A stretch of DNA of 64,000 bases from Acarospora socialis. Taxonomy: Eukaryota > Ascomycota > Lecanoromycetes > Acarosporales > Acarosporaceae. Below the pieces are notes generated by a model. It was not told the origin of the DNA, did not search any database, and saw only the letters and a list, made by a program, of their open reading frames with translations. The stretch lies in NCBI GenBank assembly GCA_025617375.2, contig JAMYGW020000001.1, positions 62,001 to 126,000 of the forward strand. Direction: 5' to 3'. The position numbers were made by a program, and so were the translations under genes. Positions 1-64,000 of this stretch are shown here, piece by piece (position 1 is the first letter of the stretch; every line of letters starts with the position of its first letter).

Positions 1-243
1 CCTTGTGCCATTGGCGTAAACCGTCATGTCTCTGGAACAGGCGCTGGTAGTAAGGAACGCGGTTCTCACGGTAAACCCAGCTATATGAGCAACACGTCAG
101 TCAGCTACCTAGGTAGGCTCTATGGATGCGTTGTCGGGCAATCTTCCAGTTCTGCTCGTTCGTGTGTCTTTGTAGTCGATTGCATCCGAGGACGTCATGA
201 GTCTCCCTTGAATCATACAGAGTGATATGACTTACCCAGGCAT
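1..243 (-). CDS. Partial small mitochondrial-type protein (possibly cytochrome c oxidase subunit VIIa/COX7-like), 5' end only
   Basis: I read an 8-nt first exon (243-236, ATGCCTGG) followed by a consensus GTAAGT donor at 235. The 155-bp intron ends in ATATAG at 81, with a GCTGAC branch-like site near the acceptor. The second exon (80-1) runs off the window. Joined, it reads M-P-G-W-V-Y-R-E-N-R-V-P-Y-Y-Q-R-L-F-Q and continues to HDGLRQWHK. The VPYYQRLFQ..DG..W pattern resembles the N-terminus of the fungal COX7 family, a small single-pass inner-membrane subunit of complex IV, but too little is present to be sure. The splice phase is consistent (2+1). The longer open frame over 101-307 begins at a non-ATG codon and is mostly intron and 5' leader. 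The identity is tentative; the coding character of exon 2 is better supported. Confidence 0.45.
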
Positions 244-512
244 GTTGCGTGGTTTCGGCGATCAAGAGATCGACTGAGTCCTCAATTGATTCTGGGTGAT
301 CGAACAACTTGATGGTGGAGGGGAGCTCAAGAGTTCCGAATTGAAGCTCCCCCCAGAAGCTGACTAAGCAACCTTTAGCGTGGCCTCTGCCCTCGACAGA
401 GGGAGAGGAGAACCTTGCCTTCTTAGAATTGATTCTTCGACTTACTACAGCCGCCCAGTTGACACTTCCCTACAGTCCCGATGCAATTCTTTACTTCAAG
501 CTACTTGGTACG

Positions 513-3077
513 ATGGGCTTGGTGCTGTGGCGGCTTGTCAAGAGACCCCCAACGCTTATGACCCTCGACAAGTTCATAGCACGGCTAAAGAAGCTACCAA
601 GGTTAACGAACTTCTACCAACGTCAAATCTCCTGTGCGTCGAGCACAAACACACCTTTCGCCGCTTTAGCCCCAATTGAGCATGAGACGAAAGAGTGGCA
701 GGAAGCTGTAGATCAGGGACGCAACGACGATCGGGAAAGAGACCTTCCACGGAAGCGGGGCATGGTAGTCAGGACGGTCCTTTCTGAGAATCGTCTGGGT
801 ATTCTTCACTCGCTGCCGACTCCGGAAGCGGTCTCAGTGGGCCAGCAAAAGAAAGCAGGAGAGGAGGAGGTGACGGAGGAAGGCAGTGGTGTTCTGCCAT
901 GTATCCCTTCGTTGGAGCAAAAGACGGTATTACGGAGAGTTCAATCCACGCACAGAAGGAGTTTTCGACATCGGCTGTTGGGTTGGGAAGACCTCCACTT
1001 CGAGTCCAACGTTGGGCAAGATAATGCTTTCGGCTTGCAGCTTGTCGACGATCCCAAATATAGCGGCAACTTTCGGATCTGGGTCGAGCTCCTCCGTTTC
1101 AGGCAGCGTATATATGGTCTCCAGGGGACGGTAGATATATGGGAAGGAATTAAGAGAAGGGGACTGAGTCTTCCCGTACGCGGACCGGAGGCGGATGTAC
1201 TGTGGAGCAGCGTCATAGTACTCGGATTCGAGCAGTCAAAATTTCTAGATGAGGTTTATTTGCACGCACGGAAGATCTTCGATGTCACTGGAGGGGCATG
1301 GCAGGGGATATATAAGAAAGTCGTGGGTCATACACTTGCAACGGATCCCAGTCAGGCGTACAGATGGCATAAACTAATATTGCCATTACACCGCCCAAGT
1401 TCGGATGACGTTGGCTATGTCTTTAGGCAGGCATTGACGAGCAAGGCTGCCCTCAGTGTCTTTGAGCAGATCTATACGGAGCATGGCGTGCACACTAGAT
1501 ATGCCAATATTGTTCCACCGCTCTGCAACTTGGAGTTGTACTACACTGCACGCCACTGGCATTACCTCCTCTTGCGCAGGGGCGATTTGCCTAGCAGTTC
1601 TCACGTTGTGAGACCACTGGTGAGGCATCTAGCATTGTATAAAAGCTCAGACCAATTACGAGATTTTACTCGGAGCCTGGTTGATGCTGGCGTTCCTTTT
1701 ACAGTGTCCTGGTCCCACGCCGTTCAGAAAGCCCAGATTATATCCAGAGAAGCAATGAACCGTATACTTGGAGAAGCCCATTCGATCGCGCCGAAATCTT
1801 TCAGTGACGAGTTTTGTGCAAGACTGTTCGCAACAAGAGCGTTTTCTGTAGATACGGTCATGAAGGGCCTGCGTATGCTTGGATTGGAAGCTATAGGGCC
1901 TTTATCCTTGAAAGAGATAGCAGGGCGAGATGCTACTACGGAAGCAGTAGCCGCACGGATGGATCAGTTCCGTGAGCTCGGAATCTCGGTCGGCAATTCA
2001 ATTTTCTCAAAGCTCATAAGAGACTTCGCGATGGAAGGCAAGGAAGATATGTTCAAGACTTTTCTCTCAAGCGACCAACATCCTGACGCACTTGAAGACT
2101 GGAAACTGCAGGAGTCCTTGCTGGCTTACTATCATGCAGCACAAGACTGGCCGAGATTCAACAGCACCTTGGCAGTCCTCAAATGCCATTGCAAAGAGAA
2201 TGTTGCATTCGATGAGAGGAATCTGATTTTCAGGAGCTATATCCGGCAGCGTAACCTGACGGCAGCAATCGGAACGCTTGAGGAGATGCGACTTGCAAAA
2301 GTACCCGTGTCGCCACAGTCCACCCGTTTGATGCGTGACACTATCTTACGACCGCGAAAGGTCGGTAGACGTCCCGTCTCACTTGCCACTGACTTTGACG
2401 ACCTTGGCCATCTCATCGGCCTCTGGCAAGGCATCCTGCGCTGCGGTGGTTACGTAGCTCCACTATCTTGGAGAGAAGTGTTCCGCCGACTTGGGCAAAC
2501 CGGACGGTTGGACGAGTTCGAGAAGCTCGCTTTGTGGCTGGTGGTATGGTACCATCCAAACAATGCTAAGCTCATACGAGTTCAATCTTCACCATACGTG
2601 CGTCGTGATACGGTTCCGAGTAACCTATCAACCCACGATCGTCGGCACCCTTACAAAATCCTTTTCTCATTGGTGCAGCAAGAAGCCATAATTGCTTGGG
2701 GTTTTCGGACCTTGGCAAAGAAGCCTACCGGTGCTCGGTTACCTCTTAAGAGCAACAAGTCATACACATGGGGTCTCAAGCTATTGCTCAAGCTAAAGGA
2801 ACTTGGAGTGGCAGTGTCGAAGGAGACGATTCAAAGGGTCTTGAAGCACCGTCTGAATATCCTATACGGACCCGGAAGGTCTGCCGTTCCCGTAAATCGT
2901 TTGACCCGCACCAACAATCCACATCCACTCAGCGTCATGCTAGCAGAGATCAAAGATGTCTTGAAGAGATTGTTTGTAAAGACTCCGCGGTCATTGAGTT
3001 CCCAACGACGTGCGCGAAGGCGGCTGCTTCGTCGGGCAACCCTTTACCAAGCTGACAGTTTGATCAAGGGCTCATGA
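513..3077 (+). CDS. Pentatricopeptide-repeat-like mitochondrial protein, 854 aa
   Basis: A single open frame without introns. The frame is open from 429, but the first true ATG is at 513, and I take this as the start. The N-terminus (MGLVLWRLVKRPP..) is basic, hydrophobic and poor in acids, as expected of a mitochondrial presequence. The body is a string of helical segments in the style of the PPR/TPR-like proteins of Pezizomycotina that act in organellar RNA processing or translation, for example the helix pairs around residues 560-640 (RNLTAAIGTLEEMRLAKVPV). No clean 35-residue consensus can be marked by eye, so the family call is from overall texture. The C-terminus is very basic (RRARRRLLRRA), as in RNA-binding proteins. 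It ends about 1.3 kb before haspin on the same strand. The substrate cannot be inferred. Confidence 0.6.
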   Translation: MGLVLWRLVKRPPTLMTLDKFIARLKKLPRLTNFYQRQISCASSTNTPFAALAPIEHETKEWQEAVDQGRNDDRERDLPRKRGMVVRTVLSENRLGILHSLPTPEAVSVGQQKKAGEEEVTEEGSGVLPCIPSLEQKTVLRRVQSTHRRSFRHRLLGWEDLHFESNVGQDNAFGLQLVDDPKYSGNFRIWVELLRFRQRIYGLQGTVDIWEGIKRRGLSLPVRGPEADVLWSSVIVLGFEQSKFLDEVYLHARKIFDVTGGAWQGIYKKVVGHTLATDPSQAYRWHKLILPLHRPSSDDVGYVFRQALTSKAALSVFEQIYTEHGVHTRYANIVPPLCNLELYYTARHWHYLLLRRGDLPSSSHVVRPLVRHLALYKSSDQLRDFTRSLVDAGVPFTVSWSHAVQKAQIISREAMNRILGEAHSIAPKSFSDEFCARLFATRAFSVDTVMKGLRMLGLEAIGPLSLKEIAGRDATTEAVAARMDQFRELGISVGNSIFSKLIRDFAMEGKEDMFKTFLSSDQHPDALEDWKLQESLLAYYHAAQDWPRFNSTLAVLKCHCKENVAFDERNLIFRSYIRQRNLTAAIGTLEEMRLAKVPVSPQSTRLMRDTILRPRKVGRRPVSLATDFDDLGHLIGLWQGILRCGGYVAPLSWREVFRRLGQTGRLDEFEKLALWLVVWYHPNNAKLIRVQSSPYVRRDTVPSNLSTHDRRHPYKILFSLVQQEAIIAWGFRTLAKKPTGARLPLKSNKSYTWGLKLLLKLKELGVAVSKETIQRVLKHRLNILYGPGRSAVPVNRLTRTNNPHPLSVMLAEIKDVLKRLFVKTPRSLSSQRRARRRLLRRATLYQADSLIKGS

Positions 3078-4378
3078 GAAGGAAGGGACATATGATAGAC
3101 CAGAAAGTGATTCAGGCTAACTAGGCACTCGCACCGCTTATACCTAGGTACGACGTTCCACCGCGGATGAAGTTATATTTCCATACGGCGCCAAGGGACA
3201 TCCTGTGCGACGCTAACCTCCACCTTACACGTGCCCATCAAGGTGCTTGTCGTGGACTTTAGTACACCGTGTACCAGTCGAACAAGAGCTAGAACGGCTT
3301 CAATCTGAACTCGGCGAGAAATTCGGTCTCAGTACGCGAATAGCCAAGACATTGATAAAAACTCATGGACCTGCAACGTGCAGCGCGCCTAGAGCTCATC
3401 ATACGGCGATTCAATGATTCTCCAGCCGTCGAGAGCGATCCGTGATAGCGAACCCCTCCAGCCAGAAGCACGATAGAGCAGTTTAAACGCCACTACAAAA
3501 ACTACCGTTTGGTAGCGACGAAGAAGAACCCTTCACAGAAATAGCAGGGTAGTGGCAGGTCTTCTTGAAGTAATCAAACAATCCGGGCGCCCAAGTTTTC
3601 AAGGGAAGAGATGAGGAGAGAATATCACCATTGATAAATTATGATACCCTGTACCTTCCACTTTGTACAGATTGTATTTTCGACATGTACTTTGGAACCA
3701 GTACATATTACTGTATACTAGGTTACTATAAAGTATGCCTGGTGAAAGAGACGGAAATGGCGATGCCTTTCCAACATGGAAGCTCGTAAGTATTGAGATT
3801 TTACTGCTGGGAATCATATGTTATTTCTTTCTCTGCCGGAAACATTCAGATTAATTACGCAAGATTGTGAGGAAATTGTAGTTCATAGCCGTAGTTTGGT
3901 CATAATCACACACTTCCACAAGCCAGCAAGTAGGTGGCAGAATCCTCTGTTCAGTAACGGTTATGAGGGCCATCCACGGCTTCGTCGCGTTCCAAACAAG
4001 TTAGTGCCCACAACGCGTCAAAATCCACACCTCAAACCTCACTAAGAAGTTTAGCCGAGCCTACTTTCCAGCAACCACAACCGAGGCAGCTTTTACCGAC
4101 ACCCGAGAATTTGACGACCGTACAAAGTCGGCTAACGCGATGGGGAAGGATGTTTACAAGACATCGCTGGGTCGGAACGTGAGTTAACACAAGTCTTTCA
4201 CTGTTCACACTTTCACTGTCTACAGTTTGCGAGTTGGAATCAGTGATACATATATAACATACTGGCTCTTTCCCTTTCCATTTCCATTTTCTTTCCTATA
4301 TATATATAAGCGGGCAGCAGAGGTACTTGACTGAGTTGATTCTCACTCTATACATAGGCGTGGAAGCAGTTAAAAGCA
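3078..4378. other. Intergenic region upstream of haspin
   Basis: 1.3 kb without a convincing gene. A short plus-strand frame around 3255-3413 (VEQELERLQSELGEKFGLS) looks protein-like but has no ATG, no clear splice partners and stops quickly. Close to the haspin start there is an AT-rich stretch with a TATATATATAAG run near 4300, a plausible core promoter. No tRNA or repeat was recognised. Confidence 0.4.
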
Positions 4379-6830
4379 ATGCCCGGAAAACTCAAGGTGT
4401 ACGGCAAGAAAGGCGGCGCGGTGGTGTCGGATGTTTTCGGGAAGTTGTCGGACTCGCCTCTGAAGAAAGATGGAAATGGTTATCAAAGCTTTGAGAGCGC
4501 CGAGGCCCTTGTGTCGACAGATGCTGCGGATGTTGGAGGTAATCGACGTCGCCGTGCTCCGCTCACCTCCAAGGGTTCGAACGCTCGTCTTGCTAAACGC
4601 GAGAACGGAAAGCTCGACGATGGAGAGCGGTTGGCGTTTGATCACGCGTCAGGGCAAATCTCAAGTGAGCATCTTGGAGAGTTGGCAGATGATGACCAAT
4701 CACTTCAAGACCGACTCGAGCGTTCGACAGAGGTCTCGGAGGAGACTGGAGCGGAACTCTTAGGAAACATGACGGAGGCGATGTCTTCTGCACCAAGGAG
4801 CAGCAGTGACGAAGAAAGCAACGTCGCTGAACTGGAGGGGCTACTACGCAACACCCGACTCGAGTCGCCACCCGGAAGCTTGAGTCGAAACGCCACGGAT
4901 AGAGCAGAAGAAGCGACAGGCGCGACGGGCTTTACAGCACGAGAGAGGGTTTCTAGATTCGCAAGAGGACGGCGTGCGGCATCAAACAGAGAGTCCGAAG
5001 ATTCCCGTATCTCACAGCACGAGAACTACGAGCTTGATGAGAGGGTAGATGTCCAGCAACACGGGCTATCAGGGAAACCCAAGAAAAGAACCGTGAAGAA
5101 GGAATTCAACAATTCGGAAGAGGATTTGCCTTTGCTAAGACGAGAGAGCAACTTGAGCGCTACGGAATCTGAATCTGAAGCATCGACCGCGAGCTGGGCA
5201 GCATCTTCCATCGGACGAAGAGCTAGAAATCGAGACAGCAACATCATAGAGATCAGGTTAGGAGAAGGTACAAATCTGCCACCGCCAGAAGTTACATATC
5301 TCTCCAAAGAAAACGGCACTATGAGAACCACAAGAGCGCCCCTCAGAGAACCGGCGCCGGAAGTGTCCTATCTGTCGACCGAAAACGGTATTATGAGAAC
5401 CCGGAGAGGGCCAGTCAGAGCACCAGTCACACGCCCGGCAGCTTCCCCCAACGCACCAATCGTCAATACAGAGATGTTAGAGTACCTTTCACCACTTCTG
5501 GAGGTTGCTAAAGGCCGTCTTGACGATGCACCAGTCTGCAGCTTCCGCGACTGGGTCGACCGCCTTTGTCAGCAGAACTACGAGCTCGTGAAGGTCGGCG
5601 AGGGCTCTTTCGGTGAGACATATCGCACAAAGATCACGCCCAATGGTTCAACGACTCCAGTGCTTGGAAAGACTATCTTCAAGGTCATCCCTCTACGAGC
5701 CAGAAGCGGAGTCGGATCGAGAAACTTTGTACCTGTTGTTGAAGCCGTGTCCGAGATCGAGCTATTGGCGAAGATGACGTCGATTCCCGGATTCACTATA
5801 TATCAAGAGGCCTATGTCGTGTGCGGCAGTCAACCACCACAAATCGTTAGCGCGTGTGACGCATATATCCATTCACCGAATCATCGCCCAAGTGACCGCC
5901 CGTTCGTTAAGAGATACATCCCCACTCAGTTATGGGTTGTGATTGAGATGCAGTATGCGGGTGTCGATCTCGAACGATTCCGCCTGAGTTCGCACTGGCA
6001 GACGTGGGATATCTTCTGGAGAGCGGCCATAGCCCTGGCGAGGGCTGAAGTCGTTGCAAGGTTCGAGGTAAGTCGTCTCAGAGCTCTGAGTGGAACCGAG
6101 CTGACTTGGATGTGAAACTGCAGCACCGCGACCTGCACCTGGGAAATGTGTGCGTCCAAGCCAACGCCGCCAACGACACGATGGACGGGCCCCTCCAGCT
6201 CACCAAGGCGGAGGCCGAGGAGGTCAAACTCGGCTTCAGCGGCGTCGAGGTGACGCTGATTGACTACACCCTCTCCCGGGCGGACATCGCCCCAGGCCAT
6301 GTGGCCTTCAACGACCTGCGGCACGGGGTGGGTGTCTGCGACCGGGAAGGGGGTGGCGGGCAGTTCGAGACGTATCGCAGGTATGTTGTCCTCAACCATT
6401 ACTACCTTCTCATTTGCACCAGCTGACAGGAATTTTCAGGATGCGTGCAGAGGTCTTCCTGATGGACCCAACAGGCAATTATGCCGATGTGGGCGCGGGG
6501 CTGGCAAGTGCGGGGGCGGGCTGGAAACAGTACCGCCCCAGAACCAACCTCCTATGGTTGCACTTCCTCTTGTCGGAGATCCGCCAGCTCTCCAAAGAGC
6601 AGATGGAAGACCGCCCGCGCCTGCAGCGGCTGCCCGGGTCCGACCCGAATGAGGTCGGATCCGAGGCACGGGCCCGAAGGTTGTGCAAGTCATTGGGCGA
6701 CAAGCTGAACACAACCTTGAAGCTGTTGGACCCTGAAACCTTAACGCGGTCTGGCCTCTACTCTGCCGGTGATCTGGTGCAGTACGCGGTGACGAAAGGC
6801 TGGCTAAACGAAGGTGATTTGGAGAATTGA
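4379..6830 (+). CDS. haspin: Haspin-type serine/threonine protein kinase, 778 aa, three exons
   Basis: Exons 4379-6067, 6124-6380 and 6440-6830; introns of 56 and 59 bp (GTAAGT..CAG, GTATGT..CAG) keep the frame. The N-terminal 370 residues are Ser/Arg/Glu-rich and disordered. The kinase domain starts near residue 395. It has a glycine loop GEGSFGETY at 407-415, a lysine at about 435 (FKVIPL), the catalytic loop HRDLHLGNV at 564-572, and DYT in place of DFG at 610-612. The DYT and the haspin-style C-lobe identify the family. Haspin phosphorylates histone H3 Thr3 and helps place the chromosomal passenger complex at centromeres (family knowledge). The catalytic loop is split by intron 1, so a one-exon reading loses the kinase core. 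An internal tandem repeat lies just before the domain. The start is ATG at 4379, about 75 bp after a TATA-like run. Confidence 0.93.
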
Positions 6831-7195
6831 AAACGCGTCTTCAGTATTCGAGGTTAGCCAGGTGTTGGTTGGTTGCGTTTTGTCGGGTCGGCCCGTTGCG
6901 GCTCTTTATGGCGTCTATGTTGTCTTTACCTTGCCGTACTCCGACTCATTTGGGGTAACGTAATGATGTCTTACTTCGAGCCTTTATGAGTAAGGTATCT
7001 AATGCCTGATGATGGCTGCGTGTGATGTCCAGACAGTAAGGTGTGAACACGAGGAAAACATTTTATGCGAGGCTCGCCAGGGTAGAGCGACCCATCTCCT
7101 ACGAGTCCCTACTCATGCGAAACCATGTCATAATTCTCCCAGGAATAGATGAAAACCGGTCCTGCTTCTCACTCATCGTTGAGTCTACAGACATC
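6831..7195. other. Short intergenic region between haspin and the nucleoside transporter
   Basis: 365 bp holding the 3' flank of haspin and the 5' flank of the transporter. An in-frame ATG at 7115 could extend the transporter by 27 residues. I preferred 7196 because the residues added upstream are not membrane-like and look like translated leader. Confidence 0.4.
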
Positions 7196-8664
7196 ATGGA
7201 GCGCATTCGCAAATGGTTCTCTCGGAGAGCGCCAGCGTACGAGCCGTTAGAGGGTGGCTCAGTGGATGCCGATGGCGAACGGATTGATGATTATAAGAAA
7301 GACAGTTTCTCATGGCTGGAGTACTCCATCTTCCTTCTGTTAGGTGTTGCGATGCTATGGGCATGGTACGTTCTCGAGAGAAACTCGCATTCAGGCGATA
7401 CGTCCTGTGGCCTAGATCCATACTGACTTTCAATTTTGTTCATAGGAACATGTTTCTAGCAGCAGCGCCATACTTCCAGCGACGCTTCGAATCAAGTAAC
7501 TGGCTCCTTACCCACTTCCAGTCCGCCATCATATCAGTCTCCACCGTGACAAATCTTGGCTCTGTCATAGTCCTTACGAGACTACAGTCACGAGCATCTT
7601 ATCCTAAACGCATAGCATCGTCTCTAGTCGTCAACAACATTTGTTTCACACTGCTCGCCCTGTCTACCGTATTTTTCCGTCAAGTATCGGCCGACTCCTA
7701 CTTCGGCTTTCTTATGCTTATGGTGTTTGCTGCAAGTCTGGCGACGGGGCTGAGTCAGAATGGCGTTTTCGCGTTTGTATCTGGGTTTGGAAGGGAGGAA
7801 TATACTCAGGCTATCATGACAGGACAGGCGATCGCAGGGGTGCTTCCATGCATAGCACGTTAGTCGCTCCTGCTTGTCAACACCAACAGAGACACTGACA
7901 AGGAATCAGAGATTGTTTCCGTACTCTCGGTCCCTCCGAAAGATGCTGAAGACGCGCCAGAGTCGTCTGTTTCAGCATTTTCCTATTTTCTCACCGCAAC
8001 TGCCGTGTCGACACTGGCCTTGTTAGCCTTCCTATACCTCGTACGACGACACACCTCGCACCGCGGAAATACTCACGTTGTTGAAGTTCGGGACGGAGAA
8101 GAGCAGGAGGAGCTCCCGGACCGCAAGGTGGTTGGGTTTTGGACTCTTTGCAAGAAACTGCGCTGGCTGGCCACGGCAGTTTTCCTGTGCTTTGCCGTCA
8201 CCATGGTCTTTCCGGTCTTTACGCAAGAAATACTAAGTGTACAAGATCCTTCAACGTCTCCCCGCCTCTTCCAACGGGCATCGTTCATACCACTCGCCTT
8301 CCTGCTCTGGAATGCCGGTGACCTCGTTGGCCGACTCCTCACTCTCGTCCCTCAGCTTCGACTCATACAGTACCCGCGTTTCCTCTTCACATTCTCTCTC
8401 CTCCGGCTTCTCTTCATACCGCTTTACCTGCTCTGCAACGTGCGAGGACGTGGTGCTGCCATTAACAGTGATGCATTCTACCTAATTATCGTCCAATTCC
8501 TCTTCGGTTTAAGTAATGGCTGGCTAGGGAGCAACTGCATGATGGGAGCGGTAGAATGGGTGGATGTCGACGAGAGGGAGGCCGCAGGAGGTTTCATGGG
8601 CTTGATGCTTGTGGCAGGACTGACAGTAGGCAGTCTCTTGAGCTTTCTGGCCGCAAGAGCATAG
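7196..8664 (+). CDS. FUN26: Equilibrative nucleoside transporter (SLC29/ENT family, Fun26-like), 445 aa
   Basis: Exons 7196-7365, 7446-7858 and 7910-8664 (introns 80 and 51 bp). The joined protein has the ENT hallmarks: WNMFLAAAPYF at the first transmembrane helix (the W codon is split by intron 1), then GLSQNGVFAFVSGF and GQAIAGVLPCIAQIVSVL (the Q codon is split by intron 2). A charged cytosolic loop precedes the second half, and the C-terminal half has a GLSNGWLGSNCMM segment. About 11 hydrophobic helices are visible, as in the family. Yeast Fun26 works in the vacuole and moves nucleosides and nucleobases. Vacuolar or endosomal location here is inferred from that family, since the N-terminal 40 residues are charged and carry no signal peptide. 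It converges on MDL1 downstream. Confidence 0.9.
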
Positions 8665-9360
8665 AGATTCCAGAAAACGCACAATGCGGCCAAGCTTCCC
8701 TCCTTGCAGCTCAGGTGGTGAGCACACTAAGATGCATTCGCGCCGACTAAATGCAACGCACGCTGGGAAAGCCCATCTCCCTAATGGCCAGCGTGAGCGA
8801 CTCTCACACGACCCACGAAGCACCCCTTTCATCTTGGCCAAGCTTCCTTCAGAGACTGTTTCAGAAGTCGGTACCCTGATCTCCCCGCACGTTTGGAGTC
8901 AACCTTACCTCGCTCCCTCACGTACTTAAATCATCATATCTAGGATAGGCTTTGGTGCAACGTCGACTCTAAAGCTATGGCTAGGGAGTTAGGACTTGGA
9001 TATATAGTCTTCTATCCGTACACGTTGATGACCTGATGTGCTGAAAACGCGACGAAGCTCAATCGCGAAGACTCATACTCGTTATGAGTTGAAGTCCATG
9101 GTAACGCTGGTGCTTAGTTAGTTGGATCATGAGATGTGCAGAGCTTTTCACGAATACGTAGTACGCAGGTATCAGGCATCGACACAAGAACCCTTGTTAC
9201 GATGAAGGGACGAGAGGAGCAAATATGATACACTTCCCTGGGAAGCAACACTCACGCTATTCAGCGCACTACATTGCCAGAACGATCCAAAACCTACGTA
9301 GACCGTGTCTGTCTTCGTGTAGAGAAGATCTCAAACACCAGACCTCGGGCAACTCACCAC
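8665..9360. other. Convergent intergenic region between ENT and MDL1
   Basis: About 700 bp between two 3' ends. It should hold both 3'-UTRs and poly(A) signals. I see no supported coding frame or repeat. Confidence 0.5.
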
Positions 9361-11962
9361 CTACCTCTTCCCAACCTTCTCGACCACCGCCTCCGCGCCC
9401 GTCTCTTTCTCCCCTCTAACCTTCAACCCTTCCTCCTCCACGTCCTCCTCGCCGTCCCTCTCTCCCCGACTCTCCAAGCGATGCTGAATTTCCTCCGACT
9501 CAGTCGGGGGCCCTCTCGGCTCGGAAGCGATACCGGTATTCGGGGTATCGTTGGTTTCGCCACCGGACATCTGCCATTCCATGAGCTTGGTGAAGGCGCC
9601 GTTGGGGTCGGCGGAGAGGTCCTTGTAAGAGCCCTGTTCGGCGACCTTGCCGTCGGAGGAGAGGACGATGATGCGATCGGAGCGCTTGATTGTCGAGAGG
9701 CGGTGCGCGATCGAGATGGTCGTGTTGTTGACTTTTAGTAGGGCTGCGAGGGCCGAGTTGACGAGCGTTTCCGATTCGGCATCGAGCGCGGAGGTTGCTG
9801 TGGGGTTGGAGCCACGGTTAGTGATTGGGGTATTTCTCGTCTTGGAGGATCTATTGGGCTGGACATACCTTCGTCGAGGATTAGTATGTCGGGGTTCTTG
9901 ACCAAGGCTCTAGCGATGGCGATGCGCTGCTTCTGGCCGCCGGAAAGCTGCGCACCGCGTGCACCGACCGATGTGTCGAGTCCGTCGGGCTAACTTAGAT
10001 TAGCCCATGATCCTTCTGACTTAGACAGCTAGCTTACAAAGTCACTGATGAACTGGCAGTTGGCTTTTCGTGCCGCTGCAATGATTTCTGCCCGGGTTGC
10101 ATCTGGTTTGCCGTACGCAATGTTCTCCGCTATAGTTCCAGAGAACAGAACTGGTTCCTGTGAGACGACCCCAATCTTTCTTCGTAGTGACTTGACATTC
10201 ATCGTAGAAATGTCTACCCCGTTGATCTTGATCGTGCCCGTTGTAGGAGTGTAGAAGCGAAGCATCAACGAGGCGATGGTTGATTTTCCACCTCCCGAAG
10301 GCCCGACAACTGCAACGTTTGTGCCTTGTGGTATCTCAAAGTCGAGGTTGTTAAATATCGTGACAGCAGGCCTTGTAGGATAGCTGAATGACACGTTCTC
10401 AAACCTGATGGGTCCACGCGCCGATGTGACCTTCGTCCCTACTGTAGGTGAGATGGTCGGCTTTCGGTCTTGCAGCTCGAAGAGCCGACTAGCTGCTCCA
10501 ACTCCCTTCATCAATTCCGAATAAAAGCTTGATAGGCCGAATAAACTCGACCCCGCGTACGCTGTGTACATCAAGAACGACGATAAATCCCCAATGCTAA
10601 TGGCGCCTGATTTCACCATTGAACCACCCGTGTATAGGAGGGCTAGAATAGTCATATTCCCCATAAGTCCAGTCTGTAGAGCGGTTAGACACTACGTAGG
10701 GCGTAAGATCTTGCGATGCTTACTGTACTGAAGAAAGTGGCACTGATCAACGCCTCCCTTTTCCCAAGCTCGAATATCTTCTTCGTTTGTTTGTTGTACC
10801 GACCGACCTCTAGAATCTCTCCAGCAAATGCCTGGCTAGTTCTCACGTTCCCTAGCCGCTCTTCTGCAATCTTGGTAAGCGTTCCGAGGTTCCTCTGAAT
10901 CTTGCGACTAAGGTTTCTGATCGCTTTGCCGTAGAAGAATGCTCCAATGGCCACAGGTGGAAACATCAACGTGAGAATGCCGGTAAGTTTGAGGCTAACG
11001 TATGCCATCAGACCAAACCCAGCCCCTCCGCTAACGAGAGCTCTTAGACCATCTGAGAGGTTCTGAGTGATGCTCTTCCCCACAATGATGGTATCTGAGC
11101 TCAACCGTGAGATCAGGTCACCAACCCGATTCGCGTCGAAGAACTCGGCATTCTGGGCGAAGGTTCTCCGGAACAACTGTGACCGCAGTCGTGCAACAAT
11201 TCTCTCACCAACGATCCTGAGTATAATGATGCGGCCATAGTTCGCAGCCGCTCCCACCGTGATAACTCCTGCAAGGGCCATATAAAAGGTGGTCAGATCC
11301 AAACCGAACAGCTGGTCCGAACCAGGTTCAGATTTTGTTGCGATGTCCAGTATTTTCCCAATCGAGAATGGTATAGACATAGTAATCGACGACGAAATCA
11401 GGAGAAGAACGAAGGCAACGCCTAGCACCTTTGCCTCCGGCTTCGCTATCTTGATCAATCTCCACACCTCCCCGAACCCTGCTGTCTGTCCTTGCGACTT
11501 GCCATCCTTGGCCAATCGCGCACTCAGATTGACTTGTGCAGCTTGTGATGCCTTCTCCGTTCTTGCAAATCCCCGCTCCCCGTCTTTGTCCTCGTCCTCC
11601 TCTTTTTGTAGCTTGTTGGATTCTTTCTCCTCAACGGCAGTGGGGCGTGCCTCTTGTAAAGATCTTGTAGTGGATAGCTTTCGCCGTTGCGGCACAATCG
11701 ACCATCTTCTTGCTCCTGGGAAGGGGTGCCGGGCCGGGAAGATCTGGGATGGTTGCTGGAAGGGCCGCCGAGAACCGTCACAAGGTAGATGCAACTGCAC
11801 AAAACCTGAGGAAGCTCGCCGAGCAAATGTTTGGTATCGTGCTCCTTTTGCCAACTTCCTTAGAAGCGTCACATCTGGAGCAGACTGCGTGAATAGACCG
11901 GATCCGGTACGAGGTACGATGCTCCTCCATGGTCCCGCGCAAAGCAGCCTCGAGCTGCGCAT
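9361..11962 (-). CDS. MDL1: Mitochondrial ABC half-transporter Mdl1/ABCB10-type, 810 aa, four exons
   Basis: Exons (minus) 11962-10724, 10673-10038, 9989-9869 and 9797-9361; introns of 50, 48 and 71 bp with GTAAGC/GTATGT donors. The open frame begins at a TTG at 11974, but the first ATG is 11962. It gives an Arg/Ser/Leu-rich presequence of roughly 150 residues, then a six-helix ABC membrane domain. The nucleotide-binding domain has Walker [10 protein letters not shown] at about 537, VSQEP Q-loop, LSGGQKQR signature at about 640, Walker B ILILDEATSALD at about 660 and the H-loop IAHRLST. Intron 3 splits the DEATS of Walker B. A 50-residue Glu/Arg-rich tail follows. Yeast Mdl1 exports peptides from the matrix across the inner membrane. 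The gene is divergent from CDC37. Confidence 0.93.
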
Positions 11963-12246
11963 GACTCTGCGCAAACCTCAGGACCTTTCACTCACCGCAG
12001 CAGAATTCCAGTGACTCGGTCTATCATGTTGATGCAATAATTAAATCTTGCTCGAGCACTTTGAAGGTGAAACAGAGTGGAATATGGGCTAGGCAGATGC
12101 TCTAGGATTCTCTCTAGCGGATGTATGGGCCAAATCGCTGACGTCTTTTGCGGACCTTTCCACGACACCCCCCCTCCACAACGGTCAGTGCTTCAAATCT
12201 AACCACAACATATTCTTCAGTGAAGAGAGGAACAGTAATTCGTACA
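11963..12246. promoter_or_regulatory. Bidirectional promoter region MDL1/CDC37
   Basis: 284 bp between two divergent start codons (MDL1 minus, CDC37 plus) must contain both 5'-UTRs and promoters. No obvious TATA box is seen. CT-rich sequence precedes the CDC37 ATG. Confidence 0.5.
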
Positions 12247-13840
12247 ATGGTTGTCAACTACAGTAAATGGGACGCCCTTGAGCTCAGCGACGACTCCGAC
12301 ATAGAAGTCCACCCCAACGTCGACAAACGCTCCTTCATCCGCGCAAAGCAGAATCAAATCCATCAGGCAAGGTTCGAGCGGCGGCACCAGATTGAGACCT
12401 TGAAGTACGAACGCATCATCAACGACGGTCTTCTTCGTCGAATAGATACACTCCTGAATGCCTTACGGAGCCATGAAGCCAATGCTTCGAACGCGGACGA
12501 ACTCGTATTTCAATCATTGATAGAGTCCGCAGGTGACCCCACGGACGATGAGCCGCCACACCCTCCAGAAGGGGTTCATACTCAGGAGAAGGAGAAGCCT
12601 ACATATTCGAAGATGATGGGTGCGCTTGTGGATCAGGTGAAGAAGGAAGTTGACGAGACCAAGTCCGAGGATCGATATAAACAGTACATCAAAGGGGTTC
12701 AGGGTCATCAAAAGAAGGTCCGCGATCTACAGAAGGAGCTGGAGGCGAAGTTGAATGAATTAGAAAGGGAAGAAGGGCGGAAGATTACCAGTGACAGCAT
12801 ACACACTGGCTTTGACAGCTCGTCCGTCAACAATGCGAGCAAGTCCTCTAGTTCTACAAAGAAGGCGGAAACGGTGGAGGTTCTCAATCCAGCTGCACTG
12901 AAACGAGACGCTCTGTCAGCGATGGATGGTGGCGTCTCGTCGGGGGCTGAAGCAGATACTGAGGAGGCATCTGATAAACATCTTACAAAGGACGATGAGG
13001 ATCATATCGAGCCAACGAAACTGGGCAAAGAATTCTCGAAAATAAAGATTGGTGATTACCGAGCATGTCTGCAATACATATCAGAACACCCAGCTGTAGT
13101 AGCTGAACGGGAGACCGATGGCTTGCTGGTTGAAGCGTTCAACAGCCAATTGGCAGGCAAGGCAGAACATGCGAGACAGTGTGTGCATCAAGCGCTGCTG
13201 TTACAATATTGTCGATCATTGGGTCGAGACGGTGTCGGGCTGTTCTTTAAGAGGTGAGTTTATGATACTGTGGTGGTCGTCTTGCTGCATTAACTGAAAC
13301 ATTGTCTCCCACATCGACCTCTGAATGACTGACACATACTCTAGGATTACAACCAAAGGCCACAACGCACAGAAGGTTTTTATGGACGATGTCAACGATA
13401 CCTACGGCCGGATCAAGTCTCGTGCCGCCGAGATCGCCAAGGAGCGAGCAGCAGAAGCCGCCGAAGGTGGCGGTGGGGTTGAGCAAATTCAGCTCCACGC
13501 CGTCGAACCGGGGACCAGCATCAATATCGTGATACCGAAAGCAGATAGTCAAGACGAAGTAGAGCAGAAAGCAAGAGCGACCTTCGAGAGCTTCCCGCCG
13601 GGGTTACAGCGGGCTTTGGAAAGTGGAAGTTTGGACGAAGTGAACAAAGTTCTCGGGAAGATGAGCGTGGACGAAGCTGAGGAAGTTGTGGGCCAGCTAG
13701 GTGAAGGCGGCATGTTGAGTCTGGAGGAGCAAATCATCGACGCGACTACTGAGGAGGGCCAGGCAGCGCTGAAGGAGCTGGAGGCGCAGGAGAAGGGGAA
13801 TGGGAAGAAAGCCGTGTCTGGCACCGACGATCCAGCCTGA
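12247..13840 (+). CDS. CDC37: Hsp90 co-chaperone Cdc37, 500 aa, two exons
   Basis: Exons 12247-13253 and 13345-13840; one 91-bp intron (GTGAGT..TAG). The N-terminus MVVNYSKWDALELSDDSD is the invariant Cdc37 signature. Its Ser14 and Ser17 stand in acidic CK2 contexts, and phosphorylation there is needed for kinase-client binding in yeast and animals. A coiled coil of charged residues (about 45-180), a Hsp90-binding middle domain (LGKEFSKIKIGDYRACLQYI) and a C-terminal helical domain follow. The exon junction falls after LFFKR and restores RITTKGHNAQKVF. The open frame upstream of 12247 begins with TTG and is leader. Cytosolic chaperone for protein kinases such as Cdc28 and MAP kinases. Confidence 0.96.
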
Positions 13841-14239
13841 GGTAGTTATCCGCAAATAGCGTAGCGTTGCATATTGAGATCATGGTGTCGCGTTCGAAGG
13901 GTACTTGTTAATTCAAACAAGACACAACTTTTCCATATACCTTCAAGTGCAATAACCTCTTCGTGGATTCGAGCCTCACAATGCTCCGATGCTGATCGGA
14001 TTATCGTCGCCCATGATCAGAGAAGTATGACCAAGGCAAATGCTACCGCCATGTTTGAGGGTCTCCCTCATGTTCACCCAGGCATTATTAGACAGCTGCT
14101 CACTACTTCATCCGGAGTATCAGCTGAATAAAAGCAGGTCACAGAATATGACACAATGTACAGGTATGTATTCCGACCGCGGATCCTTTAGAAGCCCTAG
14201 ATGCGCCATGCTTGAAGTATCCGAATATTTGAGGTCATC
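13841..14239. other. Convergent 3' region CDC37/clathrin light chain
   Basis: 399 bp between two stop codons. Nothing beyond expected 3'-UTRs is seen. A GGATTCGAGCC run near 13964 superficially recalls a tRNA T-arm but has no cloverleaf around it. Confidence 0.4.
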
Positions 14240-15231
14240 TCAGTAACCCGTCGCACCCGGAGCATGCTCATCCTTCTTCAGACTGAGCAGTAACTCCCTA
14301 AATCTCTCCTTGCCCGTCCCACTCGCACCGCCCCGTGTACCCTTCCCACTCAGGTCCACCAGCTTCGCGATTCTCTCCCAGCTCGTCCCTCCGGCCGCGG
14401 TGTCTTCGCGGCTAGCTAAAAATTCATCCGCTTCCTTCCGTGTCTGCGCGATGGTTTTGTCCTTCTTCGTGTTGTAGTTCTCGTAAAAATCGTCAATGGC
14501 AGATTGAGCGGCCTTGATAGTTTCGGCTTTGCGCGTGGCTGATGTCTCGTCACGGCGCTGGATTGCCTGATCACGTTGTTCTCGCCAATGCCTGTGTTAT
14601 CAGTATGAGTGGTTTCCGTTTATGGGTGTAGGTTGGTGCTGAAGTAAACCTACTTGATGACTTCCGGTTCTTCTTCTGGTGCTGCGTACCCGCTGTACGA
14701 TGGCTGTGAGTGACCGGGTAAGAAAGGCTCGCCGGATCCTGTAATCGTGCCACCAGGTGCCATATGCTACACGATGGAATCTCGGTCAATCACTTGTCTC
14801 CAAATATCAGATGTAGCTGCTGCTCCACATGGACGAACCGAGTTGTTTGCGTCAAGGGCAGGGAACGAGCTCTCGAACTCGGTCACCTGCTCTCCTTCTG
14901 CATTGCCTCCGTGGTAATCATCACCCCCACCACCTAGTAGATCATCATCCCCATCCTCTACGGTTGCAGAGCCATGGAAGTTGTCGCCTGGTGAAGAGAA
15001 CTGGGCCGCATCATCCCCGAGAGCTGCTCGCTCACGCGTCAGGAAATCATCGTCAAGGATATTGTCATCGTCAGTATGAGCGCCGTTGTCCCTTGCCTCT
15101 GTCTGCCCTGAACACATAATCAGAGTCAGCAAAGATGATTCTCCGTTGAAAGTGTTGCAACGCATTAAAAGAGTTGTGAAGGATAACCTACCGGCAGAGA
15201 AGTCTTCTAGAGATGGGAACCTATCTGCCAT
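14240..15231 (-). CDS. CLC1: Clathrin light chain, 257 aa, four exons
   Basis: Exons (minus) 15231-15192, 15107-14839, 14766-14654 and 14591-14240. The protein starts MADRFPSLEDF and has an acidic Asp/Gly/Glu-rich N-terminal half. A Pro-rich linker (APGGTITGSGEPF) and the conserved heavy-chain-binding helix from HWREQRDQAI onward follow. The C-terminal block (GGTSWERIAKLVDLSGKG and KERFRELLLSLKKDE) matches fungal clathrin light chains closely. Intron 2 (14767-14838, 72 bp) is a multiple of three and carries an in-frame stop, so its limits rest on GTTCGT..TAG and on family spacing. Light chain binds the hub of clathrin triskelia on coated vesicles at the Golgi and plasma membrane. Divergent from RTT103. 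Confidence 0.94.
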
Positions 15232-15635
15232 TTCACCGGTGATTGGTAAAAAGAGCGTGGGATCCAGATGGAGCTAGTTATGGTGTAGTTATATGGTGAC
15301 TGTTGGCTACAGTGGAAGGTGAACCAAAGTTGCGGTTCGAGAGCTGATCGGCAAGCTCCGTGATTTGCGGTGAATCTGTGAAGCTCCAGCCGACCTTTTG
15401 AATTGTGAGGTACAGTCTTCACCTCACAACATCAGCATTGTGAATACGCAGAGTATTGTCTGTATCACTTGGTAGACGTTACTTCTCCAACAATTTAGAT
15501 ATCCTCTACACCTTGGCCTTCGCCGCCGCTCTCCGACCTTGAAGTACCCCGTGTAGCTTTGATCTTAGAATTCACGTCCTCAGCACGTCTTGACAAAGAG
15601 CTTCGTCGTACCTTGCACTGCCGACACGTTACACA
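15232..15635. promoter_or_regulatory. Bidirectional promoter region CLC1/RTT103
   Basis: 404 bp between divergent start codons. No canonical TATA box is obvious. No coding frame is supported. Confidence 0.45.
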
Positions 15636-17187
15636 ATGGCATACACGGATGATGCGGTCAAAGCCAAGCTCTCTGCACTGAACGAAACGCAAGAGAGCAT
15701 TGTCACCGTTGCCCAATGGGTTATGTTTCACAGGTAGGGCTTTGCGGGACTACTTGCAACTTAAGGGAGGCCGGCGCTAATTATGCCTTGCTCGTAGGAG
15801 ACATGCAGATCGCACCGCCCAGCTTTGGTTGCAGAGGCTTAAGGATTCAGGATCGAATAAGAGACTCAATCTTATCTATCTCGCGAATGGTATGGCCACG
15901 AGCCTGGTGCGATCGCTAAAGTGCTAACACAATGCCCTTGTTTAGAAGTTGCTCAGCAATCCAAGGCTCGACGCAAAGATGACTTCCTTATAGCATTCTC
16001 TCCCGTAGGAGATCCAGAATTCTGAGAGGAGATAACAGATAGCTGAACTCTGGTGCCAGATTATCGCCGAAGCCACTGCAACGGCTTACCGAGGGGCAAC
16101 GAATGAGGTGCAGCAGAAGCTGCGCCGAGTTATCGAGGTATGGAGACAACGTCAAATCTTCGAGCAGCCGATCCAAGAGGCGATTGAAGCCCGTATCGAC
16201 GGTAAGACTTGGTCGAATACCTTCAACTTCTGCAGCCGCTGACGTGATTCAGAAATGGACAAGTCGCGTTCGTCTGGGAAGAAACCTATGCTAGGAGGAT
16301 CTCTTTTCTCGAGCTCGTCCGGTCCAGCCGCGCCCGTCGAGTTACGGCCCCTAGTACCACTGCAGATTGCCGTCTCTAAGGCTGTTGTCTCCCTCAGTGG
16401 CGCAGTGTCTACTGCCAATGTAGAGTACGACAAGCTTACCGACCCGGCATCTGTGGTACCACCACCTCCAGTCCATGCGGCACGCTTGAGTGCTTTGCTC
16501 AAGGCTTTAGCAACCGCCGAGGGTGCCGTTTCCGAGAGCATCAAAGCGCGCCAGGCACTGATTGAGGAGCTGGAGAAGGTATTAGAAGGAAATCGGACGG
16601 CGCTTGCTGGCGAAGAAGCACAACATTCCGAGCTGGTGAGTCGTAAGACCACAATTGAAGCCAAGAAACGCGAAGTAGAGGATGGAATCATGCGTGGTCT
16701 CTCGGCCGACTCGTCGCCCAATGTCCACGGTAACGGCAATCCTGCTGTTGAAGCTCCGAGCAGTTCCAACGCAGTGGCGGCACGTGAAGTTACGTCAGCT
16801 GAGCCGGAACGTCCATATATCGAAGAACTTACTCCTCCGCCCGTCGAATCCCTGACACCGGTCGGCTCCCCGTCAGCCCAGCAATCGACAACTGTCACCA
16901 CGACCACCGGCGCGGATCTTGTGCATGAACAGCAGCCAGATCACACTGAGCCGCCACCCGCAGTGCAGCCGCCCCTCGTTCCAGCCACAGCAGGGTCAGA
17001 CCTGCTCTCAAGTTTGTCAATGCCACACCCACGTCCACAATCAGGCAGCCCCGCGAACGGAATCAGCGCGAAAAGGAGAAGGCTAGATCAAGGGGACGAA
17101 TTCGCAGGATTTGGGAGCGCAGACGCAATGGCGGATTTGGACGAAGATGTAGCCGAGCTCTTACGGCGCGAGAGCGGTAGTCTTTGA
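15636..17187 (+). CDS. RTT103: Rtt103/CREPT-type RNA polymerase II CTD-interacting protein, 441 aa, five exons
   Basis: Exons 15636-15733, 15798-15889, 15946-16004, 16060-16201 and 16253-17187; introns of 64, 56, 55 and 51 bp. The first four exons give a complete CID domain: MAYTDDAVKAKLSALNETQ, then FHRRHADRTAQLWLQRL, RLNLIYLANEVAQQSKARRK, DDFLIAFSPIIAEATATAY and QQKLRRVIEVWRQRQIFE. The domain binds Ser2-phosphorylated polymerase II tails and links the Rat1 torpedo to termination. Exon 5 gives a helical coiled-coil region (about 175-265) and a Pro/Ser/Thr-rich tail with a basic patch (KRRRLDQ), probably nuclear-localising. For intron 3 I rejected a closer AG (34-bp intron), because the AG at 16059 gives the family sequence SPIIAEA. 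Confidence 0.9.
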
Positions 17188-17253
17188 TTTAAACTACTCT
17201 CTCTCGAAACAAGTAATCTAAACTACTACCAATCTCCCACTGTGACATGCCCC

Positions 17254-18085
17254 CTACTCACGTGACCACGCATACTGCTGGGTCCCTTCTTCCGCAGTGG
17301 CAAGCTCCTCCTGGAGCGCCTTCTCCGCCCTCTCGCGGCCCGTCTCCGCCTCCGCCAGCGCTTCAGAGTACGCCATGTTCTCCTCCTCCAGTTGTTTAAT
17401 GTACTCCGTCGCGGCCCTTGCGATGGAGGTGACCGTGTCGCCCTTCATCCACCTCACGGCTTGCTTGAGAACCCTCAGCGCAGATGCTTCTTCTTTCGCG
17501 GCCGCGGCGGCTTCCTCGTCGGTAGGGCGGCCCGGCGAGGGAGCGGACGAGCGGCCGGATTGGCGGCGGCGGGGGCGGGCGGAGGCAGTACGGCGTGGGG
17601 TGGTGCGGGCGGGGCGGAGGAGGCCGGTGGTGGGGCGGGAGTTGCTAGCTGTATTGGAGATATTCACGTTAGCTTGCTGACGAAGGGGTGTAGGGTGCTT
17701 CAGAGTACTTGTCGGAAGCTTCGGTAAGGGAAGGTAAGGTAAGGTGGTGATGGGAGGAAAATTGTTGCAGAAACGTGGTTCGAGCTGGGCAAGAGGAGAA
17801 AAAAGTTCTACATGATAAGGAAAGATTACAGTATGCCAGTTGCGGCGCCATAAGGGTAATGAAACTGCAAGCTGCTGCAAGCAAGCTGCCGGCAGATTGC
17901 CAGGTAAGGGAGCTGGCAAGCTCACGTAAAGACAGAGAGGTGCTGATGTGCAGATTATGATCTCGATAAAACAAAGAGCCGTGATCTTGCATAGTGTATA
18001 GTACCTAGAATAGATGGAAAGACTCACTCTTCGTTCTTGGCTTGCGCGACTTGATGACTCCCTTCAGGATCTTTTCAGTGGCCAT
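17254..18085 (-). CDS. Small basic, coiled-coil protein of unknown function, about 150 aa
   Basis: Exon 1 (18085-18028) encodes MATEKILKGVIKSRKPRTK and ends at a GTGAGT donor. The acceptor at 17649 (ATACAG) joins it in frame to exon 2 (17648-17254). The product has a Lys/Arg/Pro-rich basic half (RPARTTPRRTASARPRRRQ) and a predicted coiled coil near the C-terminus (EYIKQLEEENMAYSEALAE). This composition suits a small chromatin- or nucleic-acid-associated protein, but I do not recognise the family. The intron is 379 bp, long for this locus. A separate frame stays open through most of it (17254-18027), so an alternative first exon is possible. The stop codon overlaps another GTGAGT motif, so a further 3' exon cannot be excluded. 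Confidence 0.55.
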
Positions 18086-18579
18086 TGTAGTTTTGATTTG
18101 CACGTGATCTTCACGAGTCAGTGCTGCCGATGCATGAGTAGCTAGTACATGACACTTACAGTTGATGGTATGGTAGAGTATAGTGGTTGAGATGGTAAGA
18201 TCACGTGAGTGTGGTGGTGGATGTTGTAAGGTGGAAGAGTCGAAGGTTGTGACTGCGGTGAGAAGGTGAGGGTTCGGGCTAGAGTGTGAATAGCAAACGA
18301 GGGGGTCGCCGAGAGGCTAGTGACGCGTTTTTTCGGCGTAGGGGAAGGCGTAGGGACCGCCAGCGTGTTAGGCAACGACGGGGGTGGTGGGGGTCGCCGA
18401 GAGGGGTGTGACGACTCAGCAAGCGTACGGTGATGAGAGTGCATGAAGCCGGCAGTAATGGCTCACGACGACCACGACATGGTGCACGACGAGAAGCAGT
18501 GGTCCCTGATGAAGACGCTGGAGCGGCCTCCATGTTCTGAAAACTTCAAGATAACAGTAGCATACACACTGATAAGCAT
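18086..18579. other. Intergenic region between the small basic gene and TLG2
   Basis: 494 bp on the 5' side of the small basic gene and 3' side of TLG2. Short minus-strand frames here are Pro/Ser/Thr-rich and look like translated leader rather than genes. Confidence 0.4.
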
Positions 18580-19973
18580 CTAGCCGCCATGCTCTTTTAT
18601 CTTATCCCGCGTGCGCCGTCTTCTCCTTCTCCACTCGATTCTTTCAAGGCTTAGACGCCCCCTAAGGTCGGCTGCATTATCTGCGGCTATCCACCGTCGA
18701 TCAAGACTACCGAGCGCTTGATGATTTGACCTTACCATAATCTGGGCCCTCGGATTAGAGCCGGGCGGTGGAGCTGGCGGTGCTTCGGCCTTGTGACGTT
18801 TCGGCTTTACAAGAAGAAGAATGAACATGCCAATGACCAGAAGAAGTAGTAACAGGAGTATCTTGCGCTTGGTGGTTTTGCGCTGATAACCAGTCGCCTA
18901 TCCAGCTTCCTGTTAGCCACAATGGAAAGATATCGGCTCGAAGAATACGATGAACATACCACGACCAGCTCCTTTTCGGCAGCTTTGACATCTGTATTCA
19001 TCCTTTCGACGTTGTAGTCGATGCGATCCAACATGGTACCTTGGTCGATGACCATCGTCTGCAGTTCCTTGAAGATATCTGCAAGCTCGATAATGCCCTT
19101 GGCAATATCTGTAATTTCTCGCTCTCGTTGCATAATTGCGGCATCATTACTGGTGAGGCGCTTTTGTGAGGTCTGCTGGAGTGTCGACTGTGAAAACGAC
19201 TTGTCGGCATCGGACTCTAGCATGGAGGGATCGCTGTAAGGATTCTGAATAGGTGTAGAGGACCGGTCAAAAGGCGACCCGATCCCTCCAAGACCTCGTA
19301 GCTCTAAAGGATTTCGATCAGCAGCAGGATCGAGGCACATTATAGAAGTACCGACTCTTGAGATAACTGCTCTGCTTCTTCCTGAACCCAGCGCTGGCCT
19401 CCTGCACCCTACCAGCCAGGGAAATCTGGATATTCCTGGCCATCGTCTCCTCGCCTTTGCTCACTCCCCCTTGCCGTTTCGCCTCTCTGACCATTGTTTC
19501 AATCTTTTGTATCGCCCGTTGACAACCATGAAAGCCTCTCGTAATCTCCTGGGTCAGAGCCTCAATCTCCCCTTCTTCCTGTCTCTTCACATCCTCATCG
19601 TCAAAGCCAGGCAGGACGTGTTTCTGGTGTAATCTGTCAAGCTTTGCCGACTTCCGCGCTATTCCAGCCAACAGCTCCGTCACCTCCTCCTGCACGTCGA
19701 TCCACCTCGGCGGCAGCAGGTCCATCTCAATAACAGCATCTCCGTCGTCTTCGAAGGCACCAGCCGACATGAGACCGCGACGTTCTTCCGAGGTCGATCC
19801 ATTGTCGGTGAATCCATTGGCAGATGGTCCGACATATCGTGGCTTCTTCGCCGGATGGTGTGAGTATGACTGCCGGTAGGAGATGTAGCTATATGATTGC
19901 CGTTGGTAAGCTCCGAACCTTGAGGACACCCTATGGACGGGGCTACTTACAGGTTGGTCCGGTCCCTCCACAT
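18580..19973 (-). CDS. TLG2: t-SNARE Tlg2 (syntaxin-16 type), about 365-405 aa
   Basis: Exons (minus) 19973-19951, 19888-19356, 19303-18960 and 18897 downward. The first, 23-nt exon gives MWRDRTNL, which joins YISYRQSYSHHP, the usual Tlg2 start. An N-terminal Habc bundle follows, then YLKKLRGLGG and the SNARE helix (about residues 230-290: REITDIAKGIIELADIFKEL and DRIDYNVERM, with the zero-layer Gln in between). The C-terminal membrane anchor is KILLLLLLLVIGMFILLLV. Tlg2 drives fusion of endosome-derived vesicles with the trans-Golgi. Intron 2 uses a GTCGGT donor, weak by consensus but exactly restoring KKLRGL. After the anchor either the frame reads through to 18580, or a GTAAGG donor at 18735 and an AG at 18687 give a short tail ending at 18651. 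The second looks more natural for a tail-anchored SNARE. Confidence 0.9.
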
Positions 19974-20374
19974 TGCGCCGGAGCGCCTCCTGATCTGATC
20001 ACCAGTGCTACGTCCTCAAGCTTGTAGAGTCTACGCTGTCAAGCATAGGAAATGGTTTGATTCTGTCCTTCTCGAGCTACCATATACCTCAGGAGTTGAT
20101 TCCTGGCCTGGCTTGCGCGTAGCTCGGATTCGGCTTAGCGTAGCCTAGCTGGTCCCGGTGAGCATTACAACTTGATTGGCCAGCCCTGGAAGTCTTGGCG
20201 TAAGGGTCGTGCACTTTCGATTGTTGAGATACTCAGCGCAAGGCTACAATCCAGCGGCATATATCTTGAAAGCCTCACTTTTCTTCACCTGCGCTTCCTA
20301 GATCCTGAAGTCTCCATCAGTTCCAAAGACGTTCAATTTCCAATACATATCAATTATTATCTCAGGGTAGCAGT
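19974..20374. promoter_or_regulatory. Bidirectional promoter region TLG2/calmodulin
   Basis: About 400 bp between divergent starts. The side next to calmodulin is AT-rich and CT-rich, as in a 5' leader. Confidence 0.45.
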
Positions 20375-21274
<900 letters not shown>

Positions 21275-22356
21275 GTTTGACCTCCTTTTGAACTCTTTGG
21301 CAGACGCCTTGACCGGCCGGCTCCAAGGCTGTGCAGATTCCCAGGAACATGATTGCGGACAAGGCGAGATTGTTTTGGTAGCGTGGTTCACGAGGTAGAA
21401 GGAGTCCGCGCCCTGGCATGCTGTGCATTGCTGAGGAAGTCGGAGATAATCCAAAGTTGTTATTCTTATCCCTGTGCTCTATCTTAGCCACGACAATGAT
21501 TTCATGACTGTATACACTCCCAAACATCCGATTCGTACATATCATCTAGGGTTGGTCCCATATAAGGACGCTTCACCTCCACTTGATCAACGTGCCCACC
21601 AGAGAGGAGACAACAAGTCCCTGCAGTTGTACAGACAGTCGAGTAGCTCACTTCCAAATCTGTTGCCACCTTATATTCTTACCGTTCTCAACTTCCCAAT
21701 CCCTGCTTATCCCTCCCCTTGATATCTTCTTCCCTCAGAGCCTTTCCAAAGCTTCGGCTTCGGCTTCGATTCCAACTCGCTTTGATGCAATCTAGGCTTC
21801 AGCAAACAATCTAGTCCCTTTCGATCCAGTCCTCTCTTCCCTTCCTCCATCCTCCACTTGTAGTTCCACGTGGGTGTCTCAATCAAGCCCGCCAGTTCAG
21901 CGGCAAACCATCTGAAATTAAGTTGATCCAAGAATGACGCACAGTACACCGAGTCTTCCTCTCTGGTGGCAGTTACATTTTGAGGGCGTCTGTTGATACG
22001 GCTTGATCACCTAGGCTACCTATCTACAGTCCATTTCTACAGACAATATCACTCGCTGGCTCGCTCGCTCAAGAACCCAGACAAGATCGATTCAAATCAA
22101 AAGAAGCCAAGCCATCTGCCGCCGCTTCAGGTGAGACATATCCATCGAGACCCTTCTTTCAAGGTTTCGGGCCGTCCAAACCCCGTGTCATCAGCCCAAG
22201 ACCTCGTCCCTCTCAATTTCGGCTTGGTTTGGCTCTCATATTATCGATTTCACGTCCCTCTGCTCTTCCAATCCTGCCTCCTCCCCTCCCTCCCTACCAC
22301 CACTACCATCACGGCACTCCAAGCCAACCCCCACGTCACCCCCAGCAACCACCGAC
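21275..22356. other. Intergenic region 3' of calmodulin
   Basis: About 1.1 kb between two convergent 3' ends, with CT-rich stretches near 21640-21760 and 22250-22350. Short plus-strand frames there are Ser/Pro-rich shadows. No gene, tRNA or repeat unit is supported. Confidence 0.4.
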
Positions 22357-23736
22357 CTAAGACCTCACAGTATACGTATCCGTCTCAGCCTCACTATCAC
22401 TCAAACTATCCCTCCTCGCCCTGCCGCCGTTCCCCCTCCTAAACCCACCTCCTCCCCCGCCGTTTCCATTCGCGCCATGTCCCATCTTCTCCACCACGCC
22501 CGCCGCCCCACCTCCCCCTCTCCCACCACTCAGGCCCGGAATAGGATGGAAATAGCTCTTCGTGCCCGTCTCCGCGGTCTCGACCTCGCTGGCGCTATAC
22601 CGGCTCTCGAAATCGATCGGGTCCGTGTAGCGGTCGCTGCGGCGCGACTGTGACTGCGACGCCGAGTGACGATGCGTGTGATGTTTGCGGGGTGAGGATT
22701 GCCGGGAGCGGTTCGCGGTCGGCGTGTGTGCAGGCGAGGGCGAGCCGTGCTCGCTGCGATGGTGGCGGTTATGGTGGGGGGAGGAGCGCAGGGGGCGGCG
22801 ATCGTCGGCGGTGGAGGCGGAGATGACGGAGAAGGACTCTTCGGAGCCGACGGTGTAGGACGGCAAGCGGGTTTTCTTGTCCTTGTCCCTAATCTTGTCC
22901 TTGACGGTCTCGCGCCGCCCTTGCCCTGGAGGGAGGACGTAAGCGTACGTCGAGGGCGCTAGTTCGGAGGGTTCGGTGTTCGAGTAGTCGTGGTAGCTGC
23001 CGTCTGGCTGGCGGTTTAGGCCTCCGACGCGGGCGGCTTTCTCGTTGCGGTAGGCGCGCACGTCTGCGTCTCGGCCTCCCTTATCTACCCCGCCGGCACG
23101 AGTCTTCTTGCCTTTCCCTTTCTCCTTCGCTTGCTTGCCTTCTTTGATGTCGAGCACGCTTTCGTCCTCGTACGACCCCATACTCACCCCTTCACTGCCG
23201 ACAACGCTGCCTCCGCCCAAGACCGTCCGCTTCGTCGCGTTGCTGAGCGTCTTCCCGTCCGGTCCCTTCCGGCGCAGCACAGTGGACTTATATTCCTCCC
23301 AGTCGCCCTTCCGCCATACGAAGCCGCCATTCTTGGCCCAGAAGAAGAACCAGATACTCGCGATGACGAGCGAGGCCGACAGCAGGCCGAACAGCGCCAG
23401 CACGCCTTTGTTGTTGATCGCGTCGGGCGGGATGGTGCCGGCGCCGCGGGTATATCCGTTGGCGGTTGTGTCGGGTGCGGGGTCGCGAGCGCGGAGAAGG
23501 GCGCCAGCTTCGTGGGGGGAGAGGATGGTGGCCCGTTTGAAGAGGAGGGAAGTTGTTGGTGTTGTAGATGGGGTGTCCAGGCGTTCGCGGTCGGAGAGAG
23601 GGAGGGTGGAGAGGTAGGATGGGAGATCCGGGGGAGAGGAGCGTCGGTCGAGCTCGAGCGAGGATATGCTGAGGTCGGAGATGCTGCTGGGGTTTACGTG
23701 GCGGGCAGAGAGGAGGGGAGAGGGTAGAGGTGCCAT
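22357..23736 (-). CDS. Single-pass membrane protein with Ser/Gly-rich cytosolic tail, 459 aa, function unknown
   Basis: One exon with ATG at 23736. Residues 1-110 are Ser/Pro-rich. One clear transmembrane helix spans about 111-133 (GVLALFGLLSASLVIASIWF). It is followed by a conserved-looking WRKGDWEEYKSTVLRRKG segment. The rest is a long disordered region rich in Lys/Gly, then His/Ser/Arg, a Gly-rich block and an Asp/Glu/Thr-rich end. With no signal peptide it would be a type I or III anchored protein with a large tail. I have seen this layout in uncharacterised Pezizomycotina membrane proteins but know no function. Codon use and GC content (higher than the flanks) support it being coding. 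Confidence 0.7.
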   Translation of the reverse strand: MAPLPSPLLSARHVNPSSISDLSISSLELDRRSSPPDLPSYLSTLPLSDRERLDTPSTTPTTSLLFKRATILSPHEAGALLRARDPAPDTTANGYTRGAGTIPPDAINNKGVLALFGLLSASLVIASIWFFFWAKNGGFVWRKGDWEEYKSTVLRRKGPDGKTLSNATKRTVLGGGSVVGSEGVSMGSYEDESVLDIKEGKQAKEKGKGKKTRAGGVDKGGRDADVRAYRNEKAARVGGLNRQPDGSYHDYSNTEPSELAPSTYAYVLPPGQGRRETVKDKIRDKDKKTRLPSYTVGSEESFSVISASTADDRRPLRSSPHHNRHHRSEHGSPSPAHTPTANRSRQSSPRKHHTHRHSASQSQSRRSDRYTDPIDFESRYSASEVETAETGTKSYFHPIPGLSGGRGGGGAAGVVEKMGHGANGNGGGGGGFRRGNGGRARRDSLSDSEAETDTYTVRS

Positions 23737-24569
23737 TATGGATCGATTGTGCCGGGATGTTGGGTATCGCAGTGTGTGTAGATGTCTGACTGTTGAATTT
23801 CAGTCACACAGGAAATGTTGTCTGCAGGTACTCCGTAGAGGTGCGAGTCCTCCAAGCTCGGGTGCTTTGCACGATGCCGATGCTCAATGTTTCGACAATG
23901 CGCAGGATATGGTGTAAGTTATTGGACCATGGTGAACTTCAATTGCAGTCATACGATTATGTTTGTAAGACGAAGTGACGGAATTATTTTCAGTGTTTGT
24001 CCACGGGATGAGTAAGACTTGTGCTGGAAAAGTCGGTGGTGGGGACATGAGGTGGCTGGTGAGGGATGACGATGTTTGTTTGACTGTTCGTTCACTGGGC
24101 GACGTCTCTCCACCATCCCTGCAATCTATAACGATTTCAACTCTAAGATACTAGCAGTTAATGTTAAGATATCAAGAGTTCAATCAATCCATTCGCAGAT
24201 TCTGCATTTACATAGGTAAGCCTTCCTTGTCAATGATCATAGCTGTTGTTGAAGTGATAATCTAGCGTAACAGACTGGAAGAGTATACAGAGAACATGCA
24301 ATTTGAGTCTTACAGTATCAGTTACACCAAAAGATTCTTCCGCCGTAGGCATGGGGATATCTGTCGCATAAAACAATCGCAACATCAAACCAGATCGCTA
24401 GCATTATCGTAAAGTCGTACCGCCGTGTCTCGTATCGTAACATGATCGAAAAAAGGAGGGTGTGCTTTTGGGTCTAAATATCGGGCAGAAAGCCAACGCA
24501 TCGAGTGGAGTCGAAAGTCACCTTTTCGAGGTAATGGTAACGTGTCGTGTACTGTGGTCCGAAAAGAAA
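23737..24569. other. Intergenic region upstream of the single-pass membrane protein
   Basis: About 830 bp between a minus-strand start (23736) and the 3' end of the next minus-strand gene (24570). It serves as promoter/5' leader of the first and 3' flank of the second. No other gene is supported. Confidence 0.4.
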
Positions 24570-26444
24570 TCACTCAACCTGCCCCCTTCCACTATATCCC
24601 GACCGACTCGAGCGTCGACTGCTCCTCGCACTTTTCATGTCTTCGCGCGTCCGTCGGAGCTCTTCGATCTCCTTCACTTCCCGCCTCAATCCACTTCTTG
24701 CATACTCAACTTGCTTCCCTTCGCTCCCGGGGTATATCTTGCTCTCTCTCCCACCAACGCTGAGCTCCATCAGTCCGTCCGCCCCGCTTGGTCGTAAACT
24801 GATCGTCTTCCCATCCACGCTGTCCCCGGCAAAGTCAACCTTCACGCCAGCTCCGGCGTTGAACCTCATCGTGAAACTCTCCGCATCGCTCTTTGCTGCC
24901 ACTCCACTTCCCCCGGCGGCACTTCTCGTCTTGACTTCGCTCCCCTCTTTGGAACCGCTCGCACGGCTGCCGCTATCGCTGCTCCTGGTCCCTTTCCGCG
25001 CAGCCAATGCATCGGCGGTCAAAGGGATTGATTTGCTACCTTTGGCCTCTTGATATTCTTCAATCTCCCTTTGCTTTGCTTCTAGATCGTGACGCCGCTC
25101 ATGCCCGTAGTAACTGCTCCTGCGTTGGCGTGCGGACTCGACGGAAGTTTTGGCATTGTCAGGAGCATTCGCGTACGACGTCGATTTCTTACTCGTAGTA
25201 GAAGGTCGAGTCGCGAGACTGGGTCGTCGTGACCGAGATGACTGCTCGGCCGCTTCCCGACGCGAGCGATCGGAAACTCGAGCTTCGACAGATGCGGCAC
25301 GAGCGTGAGACTGATTGGACGCAGTGGTTGACAGATGTCGTAATGGTGGACGTTGGGTGGGCACCGTCTTCGGCGGTGGCATCAGATAGTAATCCTCATC
25401 CCGAAAGTATTCCCGGTCTATCGGCGTGGCCGTGTGTTCGCGATGCGAGCGGTGGGAGCTTGATCTCCGCTCCATTGGCGGTGCGGAGTAGATCTGTTCT
25501 TCGTACTCTACGACCGGCCGTCCATACACCGACGAGCGTCGGGAAGGATGTACTTCTGAGGTCCACTGTCGTGCTTGCGGTCGAGGTTGAGCGTAGGCGG
25601 CTGACGGTGGTGGATAGCTTTCTTGGACGATTGGCGGAGGCGCTGATGGAGGAGCCGCAGGAGGGATGAAGGCTGCGCCCGGTGGCGGATATGAGGGTGG
25701 AGCGTAAGATGGGGAATGAGCGTAAGCGGACGTCGATGGCGGTGGTCCTCGTTCCAAGTACATCGGAGCAATATACATAGGCTCGGGCATCACTCCGCCG
25801 TGAAAGCTCACCGGTCTGGGCGGTCGAGTAGATTGCGCCGTAAGCGCTCGTGGTCGGGGTTGCACCGTGTGAACAATTGGGATTTCGTGCGCGTAAATTG
25901 GTTGTAAATGTCTCGCCGACTGGGGGGATGGCGGACCCTCATAGCGATGCCGTGGCTGGGTGAATGGGTAATAGTCCAATGGCCAAGGGCTCTCCAACGG
26001 TGTTGTTGCTGAACGACCTCTCGGAGCGCAGTTCTTACATTGGCAATGCTCATGTCGGACAGGGTCCTTCTTCCGTGACCTCGACTCGCTTCTGTGCACA
26101 GATGGTTTGCTCGGACTCCTCTGCGTACTCTCCGACCTCCTCTCGAGATGGCTTGGCCGCCTCTTACTTGACATGGCCGCTGTGTCCAGCTTCAGAGCTA
26201 CCGGAGCGGCCTTCGCACCCTGCACTACGTCACCACTGCCGGTCATCGCAGGCGTGCGGCTCGAGTAGCCCGAATCGCTCGCAAGATCGTGACGAGGCTC
26301 AGATACCTTCGGCTTCGCCAACTCGGCTTTTGAACGCTTCGCAGCCACATTGGCGACTTTACGAGTCTCCGGCACGATGTGCTGCTCCTCTTCGTTATAA
26401 TCCTCACAGAATGCAGCGCGTGGGACGGGATGTTTGGTGGACAT
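24570..26444 (-). CDS. Ser/Arg/Pro-rich disordered protein, 624 aa, function unknown
   Basis: One exon with ATG at 26444. The protein is largely disordered. A basic Ser-rich region (about 90-130) is followed by a small cysteine motif C-Q-C-K-N-C at 134-139. After this comes a Pro/Tyr-rich stretch (about 230-300), an Arg/Ser-rich stretch, a compact hydrophobic block near 520-575 (ESFTMRFNAGAGVKVDFAG and MELSVGGRESKIYPG) and an Arg/Ser C-terminus (RSSRRSSRSGYSGRG). The compact block probably forms a small beta-rich domain and is the part most likely to be conserved. The antisense frames are shadows of this gene. No function is assigned. Confidence 0.7.
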   Translation of the reverse strand: MSTKHPVPRAAFCEDYNEEEQHIVPETRKVANVAAKRSKAELAKPKVSEPRHDLASDSGYSSRTPAMTGSGDVVQGAKAAPVALKLDTAAMSSKRRPSHLERRSESTQRSPSKPSVHRSESRSRKKDPVRHEHCQCKNCAPRGRSATTPLESPWPLDYYPFTQPRHRYEGPPSPQSARHLQPIYAHEIPIVHTVQPRPRALTAQSTRPPRPVSFHGGVMPEPMYIAPMYLERGPPPSTSAYAHSPSYAPPSYPPPGAAFIPPAAPPSAPPPIVQESYPPPSAAYAQPRPQARQWTSEVHPSRRSSVYGRPVVEYEEQIYSAPPMERRSSSHRSHREHTATPIDREYFRDEDYYLMPPPKTVPTQRPPLRHLSTTASNQSHARAASVEARVSDRSRREAAEQSSRSRRPSLATRPSTTSKKSTSYANAPDNAKTSVESARQRRSSYYGHERRHDLEAKQREIEEYQEAKGSKSIPLTADALAARKGTRSSDSGSRASGSKEGSEVKTRSAAGGSGVAAKSDAESFTMRFNAGAGVKVDFAGDSVDGKTISLRPSGADGLMELSVGGRESKIYPGSEGKQVEYARSGLRREVKEIEELRRTREDMKSARSSRRSSRSGYSGRGQVE

Positions 26445-26611
26445 CCTTCAATTCAAGACTGCCAATAACAGTGCGCTAAGGAACAGAGGTCTGAGCGCTG
26501 GTAGGGCTGGTTTCCCCGAGGTTACGCAGGCTGCTTTGGGAAGGACGAATGCCTAATTTGGAGGCGCGACCGACGCAAATGGCACCTAGGCGAGTTCTGA
26601 CAAGGTATGGT

Positions 26612-26684
26612 AAAGCAGAAGCAAAGCAGAAGCAAAAGCAAAGCTAAGTTAAGGAAGGTCAGGCCAGGCCAAGCCAGGCCAGGT
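26612..26684. repeat. Low-complexity purine-rich simple repeats
   Basis: Two adjacent imperfect tandem runs in the upstream region of the 624-aa gene: AGCAGAAGCAAAGCAGAAGC-type units, then AGGCCAGGCCAAGCCAGGCC units. They could be part of the 5' leader. Confidence 0.6.
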
Positions 26685-27640
26685 ACAGCCGGTGGGAGTA
26701 AGGATTGAAGACCTAGTCCCGGTGATGGTGAAAACAAAAAAATCGATAACCAAGGTTTCCGATTATTCCTCCTGCGCCCTTCGCTTCCGAGTGACAGTCC
26801 AGATGGAAAAGAATGACTCGGAGTTGGTTCTTCCTCCTGCGATTGATGATCTCAAATCACCTCCCCTGCTCCATGGAGACGCTTTTCTCGAGGTGAGTGT
26901 CATCGGCTCAGTCGGTGTAAGGGGTGAGAGTTGCCAGAGGGTGACGGCAGCGGGGTGCTGATCGATGGTGGGATGGTGGGACCATGCATGAGTTATATCG
27001 GGGTGAGAAGCAACAGTATACCCGAAAGTTTATATGTAGAAAGAACAGATCAGATCTATCTCGTCGTTCCCTTGCTGCGTTTCGTGCGTTTCGTGCGTTT
27101 CCTGGTTTTCGTGTTTCCGTCCGGGAATACAGAATGGGGGTTTATTTTGCTCTGCGCCACGGTTGTTGGCGGAGGTGTGATGACGGGGACTGCACGAGCG
27201 AGAGTCGAAAGTCCGACGCCTTTCCTTTCCAATGACGAGGCGGGTAACTTTCTTTAATCGACGCACATTATCTTATTGTTATGCGACTTAAGCGACTTGC
27301 ATTTCTAGGGATGCCCCTCATTACTTTCTGTTATTGTCCATGAGCAAAGATCCTGTTCGATGATAAATATGTGTAAGAGAGGCAGAGGAAATGGGATGAC
27401 CGATGGAGTGGAGACTATGCGGAGGTAGGTTGTTTTGTTGTCCGACGTGGTTGTGGTTCGGTGATGTGATTCAATAATACTCATAAAGGCTTTCGAGGAA
27501 TAAGAATAATAATAATGAAAGATATCGGCATATCTAAAGTAAGCATCGGAGCAGGGTGCAGGGCAAGGCAGCAGGGACGAGCAGTAGCCTCAAGCAGCTC
27601 AGAGGGCATGGGGGAAATGGCTCAAACGACGGGGTGATCT

Positions 27641-27667
27641 GGTGGTGGTGATGGTGGTGGTGGTGGG
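27641..27667. repeat. (GGT)n microsatellite
   Basis: Nine trinucleotides of GGT with one GAT interruption. On the minus strand it would read as a polyhistidine run inside a spurious short frame. Confidence 0.75.
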
Positions 27668-29049
27668 TGTCTGGCCCAATTGCTAAGGACGCAGGATTGA
27701 CTGGCTGCTGGCTGCCCAACGCTGACCCGGTAGCCCGCTTCCAATTGGCGATGCCTTATAGACTGGAACGTTATAATCTACCTAATACTTAATTCGATAG
27801 GTGTGGCGATGCATTTCACAGCAACTTCGGACGGCACTCTACCCTATAACCGCAAGGGCTGCAAGTGACTATCCTTCCAGCCAAAAGGGAGGCTGGATCA
27901 CTGTCTTCTTGGTGCAAGTCTACAACTGCAGTGAGGTATTCCATTCTGCATCCAGCTCGACATTGGATCTGAGAGCTCTCCACGCGTGCCTTGAAGTGCC
28001 GCAGACCAGTGGAGGACGGTGAAAAAGATACCACGAACATGCTCAAGCCGAGGAGAGAACCCTCTGTTCGTTGTATGAAGACTCGGATAACACCCTGGGC
28101 TGTTCCTTCTAGCACGTTCTATATGGCCTCTTATATATGTACGACTGGGTGAAATATCACAGTGCACAGAGATAAGGCATCTCGTCCCGTTTGCTATGCC
28201 GACGTTGTGACCGTGCATATACCCCACACGCCGCGCTGCTACCGTGATACGACGGCCTCGGGAGTAGAGACGTGCTCGGATTGGACTCGGTTCTGGCCAC
28301 GACGTCTGCGCTCATGCCGGCTGGGAGAAGCCCGTGGAGAAGACTGGGTGCATGCTAGTCAAGGTGGGACGAATGGGAGAATCATCCTCCGATCGTATGA
28401 TTACCCGCGTCGGAGAAACGGGTTTTGCGTAATGGTAATATCGCTATCGGTTCCCTGACTGGTTGCTTGAGAGGGTTTACTGAAGCCGGGAGCACCCGCG
28501 ATGCAGAACATACGAGGTTGAAGCACTTCCAGCTGAGAATGAAGTCTTCACCGCTTTTCCGATGAAGCCATATGTGCGCTGGTCATAATCTGCACCAGTC
28601 ATCGGTGACTTTTTCTCTTGGTCTATCGCATAAGTCCTAGTGGAGTTGACAGAATCCTCAAAGGGGTGGATGGATTACCAATCTGCGGTCCAAGTGTATG
28701 AATGTGCTGACGACCGCAAATGACATATCGCCGAGGCGTGATTCATCTAGCCTCGCCGACGTGGCGCTCTGAGGCCACCACTTGCACCTAGTAATATCTA
28801 TAATTTCCATGTTAGCGCGACCCCTTTGCACACGCACCGCTTCTCCGCACAAAAGCCGTGGATCGGAGGTATTCGATTTGAGTCCCACGGAGGCTCCAAG
28901 TATGAAAAGATCCACCGCTCCGATTGAAGGTCATTTCTTTAGTACAGCTACTCCATAGTTGTCTAGTTTCCATTTCACAAAAGGAGTCTATCCCCAACCC
29001 TGTACATCGACTCCAAAGTCCGAGTGACAGCGCAAGCCCTCTACTAAGA

Positions 29050-31377
29050 TTACATACTGGTTTTGCAGTCAGCCTCCGTTCCATTTTGACCGGAGGAAAT
29101 AAGAACAGCAGACTTACCGTTCAACAGGACTCAGACCGAGCAACTTCATCCCGTTATTCAGCACCAGCCGTGCACATTCGTACAACGCCATCCGAGCTCT
29201 CTTCAGTTCCGGTTCACTGCCCACAACCCGGAGGTGATCGTAACTTGAACTCAGCATATGCGTCATCTTGAACAGATACGATAGAATCGTCACCGGCTCC
29301 AACGTCTTCAACGTGAATTGAACAACGTCGGGCCACTGTGCTAGCAGCCTAACAAGGTTGATGGCATGAGGTTCGACGAGAAGAGAAAAATCTGCATGGA
29401 GTAGGTCCTCCGACAATAGTTCGGCCTTTCGAGTTATGGAGCTGAGACGGGCATGAGCATACTGAAGGTAAGGTCCGGTGTCTCCTTCATAGGATGTCAT
29501 CCGGTCCAATGAGAAATCATAGTTGTTGATCCTGTATCAGCATTAGAGGTTGGCAAAAAGCAAGCTGGGATGTGGATATGGATGTGGTGTACCTCTTACT
29601 ACTCATGTCCTGTACCATAATACTCGTTATAGCCAAGGTCTCTGCCACCTTATGTGGATCTTCCACTTGGTCGTACTTCGCCTTGTTCTTCTTCATCACA
29701 GCGTGCTGGTAATCCGCGACATCCTCGATGACGGTGTCAAGGAACTTGACGGTGCCTTTCCGGGTACTCATTCCGTTGACCATGCCGAAGTTCTCATGTT
29801 GGCACTTGTCCGCAATGTCTTTCCGGCCCATGAGCTCGACAATCTTGAACATTTGGGCAACGTGGAGGTCTTGTTGCGATGCTATGACATAGATCATCTT
29901 GTCGAATTTGAAGTGTTCGTAGCGCTCCATGATAGCACCAATATCTCTCGTCAGGTACAACGGCGTTCCATCCTTCTTCTTAACGACAGCCTTGCCGAGC
30001 TTCTTCGCACCGTGCTTGGTGAAGTCCACAATGACCGCACCTTCAGAGTCCTCTGTGATACCCTTCTCTGCCATGATCTTTTGGGCGGCTTCCATGCTCT
30101 CTCGCTTTATCTGCGACTCTCCAGAGTAGATGTCGTAACGGATATTCAGACGTGCATAGGTTTGCTTGTACTTATCGATGCTGAGGTCTCGAAACTTCTT
30201 CCATAAAGCGAGTGCTTCTGGATCTCCGTCCTCCATGCTCTTGAAATATTTCCGAGCTTTCTCATCCTCACTCACATCTACCTTCTGTGCAAGCTCATTT
30301 TCCAGTTCTGTTACATCCTTGCCCATGGCTTTCGCCGACTTGATCTCTGCCTTCAGATGCTCGATTTCCTTATCCTCCGGCGCCTTAACCTCGTTGATTT
30401 TGACATACACGTCGAACAGGTGGTTAATTGGATTTTTTTCAAGCTCCTCCTCGCTTCCGAAGCGTTTGTAGCCATTGGCCAGTAGCCCATACTGCTTGCC
30501 CCAGTCGCCGAGATAGTTGATCCTGACCACCTCAAACCCGAGTGCTTCGTGCAGACTTGCAAAGAAGCCGCCAATGATTGTACTCCGAAGGTGGCCAGGA
30601 TGGAAGGGTTTGGCAATGTTCGGAGAAGAGAACTCCACGATTATCTTCAAATTTCCTTTGGAAGGATCCGACGGATCCCGTAACCCAAGGTTTGGATTAC
30701 ACCCATATGAAGCTCTGCGTTTCAATATGAGAGGTAGCACAACCTTAAAAAGAGCCTGTGGCTTGAAAAAGAATTGGAGAAATGTCCCTGCCGCCATCGG
30801 TGCCTCGACAAGGTCGGATTTGGGAAACTAGCATAAGTTCAGACTCGTCGAAAAGAGAAATTATCGTAGCTCCTACCTTCTCAGCCCATTCCGCTGCTAG
30901 CTCAATAGGCTTCTTCCCCTTGATCCGTAGGGCCGGGACCGGGAGCATTAAGTCTCCTTTATCCTGCGTCTGCGTCCATTGCAACTTCGTAAATATTTCT
31001 GGAGCTTCAATGCCGGTGATAGACGCTAGCTGCTCAGAGATGTGTTCCCGGTAGATATCCACCGGATTGAGGCTTGGATATGATTTAGGGAATTTGGAAG
31101 ACATGCCGTGACTATCGGACGACCCAACATTACTACTAGTTGTTATTGCGGAAGGGTCTATTGGAGGTTCAGAGACAATTTGAGACTGGGTTCCGTTGGA
31201 TCTGTCCATCCTGTATTTTCTTGGTGGTTCATGAAAGGAGCGAAATGTGGAACTGGCAAGTGATGCGTTGAAATCTGATAATATTGCTTTCTTGGTGACG
31301 GACACTATTCGGAATGGTCCCAGAGGGCGTGTAGGTAGAATTATAGTCCGAAGAATTCTCAAAGAAAGGTTGAACAT
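29050..31377 (-). CDS. Arginyl-tRNA synthetase, 718 aa, four exons, probable dual cytosolic/mitochondrial targeting
   Basis: Exons (minus) 31377-30877, 30827-29593, 29531-29118 and 29056-29050. The class I signature HPGHLRS stands in for HIGH, and NGMSTRKGT in for KMSKS. The anticodon-binding domain includes TSYEGDTGPYLQYAHARL. The last exon is only 7 nt, giving the family-typical end GLSPVERM and a TAA stop; without it the protein would lack its last Met. The enzyme charges tRNA-Arg. From ATG 31377 the first 55 residues (MFNLSLRILRTIILPTRPLG..) are basic and acid-poor, like a mitochondrial presequence. In-frame ATGs at residue 56 (MDRSNGT) and near residue 91 (MSSKFPKS) would give a cytosolic form. 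Introns are 49, 61 and 61 bp. Confidence 0.94.
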
Positions 31378-32024
31378 GTAGCGGTTTCAAATGAGTCGAA
31401 ATGCCTTAGGTACTGAGCAAAAGATGTTCTGTTTAGGAACGGCGGTTGGGGGGTTGACCGCCTTCGTCCTTGGCACTGCACCAGTGGCAGAATCGGCAGA
31501 GCCGCTTATCTTAGTCTAGCGCGCGTTGGCGGATGCATCTCCGAGACAAGACAATCCGATCCGATCCGATCCAATCCGATGAGATCATCCTGCGGGTGGG
31601 AAAAGAAATTGAACCCTCGTTGCACAACGTTTAACAAGGATAACCCATTGTTGTTATTAGTCAACAACTTCTCATCAACTCTTCGAGTGAAATCTCGTAC
31701 CCAATACTCAATGTTCGCATAGCCTCAAGTGGTGAGGGAAGAGTGGAGATCTAAGGCTTTCTGGAGCGCTCCTTGTCACGGTGTCAGTCGTCTCATCAGT
31801 TGGAGGTTGTTCGGTGGAGGGCAGGAGGTTGCACGCAAGATCCCTCTACCCCAAAGTTACCTAAAGTTGAAGAGTAAGTCTAACTGCTTTCATTGCCACT
31901 CACAATAGCCTCTGACATCAGCCAAAGCCTTGTTATTGTCTTGAGATCTTCCGTTACTGACCGGGTTCTTTCCATAGTTGTTACTGACTTCGCTGCTCTT
32001 CGTGCCCCTCTCTCAACATCTGCC
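31378..32024. promoter_or_regulatory. Bidirectional promoter region, arginyl-tRNA synthetase / reductase
   Basis: About 650 bp between divergent ATGs. It contains a short run of CCGAT/CCAAT-like units at 31552-31580. The plus-strand frame of the reductase is open back to 31893 but without an ATG, so that part is taken as leader. Confidence 0.45.
31552..31580. repeat. Short tandem CAATCCGATC-like repeat in a promoter
   Basis: CAATCCGAT, CCGATCCGAT and CCAATCCGAT follow each other in the divergent promoter. They include a CCAAT core and could be a transcription factor site cluster or just a microsatellite. Confidence 0.5.
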
Positions 32025-33988
32025 ATGAACCATGTGCAAACGAAAAGCCATCACTGTATACCGGAGACCTCAACATCACATCCTAGTTATCCAATACCCG
32101 AGGAACCTCCATCAGTGTCGGAATATGTCACATCTTCAATTGCGTCGAACAGGTCACCCCAATCATCCGTGCAGTCCTTAATATACTCCGACTCATCCTC
32201 TGAGTCCGAGGCGCCTGGGACACCCCATACAGATATTCAGGTAGACGAGAGATCCGACTCATCAAAGAAGGATGAGACAATAGTAGATTCGCTCAAGCAT
32301 CCTCGGAAAAGACGGGCTTCAACAAAACTTATCTCGCAGAATTCGGACGATGTCAAGAAGTTGCTTAGTGTCGCTGAGACGGGAACAGCGCTCATTCAGA
32401 AGACCTGCTGTGGTGGAGGGTGCTGTTTCCTGAATCTCGCAAAAGAGGAGACGTTGTCAGAGTCATTTCGTCAGGTGGACACACCGGATAACGACGCCTT
32501 TAAGAACCTCCAGCTCAAGCTTGGCGCTCTCAGTCTTGACACTGAGCTTACGAACGCCGTCGAGGTACCGCCGCAGAATATCTCCCTCTCACCGCTGCCG
32601 GTTGCGGAGAAAGAGACACCTTCAGGTACTCTTCAACACCCACCGAAATTCATGACACCACATCCTCCGTACGATGTCTTTTCGGCCAAACTGCACCACG
32701 CTAGAGAACTAACGAAGGCTGGGGCGGAAAAGCGTACATTTCATTTCGATCTGGATGTGACCGAGTACCCAGCTGAAAGCGGAATTGTGGACTTTGTCGT
32801 TGGTGGAGCGATTGGTGTATGTGCTCCGAACGAGGCAGCCGTGGTGGATGAGATTTTTGATCTCCTTCATGTGCCAAGATTCATTCGCGACAGACGTGTT
32901 CTATTGAAGACTAAGGACGGCAGATGGCCGACCATCTGGGGTGATGAGAAGCCCAGGGAGCTGGTTACGACTAGAAGAGAGCTCCTGACTTGGTGTTCCG
33001 ACGTCCAGAGTTACCCTCCAACGAAGGCTCTTCTTCGGCTACTGGCCGAGTATGCGGAGGCGGAGAACGAGAGGAAGATCTTGATGTACCTTTCCTCTGC
33101 CCAAGGTCAAGCCAGTTTCTGCGATCTACGGACCGGCCCACATATTACATTGCTACAACTACTGCACGCCTTTCCATCGTCGAAACCACCGCTCCTGCAT
33201 CTACTCTCTGTTCTTAACACGTTGATGCCGCGCTTCTACTCTCTCTCTCATGATCCTCAGCTATCATGTACTCGCGAAGGACTGAACTGTCGCCGGCTCA
33301 TCGAGGTAGCTGTGACTGTTCACGAAACACCGAACTGGGATGGAAGGCCTAGAACTGGCGTCGGATCAGGCTACCTTGAGCGTCTCGCATTACAATTGAT
33401 CGACGCCGAAAAATCGGGTATCAATCCACTCGACCTCGATCTACGCGTCCCAATGTTTCGCGGCCTTATGGCCAATCCCCTCGCGAGAGAATTTGTGTCG
33501 GATGGACCGATGCTTCTCATCGGTGCCGGCGTTGGCGTGGCACCTTTCCGAGGGTTCGTGCAGAGGCGCCTGAAAAGCGCCAATTGTGCGAACAAGGTCT
33601 GGGTATTGCAAGGCGTTCGCGATTCCCTGCTCGACGAGTTATACAGTGGCGAATGGGGCGTGGAGGAAGATAAGGTGAAGAAGGTTGTACAAAGCCGACG
33701 AGGTGAAGGTAAATACGTGCAAGAGGAGGTTCGAAACCAGGCTGATCTGGTTTGGTTCGTCATCAACGCGCTGGATGGCAGGGTGTTTGTTTGCGGAAGC
33801 AGTAAAGGCATGGGGGAAGGTGTTGAGGCTGCTTTGGTTGATGTAGCCATGGACAAGGGTAATCTGAACAAAGAAGAGGCTGAAACGTTTTGGCAACAGA
33901 AAAAGACTGGAGGGCAATATATTGCTGTAAGATCCAGCCCCTTGCGGACGTAGCATTCTCGCTAATATGTTGACAGGAGACATGGTGA
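32025..33988 (+). CDS. Diflavin-reductase-like FAD/NADPH oxidoreductase lacking a flavodoxin domain, 637 aa
   Basis: Exons 32025-33926 and 33977-33988. The second exon encodes only E-T-W-stop, replacing an apparent intronic tail, so the protein ends QYIAETW. A terminal aromatic that stacks on FAD is the rule in the cytochrome P450 reductase/sulfite reductase family. Visible motifs: PRFYSLSHD (FAD-binding RxYS), GVGSGYL, the NADPH-binding GAGVGVAPFRGF, and VFVCGSSKGMGEG near the end. The usual N-terminal FMN flavodoxin domain is absent. In its place is a disordered 120-residue leader and a striking T-C-C-G-G-G-C-C-F motif (Cys128, 129, 133, 134), possibly metal- or redox-active. The electron acceptor is unknown. 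The first true ATG in the frame is 32025. Confidence 0.82.
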
Positions 33989-34392
33989 TGTACTATCCAT
34001 GTCCGCATCGACCGTTTCAGATGGCGAGACAGGGTCTTCGAGTTGTCGCTTGTACAGTCTTATCACTCTCGGCGGCTCTTTTCGTATGAACTTATGAACG
34101 TTACATTCGCGCTTGTGGGATGGGGTGGTTGTTTTCAGAAACGGGTTATAGAAAGGCGTTGGCATATCATTAGACTCATTGTATCAGCATCAGCGTTTGC
34201 ACAAGATTGGAATTCTGTACACTACTTCATGGTTGCTTGTCGAATTTCGTGTCACTTGCATCATCCGCCATGTATGAAACAGTTCCTGATGTAAACTTTT
34301 CAATAGACTGCCAGTTCTAACCTTTCCCCAAGACTGCAGCCCTATGCCCACTGGGACACCACAGAAGGTTGAAGATGCCACCTACCAAAACA
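33989..34392. other. Convergent 3' region reductase/MED20
   Basis: 404 bp between two stop codons; only 3'-UTRs are expected. No gene is supported. Confidence 0.45.
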
Positions 34393-35175
34393 TCAAACTC
34401 GACTCCGTAACAACTGGCAATACTGGCCGACCAAATCAAACCCCTTATGTCCCAACCCCGGTACCCGTATAACCTCCCTCGCGCCCTCTATGCCCAACGT
34501 ATCCCAAAACGCTCTTATAACCAGTTGCGCCGTATCCCAATCAGTCTCCTCCTCCGAGTCCGCATCCGCAACAGCCAACCACTCCACCTCGATCACCATC
34601 CCCTTGACGAGCGCAGTCTGGCCCTGCCTCACTTCCCCGACCCGAACCCGAAAGTCCTCCATCTCAAACGCAACCCCGTTCCCAACATGCAGCGTCTGCC
34701 GATGACTCCACAGCGGGCTCAGCTTCCCAACCACCAATTGCACCATCTCCTCGCTCTGCAACCCGGACGGAATGGCAATTATCGTTGCCGGCCCTTCACT
34801 GCCGGCACCGGCACCGTCACCGACTGAGGAGGCGGGTGTACCTGCTAGCGTCTGGGTCTGTGGCGCGGAGATGGCGACATAGCTTCGTCCGGGGCGGTGG
34901 GAGATGTTTAGGAACTGCAGGTAGCGTAATGTGGATGGTTTATCCTCAACGGTCGATGGGGCATTGCGTGGTGTCTCGCGCATGAGGCGGTGTTCGAGCG
35001 TCCATCGCGGGAGAGGGGTGGGCTCGTACTGCGAAGTGAGTCTTTCGGTGATGGTCCGGAGGGTGGATCGGTCTGTGTTGGCGGGGAGGAAGTAGAGACT
35101 GTCTTGAACATTTAGTTACCAGCCGTATGTTTAGTGTAAGGGCCAGTGGGCAACTCCTTACCCCGTCACTGTCAT
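34393..35175 (-). CDS. MED20: Mediator complex subunit 20 (Srb2/Med20), 239 aa, two exons
   Basis: A 14-nt first exon (35175-35162, coding MTVTG with the last codon split) joins exon 2 (35098-34393) across a 63-bp intron. This yields MTVTGLYFLPANTD followed by TITERLTSQYEPTPLPRWTL, the conserved start of fungal Med20. Exon 2 continues with LRYLQFLNISHRPGRSYVAI and ends GHKGFDLVGQYCQLLRSRV. Med20 pairs with Med18 in the head module of Mediator and contacts RNA polymerase II and TBP in the nucleus. Without exon 1 the apparent start would be an internal Met. It is divergent from the mannosidase gene. Confidence 0.9.
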
Positions 35176-35664
35176 TATTGTACTCACATGTTCACAGCTA
35201 TTGTGCTCTTTGTCACTTACCTACTCGTACTGTACCTTACAGTATCTCCCGGGCACTACCGCATTAACTTTATGCCTAAATTAAGTGCCGGGTGCGAATC
35301 GGCCCCTGTCAAGCCTCCCCTGTCAAGCTTCCCCCTTTGTCTATCGATAGCTACCTCCTTGTGAACCTTGATTCAGGCCGGTTCTAATGGCGACGAAAAG
35401 ATCTACAGACTCTTCTACTCAAGTTGATCTATGGTTAGGTCACCCAAGAAGGCAGACTCAGACCAGGTATAACCATGTGGACGTCCAAGATTGTACGCAT
35501 TCCAAGTTCCTAATGGGGAAACCAAGTTGATGGGTGCCCGTTCTACAGTCATTCACTGTAGGCTACTCTCTCCTGAAGAAGGTTCCGGTAGCTGTGTGCT
35601 ACCAAGTGGGAGAGGTCTATGCGGAACACGTCGTTCTTAGTCCCTACCGGCAGGCATCCACAAT
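35176..35664. promoter_or_regulatory. Bidirectional promoter region MED20/GH47 mannosidase
   Basis: 489 bp between divergent start codons, with no clear TATA. Nothing else is seen. Confidence 0.4.
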
Positions 35665-37741
35665 ATGCTGTTCTTTCGTCGATGGATTCCTGTCAGTGCC
35701 CTAATCTCATGCATGATCCTCACCTTTTGGTACCTTTCCCGCATCAGGAGCCTCGATATATCTCTCTCGACGGGTAGTAAACCCATACCAGGGAGATTAC
35801 CGTCCAATCGACACGGCAATGGCACCTTTCACTGGACCAAGGCGGCAGAACACTACCCAGTGACCTCAATGATCCCCTTACCTTCCGGTATACCGATCAA
35901 GATCCCTAAGCTCCAATATAATTTTCCACCAGAAACACAACAAGCAAGATCAATCCGTGAGGAAAGACTTCATGCTGTGCGTGCGAGTTTCCGGCACAGT
36001 TGGGAGGGCTACAAGAAGAATGCATGGATGCATGATGAGGTAGCTCCAGTGACGGGAGGGTACAGGAACACGTTTGGAGGTTGGTCCGCAACCTTGGTTG
36101 ATACGCTAGACACGCTGTGGATTATGGGCCTGAAGGGCGAGTTTGAGATGGCGCTCAGGGATGTTGCCAACATCGACTTCACGACCACCGAGGAAGGGAC
36201 CTTGAACGTCTTCGAGACGAACATACGCTACTTGGGTGGGTTACTTGGTGCATACGACGTCAGCGAGGGGAAATATCCTGTTCTGCTAGAGAAAGCGAGC
36301 GATTTGGGCGAGATGTTGTACGCTGCCTTTGACACGCCCAACAGGATGCCACTCACCCGGTGGGACTGGAGATCCTCGGCCATGGGCAAAGCTCAAGTAG
36401 CAGATGAAACTGTTCTTGTAGCAGAGATCGGATCCCTCACTCTCGAGTTCACCCGACTCTCTCAGCTCACAGGAGATCCGAAATTTTATGACGCGGTGCA
36501 GCGTATCACGGACGAGTTCGAGAGATCTCAGCAGAGCACCAGGCTCCCAGGGATGTGGCCTGTCATCGTCAACGCTCGGAAACTTATCTTTGACTACTCA
36601 ACGTTCACCCTTGGCGGAATGTCCGACTCCTTATACGAGTACCTGCCTAAGCAACACCTACTTCTCGGCGGCCTAACCCAGCAATACCGCAAGCTCTACG
36701 AAGCCTCCATCGCCCCGATCAAGAAACACATCTTCTACCGGCCCCTGACCCAAAACAACCAAGACATCCTCCTCTCCGGCAGCGCCCGCGTCAACATGAT
36801 GAACAACGTCATCTCAGAACCGCAAGCGCAGCACCTGGCCTGCTTCACCGGCGGCATGGTGGGCATTGCAGCGAAGATCTTCGAAAGGCCTGCCGACCTC
36901 ATCTTCGCCCGCAAGCTCGTCGACGGCTGTATCTGGGCCTACAACAACACCGCCACGGGAATCATGCCCGAGACATTCCACACGGTCAGCTGCGACAACC
37001 CGACCGACTGCGAGTGGGACGAACCCAGATGGTACTCTGCGGTGGCCAGCCGGCAGATCCAGACGGAAGCCGCCGCTGGCACCGCCACCATGACGACCCT
37101 GAAGGCCGATCAGCGCGTCGAATTCAGCATCAGGTCGAAGAGGCTATCCCCTGGGTTTACGGATATCGGAGATAGGCGCTATAGTCTCAGGTAGAGTATA
37201 CTCCTCTATCATAGTCACTAACACCATCAAAACTACTGAACTCCACTTCCCTCTCCTCCAAACCAAACCCAAAACACAGAACGAAACACCCGCCGCCCCG
37301 AACTCACCCAACCACAAAGCTAACACCACCACAGACCCGAAGCCATCGAATCCATCTTCATCCTCCACCGCCTCACGGGCGACGTCTCGCTCGCCGACCA
37401 CGCCTGGCACATCTTCCAGCGGATACAGCGACACACGCGCACGGCCATCGCCAACGCCGCCATTGACGACGTCACGTCCGCGCACCCGGCCCACGTCGAT
37501 TCCATGGAGAGCTTCTGGACCGCCGAGACGTTGAAGTATTTCTTCTTGGTGTTCAGTCCGCCGGAGCTGGTTAGTCTGGATGAGTTCGTGCTGTGAGTTC
37601 CTGAGCGTTTCGTTTTCTTCTGGGAGTTGTGCGGAGTTGTTTACGAGTCACGAGAGAGAAAGAGAGAGAGAGCGCGGGCTAACGGGTCGTGGGACGGACG
37701 GTAGGAATACCGAGGCGCATCCGTTGCGGAGACCGGTGTGA
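35665..37741 (+). CDS. Class I alpha-1,2-mannosidase (GH47), 606 aa, three exons
   Basis: Exons 35665-37190, 37335-37592 and 37705-37741; introns of 144 and 112 bp. An N-terminal signal anchor spans about residues 7-27 (WIPVSALISCMILTFWYLSR), giving a type II Golgi/ER membrane protein. GH47 landmarks: GGWSATLVDTLDTLWIMGL, EIGSLTLEFTRLSQLTGDP, GGMSDSLYEYLPKQHLLLGG, CFTGGMVGIA, RPEAIESIFILHRLTGD (split by intron 1) and the C-terminal NTEAHPLRRP, whose Thr coordinates the catalytic Ca2+. Such enzymes trim alpha-1,2-linked mannose from N-glycans. Yeast ER Mns1 and fungal Golgi/secreted enzymes are the relatives, and the anchor favours a Golgi or ER role. Exon 3 is short, so a naive reading would lose the Ca2+ ligand. 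Confidence 0.93.
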
Positions 37742-37750
37742 TGGGAGGGT

Positions 37751-37796
37751 AGGCAAGGCAAGGCAAGGAAGGGGAAAGAAAGGGAAAGAAAGGGAA
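37751..37796. repeat. Purine-rich tandem repeat
   Basis: AGGCA units followed by GGGAAAGAAA units directly after the mannosidase stop codon. Strong purine bias on the plus strand. Confidence 0.6.
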
Positions 37797-39295
37797 TGGT
37801 AGGACGGAGAGTTCGTTTTACGATGTATAGGTAAATTGGAAGGCTCGCTTTATGTTTCGGATGCGATGGGCTTTAGATCAGCGGGTGTTAGATCACTGTT
37901 ACTTTCGGGGCATATGTATATTTTGTGTGGGAAGTATCGTATCTAGATGGACAAGATCGAGGGGATAGACGGACTGCAAATCGTATAGAAGGATACGGGT
38001 AGACATTAATTCAGATGGCTTTAGCTTTGCTTGCAAACATGATGTGGTCTACTTTGGTTACGTTGAGTTCGACTGTTGGATTAGAGTGAGAGGAGTTGGG
38101 ACTTGGAGAAGGCCGGTAGGTTGTCGAAAGGCAGTTTTGACATGAAGGGGACCAGAACGGAGAATGGGGACGTAAGAGCTACTAGGGTGCCGCTTGGGTT
38201 GTTCATCTTAGTCGAGTACATGCTTCGCGAACGAGAAGGGAGGTCTAGGCCGCAGGGCCGGGTAGGATAGGATAGGGTAGATCCAAGTCTGCAACGATTT
38301 GGATTCCCAAGCTGGCACGCACGACGACAACTGCTTGACGAAAGCAGAGCGGTTCTATGTCGAGGAGGAAAAGTCGCGATTTTACGTAAGGGACGACGAA
38401 AGCGTTCAGGAGTGGGTGTTTTAGGGGGGGAAGGAAATTACTCAGTTGTGGAGGGGAGCGTGAGGGATGTGGAGATGTAGACGGCTGACGAGGAGGACAG
38501 AGAGAGAGAATGGGGCAAGGGTATGGGGCTTGTTGTGGGTAGGGTGTGGAGGGGTTCTAATGGCTATGGAAGGCGTGGTGCTGTACTGTTGCCCGTCCCG
38601 TTGCTGTTGATTTCACTGGTGGAGACTTGGATCTGTTCGTCGGGTCTGGTTGTTGGTGATTTTCGTTGTGTGTTTGCGAACTGCCTGTTGTATTACGCTT
38701 GTGTGGATGCAGAAGTGAGTGTTACGAAAGTCCTTTTGCAAAGCCGATGATCAATCTTTTTGAGCTATGGCATTGTTCAAAAACATCGAGAGAAAGATGA
38801 CGGCCAAAGGGAAGAGGGCCGATGGATGTAACGTATTGATTCTGACCACAGCAAATAAGTAGCCGGACAGGAGCTGGATGCTGAGGTGCAAAATCTACTT
38901 CATAGCAACTTGAACGAGGCCATTGCAAACTCATGGCAACACGAGGTACGAAGTCGACCGATTGACATTATTACCGGATCAAGATATGCGAACATGGATA
39001 AAATCACAGGAAGATACATCATATCCGGACAGAGTAAGACTGCCAGTCACCGTTCCATGCTGGGAAATAGAGTTTTGTCAATCGGAGAGTAAGAGAGGCA
39101 TTGATTAGGATAAGCATTGTGAGATCCATTGTTGTTCTCCACAAGCTAACAAGTACGTTCAAGGAAACAGAGAAGGAACATGTGAGATACTCTTTCTTTT
39201 GCCAAAAGGCAATCCCAATCAACTTTTTGAGCGCTGAAGTGGAAGCTGTTCTTGGTCAGTGCGCAGGATAGTCAAAGGCGAATGTTGATGTGAAG

Positions 39296-39340
39296 TTCCC
39301 TCCGTTAGAGTCAATTGGCGCATGGAGGGAATCACGGAGG
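39296..39340. repeat. Overlapping inverted repeats (hairpin)
   Basis: TTCCCTCC (39296-39303) pairs with GGAGGGAA (39324-39331), and CCTCCGT (39299-39305) pairs with ACGGAGG (39334-39340). The two stems share the left arm, so they are alternative folds. Confidence 0.55.
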
Positions 39341-40238
39341 ATTCTTACTGTGAAAGACTCCATCCTCCGGTGGAAGTAAACGGTCACGGTAAATTTGGAC
39401 GGTAAAGCTTTTAGCTTAGTGACAAAGCGAAAACAGAGTCATCCATGCAGGAGAGTTGAACGTGCAGTTGCTCCGTGAGTCAATTTGCGCATCCAGCCAA
39501 GAAGAGAGAAGCGTTCACGAGCTCATGCGTGTCCTGATAGATAGACTTCGCCGGTCAAAGCGCCGAATGGATCTGGAGCGGCCCGGTGCAGTTGCTTAGG
39601 TACCGTGTAAGAATCTGGAGTTCATCTGGTCTGAACGTCGATCATCCCGGATCTCGCGTCCCGCATCCCGCATCCTGCAAAGGCCACCCCCCACCATGCA
39701 GAAGCGGGTGGTATTAGTACCGAGACTTTCGAGTAAACGGTCTGGGAGAGTGTTCGCTGTCTGCTGATGATATTTTTGTTTTGTCAGTAAGTGAGGCGAG
39801 ATCGGAAGCCAGGAACGTAGGATTTGTGGCGCATGAAGAAGGGGGAAGAAAGTGTAAAGAAAGCTGGGAAACGGTATCCGTCCCATGGTCCGAGTGAGAC
39901 AATCCCCGCGATTGATTGGGATCTTCTGTGTTGTTGAACCAATTGGAACGAATAGTAAAGGAAAGAATAGGTGCTCGTCCCATGTACCGGGAAAGAATGT
40001 AGAACCATAAGTAAGTGCTATAGCGGTCATGCAGATTAGACGATCAGTGTTAGACCCAGTCTGTTCTTGGGTATAAAGATACACTAGCAGAGTAATTTCG
40101 GTGATGTTCGATCATCATGTCAGCGAGCAATTGGGCCGAGAGACCAAATGTATCATAGGTCGAATGAGACTGTACATTAGAACGTCTCCTCTTTCGAACA
40201 ACAACGTAATCAATATGGCCGCGTTCTAGGCCGTCATG

Positions 40239-40265
40239 AGGTGACATGTGCAGAGGTGACATGTG
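40239..40265. repeat. 12-bp direct repeat, 15-bp period
   Basis: AGGTGACATGTG occurs at 40239-40250 and again at 40254-40265. Confidence 0.7.
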
Positions 40266-41683
40266 AGACTCAGATTTTACCAGGTTTCGATTATCAACCT
40301 CCTGTTGTGCGCCGGTGCCTCTAGTCTGGACAGCATTGCGTATGGTAGGCTTATAGGGCTGCTACACCACACCTCATCTGGGAAACACTTGCAGCCCCTC
40401 ATACATAGCCGAGTCATGCTTTTCCAGATCTGATCCTCGGTGTGCTGGCGAACCGATACCGTGTACGGACGAACACTCGGTGCGACGCGTGTGAGGTAGA
40501 CACTCCGTATTTCTAGGCGCTCGTACACCCATGGGTTGTCGGGGCCCGATTCGCTTCATGTAAGGTCGCATCTCACCTCGTATTCAGGATGAAGGGTGGG
40601 TGTCTATAGGTAAATCACGCAATGAAGCGCGATAAGCAACCTAACCCTCTGAGATCCAGTGTCTGCTTGAGAGTGAGAGCAAGAGGACGTCGTGGGGACA
40701 CGTCCATCCTGACTGATCCTGGGCCAGTAAATGACTCAGAAGATCCCTCAGCAGACCACCCACGTTGGTCAGCGAGGCATGCTTGTGCGACTCGGACCCA
40801 GTAGGTCTTTTTCATACAAGTAATTTTCGCGATGATGTAGAGTACCAAAACAGCAGTACTCTATGTGACACAGCATACACATAGGCGGTAAAGAAAGCAT
40901 TGTGCATAACAGTAGTCATGAAAAAACTGCGTAAGTGATGTGTAACACCTGCGTCTGCAACCCCCACGCCTTCCCACCCCACTGCAAAACCCCCCTCCCC
41001 GCGCTGCATCCGGAGAGCTAAGGCGCATAGAGATAGGAAATTATAGAGGCCAAACAATGCCGCTTTGACTCACAAGGCAAGAACACATCATTGGCGTGCA
41101 AGTGACCGACGTGACATGAATCCATGGTAGTCTCGAACCAGATGCTCGGGAATGCGGGTGCACGCGGGAATGGGAGAAAAAGGTAAAAGCAAACATGTGG
41201 AAAGCGATGGGTCATTTCACCAAAGGTTGGAAATTCGATGCCGCTGTAGGCCTATAACGGGAGCCAGATTGCCCTCCCCTGTAAATCGATTTGATATGGT
41301 TGCCTTACTTTCGGCGACTAATGTCTACCCTCTCTCATAACAGAGAATGAGCCTCCTAATACCGCCAAGATATCTGAGACCCAAGAACGAGGAGTCTGAG
41401 CGTACAGAATTCAGGAACCAGCTCGAGTCATGCCATGCGAACCGCCCGTGACGGCACGGAGAACCCGTAATAGATTAGGTGCACCTCGAGGCAATTTCAT
41501 TAGCGTTCAAGCCTTCTCCTATACGGCCGCATCCTCCTTGCGCCTCGACGATGCAGAACAATACCTCGGTCCAGAAAAGGCCACAACAAGATGCAAGTAT
41601 GCAGGCAGGAAACGTTTATGAGTCAAGCAAGAAAAAAAGTAAAACCTCCAAGGGAAATCGGGCGTCACGTAATGTCCATGTGC

Positions 41684-43141
41684 TCAAATGCTCTGGGATT
41701 TCACGAACGGAGAATAGAGATCCGACTCGGAGAGTTGCGTATCTGGCAGGGGAACGGTGTCCACATCAATACAAGCATCGGCTTCGGATCTAAGCAAAGG
41801 ATTGCCCCCAACGTAGAGCTGACCGTCCTCACTTTGGATGTTCTCAGCCTGATATCTCTGGATTGGTGGGCTCAAGGACTCGAGATCCTGACATTCCAAG
41901 TTCCCAGCATAGGTGCCGTCGTTAAAGGATGATTCGGGCAGGTGATCAACAGCAGCTTGGTCCCTTCTCCAGTATTCGAAAACGAGCCGTGCCCATGCCT
42001 CATTGTCCAGATAATGGTCACTGAGTGCCATCAAGATCGCCTTGTGATGTGCCCGTTCTACCGGGGAGTTGTTCAGGGTATCAAGTATCCATCGGTTAAT
42101 CCGTGCTCTTGTGCTCGCGAAGTCGACACGGAGGTTATGGATCACCCCGTCACTCTGATGTTCTGTGAAAAGTGCGGGTGACTCGTTGTACATCGATCGA
42201 TGTTGGCGATCCCGATTGAGACTGGCATCCGGATTGAAACTAGGCACTGCAGGTGATGACGGCTCCGCAATTAGAACACCTTCTTCAAATGCCTTCTGTC
42301 GCAAGCGCTGTACATCTGTTATGATATCGCGAAGCTCCTTTTCAAGCTCCGTATGATTCTTGTCGAATTCATCCAAGAAGGCTTTATTAGGTGGATAAAG
42401 ATCGAGATCGACTCGATCACGGACCCGCTCCTCCTCCAGGTACTGTGCACGCTCAAGACGGAGATCCTCAAGCCTTTCCTTAATGATGTTCGCATCGCCG
42501 ACACGGGATTCATACTCTTCCAGGGCAGGCTTTCTGGGCGCACGATACGCCGCAAAACCGTCGTTGAGCGAGACGAAGGAGCTGAAGGATGATAGAACGC
42601 TCCCTCCGTCATTGGGACTGGTGCTATCAGCGGAACCATTGGCAGCATAGAGACTATAGAATCGCTTCTCTTGATCGTTCAAGTCAAATTCCGCCGCGTC
42701 GTTTGCATCCTCCTCCTGATTGTAGTCATCCTCCATCGGCCCAAGTAGATCACGTGCTGCTTGCACCTCTTGGTATAGTCCGGCAATTGATTCTTTGTCA
42801 ACCGTTTCATCGTGTTCCCACAACTGGCGGACCGCCCTGATGAATTGTGCATCAAGATTGCTCGCCCGGGTTCGCTCCTCGCGCAGTTCATGACGCTTTT
42901 CCTTTAGTTGGAGCCTGTTACTGACCACTTTCTGTCTCAGCTCTGCAATTCTCCTTTGTGCTTTCCTCAAGGTTCGAGAACCAGTCCCATTTCGAGGTCG
43001 TGGGAGCACTTCTGAGTGACTTGCCGCGGTCAAGGATCGAGCTGGTGGTGATGAGAAGGTTAATGATAGGTCACGGAGCGCCAGACCCTTATGCTGCTCC
43101 TCTTGTGACTCGAGCAAGTCAAGTCCTGCCTGATCGCTCAT
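41684..43141 (-). CDS. Coiled-coil protein of unknown function, 485 aa
   Basis: One exon with ATG at 43141. A long charged coiled coil spans about residues 55-135 (RTLRKAQRRIAELRQKV onward). An acidic linker follows (about 135-160), then a second coiled coil around 215-290 (RLEDLRLERAQYLEEERVRD). A compact helical segment near 335-395 (ARINRWILDTLNNSPVERAH and AILMALSDHYLDNEAWARLV) may be a small domain, and the tail is acidic. There are no membrane segments. I recall similar architecture in uncharacterised, often species-restricted Pezizomycotina proteins but know no function. It sits between a 3.9-kb gap and a 1.9-kb gap, a loosely packed part of the window. Confidence 0.7.
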   Translation of the reverse strand: MSDQAGLDLLESQEEQHKGLALRDLSLTFSSPPARSLTAASHSEVLPRPRNGTGSRTLRKAQRRIAELRQKVVSNRLQLKEKRHELREERTRASNLDAQFIRAVRQLWEHDETVDKESIAGLYQEVQAARDLLGPMEDDYNQEEDANDAAEFDLNDQEKRFYSLYAANGSADSTSPNDGGSVLSSFSSFVSLNDGFAAYRAPRKPALEEYESRVGDANIIKERLEDLRLERAQYLEEERVRDRVDLDLYPPNKAFLDEFDKNHTELEKELRDIITDVQRLRQKAFEEGVLIAEPSSPAVPSFNPDASLNRDRQHRSMYNESPALFTEHQSDGVIHNLRVDFASTRARINRWILDTLNNSPVERAHHKAILMALSDHYLDNEAWARLVFEYWRRDQAAVDHLPESSFNDGTYAGNLECQDLESLSPPIQRYQAENIQSEDGQLYVGGNPLLRSEADACIDVDTVPLPDTQLSESDLYSPFVKSQSI

Positions 43142-45026
43142 GAGATAGGATCGACTTCTCCCTGACCTGCTCGTCAGCCGTCAGGCACATGTCTAAACTC
43201 GTAGAGACCCCTCCGTTGGTGCTCGGTGCCTCCTAACGGTGTCGTGTAGTTTGTTCAAACGCAGCTCCAGGAGAATACTTGGACCCGTAAGCTCCGAAGT
43301 AGCTACCAGCCAGTGTATTACACTACCAAACGATGGAATTGGCAGAAACTTCAAGAAACTAATCAGCAAAGGAATGGAACAAATATGAGAAAGCTTCTGG
43401 TAAACGACACAACACAACAGCTTGCACTGGAGGAGTTGCAGATATACGACATTCTGCCGGCCACGACAGCTCCATTAAGGAATCTACGGACAGCTGTCCT
43501 ATCCTGAAGGGAGGGGGGAGGCCCCTTTCTCCGACGGCTTGTGCGTTTGCAACCTTGAGTGGTGTGAATGATAGGTTGGATTGGCTCTCGGAGGGTATGT
43601 CGAGTACTGGAAAAATGTGAATGTGACGCAAGGCAAGGCAAACCGCCGCAATCCATAAAATAAAACAAAACTGGTTATTTCTTTCTGCTCAATCTTCCCG
43701 AGAGGAGACGCTCCATCGGTCAGTCTTTGAAAGGTAAGGTATCGGTCAGGCTCAGGCAGGTCGAGGTCAGAGCGTAAGGCGGCAATGCAAGATGTAAGCG
43801 AGCCGAGACATCATCCTCGACATGCCGCATTTATTGCCTTTCCTTACCTGCCTTCCCTTCCCTTTTCTTTCTTACCTTACCATACGGGTCGTAGAGTACA
43901 GGAGTCGAGATCGTGTTGTAGTACCGCCATTATCCTGACTCGGGCTCTATTCATGAAGGCGGTGTGACAATTAATGAAAGCGTACTATAGGGTATCTGGC
44001 TGGAGGGGGCCAAAGTCAGTACCATGGTGAGAACCAGTCATTGGGAGAACCTCCATAGATAGACCGAAAAAACAATGCTACAACCCCAACAGGCCATTAG
44101 GCCTATGGATAGTCTTTGGTGGTACCGTGGTGGGCGTGGGGTTTATCCATCCTCAATGGGTGCCACCTTCACATGATTGAGTCGATCGGTCCTTGGAAAA
44201 TCTGTCGTCTGCTACAGTAACTTCGTACTCCGGGCGGCCCCAGACTCTATGAAAACATCCCAACGCCACTTAGGGTAGTGTTAGGGTAGTGTGATCTATA
44301 ATCCACGTGAACGTAGATGCGTCTGAGCACAAGAGACAGAGGCGCAAAGGATCGTAGTTTGTTTCATTGCTGAACGGCTCTATTTTGTATTGTGTTATAG
44401 GCCGCCTTTGAGACGTACCAGGTATCAGCAGCAGTAGCTAAAGTGAGTAGGTCTGTGGTGTTCGTCAAAGGCTTTTATTGGGTCACCCGCCTGGTTGGGG
44501 AGAAGGAGAGGACTCAAACGGTTCTCCTACGACTCGATGCTGATCCGTTACTGGCTGGGATACGGGCCTTGGAGATGTTCGGCGACGAATCAGGCCTGTG
44601 ACCAGGCCGTACTTGACTTTCCACACCACCCTTTTTGGGTCTCCTCCACAGTCGGCAGAAGGGAGAACACGTACTTTGCACGGCCCAGGAGGTCATTGCT
44701 TGCGCATTGCAGCCACTCGCTCTCCATTCCATCCGTTGAGTGCGTCGCCGCGCTAGCTTCGGCGAGAGCGGATCATTGCGCTTGTTCCCCTGCGGTGCGC
44801 CATGGCTGCATATGCATTGTATCATCACCGCGATGCCCTCCCTGAACGTGAAGATAGAGACTCACGAATGATGGTATGCTAATGTTTTTGAGACTCTTCC
44901 CGGCAACCGCTGAGCCTCACAGACGTGGCATCTGCGACTACATAATGCCATGGCTTCGGTCAACCATGGGAGGTGTTTGCACCGGGATGCCCAGTGCGCT
45001 GGCCATGGTCTGAACCTGCCGTCACT
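43142..45026. promoter_or_regulatory. Divergent intergenic region, coiled-coil gene / DUF6590-like gene
   Basis: 1.9 kb between divergent starts, with no supported gene. It contains GGTAAGGTA-type motifs on both strands (43731-43740 and 43871-43880) and an 11-bp perfect tandem duplication at 44270-44291. Short frames near 44500-44850 are not supported. Confidence 0.4.
44270..44291. repeat. Two perfect copies of TTAGGGTAGTG
   Basis: An 11-bp unit duplicated head to tail. It contains the TTAGGG telomere hexamer twice but not as a telomere array. Confidence 0.7.
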
Positions 45027-46277
45027 ATGTCAACATCCCAAAACCCATGGACCTGGAGCCATGAATACCAAGACCACTACCGCTTCGTTGTGGACACCTA
45101 TGGTAGGTTATCCACTCCCTCCACTCTCTTCCTCAGGGTCGAGCTTTATCCGAGCGCAAAACAAGTCCTGACAGAAAGGTGCTTGTCAAGGTCGACAACA
45201 AACGATATGGTATAAAGCAGAAAGGTATGTGGTCGAACAATACCACTCCCCGGAGTACCGTCCGTTCCGACATGATACAGTCTGGCGACAATGCTAACAA
45301 GCCTTAGTAGTATTCCCAGGCAGGCTCCTGTAGCGACGGGGCCGCCGTACCAGACTGCACCGTCGTACATATATTCGCAACTGCAGTCGCCACAGAGTGG
45401 CACATTCGCTGTCGCAGATTCCAGCTATACCTATGACCCATCGGGTAGGTGGCTTGCCTTGTGGTTCAATGTCCACTCACTGACCACAGTGTAGGCCAGC
45501 GGGGGCAGGGTTTCGCGCCTGAGCAGAGTGCGAATGGTGACAGTGTCGGCGGGCCCTCAAACTATACGGAAGACATCTTTTCCAATTCGACTAGAATAGA
45601 AGGTACATCAGGCGACGCCGAGTGCTTGGATCCAAGTAGGTATCCAAGACAGGAAACAGGACACTGGAATCTCATGTGAGATAGGTTATCAACTGGTCAA
45701 TGACAGAGATGGGTTCTTTAAGACTGGCAGAGTAAGTTGGATCTGTTGGCACTCCTGCACTGCGCTGGATAGAAGTAGGTTTTCTCCATGCTCTACATCG
45801 AGAACGCGGGAGCAACGGCTCCGCCTGGCTCTGCTGGTATTAGCGTGGTGCAATACGGCGAGAAGGCCTACGCTCAGATCCGTCGTTTCATCGTCATCGA
45901 ACCCAAGAGGCGACAGCACTGGTCCAAGTGTGTGTACGTATCATGATGGATCAATGTTGGAAGCCTCGCTGACAGACATTAGTTGTATCACCACTTATGG
46001 CGGGCGAGCCACGACAAAGAAAGGCATCGATCCGAGGGAACACACCATCATCTACTCAGGAGTTGGGCCTCCGAGCAAGATGGAAGGAGAGAAAGGGTTG
46101 AATAAAGATCCACTTCGGGTGGATCTCGTCGACAGCTCGCAGAAACTGGACCCACGCAGCAGGGTTGATTTTGGCAGAACGTTCAGCATCCAGCACAATA
46201 TCAAAGTCAAAGAGGTCGGAATGCTCGCTCAGCAGGACCTGCACAAATTGATTGGGTATTGGAGACAGTACCACTAA
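45027..46277 (+). CDS. DUF6590-like fungal protein, 299 aa, seven exons
   Basis: Exons 45027-45102, 45179-45224, 45308-45444, 45495-45602, 45649-45731, 45779-45933 and 45983-46277; introns of 46-83 bp, all phases consistent. No single exon but the last gives a long open frame. The product starts MSTSQNPWTWSHEYQDHY, the short aromatic start seen in this family. A Ser/Pro/Gln-rich linker precedes the conserved C-terminal domain: FFKTGRVFSMLYIENAG, QYGEKAYAQIRRFIVIEPK, CVCITTYGGRATTKKGIDP, EHTIIYSG, QKLDPRSRVDFGRTFSI and QHNIKVKEVG. These match my recollection of fungal DUF6590 proteins (GxVFxxLW..., IRRxVV, TYGGQ, HAxIY, EHNVKV). The function of the family is unknown. The intron at 45603-45648 is the weakest join. 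Confidence 0.75.
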
Positions 46278-46973
46278 CCATACGCTTCGAGTTAAACTCG
46301 CAACATTGAACCAAGGGACAAAATTCCTTGCAACCATATACGTCTAGCCGTGAGGCTTTGCATGAATCACGTTGATAGCAGACTTTTTCTGGGGTTGATA
46401 TACGTGGGCAGTTCAGGAGGGCCAGCTCAATGTTGTTGTTTTTTGGCTTCATTCCCTTCGTTCAACTTTCCAACGCTATGCGCGGAAGGAGCACTCCTGC
46501 TGGAAAATTGCTGGGATCTTGACTGGGCGTTATTCCTTCATGATATGAGCGCTTTGGCGGAGTCAATGATTCCCTGCCGTGAAGAGCCCTTCTCAGAGCT
46601 CTGCCCGGCTTCGTGCTTGGGGAGCTTGGGGCTAGGCCGAACCGAATCGTTCGTATCGCTACAAATCATATCGAGCTCCCTTCAAATTGTTTTGTATTCT
46701 AACACCAAGTTCAAATAATATAGCGAGCATCTTGAAGACATGGTATGATAGAACCTGTATGTGAACGCAGCGGCGACATGTTTGCTTCGTAAGATTACAA
46801 GGAAGCTTTGGATCCACGCTAAGCGGATCCGTCTAAGCAGATTCTCCTCACCGCCTTGCGGCTCTGGCAGAAACAGTTGACAAGGCAGTTACCGTATACG
46901 AGCATCAGAGTAACGAACATCTTCCTTCAGAATTTTCCTGCTCAAGCCTCTTCGGACACTTGAAACAGACGAA
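46278..46973. other. Intergenic region upstream of DBP9
   Basis: About 700 bp with one 122-codon frame at 46350-46718 whose Cys/Ser/Leu-rich product shows no domain; I regard it as chance. The rest is 3' flank of the DUF6590-like gene and promoter of DBP9. Confidence 0.4.
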
Positions 46974-49035
46974 ATGAAACGTAAACTCAACGATGATGAC
47001 GTCCCAATTGGCGTTGCTTCTGAGGCGTCAAACAATATGGTGCCGACTTTTTTGGACCTTGGACTGGACGCGCGACTCTTGCAAGCAATAACGAAGCAGA
47101 ACTTCGTGAAGCCTACCCTAGTGCAATCGAAAGCAATACCACTAGCATTAGAAGGCAAAGATATCTTAGGTGAGTTTACGGCCTGCTCCAACGCGCCTTG
47201 ATCTTGTTTAACAGGAGTATTACTGTGCAGCCCGGGCAAAGACTGGTTCTGGCAAGACTGCGGCATACGTGCTTCCCATCCTCCAGGGGGTTCTCAAACA
47301 GAAAGCTGTAAGCTTACGTATGATTAGCCGCGGGATCATACTGACACTGTGCTCCAGGCTTCGCATGCCCCCGCAAACGTCTCCGCACTCATTTTAGTAC
47401 CCACCAGAGAACTCGCAGAACAAGTCTCCAAAGCGGTGGCTTCCTTCTCTACTTTCTGCGCCAAGGATATCCGGGTCGTCAACCTTACACATAAGGTGTC
47501 CGATGCTGTCCAACGATCACTTCTCGCCGAGTCTCCTGATATTGTCATTGCTACGCCGGCTCGTGCTTCGCTAAACCTCAACACCTCCGCTCTGTCTCTC
47601 GAGAACTTAACGTACCTGGTTATAGATGAGGCAGATCTGGTGTTGTCTTACGGCTACGAAGAGGATCTACAGAGCGTCTCAAAAACAGTACCTAAGGGCG
47701 TCCAGACCTTCCTGATGAGTGCAACCCTAACAACAGAGGTAGAGAAGATCAAGGGACTCTTTTGCAGAAATCCCGTGGTTCTCAAGCTCGAGGAGCGTGA
47801 CGATGACGGGGGCGGCGTCAGTCAATATGTTGTAAGGTATACTCTTCTCCCAATCTCCCCTAATCTCCTCGTGTTGGTAACTAAGGCGTGGTAGATGCGC
47901 CGAGGATGAGAAGTTTCTGTTGGTATATGTCATCTTCAAGCTAAAGCTAATCAAAGGCAAATGCATTGTTTTCGTTGCGGATATCGATCGATGTTATCGC
48001 TTGAAGCTGTTCCTGGAACAATTCGGCACCAGAAGCTGTGTCTTGAACTCGGAGCTACCAATAAACTCCCGCACACATGTTGTGGAAGAGTTCAACAAGA
48101 ACGTCTACGATATCATAATAGCTACCGATGAGAACGATATGATTAGGGAGGAAGCACCTAGCCAGGGTTCCCCTAGTGGGAAGAGCAACGGTGGAAGCCT
48201 TTGGGAAAAGCCAGCATCGGAGCCACGTAAGGCAACAGTAGCTGATGAGGACGCCAAACCTATGAGAGAACAAGATGGGATGGACGAAATTCACGACATA
48301 ATGGAATCTACCAAGAAGAAGCGGAAACACGTAAAGAAGGACAAGGAGTACGGAATTTCGCGTGGCATAGATTTCCAGGATGTCTCTTGCGTTATCAACT
48401 TCGATTTGCCGACAACATCTAGATCATACGTTCATCGGATTGGAAGAACTGCGCGGGCTGGAAAGACCGGAATGGCGCTTTCCTTTGTTGTACCTACGGA
48501 ACTGTACCGCAAACACAAGCCAACTTCCTCCCCAACCGCAAAGCATGATGAAGCCGTCCTCGCACAGATCATCAATTTTCAGGTCAAGAAGGGCAATGAA
48601 ATTAAACCATACGAGTTTGACATGAAGCAAGTGGACGCGTTCCGCTATCGCATGAGCGATGCATTACGCGCTGTGACGCGGACTGCCGTTCGGGAGGCAC
48701 GTACACGAGAGATAAGGCAAGAACTACTCAAGAGTGAAAAGCTCAAGCGTCATTTTGAAGAGAATCCTGATGATCTGCGCCACTTGAGGCATGATGTGGA
48801 GGTGAGAGCGGCAAGAGTCCAGCCCCATCTAAAACATGTGCCGGAATATTTGTTGCCTACGAATGGGAGGAGAGGATTTACGAACGGCGATCCAGGGTTT
48901 GTAGGACTGAAGAAGGTCGGGGAGAATAGGATAAGGAAAGCAAGGATGCATAAGCGGATGAAAGACAGAGGGAAACTGGCTGTAGGGAAGAAACAGGATC
49001 CTTTGAAAACATTCAATGCGAGAGGGCGAAGATGA
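46974..49035 (+). CDS. DBP9: DEAD-box RNA helicase Dbp9, 630 aa, four exons
   Basis: Exons 46974-47169, 47231-47307, 47358-47836 and 47895-49035; introns of 61, 50 and 58 bp. Helicase motifs in order: Q-motif ([12 protein letters not shown]), [13 protein letters not shown] (Walker A, starting at the intron 1 junction), [32 protein letters not shown] (DEAD box), MSATL, a C-terminal core with [17 protein letters not shown], and [11 protein letters not shown]. Between motifs V and VI lies a charged Lys-rich insert (about residues 350-400), which is a Dbp9 trait, and the C-terminus is basic. Yeast Dbp9 is a nucleolar factor for 60S ribosomal subunit assembly with RNA and DNA unwinding activity. 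Followed on the same strand, 300 bp away, by the Argonaute gene. Confidence 0.94.
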
Positions 49036-49337
49036 GATTAGACACGCGGGCTAAGCTGTTAGCCATATGTACATTGACAATCAAGCCTGCATATGTGCCT
49101 GTCCGAGGGATAATGCTTTGGGCTTCGCTAACTTGACAATGCTAGGCTTCGTTCCCTCCAGAAAGATGTGCTTACTATAAATACACAGCTAAACCCTAAT
49201 ACTTAGACAGCTCTAGTCACTCTATTCATCATCGGTGGACAGTTCTCACTCCAAACTCAATTCTGAGTACAAAAGAAACTCTCTCATCGGTTTCAGCAGG
49301 TTTTCTCCACTGCTCTGTACGCGTTGTCCCAACCTGA
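49036..49337. promoter_or_regulatory. Short intergenic region DBP9/Argonaute
   Basis: 302 bp containing the DBP9 3' end and the Argonaute promoter/leader. An ACTATAAATAC motif near 49173 is a good TATA-box candidate about 160 bp before the start codon. Confidence 0.5.
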
Positions 49338-52300
49338 ATGCCACCCAAGGAAGCTCGTCAAGCCAGGAAAAGGTCCCCCGAGAAATCAAAAGGAGAACCA
49401 AGTCAGCAGATACAAGAACAGCCGCATCAGGCTCACCACCTACAGACCCATCCAACCTCAAGCTCGACCCTTTTCCCCACTGAAGTTGCAGAAGGTCTCA
49501 CCAAGGGTGCTTCTATTACCGCCAAGTCATTGAACTGTGGTCAACGAACAGATACTGATACCAGAGCCACAGCCTTGTCCATTCCTCCTCCCTCAACTCA
49601 CCACGAATCGAGTTCGTTTGGTACCAGAAAGTCACGAAAAGGCCAGAGACTCGGAAGTTCCGCTTCCACCGCTCGGTCACCTACCCTTTCTTCTTCTGCT
49701 AAAGCTACAAGCAAGCCATTCCCTCGTGTGATAAACGCCTTAGCCTTGCCTGCTGCAACCCTGTCGAGTCCAGCTTTGTTAGCTGTTGAATCCTCATCGT
49801 CAACAGAGAGGATCACAAGCATACCTTTCGCCCACGGGTCAAAGGCACCAGAATCAGCTGGCAACATTCGGTCACAGTCCCTCGAAGATCTTGAGGCACT
49901 CCTCCATAAGGGTGTAGTTGACGGCGACCGCGGAAGTAATCTGGGGACAGATACCGAGCTTGACAAACCTCAGGCCCTCGACAGCGAGGGACTGCCCACC
50001 AGCAGCATGTCCGAATCATCAGCGTTCTTGCCGCTGCAGTCTAACTGTTACCGTATCGAATTCGGTGGAACCATTTACAAGTATGGAATTATCTGCGAAC
50101 CGGCAAATGTTCTTGCAAAGAGAGAAAGAAAATTGGTTGAGAAGGCTTTCCTTCAAGAGCTCTCCATTGGACATCAGAAGGGTAGCATAGCCTTCATCGA
50201 CGGACATACTTTCCTGACATCGAAGCTATACTACGGTCTAGAGAATTACGCCTTTGTCGGTACAATCAACCGCCGGCTCGACAAGCCTGATCAATCATTC
50301 AGGCCCGTCTTCCTCAAACATGGCAATGAAGAAGCCGGTAAAGTTACCAAGGTGTGGAGCGCCTTCGTTAAAGGAACCTGCCTGGACAACGAATTATTAC
50401 AGAAGTGCATGCCTTCCCGCAACGAACAGGCCAAACTCGGCTCTCAACTCATAGCGGTCCGCGCATTCGCTGAAGTAGAGGAGTTTGATCTCGCAACTCT
50501 TCGCTCCCTCCTTAACAAAGTGGGAAGTCAGTCGGAGATAGCCAGGGTCACTGACGCTTTAGGTTGCCTCCTCTTCAGGGGTAATGCAGGAGGAGATACG
50601 CCCACTTTGTCCAACTCTCTCTCGCTGGTTGTCCACGGCAGCAAAGTATTCGACTTCACTTTGCCTGGCGACTATCTGGGGTATGGTCTAGAATTACGAA
50701 GTGGCGCCAACAACGCAATACGAACGGCCCCCGAGAAACTCTTGCGTGCTGTACTACCCTGTCACCGGATATTCTATAGGCCTGTCACAGTCTCCACTTT
50801 CATCGAAGAGCATCTTCCTGGCTCTATCTTCACGTCGACCGAAGTGATAGCTACCGTCCAAGCTCTCCTGAGGGGCTTGAAAGTTCGAATACAACGCACG
50901 GACAGAGAGCCCGGGATTGCTACAATCTCTGGAATCGCGAAGACCACGCCTGGGGAGACCTTCTTCGATATGCGGAATGCTGATGAGTGTCGAGTCATAA
51001 GTGTTCTGGAATACTTCAGCAGAAACAAAGGTATTCGGGTAACACACTCCGACCACCCTTGTTTGGTCATTGGCTCCGAAGAGAGACCGCAATACCTCCC
51101 CACCTGTGTCTGCGAGATCATCCAAGGGCAGAGTTTCCGACACCCCGTTCCGAAAGAGGCGCTCATGAAGGTGGACAGGCTCAAAATTATCAATGCCCAC
51201 AAGGTCAACCCGTCTTCGGGTCTTTCTGGTGACGGAAATCTGATAGATCTTATCAGTCAAGCGTCATCGCTCGGTGCGCTGTCACTGCACGACGGTGAAG
51301 CCGGACACCTTTCTGTGCTTCCAGAGCAAGTCAACTGTCAGAAGGTGATCAAACCTGCGGCATATGTCCCTCTAACCTTAAACACCCATCTCAAGGCCAA
51401 GTTCAGAGTTGTGTTCATCGAACTGGGCAATGCCCCAGCTTTGTCGAAAACCGTGGAAGTGTTCCTAAATATCTTTAAGCGCAAGCTACGGGACCTAATA
51501 AAACTCGGAGACTCACTCTCGGACTGGAGAACTCACACCTTGAAGCAGTCTGCTTCTATCGAGAGTTGGCAGAAAGACCTGGATGGTGTTTTGAACCCAC
51601 CAATCGACCCAGAAACGACTGATGTTGCCTGGGGCGGATCGCCCAGCCTGCCACGACCGTTCATTGTTGCCTTCATCGAGGGTGGTCCCGAGAACCAGCA
51701 CATCCATAGTAAGATTAAGCATCTCTGCGACCTGGGACTTGGTATTCAGAGCTGTTGCGTCAATCTGTCAACCTTGGACAAGATGCACGAACAAAACACG
51801 GACAATGGCATTGATCGCTATGCTTCGTCGCTGGTTCGCAAGATGTTTGCCAAACTTCAAGCTGGCCTTGATGACAAGGACCCTGACGATATACCTGTAC
51901 CACCGATCCCCAATGCAACTTTGCTTGTGGGTGCACACGTGGTCGAGGTGTCCGCGAAACCGTTGACGACGAAGGAGCCAGAAGTCAGTTTTTGGCCCCA
52001 AGTGTATTGCATTACACTCTCTTCTAAGCCGATTGGTACCAATGGCACGTACAAAATCACCACTGTGCTTAAAAGGGCTACCGATGCAGTAAGTCCCTTC
52101 TCTGTCATACTCTGAGAAAGAGTAAGCGGCATCTGTTGGGTACTAATTCCGCGTAGGAGAAATTAGGGTTAGATATCCTTCTGAGCGCGCATCTTGACGA
52201 GCATGAGAAGCCTCGCGTGCAACTCAGCACCCTTTCTCGGCTTGTGTTCTATCGCTCTGGGGCTATTGCTCCGAACAGAGAAAGTACACCGAGAAAGCCA

Positions 52301-53337
52301 GCCACTCATGCTGAGTCTCAGCCAGAGGACCGACTGCCAAGGGATGCCATTTCAAGCCGTCCGGACGTCAGTCCTGCCCCGAAGGGTAGGGTTGGATCCT
52401 TGACGACGGGATCATCTGAATCTCAGCATACTAAGGCTACAAATGAAGCCCAGACTTCCTGGAAAATTACCGAGAAGGATGGCATAACCATTGTCGCTGC
52501 GCCTAGTCGAAGTACTCGACGCATTGCAACAGATATGTCCCAAGGACGGGATAAAATGAATGATGGCTGCAGCAGACCGTTACCGAACACCCCTAGTCTG
52601 CCACCTTACGCGGAGACAGACCCTCCAAAACCGCGTACCAGGTTCTTGGAAACAGCGGAGCGTGAGAATCTTTTTAGAAAAGAGACAGAACGCCTAGAGT
52701 CAGCAATCAGTTCCAGATACCCATGTGCCAGGCTCTTCTACATCTCCGTCAGTTGGAACACCAAATTAAGGCTTTACAATACCACCGGCCAACCTCTGGT
52801 GAAAGATCCTCCTGGACCCGACAAGGTTCACAAGAACATCAGCTGGATCGCCTCTGATGGCATCACCAGCCCTAACGACAACGAGTGGTTTATGCTGAAG
52901 GAACTGACTGGCACAGGTAGCCAGAAGCCGTTGCAGCTCAGTTGCCATAGCCTGGCTTCACCTGGTGAACCGAGCAGCTTGGAAAATGATATGAGGAAGA
53001 ACTATAAAGATGTAAGTTGCTTCCTTACCGCTCCCCTCACCGAGTAATATGTACTTACACTCGCTGGAACCGGCAGACATTCGATGCGTCCTACGACTAC
53101 CCACCAGGTCTTGACCGCTGTAAAATGGTAGCACCAGTGCACTTCGCTCGCCTCGTAAGCCTATCCTCATCTAAGTCAATTCGATTACCCTGAGCGCTAA
53201 CATTCCTTTCTCCTGTTCTGCAGGCCACAAAACGTGCATTGCTGCTGATGGATCGGAACGCTCATACTTCGGATACGGCCCCTTTCAAGTTACGTCCTGT
53301 GAACCCGGCGTTGAGGGACACACTTTATTACGTCTGA
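49338..53337 (+). CDS. Divergent Argonaute-like protein with degenerate slicer site, 1265 aa, four exons
   Basis: Exons 49338-52088, 52157-53011, 53077-53154 and 53224-53337; introns of 68, 65 and 69 bp. Residues 1-230 are Ser/Thr/Pro-rich and disordered. An Argonaute N domain follows, then PAZ at about 495-620 (ALLRGLKVRI, VISVLEYFSRN, PCLVIGSEERPQYLPTCVCE, IIQGQSF), MID and PIWI (about 770-1265: PFIVAFIEGGPENQHIHSKI). The C-terminus VNPALRDTLYYV resembles the usual Argonaute end. Catalytic DEDX positions are changed. GADVTHP becomes GAHVVEV (His867 for Asp), FYRDGVSE becomes FYRSGAIA (Ser951 for Asp), and YYAHLA becomes HFARLA (Arg1227 for His). Glu918 may remain. About 100 low-complexity residues are inserted after FYRSG. 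Slicing is unlikely; guide binding may persist. A degenerate paralogue of QDE-2-type proteins is the best guess. Confidence 0.88.
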
Positions 53338-53892
53338 CCGGCCTTCCTTACCTCGTGGACCTACTTCGGCCTTTGCTTCTCTTTTGCTGGATCTCAGATC
53401 TGGAGTCTTTGTGATGTCCTGGTAGCGGGTTGGACCGCTCCGCTACGCTCAGTATCTCTGCCTTGTTTGCAATTTAGAAGTAGCTGGTTAGGGTTTACAG
53501 TTAGCATTACTTAAAACACTCTTAGACGTTCACGTTAGGAACCTGTGTAGCGATGGTACTCATACATTTTAATACTTCTATGTGATGTGAAGAGCAATAG
53601 AACCGGAGTCAAACGATCCAGTCTAGGAATAGTTCGATAATGGATCTGACTGTTGTCATATTTTCACTGCTCCTCTCCAACATCTTCCGTTCAGTGATGT
53701 GGTACATCTACGTATGTCCTTCTTGGCTGTCGGAAGCTCTACCGACTTGACATCACCTTCGAGCACCTTCAGACCGCCATCTCTCTAACACTGATTCCAC
53801 ATCCTACAGCCTAGCCAGCAGTAGAACTCATTCAAGACCGCCAGACTATCGAGCGCCTCATCTACCTTACGACCATCTCACTGGCTCGTTCT
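53338..53892. other. Intergenic region between the Argonaute-like and LRR-like genes
   Basis: 555 bp with the 3' flank of one gene and the promoter of the next. Nothing else is supported. Confidence 0.4.
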
Positions 53893-55491
53893 ATGCCCAA
53901 GAAATTCCACAACCCCACCTTCAGCAAACCCGCAAGCTCAGCACACCCCGCCCTCGCAAGCTCGTCCTCGTCCTCGCCTTCCAAAGATGGCAATCCTCGC
54001 TCGGACACAGCAACGTCTCCTTCCGTCAACGACCTCATCACCCACCTCCGCCGAAGCCAAGCCACCGGCAAAGGAACGCGAGACGACATTGTCCCAGCCC
54101 GAACCGTCCACCCCTCGCTGAAAGCCATCCTCCACGTCGCCGATACGCCACCTCCGAGACCCCGACCGGGAATGCGGCCCGTAGGAGGCAGAAGCGTCAG
54201 AGGGCCGCCTGGACCACCGCCCCCGAGAAGCTGGCTTACATCGAGTATACATGCGCCGAAGCATCTGAGGGAGCGCGCCAGGGCGGGAGCTGCCGAGCGC
54301 CTGGCACCCAATCGACTGGATAGATTACCAGGCGTGGAGCTTCCGGAAAGGTCGTCGTTGCTGCACCGATGTTTGAAGGCCATTGCTGCAAACTGGAAAT
54401 GGCACATGAATTACGACCAATACTACCTGGCGGGCATGCCCGTGCGGGTCAAGGCACTGCTTCTTAGCTACATAGCCGTCTACGGCGATGGCGAGAGCCT
54501 GGATATCGATGGGCTGCGGACCTTGTTCCTTGACGAAACCGAGCTGGATGGCGCGACCGGCAGCGAAGAGATTACTCATCTCGACCTCTCGGGCGCCATG
54601 GGACAGCCCCTCACCTTCAAGCAGCTCGACCAGTACTTCTCCAAATCCGCCCCGGCTGCGGACCAACAACCTCCCACAACACCCTGCCAAGTTCCACCTC
54701 GCCCACCTCCATCAGCAACCCTCGACACCTGGGAATCCGCAGCCGAAGCCGACCTCTCAACCAGCATCCCGCAACCCCTCCAAACCACCCGCTTCCCCAA
54801 CCTGACCTCCCTCTCCCTCTCCCACCCCTCCCCCACCACCTCCTGGCCGCGCCTCCTGAACTTCGCAACCGCCCACCTCGCGACCCTCACGCACCTCTCG
54901 CTCGCCTTCTGGCCCACGCCCGCCCTAACCCCCAACGCCAACGCCAAAATCACCACGACGTCGAGCCCCTACTCGCCCGCCGCCGTCTCCTACGGCTGCA
55001 GCGACTTCTACGGCACGGTGTATGGCGCCGACGACGATTGGAGCGAGGCGGCGGGTGTGCTGATGCGGTTGAGTAGGGCGACGTATTGTCTTAAGAGTTT
55101 GGATCTGGAGGGCTGTGGGGGTTGGCTGGCTGCGTTGAAGTGGGAGAGGGTAGACGGTGGTGGGGGGGTGGAGTGGTGTGGTGGGTGGAGAGGGGTGGAG
55201 AGGGTTGGGGTGAAGGCGGGGTGGGTACCGGAGGGGTTGGATGTCTTGACGGGTGACGAGGAACGAGGTACAGGGAACGGGAACGGCAAGAAGGGAGCGG
55301 CGACGGAAACGGAATGGTGGGACGTCGAAGACGAGAGGAGGAAGTACTACGCCCAACAGGAAATTCTGGCTTGGGATCGGGTGCGGATACAGGGGAAGGC
55401 GGTAGAGGCATGGGTGAGGAAGAAGAGGAGGGCCACTGGTGGGCTGAGGATCGAGTTCGAGACGGACTCAGTGCGTGGTGACGTGTGGTGA
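53893..55491 (+). CDS. Leucine-rich-repeat-like (RNI-type) protein, 532 aa, function unknown
   Basis: One exon with ATG at 53893. Residues 1-125 are Ser/Pro/Arg-rich and disordered (MPKKFHNPTFSKPASS..). A conserved-looking core starts near 150 (LLHRCLKAIAANWKWHMNYD) and runs into LRR-like strands: LRTLFLDETEL, ITHLDLSGAM, LTSLSLSHPS, LTHLSLAFWPTPAL and LKSLDLEGCGGWLAALKW. These fit the irregular ribonuclease-inhibitor-like fold found in F-box and adaptor proteins, but no F-box is visible. The C-terminus is basic. GC content is high, with strong codon bias. I know this layout from uncharacterised Pezizomycotina proteins; the partner is unknown. Confidence 0.7.
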   Translation: MPKKFHNPTFSKPASSAHPALASSSSSSPSKDGNPRSDTATSPSVNDLITHLRRSQATGKGTRDDIVPARTVHPSLKAILHVADTPPPRPRPGMRPVGGRSVRGPPGPPPPRSWLTSSIHAPKHLRERARAGAAERLAPNRLDRLPGVELPERSSLLHRCLKAIAANWKWHMNYDQYYLAGMPVRVKALLLSYIAVYGDGESLDIDGLRTLFLDETELDGATGSEEITHLDLSGAMGQPLTFKQLDQYFSKSAPAADQQPPTTPCQVPPRPPPSATLDTWESAAEADLSTSIPQPLQTTRFPNLTSLSLSHPSPTTSWPRLLNFATAHLATLTHLSLAFWPTPALTPNANAKITTTSSPYSPAAVSYGCSDFYGTVYGADDDWSEAAGVLMRLSRATYCLKSLDLEGCGGWLAALKWERVDGGGGVEWCGGWRGVERVGVKAGWVPEGLDVLTGDEERGTGNGNGKKGAATETEWWDVEDERRKYYAQQEILAWDRVRIQGKAVEAWVRKKRRATGGLRIEFETDSVRGDVW

Positions 55492-55973
55492 CGGTGATGG
55501 CGAATTAGGACTGTGAACGGGTTCTATCAGGGCGTCGATGTGATGGTGCTCGGCGTCAACGCGACTCTAGCAGCTTGATCATAGACACAATACAATTCTA
55601 CACGAAGCCCTCCTCGAGACGGACCGTGATCAATGTCAACATGCATTCTATTCACTCCCGTCTATAAACTAGCGCCCTAAAACCCCTCAAGAACCAAACC
55701 AGGAGACCTCCAAGTCCACAAAGTCCTCCCAAACGAGCGACAAAAAAAAATAAGAAAAAAAACAAAGAGCGATCCGCCTCCCTCCCAATCCTCCAGAATC
55801 CTCCTAAACCACCCTCCCTCCCAAAAGAAAAAGAAACAAAACGGGGAGAACCCCAAACCGACAAAGTCCTCCCAACGAATGAAAAGTGGGGAATCCCCAA
55901 AAACAGACACGGAGTCCTCCAAACAACAAAAGGAAAAGAACAAAGAAAAAAAGAAAAGACGGAAAGAAAATAT
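55492..55973. other. Convergent region with an A/C-rich, G-poor tract
   Basis: 482 bp between two stop codons. From about 55715 to 55965 the plus strand is made of A, C and few T, with poly(A) runs and recurring TCCTCC(C)AA segments. On the minus strand it is a T/G-rich tract that could be transcribed as the 3'-UTR of the 910-aa gene's opposite neighbour. The open frames there (Phe/Gly-rich) are artefacts of composition. Confidence 0.5.
55715..55965. repeat. Degenerate TCCTCC-containing repeat tract with strand asymmetry
   Basis: The motif ACAAAGTCCTCCCAA occurs twice (near 55716 and 55862). Variants such as GAGTCCTCCAAAC (near 55912) and ATCCTCC (near 55788 and 55798) lie between, separated by A-rich runs. 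It looks like decayed tandem repeats. Confidence 0.55.
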
Positions 55974-58706
55974 TTACCATTCGGAGCCGCTGAGAGAGTA
56001 ATCTCTCATGCTGCCCCTCTCGTACTCGTCCGCGTCCCACACAAAATCGCCACTACCCGTGGCCTCGTCATCTTCTGCTGCCGGGCTATCGGCATCCTCC
56101 CCAACGGCCAGGGGGTCTCCAACTGTGGCGGCGGGCTCTTCCCTTTCCTCTTCCTCCGCGGCGGCGGCGGGCACCACGACCTCTTCATCCTCCTCGCCTA
56201 CCATCCCCTCCTCCTTCCTCTCCCCCTCACCCACCAACCCAAGCACCTTCCCCATCCCCCTCAACACCTTCCCGCCAACGCCAGCATGGCCATGGCCCTC
56301 GTGATTGCGCACCATCCGCTCCAAAACATATGGTCGGCGTACCGCCTCCCACTCCCACATCTTCTCCGCGTAGCCCTTGACGCCCGTATAGTAGGCGTTG
56401 AGGCCCGCGGCCGTCGGCTCGAAGCCCTGCGGCGGGCGGCGCAGGATCCAGGCCGCCGTGTCGATGTCCGCCTCGGCGGGCTCGGCGGCGTCGGTGGCGT
56501 AGTGGGTCGTGTAGGGGCGGAGGAAGTTGTCGCTTTTGGTGTTGGTGTTAGTGTTGGTGTTGGGGGAGGGGCTGGGGGCGGGGAGCGAAAGGGGGTATGG
56601 GCAGGCGCGGAGAGCGTTCATGGCGGCGCGGTATTCTTCGAGTTCGTAGTGGGTTTGTTGAGTATCGTTCGCGTCTACGTTTGGGCTTCTGCCTGTGTCT
56701 GTTGTGGGGAGTGGGGCCTGGGTGCGTCGTGCGCCGGAGCGGGTGAGGGTGCGTTTTTGCGTCTCGGTCGCGCGGCTGACGACGTTGCCGGAGAGGCGGG
56801 AGTGGGTGAGCAGAGGCGCTTTCCAGGACTCGGCGGGATTGTCTTCCGGACCACGGAAGCCGGGAGCTAGTTCGAACGCCAGCCAGGTGAGTTTGCGTTG
56901 GAGGGCGTCGAGGAAGTTATGTTCGGGGAGGGAGAGGCGGCGGTGCGGGTGGGGAGCGGAAACGGAGTGACGGCCGTCGAGGAGCGTGGGCGGAAAGTAG
57001 CTTCTATTCGTTGGGAGGATGACGGATACGGAGCGCTTGGGTGGGGTTGGCGTGGAAGGCGATCCGAAGGGTGATGCGTCGATCGCGCGGTCGGGCTTCT
57101 GGTGCGCAATGTGTTGGACAACGAGTTCCTTGGGACGAGTGACGGAGACTTGGCGGTACTTTTCGTACCATTTGGGTTTGGAGTTAGGCTCGGAGACGTG
57201 AAAGTCCTCTCCATAGCCGCAGATGGCCCTCTTCGGCCCACTCATGCTGATGTTTCTGTACCAGTTCTGTTCGGGAGCGTTGTTAACATGATGACTTGGT
57301 AGTCTGTCGGGATTGATGAGACCATGCTTCGGGAACGGAACCCAGCTGTCGCTTGTAGAAGACGAGAACGACCCTGCGTAACGTAGCGAGCCCTCGGCCT
57401 CGTAGCCACGCATGTCTTCGTGATGATCGTCGAGTCGGGCTTTGACGGTTACCCATCCCATCGTCGGACTACCTCTTCTGCCGGCCGTACCACAGTTCTC
57501 AGGACCAATGCTGGCAAAAGGATTGAGGTATAGAGGTTGTGCCCATGCTTGTAGCGACCGATTAAGTTCTCTTACAAAGCGAGGGTCGTAGGAGTTAGCT
57601 CGAGCATCTCCGAAACGTACGGTCAACTCGCCGGATCTCGGTGTATAACCGCGTGGTGTCGGGACATCTTCAGAGGAGTTTGGGGCAGAAGGTCCGTCGA
57701 TTGGGCGTGCTCGATAGAGTGTCTTCGAATGCAGTGGCAAGGCGTAGTTGAATGTTGGTAATGAAGCTGGTCGGGCTAGGTCCTTGACCGTGTTCGTCGA
57801 CAGCATGACTGGAAGAGACTGTGCGCGTTGAACGGGCATTGAGACAGCTGCAGTTGTAGGAAACTCGGCAGATCCGACTCTCGTTGGTTGACCGCCGAAG
57901 CACTGCTGTGTTTCAAAAACCTCGATCTCCATGCTGTCGACCATCCAGGCTTGTGAGGCTCGTTGAACAACCCTTCTTCTCAACGTCCCGGTGTTCTGCG
58001 CTTCTAGGTCGCCCCCACACACCCACGGACTGAAGGTCGTAGTCGTGACTCGATCATGATATCCATCAAACTGTCCCGACCCCGAATGGACCGAGCCGTG
58101 TCGAGGAGTGCCCGAGGCTTCGGTGGGACAAGGGCCGTTGATCTCTGGACTACGAACAGTAGGTCCGGCGTGGTTGAGGCCCTGTTCGAGGTCTTGCACC
58201 TTGAGCATCTCATCACCCTTTCTCCACGCGACGCGTCCGAACTCCCAGCTTCTCACCCACGCTGGGAGCCACTTGGCCAAAGGTTGTTTCTTTTTCTCGA
58301 ACGCCTGTTTTCTCTCGCCGTTGGGATCCCAAAAGATCCAACTATAGTCCGCTTTGGACGTCTTCCAGGCCAGCTTTCGATGCACCTTATTGCGCGCTAC
58401 CTGTCTCCTGATCATGCCGTGTTGATGGTGTTCAGCAGTCACCCAGCCGTGCCATGTCCGGATATAATGCTGACGACGATGAGAGTTGCTCGGTGCTCCG
58501 GGTTTCCACCAGCCCCAGGAATTGATAGTATCCCAGAACCGCCAAATTAGGAACGGTCCCACCATCAGGAAGAGCGAGATAGCACCAAGTGCCAGGAACT
58601 GCTGCTTGTCCAGCCATTTCTCAGGATCATCTAGTGGAAACCGGCCCGAGTTGGAAGAGAGAGCTGGAGTCACATGAGAGGGTCCTTGTCTGGGAGGAAC
58701 CGGCAT
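55974..58706 (-). CDS. Large single-pass membrane protein, 910 aa, function unknown
   Basis: One exon with ATG at 58706. A single transmembrane helix lies near the N-terminus (about 37-58, FLALGAISLFLMVGPFLIWR). It is followed by an aromatic, basic segment (HYIRTWHGWVTAEHHQHGM and KADYSWIFWDPNGERKQAFE) that looks conserved. The remaining 750 residues are mostly Ser/Pro/Arg-rich and disordered, with short structured islands (around 390-420 and 735-800, including EMWEWEAVRRPYVLERMVRN). The C-terminus is very acidic (Glu/Asp-rich) and ends SGSEW. No catalytic motif was seen. The long antisense frames are shadows. It is divergent from the velvet-like gene across 3.5 kb. Confidence 0.7.
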   Translation of the reverse strand: MPVPPRQGPSHVTPALSSNSGRFPLDDPEKWLDKQQFLALGAISLFLMVGPFLIWRFWDTINSWGWWKPGAPSNSHRRQHYIRTWHGWVTAEHHQHGMIRRQVARNKVHRKLAWKTSKADYSWIFWDPNGERKQAFEKKKQPLAKWLPAWVRSWEFGRVAWRKGDEMLKVQDLEQGLNHAGPTVRSPEINGPCPTEASGTPRHGSVHSGSGQFDGYHDRVTTTTFSPWVCGGDLEAQNTGTLRRRVVQRASQAWMVDSMEIEVFETQQCFGGQPTRVGSAEFPTTAAVSMPVQRAQSLPVMLSTNTVKDLARPASLPTFNYALPLHSKTLYRARPIDGPSAPNSSEDVPTPRGYTPRSGELTVRFGDARANSYDPRFVRELNRSLQAWAQPLYLNPFASIGPENCGTAGRRGSPTMGWVTVKARLDDHHEDMRGYEAEGSLRYAGSFSSSTSDSWVPFPKHGLINPDRLPSHHVNNAPEQNWYRNISMSGPKRAICGYGEDFHVSEPNSKPKWYEKYRQVSVTRPKELVVQHIAHQKPDRAIDASPFGSPSTPTPPKRSVSVILPTNRSYFPPTLLDGRHSVSAPHPHRRLSLPEHNFLDALQRKLTWLAFELAPGFRGPEDNPAESWKAPLLTHSRLSGNVVSRATETQKRTLTRSGARRTQAPLPTTDTGRSPNVDANDTQQTHYELEEYRAAMNALRACPYPLSLPAPSPSPNTNTNTNTKSDNFLRPYTTHYATDAAEPAEADIDTAAWILRRPPQGFEPTAAGLNAYYTGVKGYAEKMWEWEAVRRPYVLERMVRNHEGHGHAGVGGKVLRGMGKVLGLVGEGERKEEGMVGEEDEEVVVPAAAAEEEEREEPAATVGDPLAVGEDADSPAAEDDEATGSGDFVWDADEYERGSMRDYSLSGSEW

Positions 58707-59710
58707 ATTGGTCTCGGCCAGTATCTGTTAGATATACCGTCTTTGTGCAACCAGTACGATAGAGGGTGGCTACACTGCAGTAGTGGGAGAAGCGGAGGAG
58801 CGCAAGGTTCTTTTGGCTAGTGCTATGGTTGCAGTTATGGATCTGAAATAGCTAGAGTGAAGAGTTCTATATGCGGTGGATGACAGGAATGAGAAAGTGA
58901 TGAAAAGCGAAAGGATATTGTTTGTTTACAGCCTATAGCGAGGGTTTTCTCAGGGCTGTAGGTAAACAAAAGGAGCTGCGACTTCCCAAAAGAGAATCCC
59001 GTGTCGTGACTGCCACAACGGTACCTAGATAACTTCATGTCTATATTGCGATCTTTTGAGGTACATGTGCATTCAAAAACAGTCATTTCAGCGTAGCAGC
59101 TAATGGGCCGCAGTGCCATCGTGGACTTTTCAATTGAAAGGAAAGGTCGAGCAAGCCTGCCACTTGGTAATTGAGATCTTAAGAAATCTCCGAACGTTAT
59201 CAAGCATGCTGTTCGAAACCTAAAACAATGACATTCCCGCCGAACACTCTTGATGGCCGGACAATGGGATACCGGGTCAAAAATTGCATGTGAACAGCAT
59301 GACATCTATGAATAGATTTGCGGTGAACAGAAACCGGTCCTTTCGAGATCGCACGACGGAATCAGACAACTTGACGAGACTGGTAGACAACCATTTGGAG
59401 CCACGGACGAAGCATGTGCGTCCGTATCAAAGACAAGCCCTTACCAAAGGAGTAGTTCGTGTTTGCCGCCTTTACCGTGCAGAAATACGAGAGTGGGAAA
59501 GCCGGAGCAGGAACAAGGCGAGAAGAAGTCCAAGCAGGCTATGTCTGTATGTAAGGACCCCGGTTCAATCATCGGTGGCTGGCTATATTATGGATATTAT
59601 GACTTTTAATGTTCGGGACCTCAGGCAGGTAACAGTGCGCCTCATTGTCAAGTGCGACTGCCGAGGTCGAGTCGAGATCGAAGCGGGAATCAAAAACGAG
59701 AAAATGATAT

Positions 59711-59746
59711 GTGTGTGAGTGAGTGAGTGAGGTGAGTGAGGTGAGT
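59711..59746. repeat. GTGA microsatellite
   Basis: Run of GTGT, then GAGT/GTGAG units with two AGGTGAGTG interruptions. Confidence 0.7.
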
Positions 59747-60050
59747 CTACCTTTGGCGATAAAGGATGGATGAGGTTGAGTTGAATGATGAAGATGGAAG
59801 TAGATTGTCGAACCGACTTGACCATCGAAAGGTAGACAGGCGAGATCCAATCTGATGGGACTGCGTGGCTGAGGCATGGTGGGGGAGTCTAGACCGGGCC
59901 GGAGCTGGAAAAGCATCCCATCTGATCTATCCGCACTACTATCACTCGTGCAGGATCTTGCATCAACTTGCATGCTCGTAACACGAACCTGCAGAAGGAC
60001 GGAATCTAGTGGTGAAAAAGTCTGGATCAGCCAATAAGTCCCCGAGTGAC

Positions 60051-60070
60051 ACCTCCACTGACCTCCACTG
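60051..60070. repeat. 10-bp perfect tandem duplication
   Basis: ACCTCCACTG twice in a row, followed by a partial third unit (ACCC). Confidence 0.65.
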
Positions 60071-62235
60071 ACCCATCAGTGGGCCCACCCTGACCCGTCA
60101 GAGATAACCCTCTAAAACAATGGGGCCATATACCGACGTAGTCTGAAGGACAGGCCAAGCCACAGAGGGGATCCGGCACTGTGCCGCTCCCGATGGCAGT
60201 ACAAAGTGAGTTGGAGAGGGCGGGGGTATCGGATGCCTGAGTGCTTGGAGAATCCCTGGTGCCTTGTAGTTGCGACAGGTGGTCATGCCCGTCTCGCTGG
60301 ATCTCACTGGCGATGTTGAACCATGGAACACACACCGCAGAGGCGGCTGTGTGGCGTCAATCAGAGTGGTGAAGCCAAAGGTGCCACTGGTTGCCGAGAC
60401 TGGATTGGGGAAATGCAAGTCGGGCATCGTGCGGCCTGTCATATTCCATCTGCGACATCATACGTTGACGATGATGACAAAAACCACGAGGTCCTCCATA
60501 TCTATCCAGATCTCGCAGTCTCACTCCAGCTGAGTTGCGGCAGCTTCCGCGGGAGTTGCGAGATCTATTCCTGACCCCATGCCTCTGTTGCCTCATTATT
60601 CGTCCCTCCCCCTGTGGACCCCGGCTCTCGCAAGGGTTCACTCATAGATTGGAGAGTTTGGCGGCGATGCCAGAAAGGATTATAAGCCTTGAGGGTGGAG
60701 GAGAGGGGGTTTGTACGTTAAGGGCAGACTCGTGGGTATATAGAGAAGGAGCCACAACAACTGTGAACAGAGTATATCAATCGAGTATCATAGGCAGCAA
60801 TCTTTCCAAGTCCACCAATTATCATTTCCTCGATTTCGAGTCCTGATTATCCATTCGCGACCCAGGAGACTGGTTACTGGTACTCTGTAGCGGCGGGTGC
60901 CTTGCAGATGCAATGCGAGTCTAACATGCTTCCAAGCTTTCTGTCTCGCAACTGCTAAAGGGATCATCGTAAGCTACACATCAGCGACAACGCCCGTTCC
61001 CAGACTTGAGTATTGTTTGCTTTTTATTCCAAGCTGTGCTGGCAATGACGTTGCCAGACGTTCTCGTGCTCATTACACCGTTCGCAATGGGGCTGACCAG
61101 ACCACCGTTAGCGGTGCGCAAAGACCCATCCGCCAGCATTCAAATCAGCCCGAGGGCAAGGGCCGTCACCTACCCTGCAGAAACATCCTCTATCTAGGGA
61201 CGAGCTTGCTTCCTTCGTTCGTGGTCTTTCTCCGTCATCTATTGCGAAGCTACAGAAGATTCTCTCAACATCAACATTCGAATCTCGATGACCATTTTCC
61301 GCCGCCAGACCCCTTGCACTTGACATTTCCAAGAAGTAGCCTCGTTCGAATAATCAGACCCCCACGATCGATGCACGCAGACACAACAGCTGCCGAAGAA
61401 CAGAAGACTGGGGCATTCTCGATTACCCGGTCACCTTGAGCCCCAAAAAGTCAGTTATTTCCAACTTCGTTGATATGTTTCTTGGTTTCCTGTATAGGCT
61501 CGCTCTTATTGCTTGCCCCTGATGACTTCGACCGTTGTTCTGCTGGCGACTGCAATCTGCTTCCGGTAACTGCTACTCGTTTGCGAGTATTTTGTGTGGC
61601 AATCTGCTGCTGTACGTTAGCACTGTCTGAAAAGTGGCATCTGCAACCCCAGCCACTTTTGGTTCCGCGCTGTATGCCTCCACCGTCATTTAGTCTGTTC
61701 TGCACGAAATGGTCAGGTTCTCGGACAGCGGAGACTTCTGCTCATCTCTGAAACCTGCAATGTAGATGGGTCAGGATTGCAAACCCTCCCAAGCTCAAGT
61801 CATTGGGGTGATATATATCACCATTAACGAGAAGAATGCACTGGATCACAATCTGAAGAAAACAAGCCCAGAGATTATATCGCCCTGCTTATCGCACAGG
61901 AGAGGCTGCAGATAGTTAGCGCGAATAACTTGACTTTATTTGTCAGGCCAGAAATTCGGAGCGCTACTTCTTTGATCTTGCGGGTGCTTTTGTTCCGAAG
62001 ATTCATTCTCGAGGATTGTCCTTTCCGTTGTCGACCGAGTTCATATTCCTTAGGTACGAGGTCGGCGGTATTCTCATGTAATGGATTTGCTGAAGTCGAG
62101 ATTGGTACTTCGCCCGTCTAGCTAATTCGTGTTGTCTTCCTACTGAGAGTCAGATCTCGTTCGCGATGATATGGCAACGAAGTCGATAAAGTGGTCGAAG
62201 CTGACAGAAGTCTTAGGAAGTGCCGTATCTGACTG

Positions 62236-63186
62236 ATGCCAAGAGGAAGACGACGGCAGAGAACATCAAGTCAGAGTAGTACTCCAGGATTCAAGTCAAG
62301 CTCTGTCCAAGGGCGGTCAGTCGCAACAGCGGAGTCCGGAGCTTCAGGCACTCCTCGAAGACGTTCGTCACGGATCGCAAGACTATCTGCCAATCGGGAA
62401 GATCCCAGCATAGGAGAGCTTGCTTTCCAAGGACCTCGAAACATATATCGACAGGATCGTGGTCCTGCAAGAGCTGCAGGGACCGAGAGAGCACAACAAC
62501 AAGGAAGCCAAGAGAGCACAGGCGATTCAGTAGCTGACGGGACTGGCTACCCTGTCCCAGAAGCACATCAGCAGCGAGCAGTCTCACAATCTATGCAGAG
62601 GCCTCCTCAGGAAGGGCTACCTTTGCCGCGAATAGACGGAGAGATCGTTCAAGAGATTGGCCCGTACGAAATGGAGATAGTTGTTCAGCCACCGGCAGAG
62701 ATCCAGTCTGGAGTAACGTTGGATCCTCCGATAGTGGCGCGCCTGCGAGCAAGAGACGGCGCTGAAGATGTTCCCGATATCAGTGGGATATGGGCCTCAG
62801 TTTTCCTGACCTCCGAGGATGGTATCGAGGTACTGGCACCACCAAGCAGAGACTTGCTACAGGGTGCGGTCGTGAATTCGGTGCAACATGTCGTCGACGA
62901 AGAAGGCGAGAAGGGATATGTGAGCTTCCCGGGCCTGACGATCTCGCAGCCGGGCACCTATAGACTCCGCATCTGCCTGATCAGGATGGAAACGAGGGAG
63001 AACACGAGCAGTGTCCCGGAGGGGGGAATAAACTTTCAGACGGTCCACAGCCGAGTGGTACGTGTTCAGGCTGCGGCGCTTCCCCATGGAGGAGACGTGT
63101 AAGTCAACGAGAGCAAAACGTCATACGTAAGGTGAAAGCTGAGTTTTCCCAGGTCGGCAAACACACGACAATACCGACACATCTAG
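62236..63186 (+). CDS. Velvet-domain protein, 288-298 aa
   Basis: ATG at 62236. The first 135 residues are Arg/Ser/Gln-rich and disordered, with basic patches (MPRGRRRQR, PRRRSSRIARL) that could be nuclear signals. From about 143 the pattern of the velvet fold appears: YEMEIVVQPPAEI, LDPPIVARLRARD, SGIWASVFLTSEDG, LLQGAVVNSV, GYVSFPGLTISQPGTYRLRI and VHSRVVRVQAAALP. Velvet factors (VeA, VelB, VosA, VelC) are NF-kappaB-like DNA-binding regulators of development and secondary metabolism. This one is short and divergent and is not clearly any of the four. The frame stops at 63102 inside a perfect GTAAGT donor (63099). Splicing to the AG at 63152 would replace the stop and add ten residues, ending at 63186. 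I favour this, but the plain stop is possible. Confidence 0.75.
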
Positions 63187-63821
63187 TAAGGGCGAATTGC
63201 TCATTCTCATCTTATTGAAACAATTCTTGCCTTATACCATTTCTCGCTGAAATCATGCTGCTGCACAGAGTTGAATCTCGATAAGGAACAAGTTGCCAGA
63301 TTTCAAGGATAACAACGTTCCAAGGGCTGGATGGTAATGTGAAAGGAGAACCCCTCTCCACAGTTTGTTAAGCATACACACTTTGATTAGTTGAACGTCT
63401 GCTTTTCACGCTCCATCAAATGAAATGAAACACCGTCGCTGTACCTGGCCTGAAAGTCTTCCGATAATACGGACATGAAAGTAATTTACACAGCCTTAAG
63501 CTCTTCTCCCTTGAGGCAGGTAAGGTACAGTAAGGTAAGGTAGCTCCGTGAGGGCCCCTCGATGACTAATCAGTATAGCAGCTACACTTGGCCCGAGGTC
63601 CGGAATACCTTCTCACCTAACATTATTGTTAGGTACCTACAACTACGTAATCTTGCTACCTTATGGATGATCTAGGCACGAAGAGATACTTTAGGTAGCC
63701 CCAGAAACAGAGACACAACTGCCCGCTTTACCATGTCCCTTGTCAACTTCATCTCCAAATCGCAATCGAAAAGCCCATCCTACCATATAACACAAACCCT
63801 CCACTTCTCATCTTCCCCACC
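63187..63821. other. Intergenic region 3' of the velvet-like gene
   Basis: 635 bp with the 3' flank of the velvet-like gene and the promoter of the last gene. It contains GGTAAGGTA-type repeats (63519-63543) and TAGGTACCTA-like palindromic sequence near 63631, common in fungal promoters. Confidence 0.4.
63519..63543. repeat. GGTAAGGTA-type tandem motif in promoter
   Basis: GGTAAGGTACAGTAAGGTAA followed by GGTAG, about 280 bp upstream of the last gene. The same motif recurs at 17723-17746 and, on both strands, near 43731 and 43871. Confidence 0.5.
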
Positions 63822-64000
63822 ATGCCCCTCCTAAGCCTCCACCTGCTCCGCCTCGATCCAATCAAGACCGTCCCCGCCTTCATCCAAGACCTGCACTCAA
63901 CCCCAAACATCACCCTCATCCTCGCCTCCGAACCCCGCCACCTGGTCATCAAGCCCACCCACCTCGACCTCTCCCCGCTCGCAACCACGAAATGGGATCT
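63822..64000 (+). CDS. 5' end of an unrecognised gene (partial)
   Basis: ATG at 63822 opens a frame that runs off the window: MPLLSLHLLRLDPIKTVPAF, then ITLILASEPRHLVIKPTHLD and ATTKWDL. It has alternating hydrophobic strands and strong C-ending codon bias, as in the other genes here. The pattern (a short MPLLSLHLL start and a later KWDL) recalls a family of uncharacterised Pezizomycotina proteins, but I cannot name a function. The antisense frame at 63749-63988 is a shadow. Confidence 0.55.
   Translation, partial: MPLLSLHLLRLDPIKTVPAFIQDLHSTPNITLILASEPRHLVIKPTHLDLSPLATTKWD

What the first reader, a model, noticed from the sequence alone, without database searches (positions are those of the whole stretch)
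49338..53337. Argonaute-like protein whose slicer site is replaced at three of four positions
Seen: PAZ and PIWI sequence is clear, but the first catalytic Asp (GADVTHP in active Argonautes) is His867, the second (YRDG) is Ser951, and the final His/Asp (YYAHLA) is Arg1227. The frame is intact across four exons with good splice sites, so the gene is probably expressed and selected, not a pseudogene. Inference: a non-cleaving Argonaute that may bind small RNAs, compete with the active paralogue, or have a new role.
Basis: partly seen in the sequence, partly recalled or inferred. Interest (0 to 1): 0.85.

Follow-up and report, generated by a model that had tools for sequence, protein, structure and literature searches.

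The report
Slicer-dead fifth Argonaute in a fungus
A fungal genome that carries four Argonautes with intact cutting sites also carries a fifth, very divergent one whose RNA-cutting site has been replaced, so it probably acts, if it acts through RNA at all, by binding rather than cutting.

Summary
Window 49338-53337 (+) is an intact four-exon gene for 1265 residues with a Pfam PAZ match over cut-off and a complete, very divergent PIWI domain. At three catalytic positions it has His867, Ser951 and Arg1227, placed alike by two aligners. The fourth, the glutamate finger, is unresolved: Glu918 by spacing, Asp923 by a zero-confidence alignment. Four other Argonautes in the genome have intact DEDD or DEDH, one a QDE-2 relative, so the loss is specific to this gene.

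The charged 5'-phosphate pocket is kept (K794, K835, K839, R1232), with Tyr to His790. Loss of slicing is near certain; small-RNA binding is plausible but unproven.

No relative was found, but those collections hold prokaryotes and viruses, so conservation is untested. Slicer-dead Argonautes are known in animals and oomycetes; my paper searches showed none described in fungi.

The parts
49338..53337 (+). fifth Argonaute gene, four exons (49338-52088, 52157-53011, 53077-53154, 53224-53337), 1265 aa
49338..50027 (+). N-terminal low-complexity tail, residues 1-230, disordered-type make-up
   Evidence: P+S+T 0.35, hydrophobic 0.17; boundary approximate
50028..50657 (+). N and L1 region, residues about 231-440 (by alignment only; no Pfam ArgoN or ArgoL1 match)
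   Evidence: MAFFT alignment; Pfam lists only PAZ and Piwi
50658..51152 (+). PAZ region, residues about 441-605
   Evidence: Pfam PAZ 42.1 bits at residues 508-601; plant AGO10 aligned over 446-605, E 1.2e-10
51648..51917 (+). MID region with 5'-phosphate pocket: H790 (Y529 of human AGO2), K794 (K533), K835 (K566), K839 (K570)
   Evidence: the pocket residues of human AGO2 are recalled, YKQK motif as in PMC6284064 section 15
51918..53334 (+). PIWI domain, residues about 861-1265, full length but divergent
   Evidence: Pfam Piwi 28.4 bits, 41.1 without the insert; hhalign
51936..51938 (+). codon CAC, His867 in place of the first catalytic Asp
52157..52159 (+). codon GAG, Glu918, candidate glutamate finger, first codon of exon 2
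   Evidence: spacing to the third site 33 residues as in C10, C6 and C7; not placed there by MAFFT or hhalign
52256..52258 (+). codon TCT, Ser951 in place of the second catalytic Asp (third of the tetrad)
52274..52648 (+). 125-residue insert (residues 957-1081) just after the third catalytic site, disordered-type make-up; ends approximate
   Evidence: P+S+T 0.36, hydrophobic 0.15; GC at second codon position 0.608
53149..53151 (+). codon CGC, Arg1227 in place of the catalytic His/Asp, second-last codon of exon 3
53233..53235 (+). codon CGT, Arg1232, equivalent of human AGO2 R812
53012..53076 (+). intron 2, at the position and phase of the last intron of paralogues C10 and C6
   Evidence: the C6 acceptor was chosen by me among several for its fit
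52089..52156 (+). intron 1; one codon from an intron of paralogue C6, same phase, if Glu918 is the glutamate finger; ends in TAG followed by GAG (tandem acceptor)

Best explanation
The gene encodes a fifth, fast-diverging Argonaute that cannot slice. Shown: the frame is intact, PAZ and PIWI are recognisable, three of the four catalytic residues are replaced while all four paralogues found in the genome keep theirs, and the lysine/arginine cluster that anchors a guide's 5' phosphate is kept. Inferred: it still takes up small RNAs by their ends (PAZ plus the MID lysine pocket), cannot cut a target because neither metal site can form, and works by occupancy: recruiting partners through its disordered tail and the insert at the mouth of the dead active site, or taking small RNAs away from the four tetrad-intact paralogues. 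In mode of action it would resemble human AGO4 or the non-slicing worm Argonautes fed by RdRP products.
For: Catalytic replacements at H867, S951 and R1227 by two alignment methods with a reversed-sequence control. His867 and Ser951 lie well inside exons 1 and 2; Arg1227 is the second-last codon of exon 3, before a consensus GTAAGC donor, and none of the three introns can be retained. Four paralogues keep DEDD (C10, C6) or DEDH (C3, C7). Three RdRP loci and two loci each with two RNase III matches suggest small RNAs can be made. The frame is open for 1265 codons although identity to any of six comparators is only 16-19% in MID-PIWI; simulated neutral change of 0.05 per site already gives about 6 stops. 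Codon choice matches the four paralogues better than base composition predicts (z 5.6; a weak measure, see the full report). 5'-phosphate pocket: K533, K566, K570 and R812 equivalents all kept against 16 of 48 invariant residues kept overall (hypergeometric P 0.009 for these four, 0.037 with Y529, which is His). PAZ scores 42.1 bits, third of five in this genome (others 25.8-64.2), while PIWI is about 200 bits lower than in each paralogue. Human AGO4, which lacks slicer activity, has Gly and Arg at the third and fourth positions (passage of PMC10772731); Ser and Arg here is alike.
Against: Thirty-two of 48 invariant MID-PIWI residues are changed or missing, among them Y529, K709, R710, H711, R792 and Y804, which I recall as guide contacts, so ordinary seed display may be gone. 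PAZ residues recalled as 3'-end contacts look partly replaced by eye in the alignment. No transcript, no orthologue, no usable structure model (mean pLDDT 33.9). The pocket list was tested after I had looked at the alignment, so its P values are soft. In the Phytophthora survey, deviation from the MID motif was read as a possible sign of a pseudogene (PMC6284064 section 15).
Confidence: 0.52

Rival explanations
1. An Argonaute fold that has left RNA silencing: it no longer binds guide RNA and serves as a protein scaffold or has taken a new role, its PIWI domain kept only for shape.
For: 16 of 48 invariant MID-PIWI residues kept, the KRHH stretch replaced by WNTK, a 125-residue insert beside the active site, Tyr of the 5' pocket changed to His.
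Against: The four charged 5'-phosphate residues are kept above the background rate, and PAZ is kept at a level like the paralogues'.
Confidence: 0.28
2. A decaying duplicate or recent pseudogene that has lost constraint but not yet its frame.
For: Very long branch (about 10 changes per column); many conserved residues gone; no transcript evidence.
Against: No stop or frameshift in 1265 codons and consensus-like splice sites; codon choice like the paralogues'. Divergence of this depth without constraint would have left many stops; 8.5% of simulated genes are still stop-free at 0.02 neutral changes per site and 0.5% at 0.05, so only a recent loss of constraint fits.
Confidence: 0.14
3. It cuts RNA with a rearranged set of residues.
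For: An acidic finger residue may be kept (Glu918 by spacing; Asp923 by a zero-confidence alignment), and His, Ser, Arg are not inert side chains.
Against: The two-metal mechanism uses the aspartates; human AGO4 with two of four changed lacks slicer activity (PMC10772731, passage).
Confidence: 0.03
4. The substitutions are an artefact of wrong exon joins or assembly errors.
For: Single assembly, no transcripts; Arg1227 lies one codon from an exon join.
Against: His867 and Ser951 lie inside exons; the three codons (CAC, TCT, CGC) differ from the nearest active-type codons by at least four bases in all; intron 2 coincides with paralogue introns.
Confidence: 0.03

Closest known systems
QDE-2-type fungal Argonaute (paralogue C10 in this genome; Neurospora QDE-2, PDB 2yhb)
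   Same: PAZ-MID-PIWI order; last-intron position and phase of paralogue C10 shared by intron 2; 5'-phosphate lysines kept
   Different: 19% identity to C10 and 17% to QDE-2 in MID-PIWI, catalytic D/D/D replaced, 125-residue insert, 16 of 48 invariant residues kept
Paralogue C6 of the same genome (DEDD)
   Same: Last intron shared, and an intron within one codon of intron 1 of this gene if Glu918 is the glutamate finger, same phase
   Different: C6 keeps all four catalytic residues and PIWI at 237.9 bits; 19% identity
Human AGO4
   Same: Third and fourth catalytic residues replaced, the fourth by Arg in both (PMC10772731 passage)
   Different: AGO4 keeps its first Asp (recalled); here it is His, and the rest of PIWI is far more changed
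Caenorhabditis WAGO Argonautes
   Same: Non-slicing Argonautes beside RdRP-made small RNAs (passages of PMC4245922; their lack of the tetrad is implied there and recalled)
   Different: No sequence link tested; a likeness of mode only
Phytophthora tandem-repeat Argonautes AGO6, AGO8, AGO9
   Same: Degraded tetrads such as E-D-S-R, C-D-D-R, N-D-G-R (PMC6284064 section 15)
   Different: Oomycete, tandem arrays; this is a single gene in a fungus

Membership tests
Eukaryotic Argonaute | PAZ domain | tested here: met
   Pfam PF02170 42.1 bits, cut-off 28.8
Eukaryotic Argonaute | full-length PIWI domain | tested here: met
   28.4 bits as it stands, just under cut-off 28.9; 41.1 bits over positions 2-297 of 302 with the insert removed; hhalign E 2.9e-9 insert removed, but only probability 55%, E 1.2e-4 over the C-terminal 144 columns with it
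Eukaryotic Argonaute | N, L1, L2 and MID domains by Pfam | tested here: inconclusive
   No Pfam match at E up to 1, though alignable by MAFFT; of the four paralogues, L1 and L2 match in 4, ArgoN in 3 (C7 model lacks that part), ArgoMid over cut-off in 2
Slicing Argonaute | DEDD/DEDH tetrad | tested here: not met
   H867, S951, R1227; second position unresolved, Glu918 or Asp923
Small-RNA-binding Argonaute | 5'-phosphate pocket Y-K-Q-K plus C-terminal Arg | tested here: inconclusive
   H790, K794, C806, K835 (and K839), R1232; the Gln is also Val in C10, C6 and QDE-2
Small-RNA-binding Argonaute | bound small RNAs | not testable with these tools
   needs immunoprecipitation
WAGO clade | common descent with nematode WAGOs | not tested
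   no WAGO sequence used; the intron shared with C10 and C6 argues for a fungal origin

The most novel reading that the evidence does not exclude
A dedicated non-slicing Argonaute of filamentous fungi: it holds small RNAs through PAZ and the MID lysine pocket, cannot cut, and uses a disordered insert at the dead active site to recruit partners or regulate the four tetrad-intact paralogues, a fungal counterpart of worm WAGOs that arose independently.
Probability: 0.25. Interest if true: 0.72.

Novelty: new variant of a known kind. Interest (0 to 1): 0.47.

Why it matters
Fungal Argonautes have been reported to keep the first two residues of the DDH motif well (PMC4290597 section 6). A fungus with four tetrad-intact Argonautes and one that has lost the tetrad but kept its 5'-phosphate lysines offers a test of what an Argonaute is for when it cannot cut, in a kind of organism where genes can usually be deleted one by one. 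If it proves to be loaded, non-slicing effectors have arisen in fungi as in nematodes; if not, it shows how an Argonaute leaves the pathway.

Tried and rejected
Orthologue search: three scans (genome contigs with exon 1; genome contigs with exon 2; viral contigs with exon 1) gave 26, 26 and 15 pattern matches and 0 confirmed relatives. These collections hold prokaryotes and viruses, so this says nothing about fungi. A second gene of the same kind in the own genome: none found; exon 1 finds itself and a chance-level match in C6 (E 0.25), exon 2 only itself.

Structure: AlphaFold2 on residues 229-917 alone gave mean pLDDT 33.9 and was not used; the second structure job and the fold searches were not used. 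The spliced protein was not submitted because it is not a letter-for-letter reading of the window.

Tree: seven MID-PIWI sequences put this gene on a branch of about 10 changes per column; its place is unresolved, so intron positions, not the tree, are the evidence for kinship.

The first full MAFFT alignment put the insert in the wrong place and misaligned YRSG; it was replaced by alignments without the insert and checked by hhalign with and without it. With the insert left in, hhalign aligned only the C-terminal 144 columns (probability 55%, E 1.2e-4), which cover Arg1227 but not His867 or Ser951.

Glutamate finger: MAFFT puts Pro898 there, hhalign Asp923 at confidence 0, spacing points to Glu918. 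In the count of 48 invariant residues it stands as lost; if Glu918 is the finger, 17 are kept, not 16.

Rejected: that the insert is an unrecognised intron (375 bases in frame, no stop in the joined frame, second-position GC 0.608; the recognised introns of this gene are 65-69 bases).

Full report
Check of the observation. Exons 49338-52088, 52157-53011, 53077-53154 and 53224-53337 join in phase 0 to 3798 bases with no stop before the last codon. Introns are 68, 65 and 69 bases, GT-AG, and each contains an in-frame stop if retained. His867, Ser951 and Arg1227 are as reported. Their codons, CAC, TCT and CGC, differ from the nearest codons for D, D and H/D by at least four bases in all, so sequencing error is unlikely. 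His867 and Ser951 lie inside exons; Arg1227 is the second-last codon of exon 3, the one place where a different donor could change the reading.

What it is. Pfam finds PAZ at 42.1 bits and PIWI at 28.4 bits, the latter just under its cut-off of 28.9. A 125-residue insert (residues 957-1081) explains part of that: without it PIWI scores 41.1 bits over positions 2-297 of 302. hhalign of the insert-free sequence against a profile of six other Argonautes gives E 2.9e-9 and probability 96%; the reversed sequence gives probability 0.17%; with the insert left in only the C-terminal 144 columns align (probability 55%). Both hhalign and MAFFT place H867 on the first Asp, S951 on the Asp of YRDG and R1227 on the His/Asp of YYAH/D. 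The glutamate finger is unresolved: Glu918 by spacing (33 residues before the third site, as in C10, C6 and C7; 32-36 in the six comparators), Pro898 by MAFFT, Asp923 by hhalign at confidence 0.

The genome. The window lies in a 31.1 Mb assembly of 38 contigs. By its introns and its QDE-2 relative it is a filamentous fungus; from the ITS I would guess a dothideomycete, from memory and with low confidence. PIWI matches fall at four other loci. I joined their exons by hand: C10 has DEDD and Neurospora QDE-2 as its best solved relative (319 bits); C6 has DEDD; C3 and C7 have DEDH. RdRP matches fall at three loci and paired RNase III domains, as in Dicer, at two. So the small-RNA pathway looks complete and the loss is particular to the gene in the window.

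Kinship. Intron 2 of this gene sits at the position and phase of the last intron of C10 and C6, and intron 1 is one codon from an intron of C6, also phase 0, provided that Glu918 is the glutamate finger. The acceptor of C6's last intron was chosen by me for its fit to the motif, so C10 is the cleaner witness. This supports both the gene model and descent from a QDE-2-like fungal Argonaute. The tree cannot place it (branch of about 10 changes per column).

How changed it is. Identity in MID-PIWI (insert left out) is 16-19% to each of six comparators, which are 29-46% identical among themselves. Of 48 columns invariant in all six (four paralogues, QDE-2, human AGO2), this protein keeps 16, or 17 if Glu918 is the finger. 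The lost ones include D597, D669, K709, R710, H711, R792 and Y804 in human AGO2 numbering. Kept are K533, K566, K570 and R812, which I recall as the 5'-phosphate cluster; Y529 is His790. Four of four charged residues kept against 16 of 48 has hypergeometric P 0.009, or 0.037 if Y529 is counted; I had seen the alignment before testing the set, so this is suggestive only. The MID motif is given as Y-K-(S/T)Q-(K)K in PMC6284064 section 15, where deviating oomycete proteins are called incomplete or possible pseudogenes. PAZ at 42.1 bits ranks third of five in this genome (C3 64.2, C7 52.5, C10 35.9, C6 25.8), whereas PIWI, at 28.4 or 41.1, lies about 200 bits below the paralogues (237.7-270.7). 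No Pfam match for ArgoN, ArgoL1, ArgoL2 or ArgoMid was found here, although L1 and L2 match in all four paralogues and ArgoN in three.

Is it a living gene? The frame is open over 1265 codons; in simulation, neutral change of 0.05 per site gives on average 6.3 stops and 0.5% stop-free genes, and of 0.02 gives 8.5% stop-free. Codon choice is closer to that of the four paralogues than base composition predicts (z 5.6 for the whole gene; 4.7, 2.9 and 1.2 for exon 1, exon 2 and exons 3-4; the N tail and insert alone are not significant at 0.7 and 1.3; a neighbouring helicase exon scores only 0.9, so the measure is weak). An old pseudogene is very unlikely; a recent one is not excluded. There is no transcript evidence.

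How it probably works. Without the two aspartates and the His/Asp neither metal of the slicer reaction is likely to be held; human AGO4, with Gly and Arg at positions three and four, is explained the same way (passage of PMC10772731). That it does not slice is therefore close to certain (my estimate 0.95). That it still takes up small RNAs rests on the kept pocket and PAZ and is about an even bet. The insert opens directly after the YRSG strand, at what I infer to be the mouth of the dead site, and has the make-up of the N-terminal tail (P+S+T 0.36 and 0.35, hydrophobic 0.15 and 0.17); I infer a disordered, partner-binding or regulatory segment.

Comparison with the known. Slicer-dead Argonautes are an established kind: human AGO4, nematode WAGOs (PMC4245922 passages; partly recalled), and oomycete AGO8/AGO9 carry degraded tetrads such as E-D-S-R (PMC6284064 section 15). 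For fungi, a survey of 34 species from several kingdoms says the first two catalytic residues of the DDH motif are well conserved and that other variants are much more common in animals (PMC4290597 section 6; its supplementary alignment was not read, so fungal exceptions may be listed there). Eight paper searches (listings; one search was about worms), plus passages or sections of six papers, showed me no fungal Argonaute described as having lost the tetrad; the library is open-access only, so this is not proof. I rate it a new variant of a known kind.

Limits. No fungal orthologues, transcripts or usable structure could be had; conservation of the loss across species, the single most telling test, is open.

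Noticed in passing
52154-52159: Intron 1 ends in a tandem acceptor, TAG then GAG; use of the second would remove exactly Glu918, the candidate glutamate finger.
   Followed up: partly
4358-6115: Open frame with a weak Haspin-like kinase match (38 bits, cut-off 25, profile 125-228 of 364), a possible divergent Haspin.
   Followed up: no
L011 (own genome C7:182000-189500): Paralogue C7 has intact DEDH but I found no clean open N-terminal part; it may be truncated or have introns I missed.
   Followed up: partly
L012 (own genome C6:1227500-1235000): Paralogue C6 has YRDW in place of YRDG next to the third catalytic Asp, and a Cys-rich N-terminal stretch WCRECQACRGHNTDSCP.
   Followed up: no
L033 (own genome C28:19500-22500), about 1385-1595 on the - strand: Extra sequence of about 200 bases near the 3' end of the 18S rRNA gene, before ITS1, perhaps a group I-type insertion (judged by eye).
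   Followed up: no
47881-49035: Last exon of a helicase-type gene (Helicase_C 74 bits) directly upstream, same strand.
   Followed up: partly
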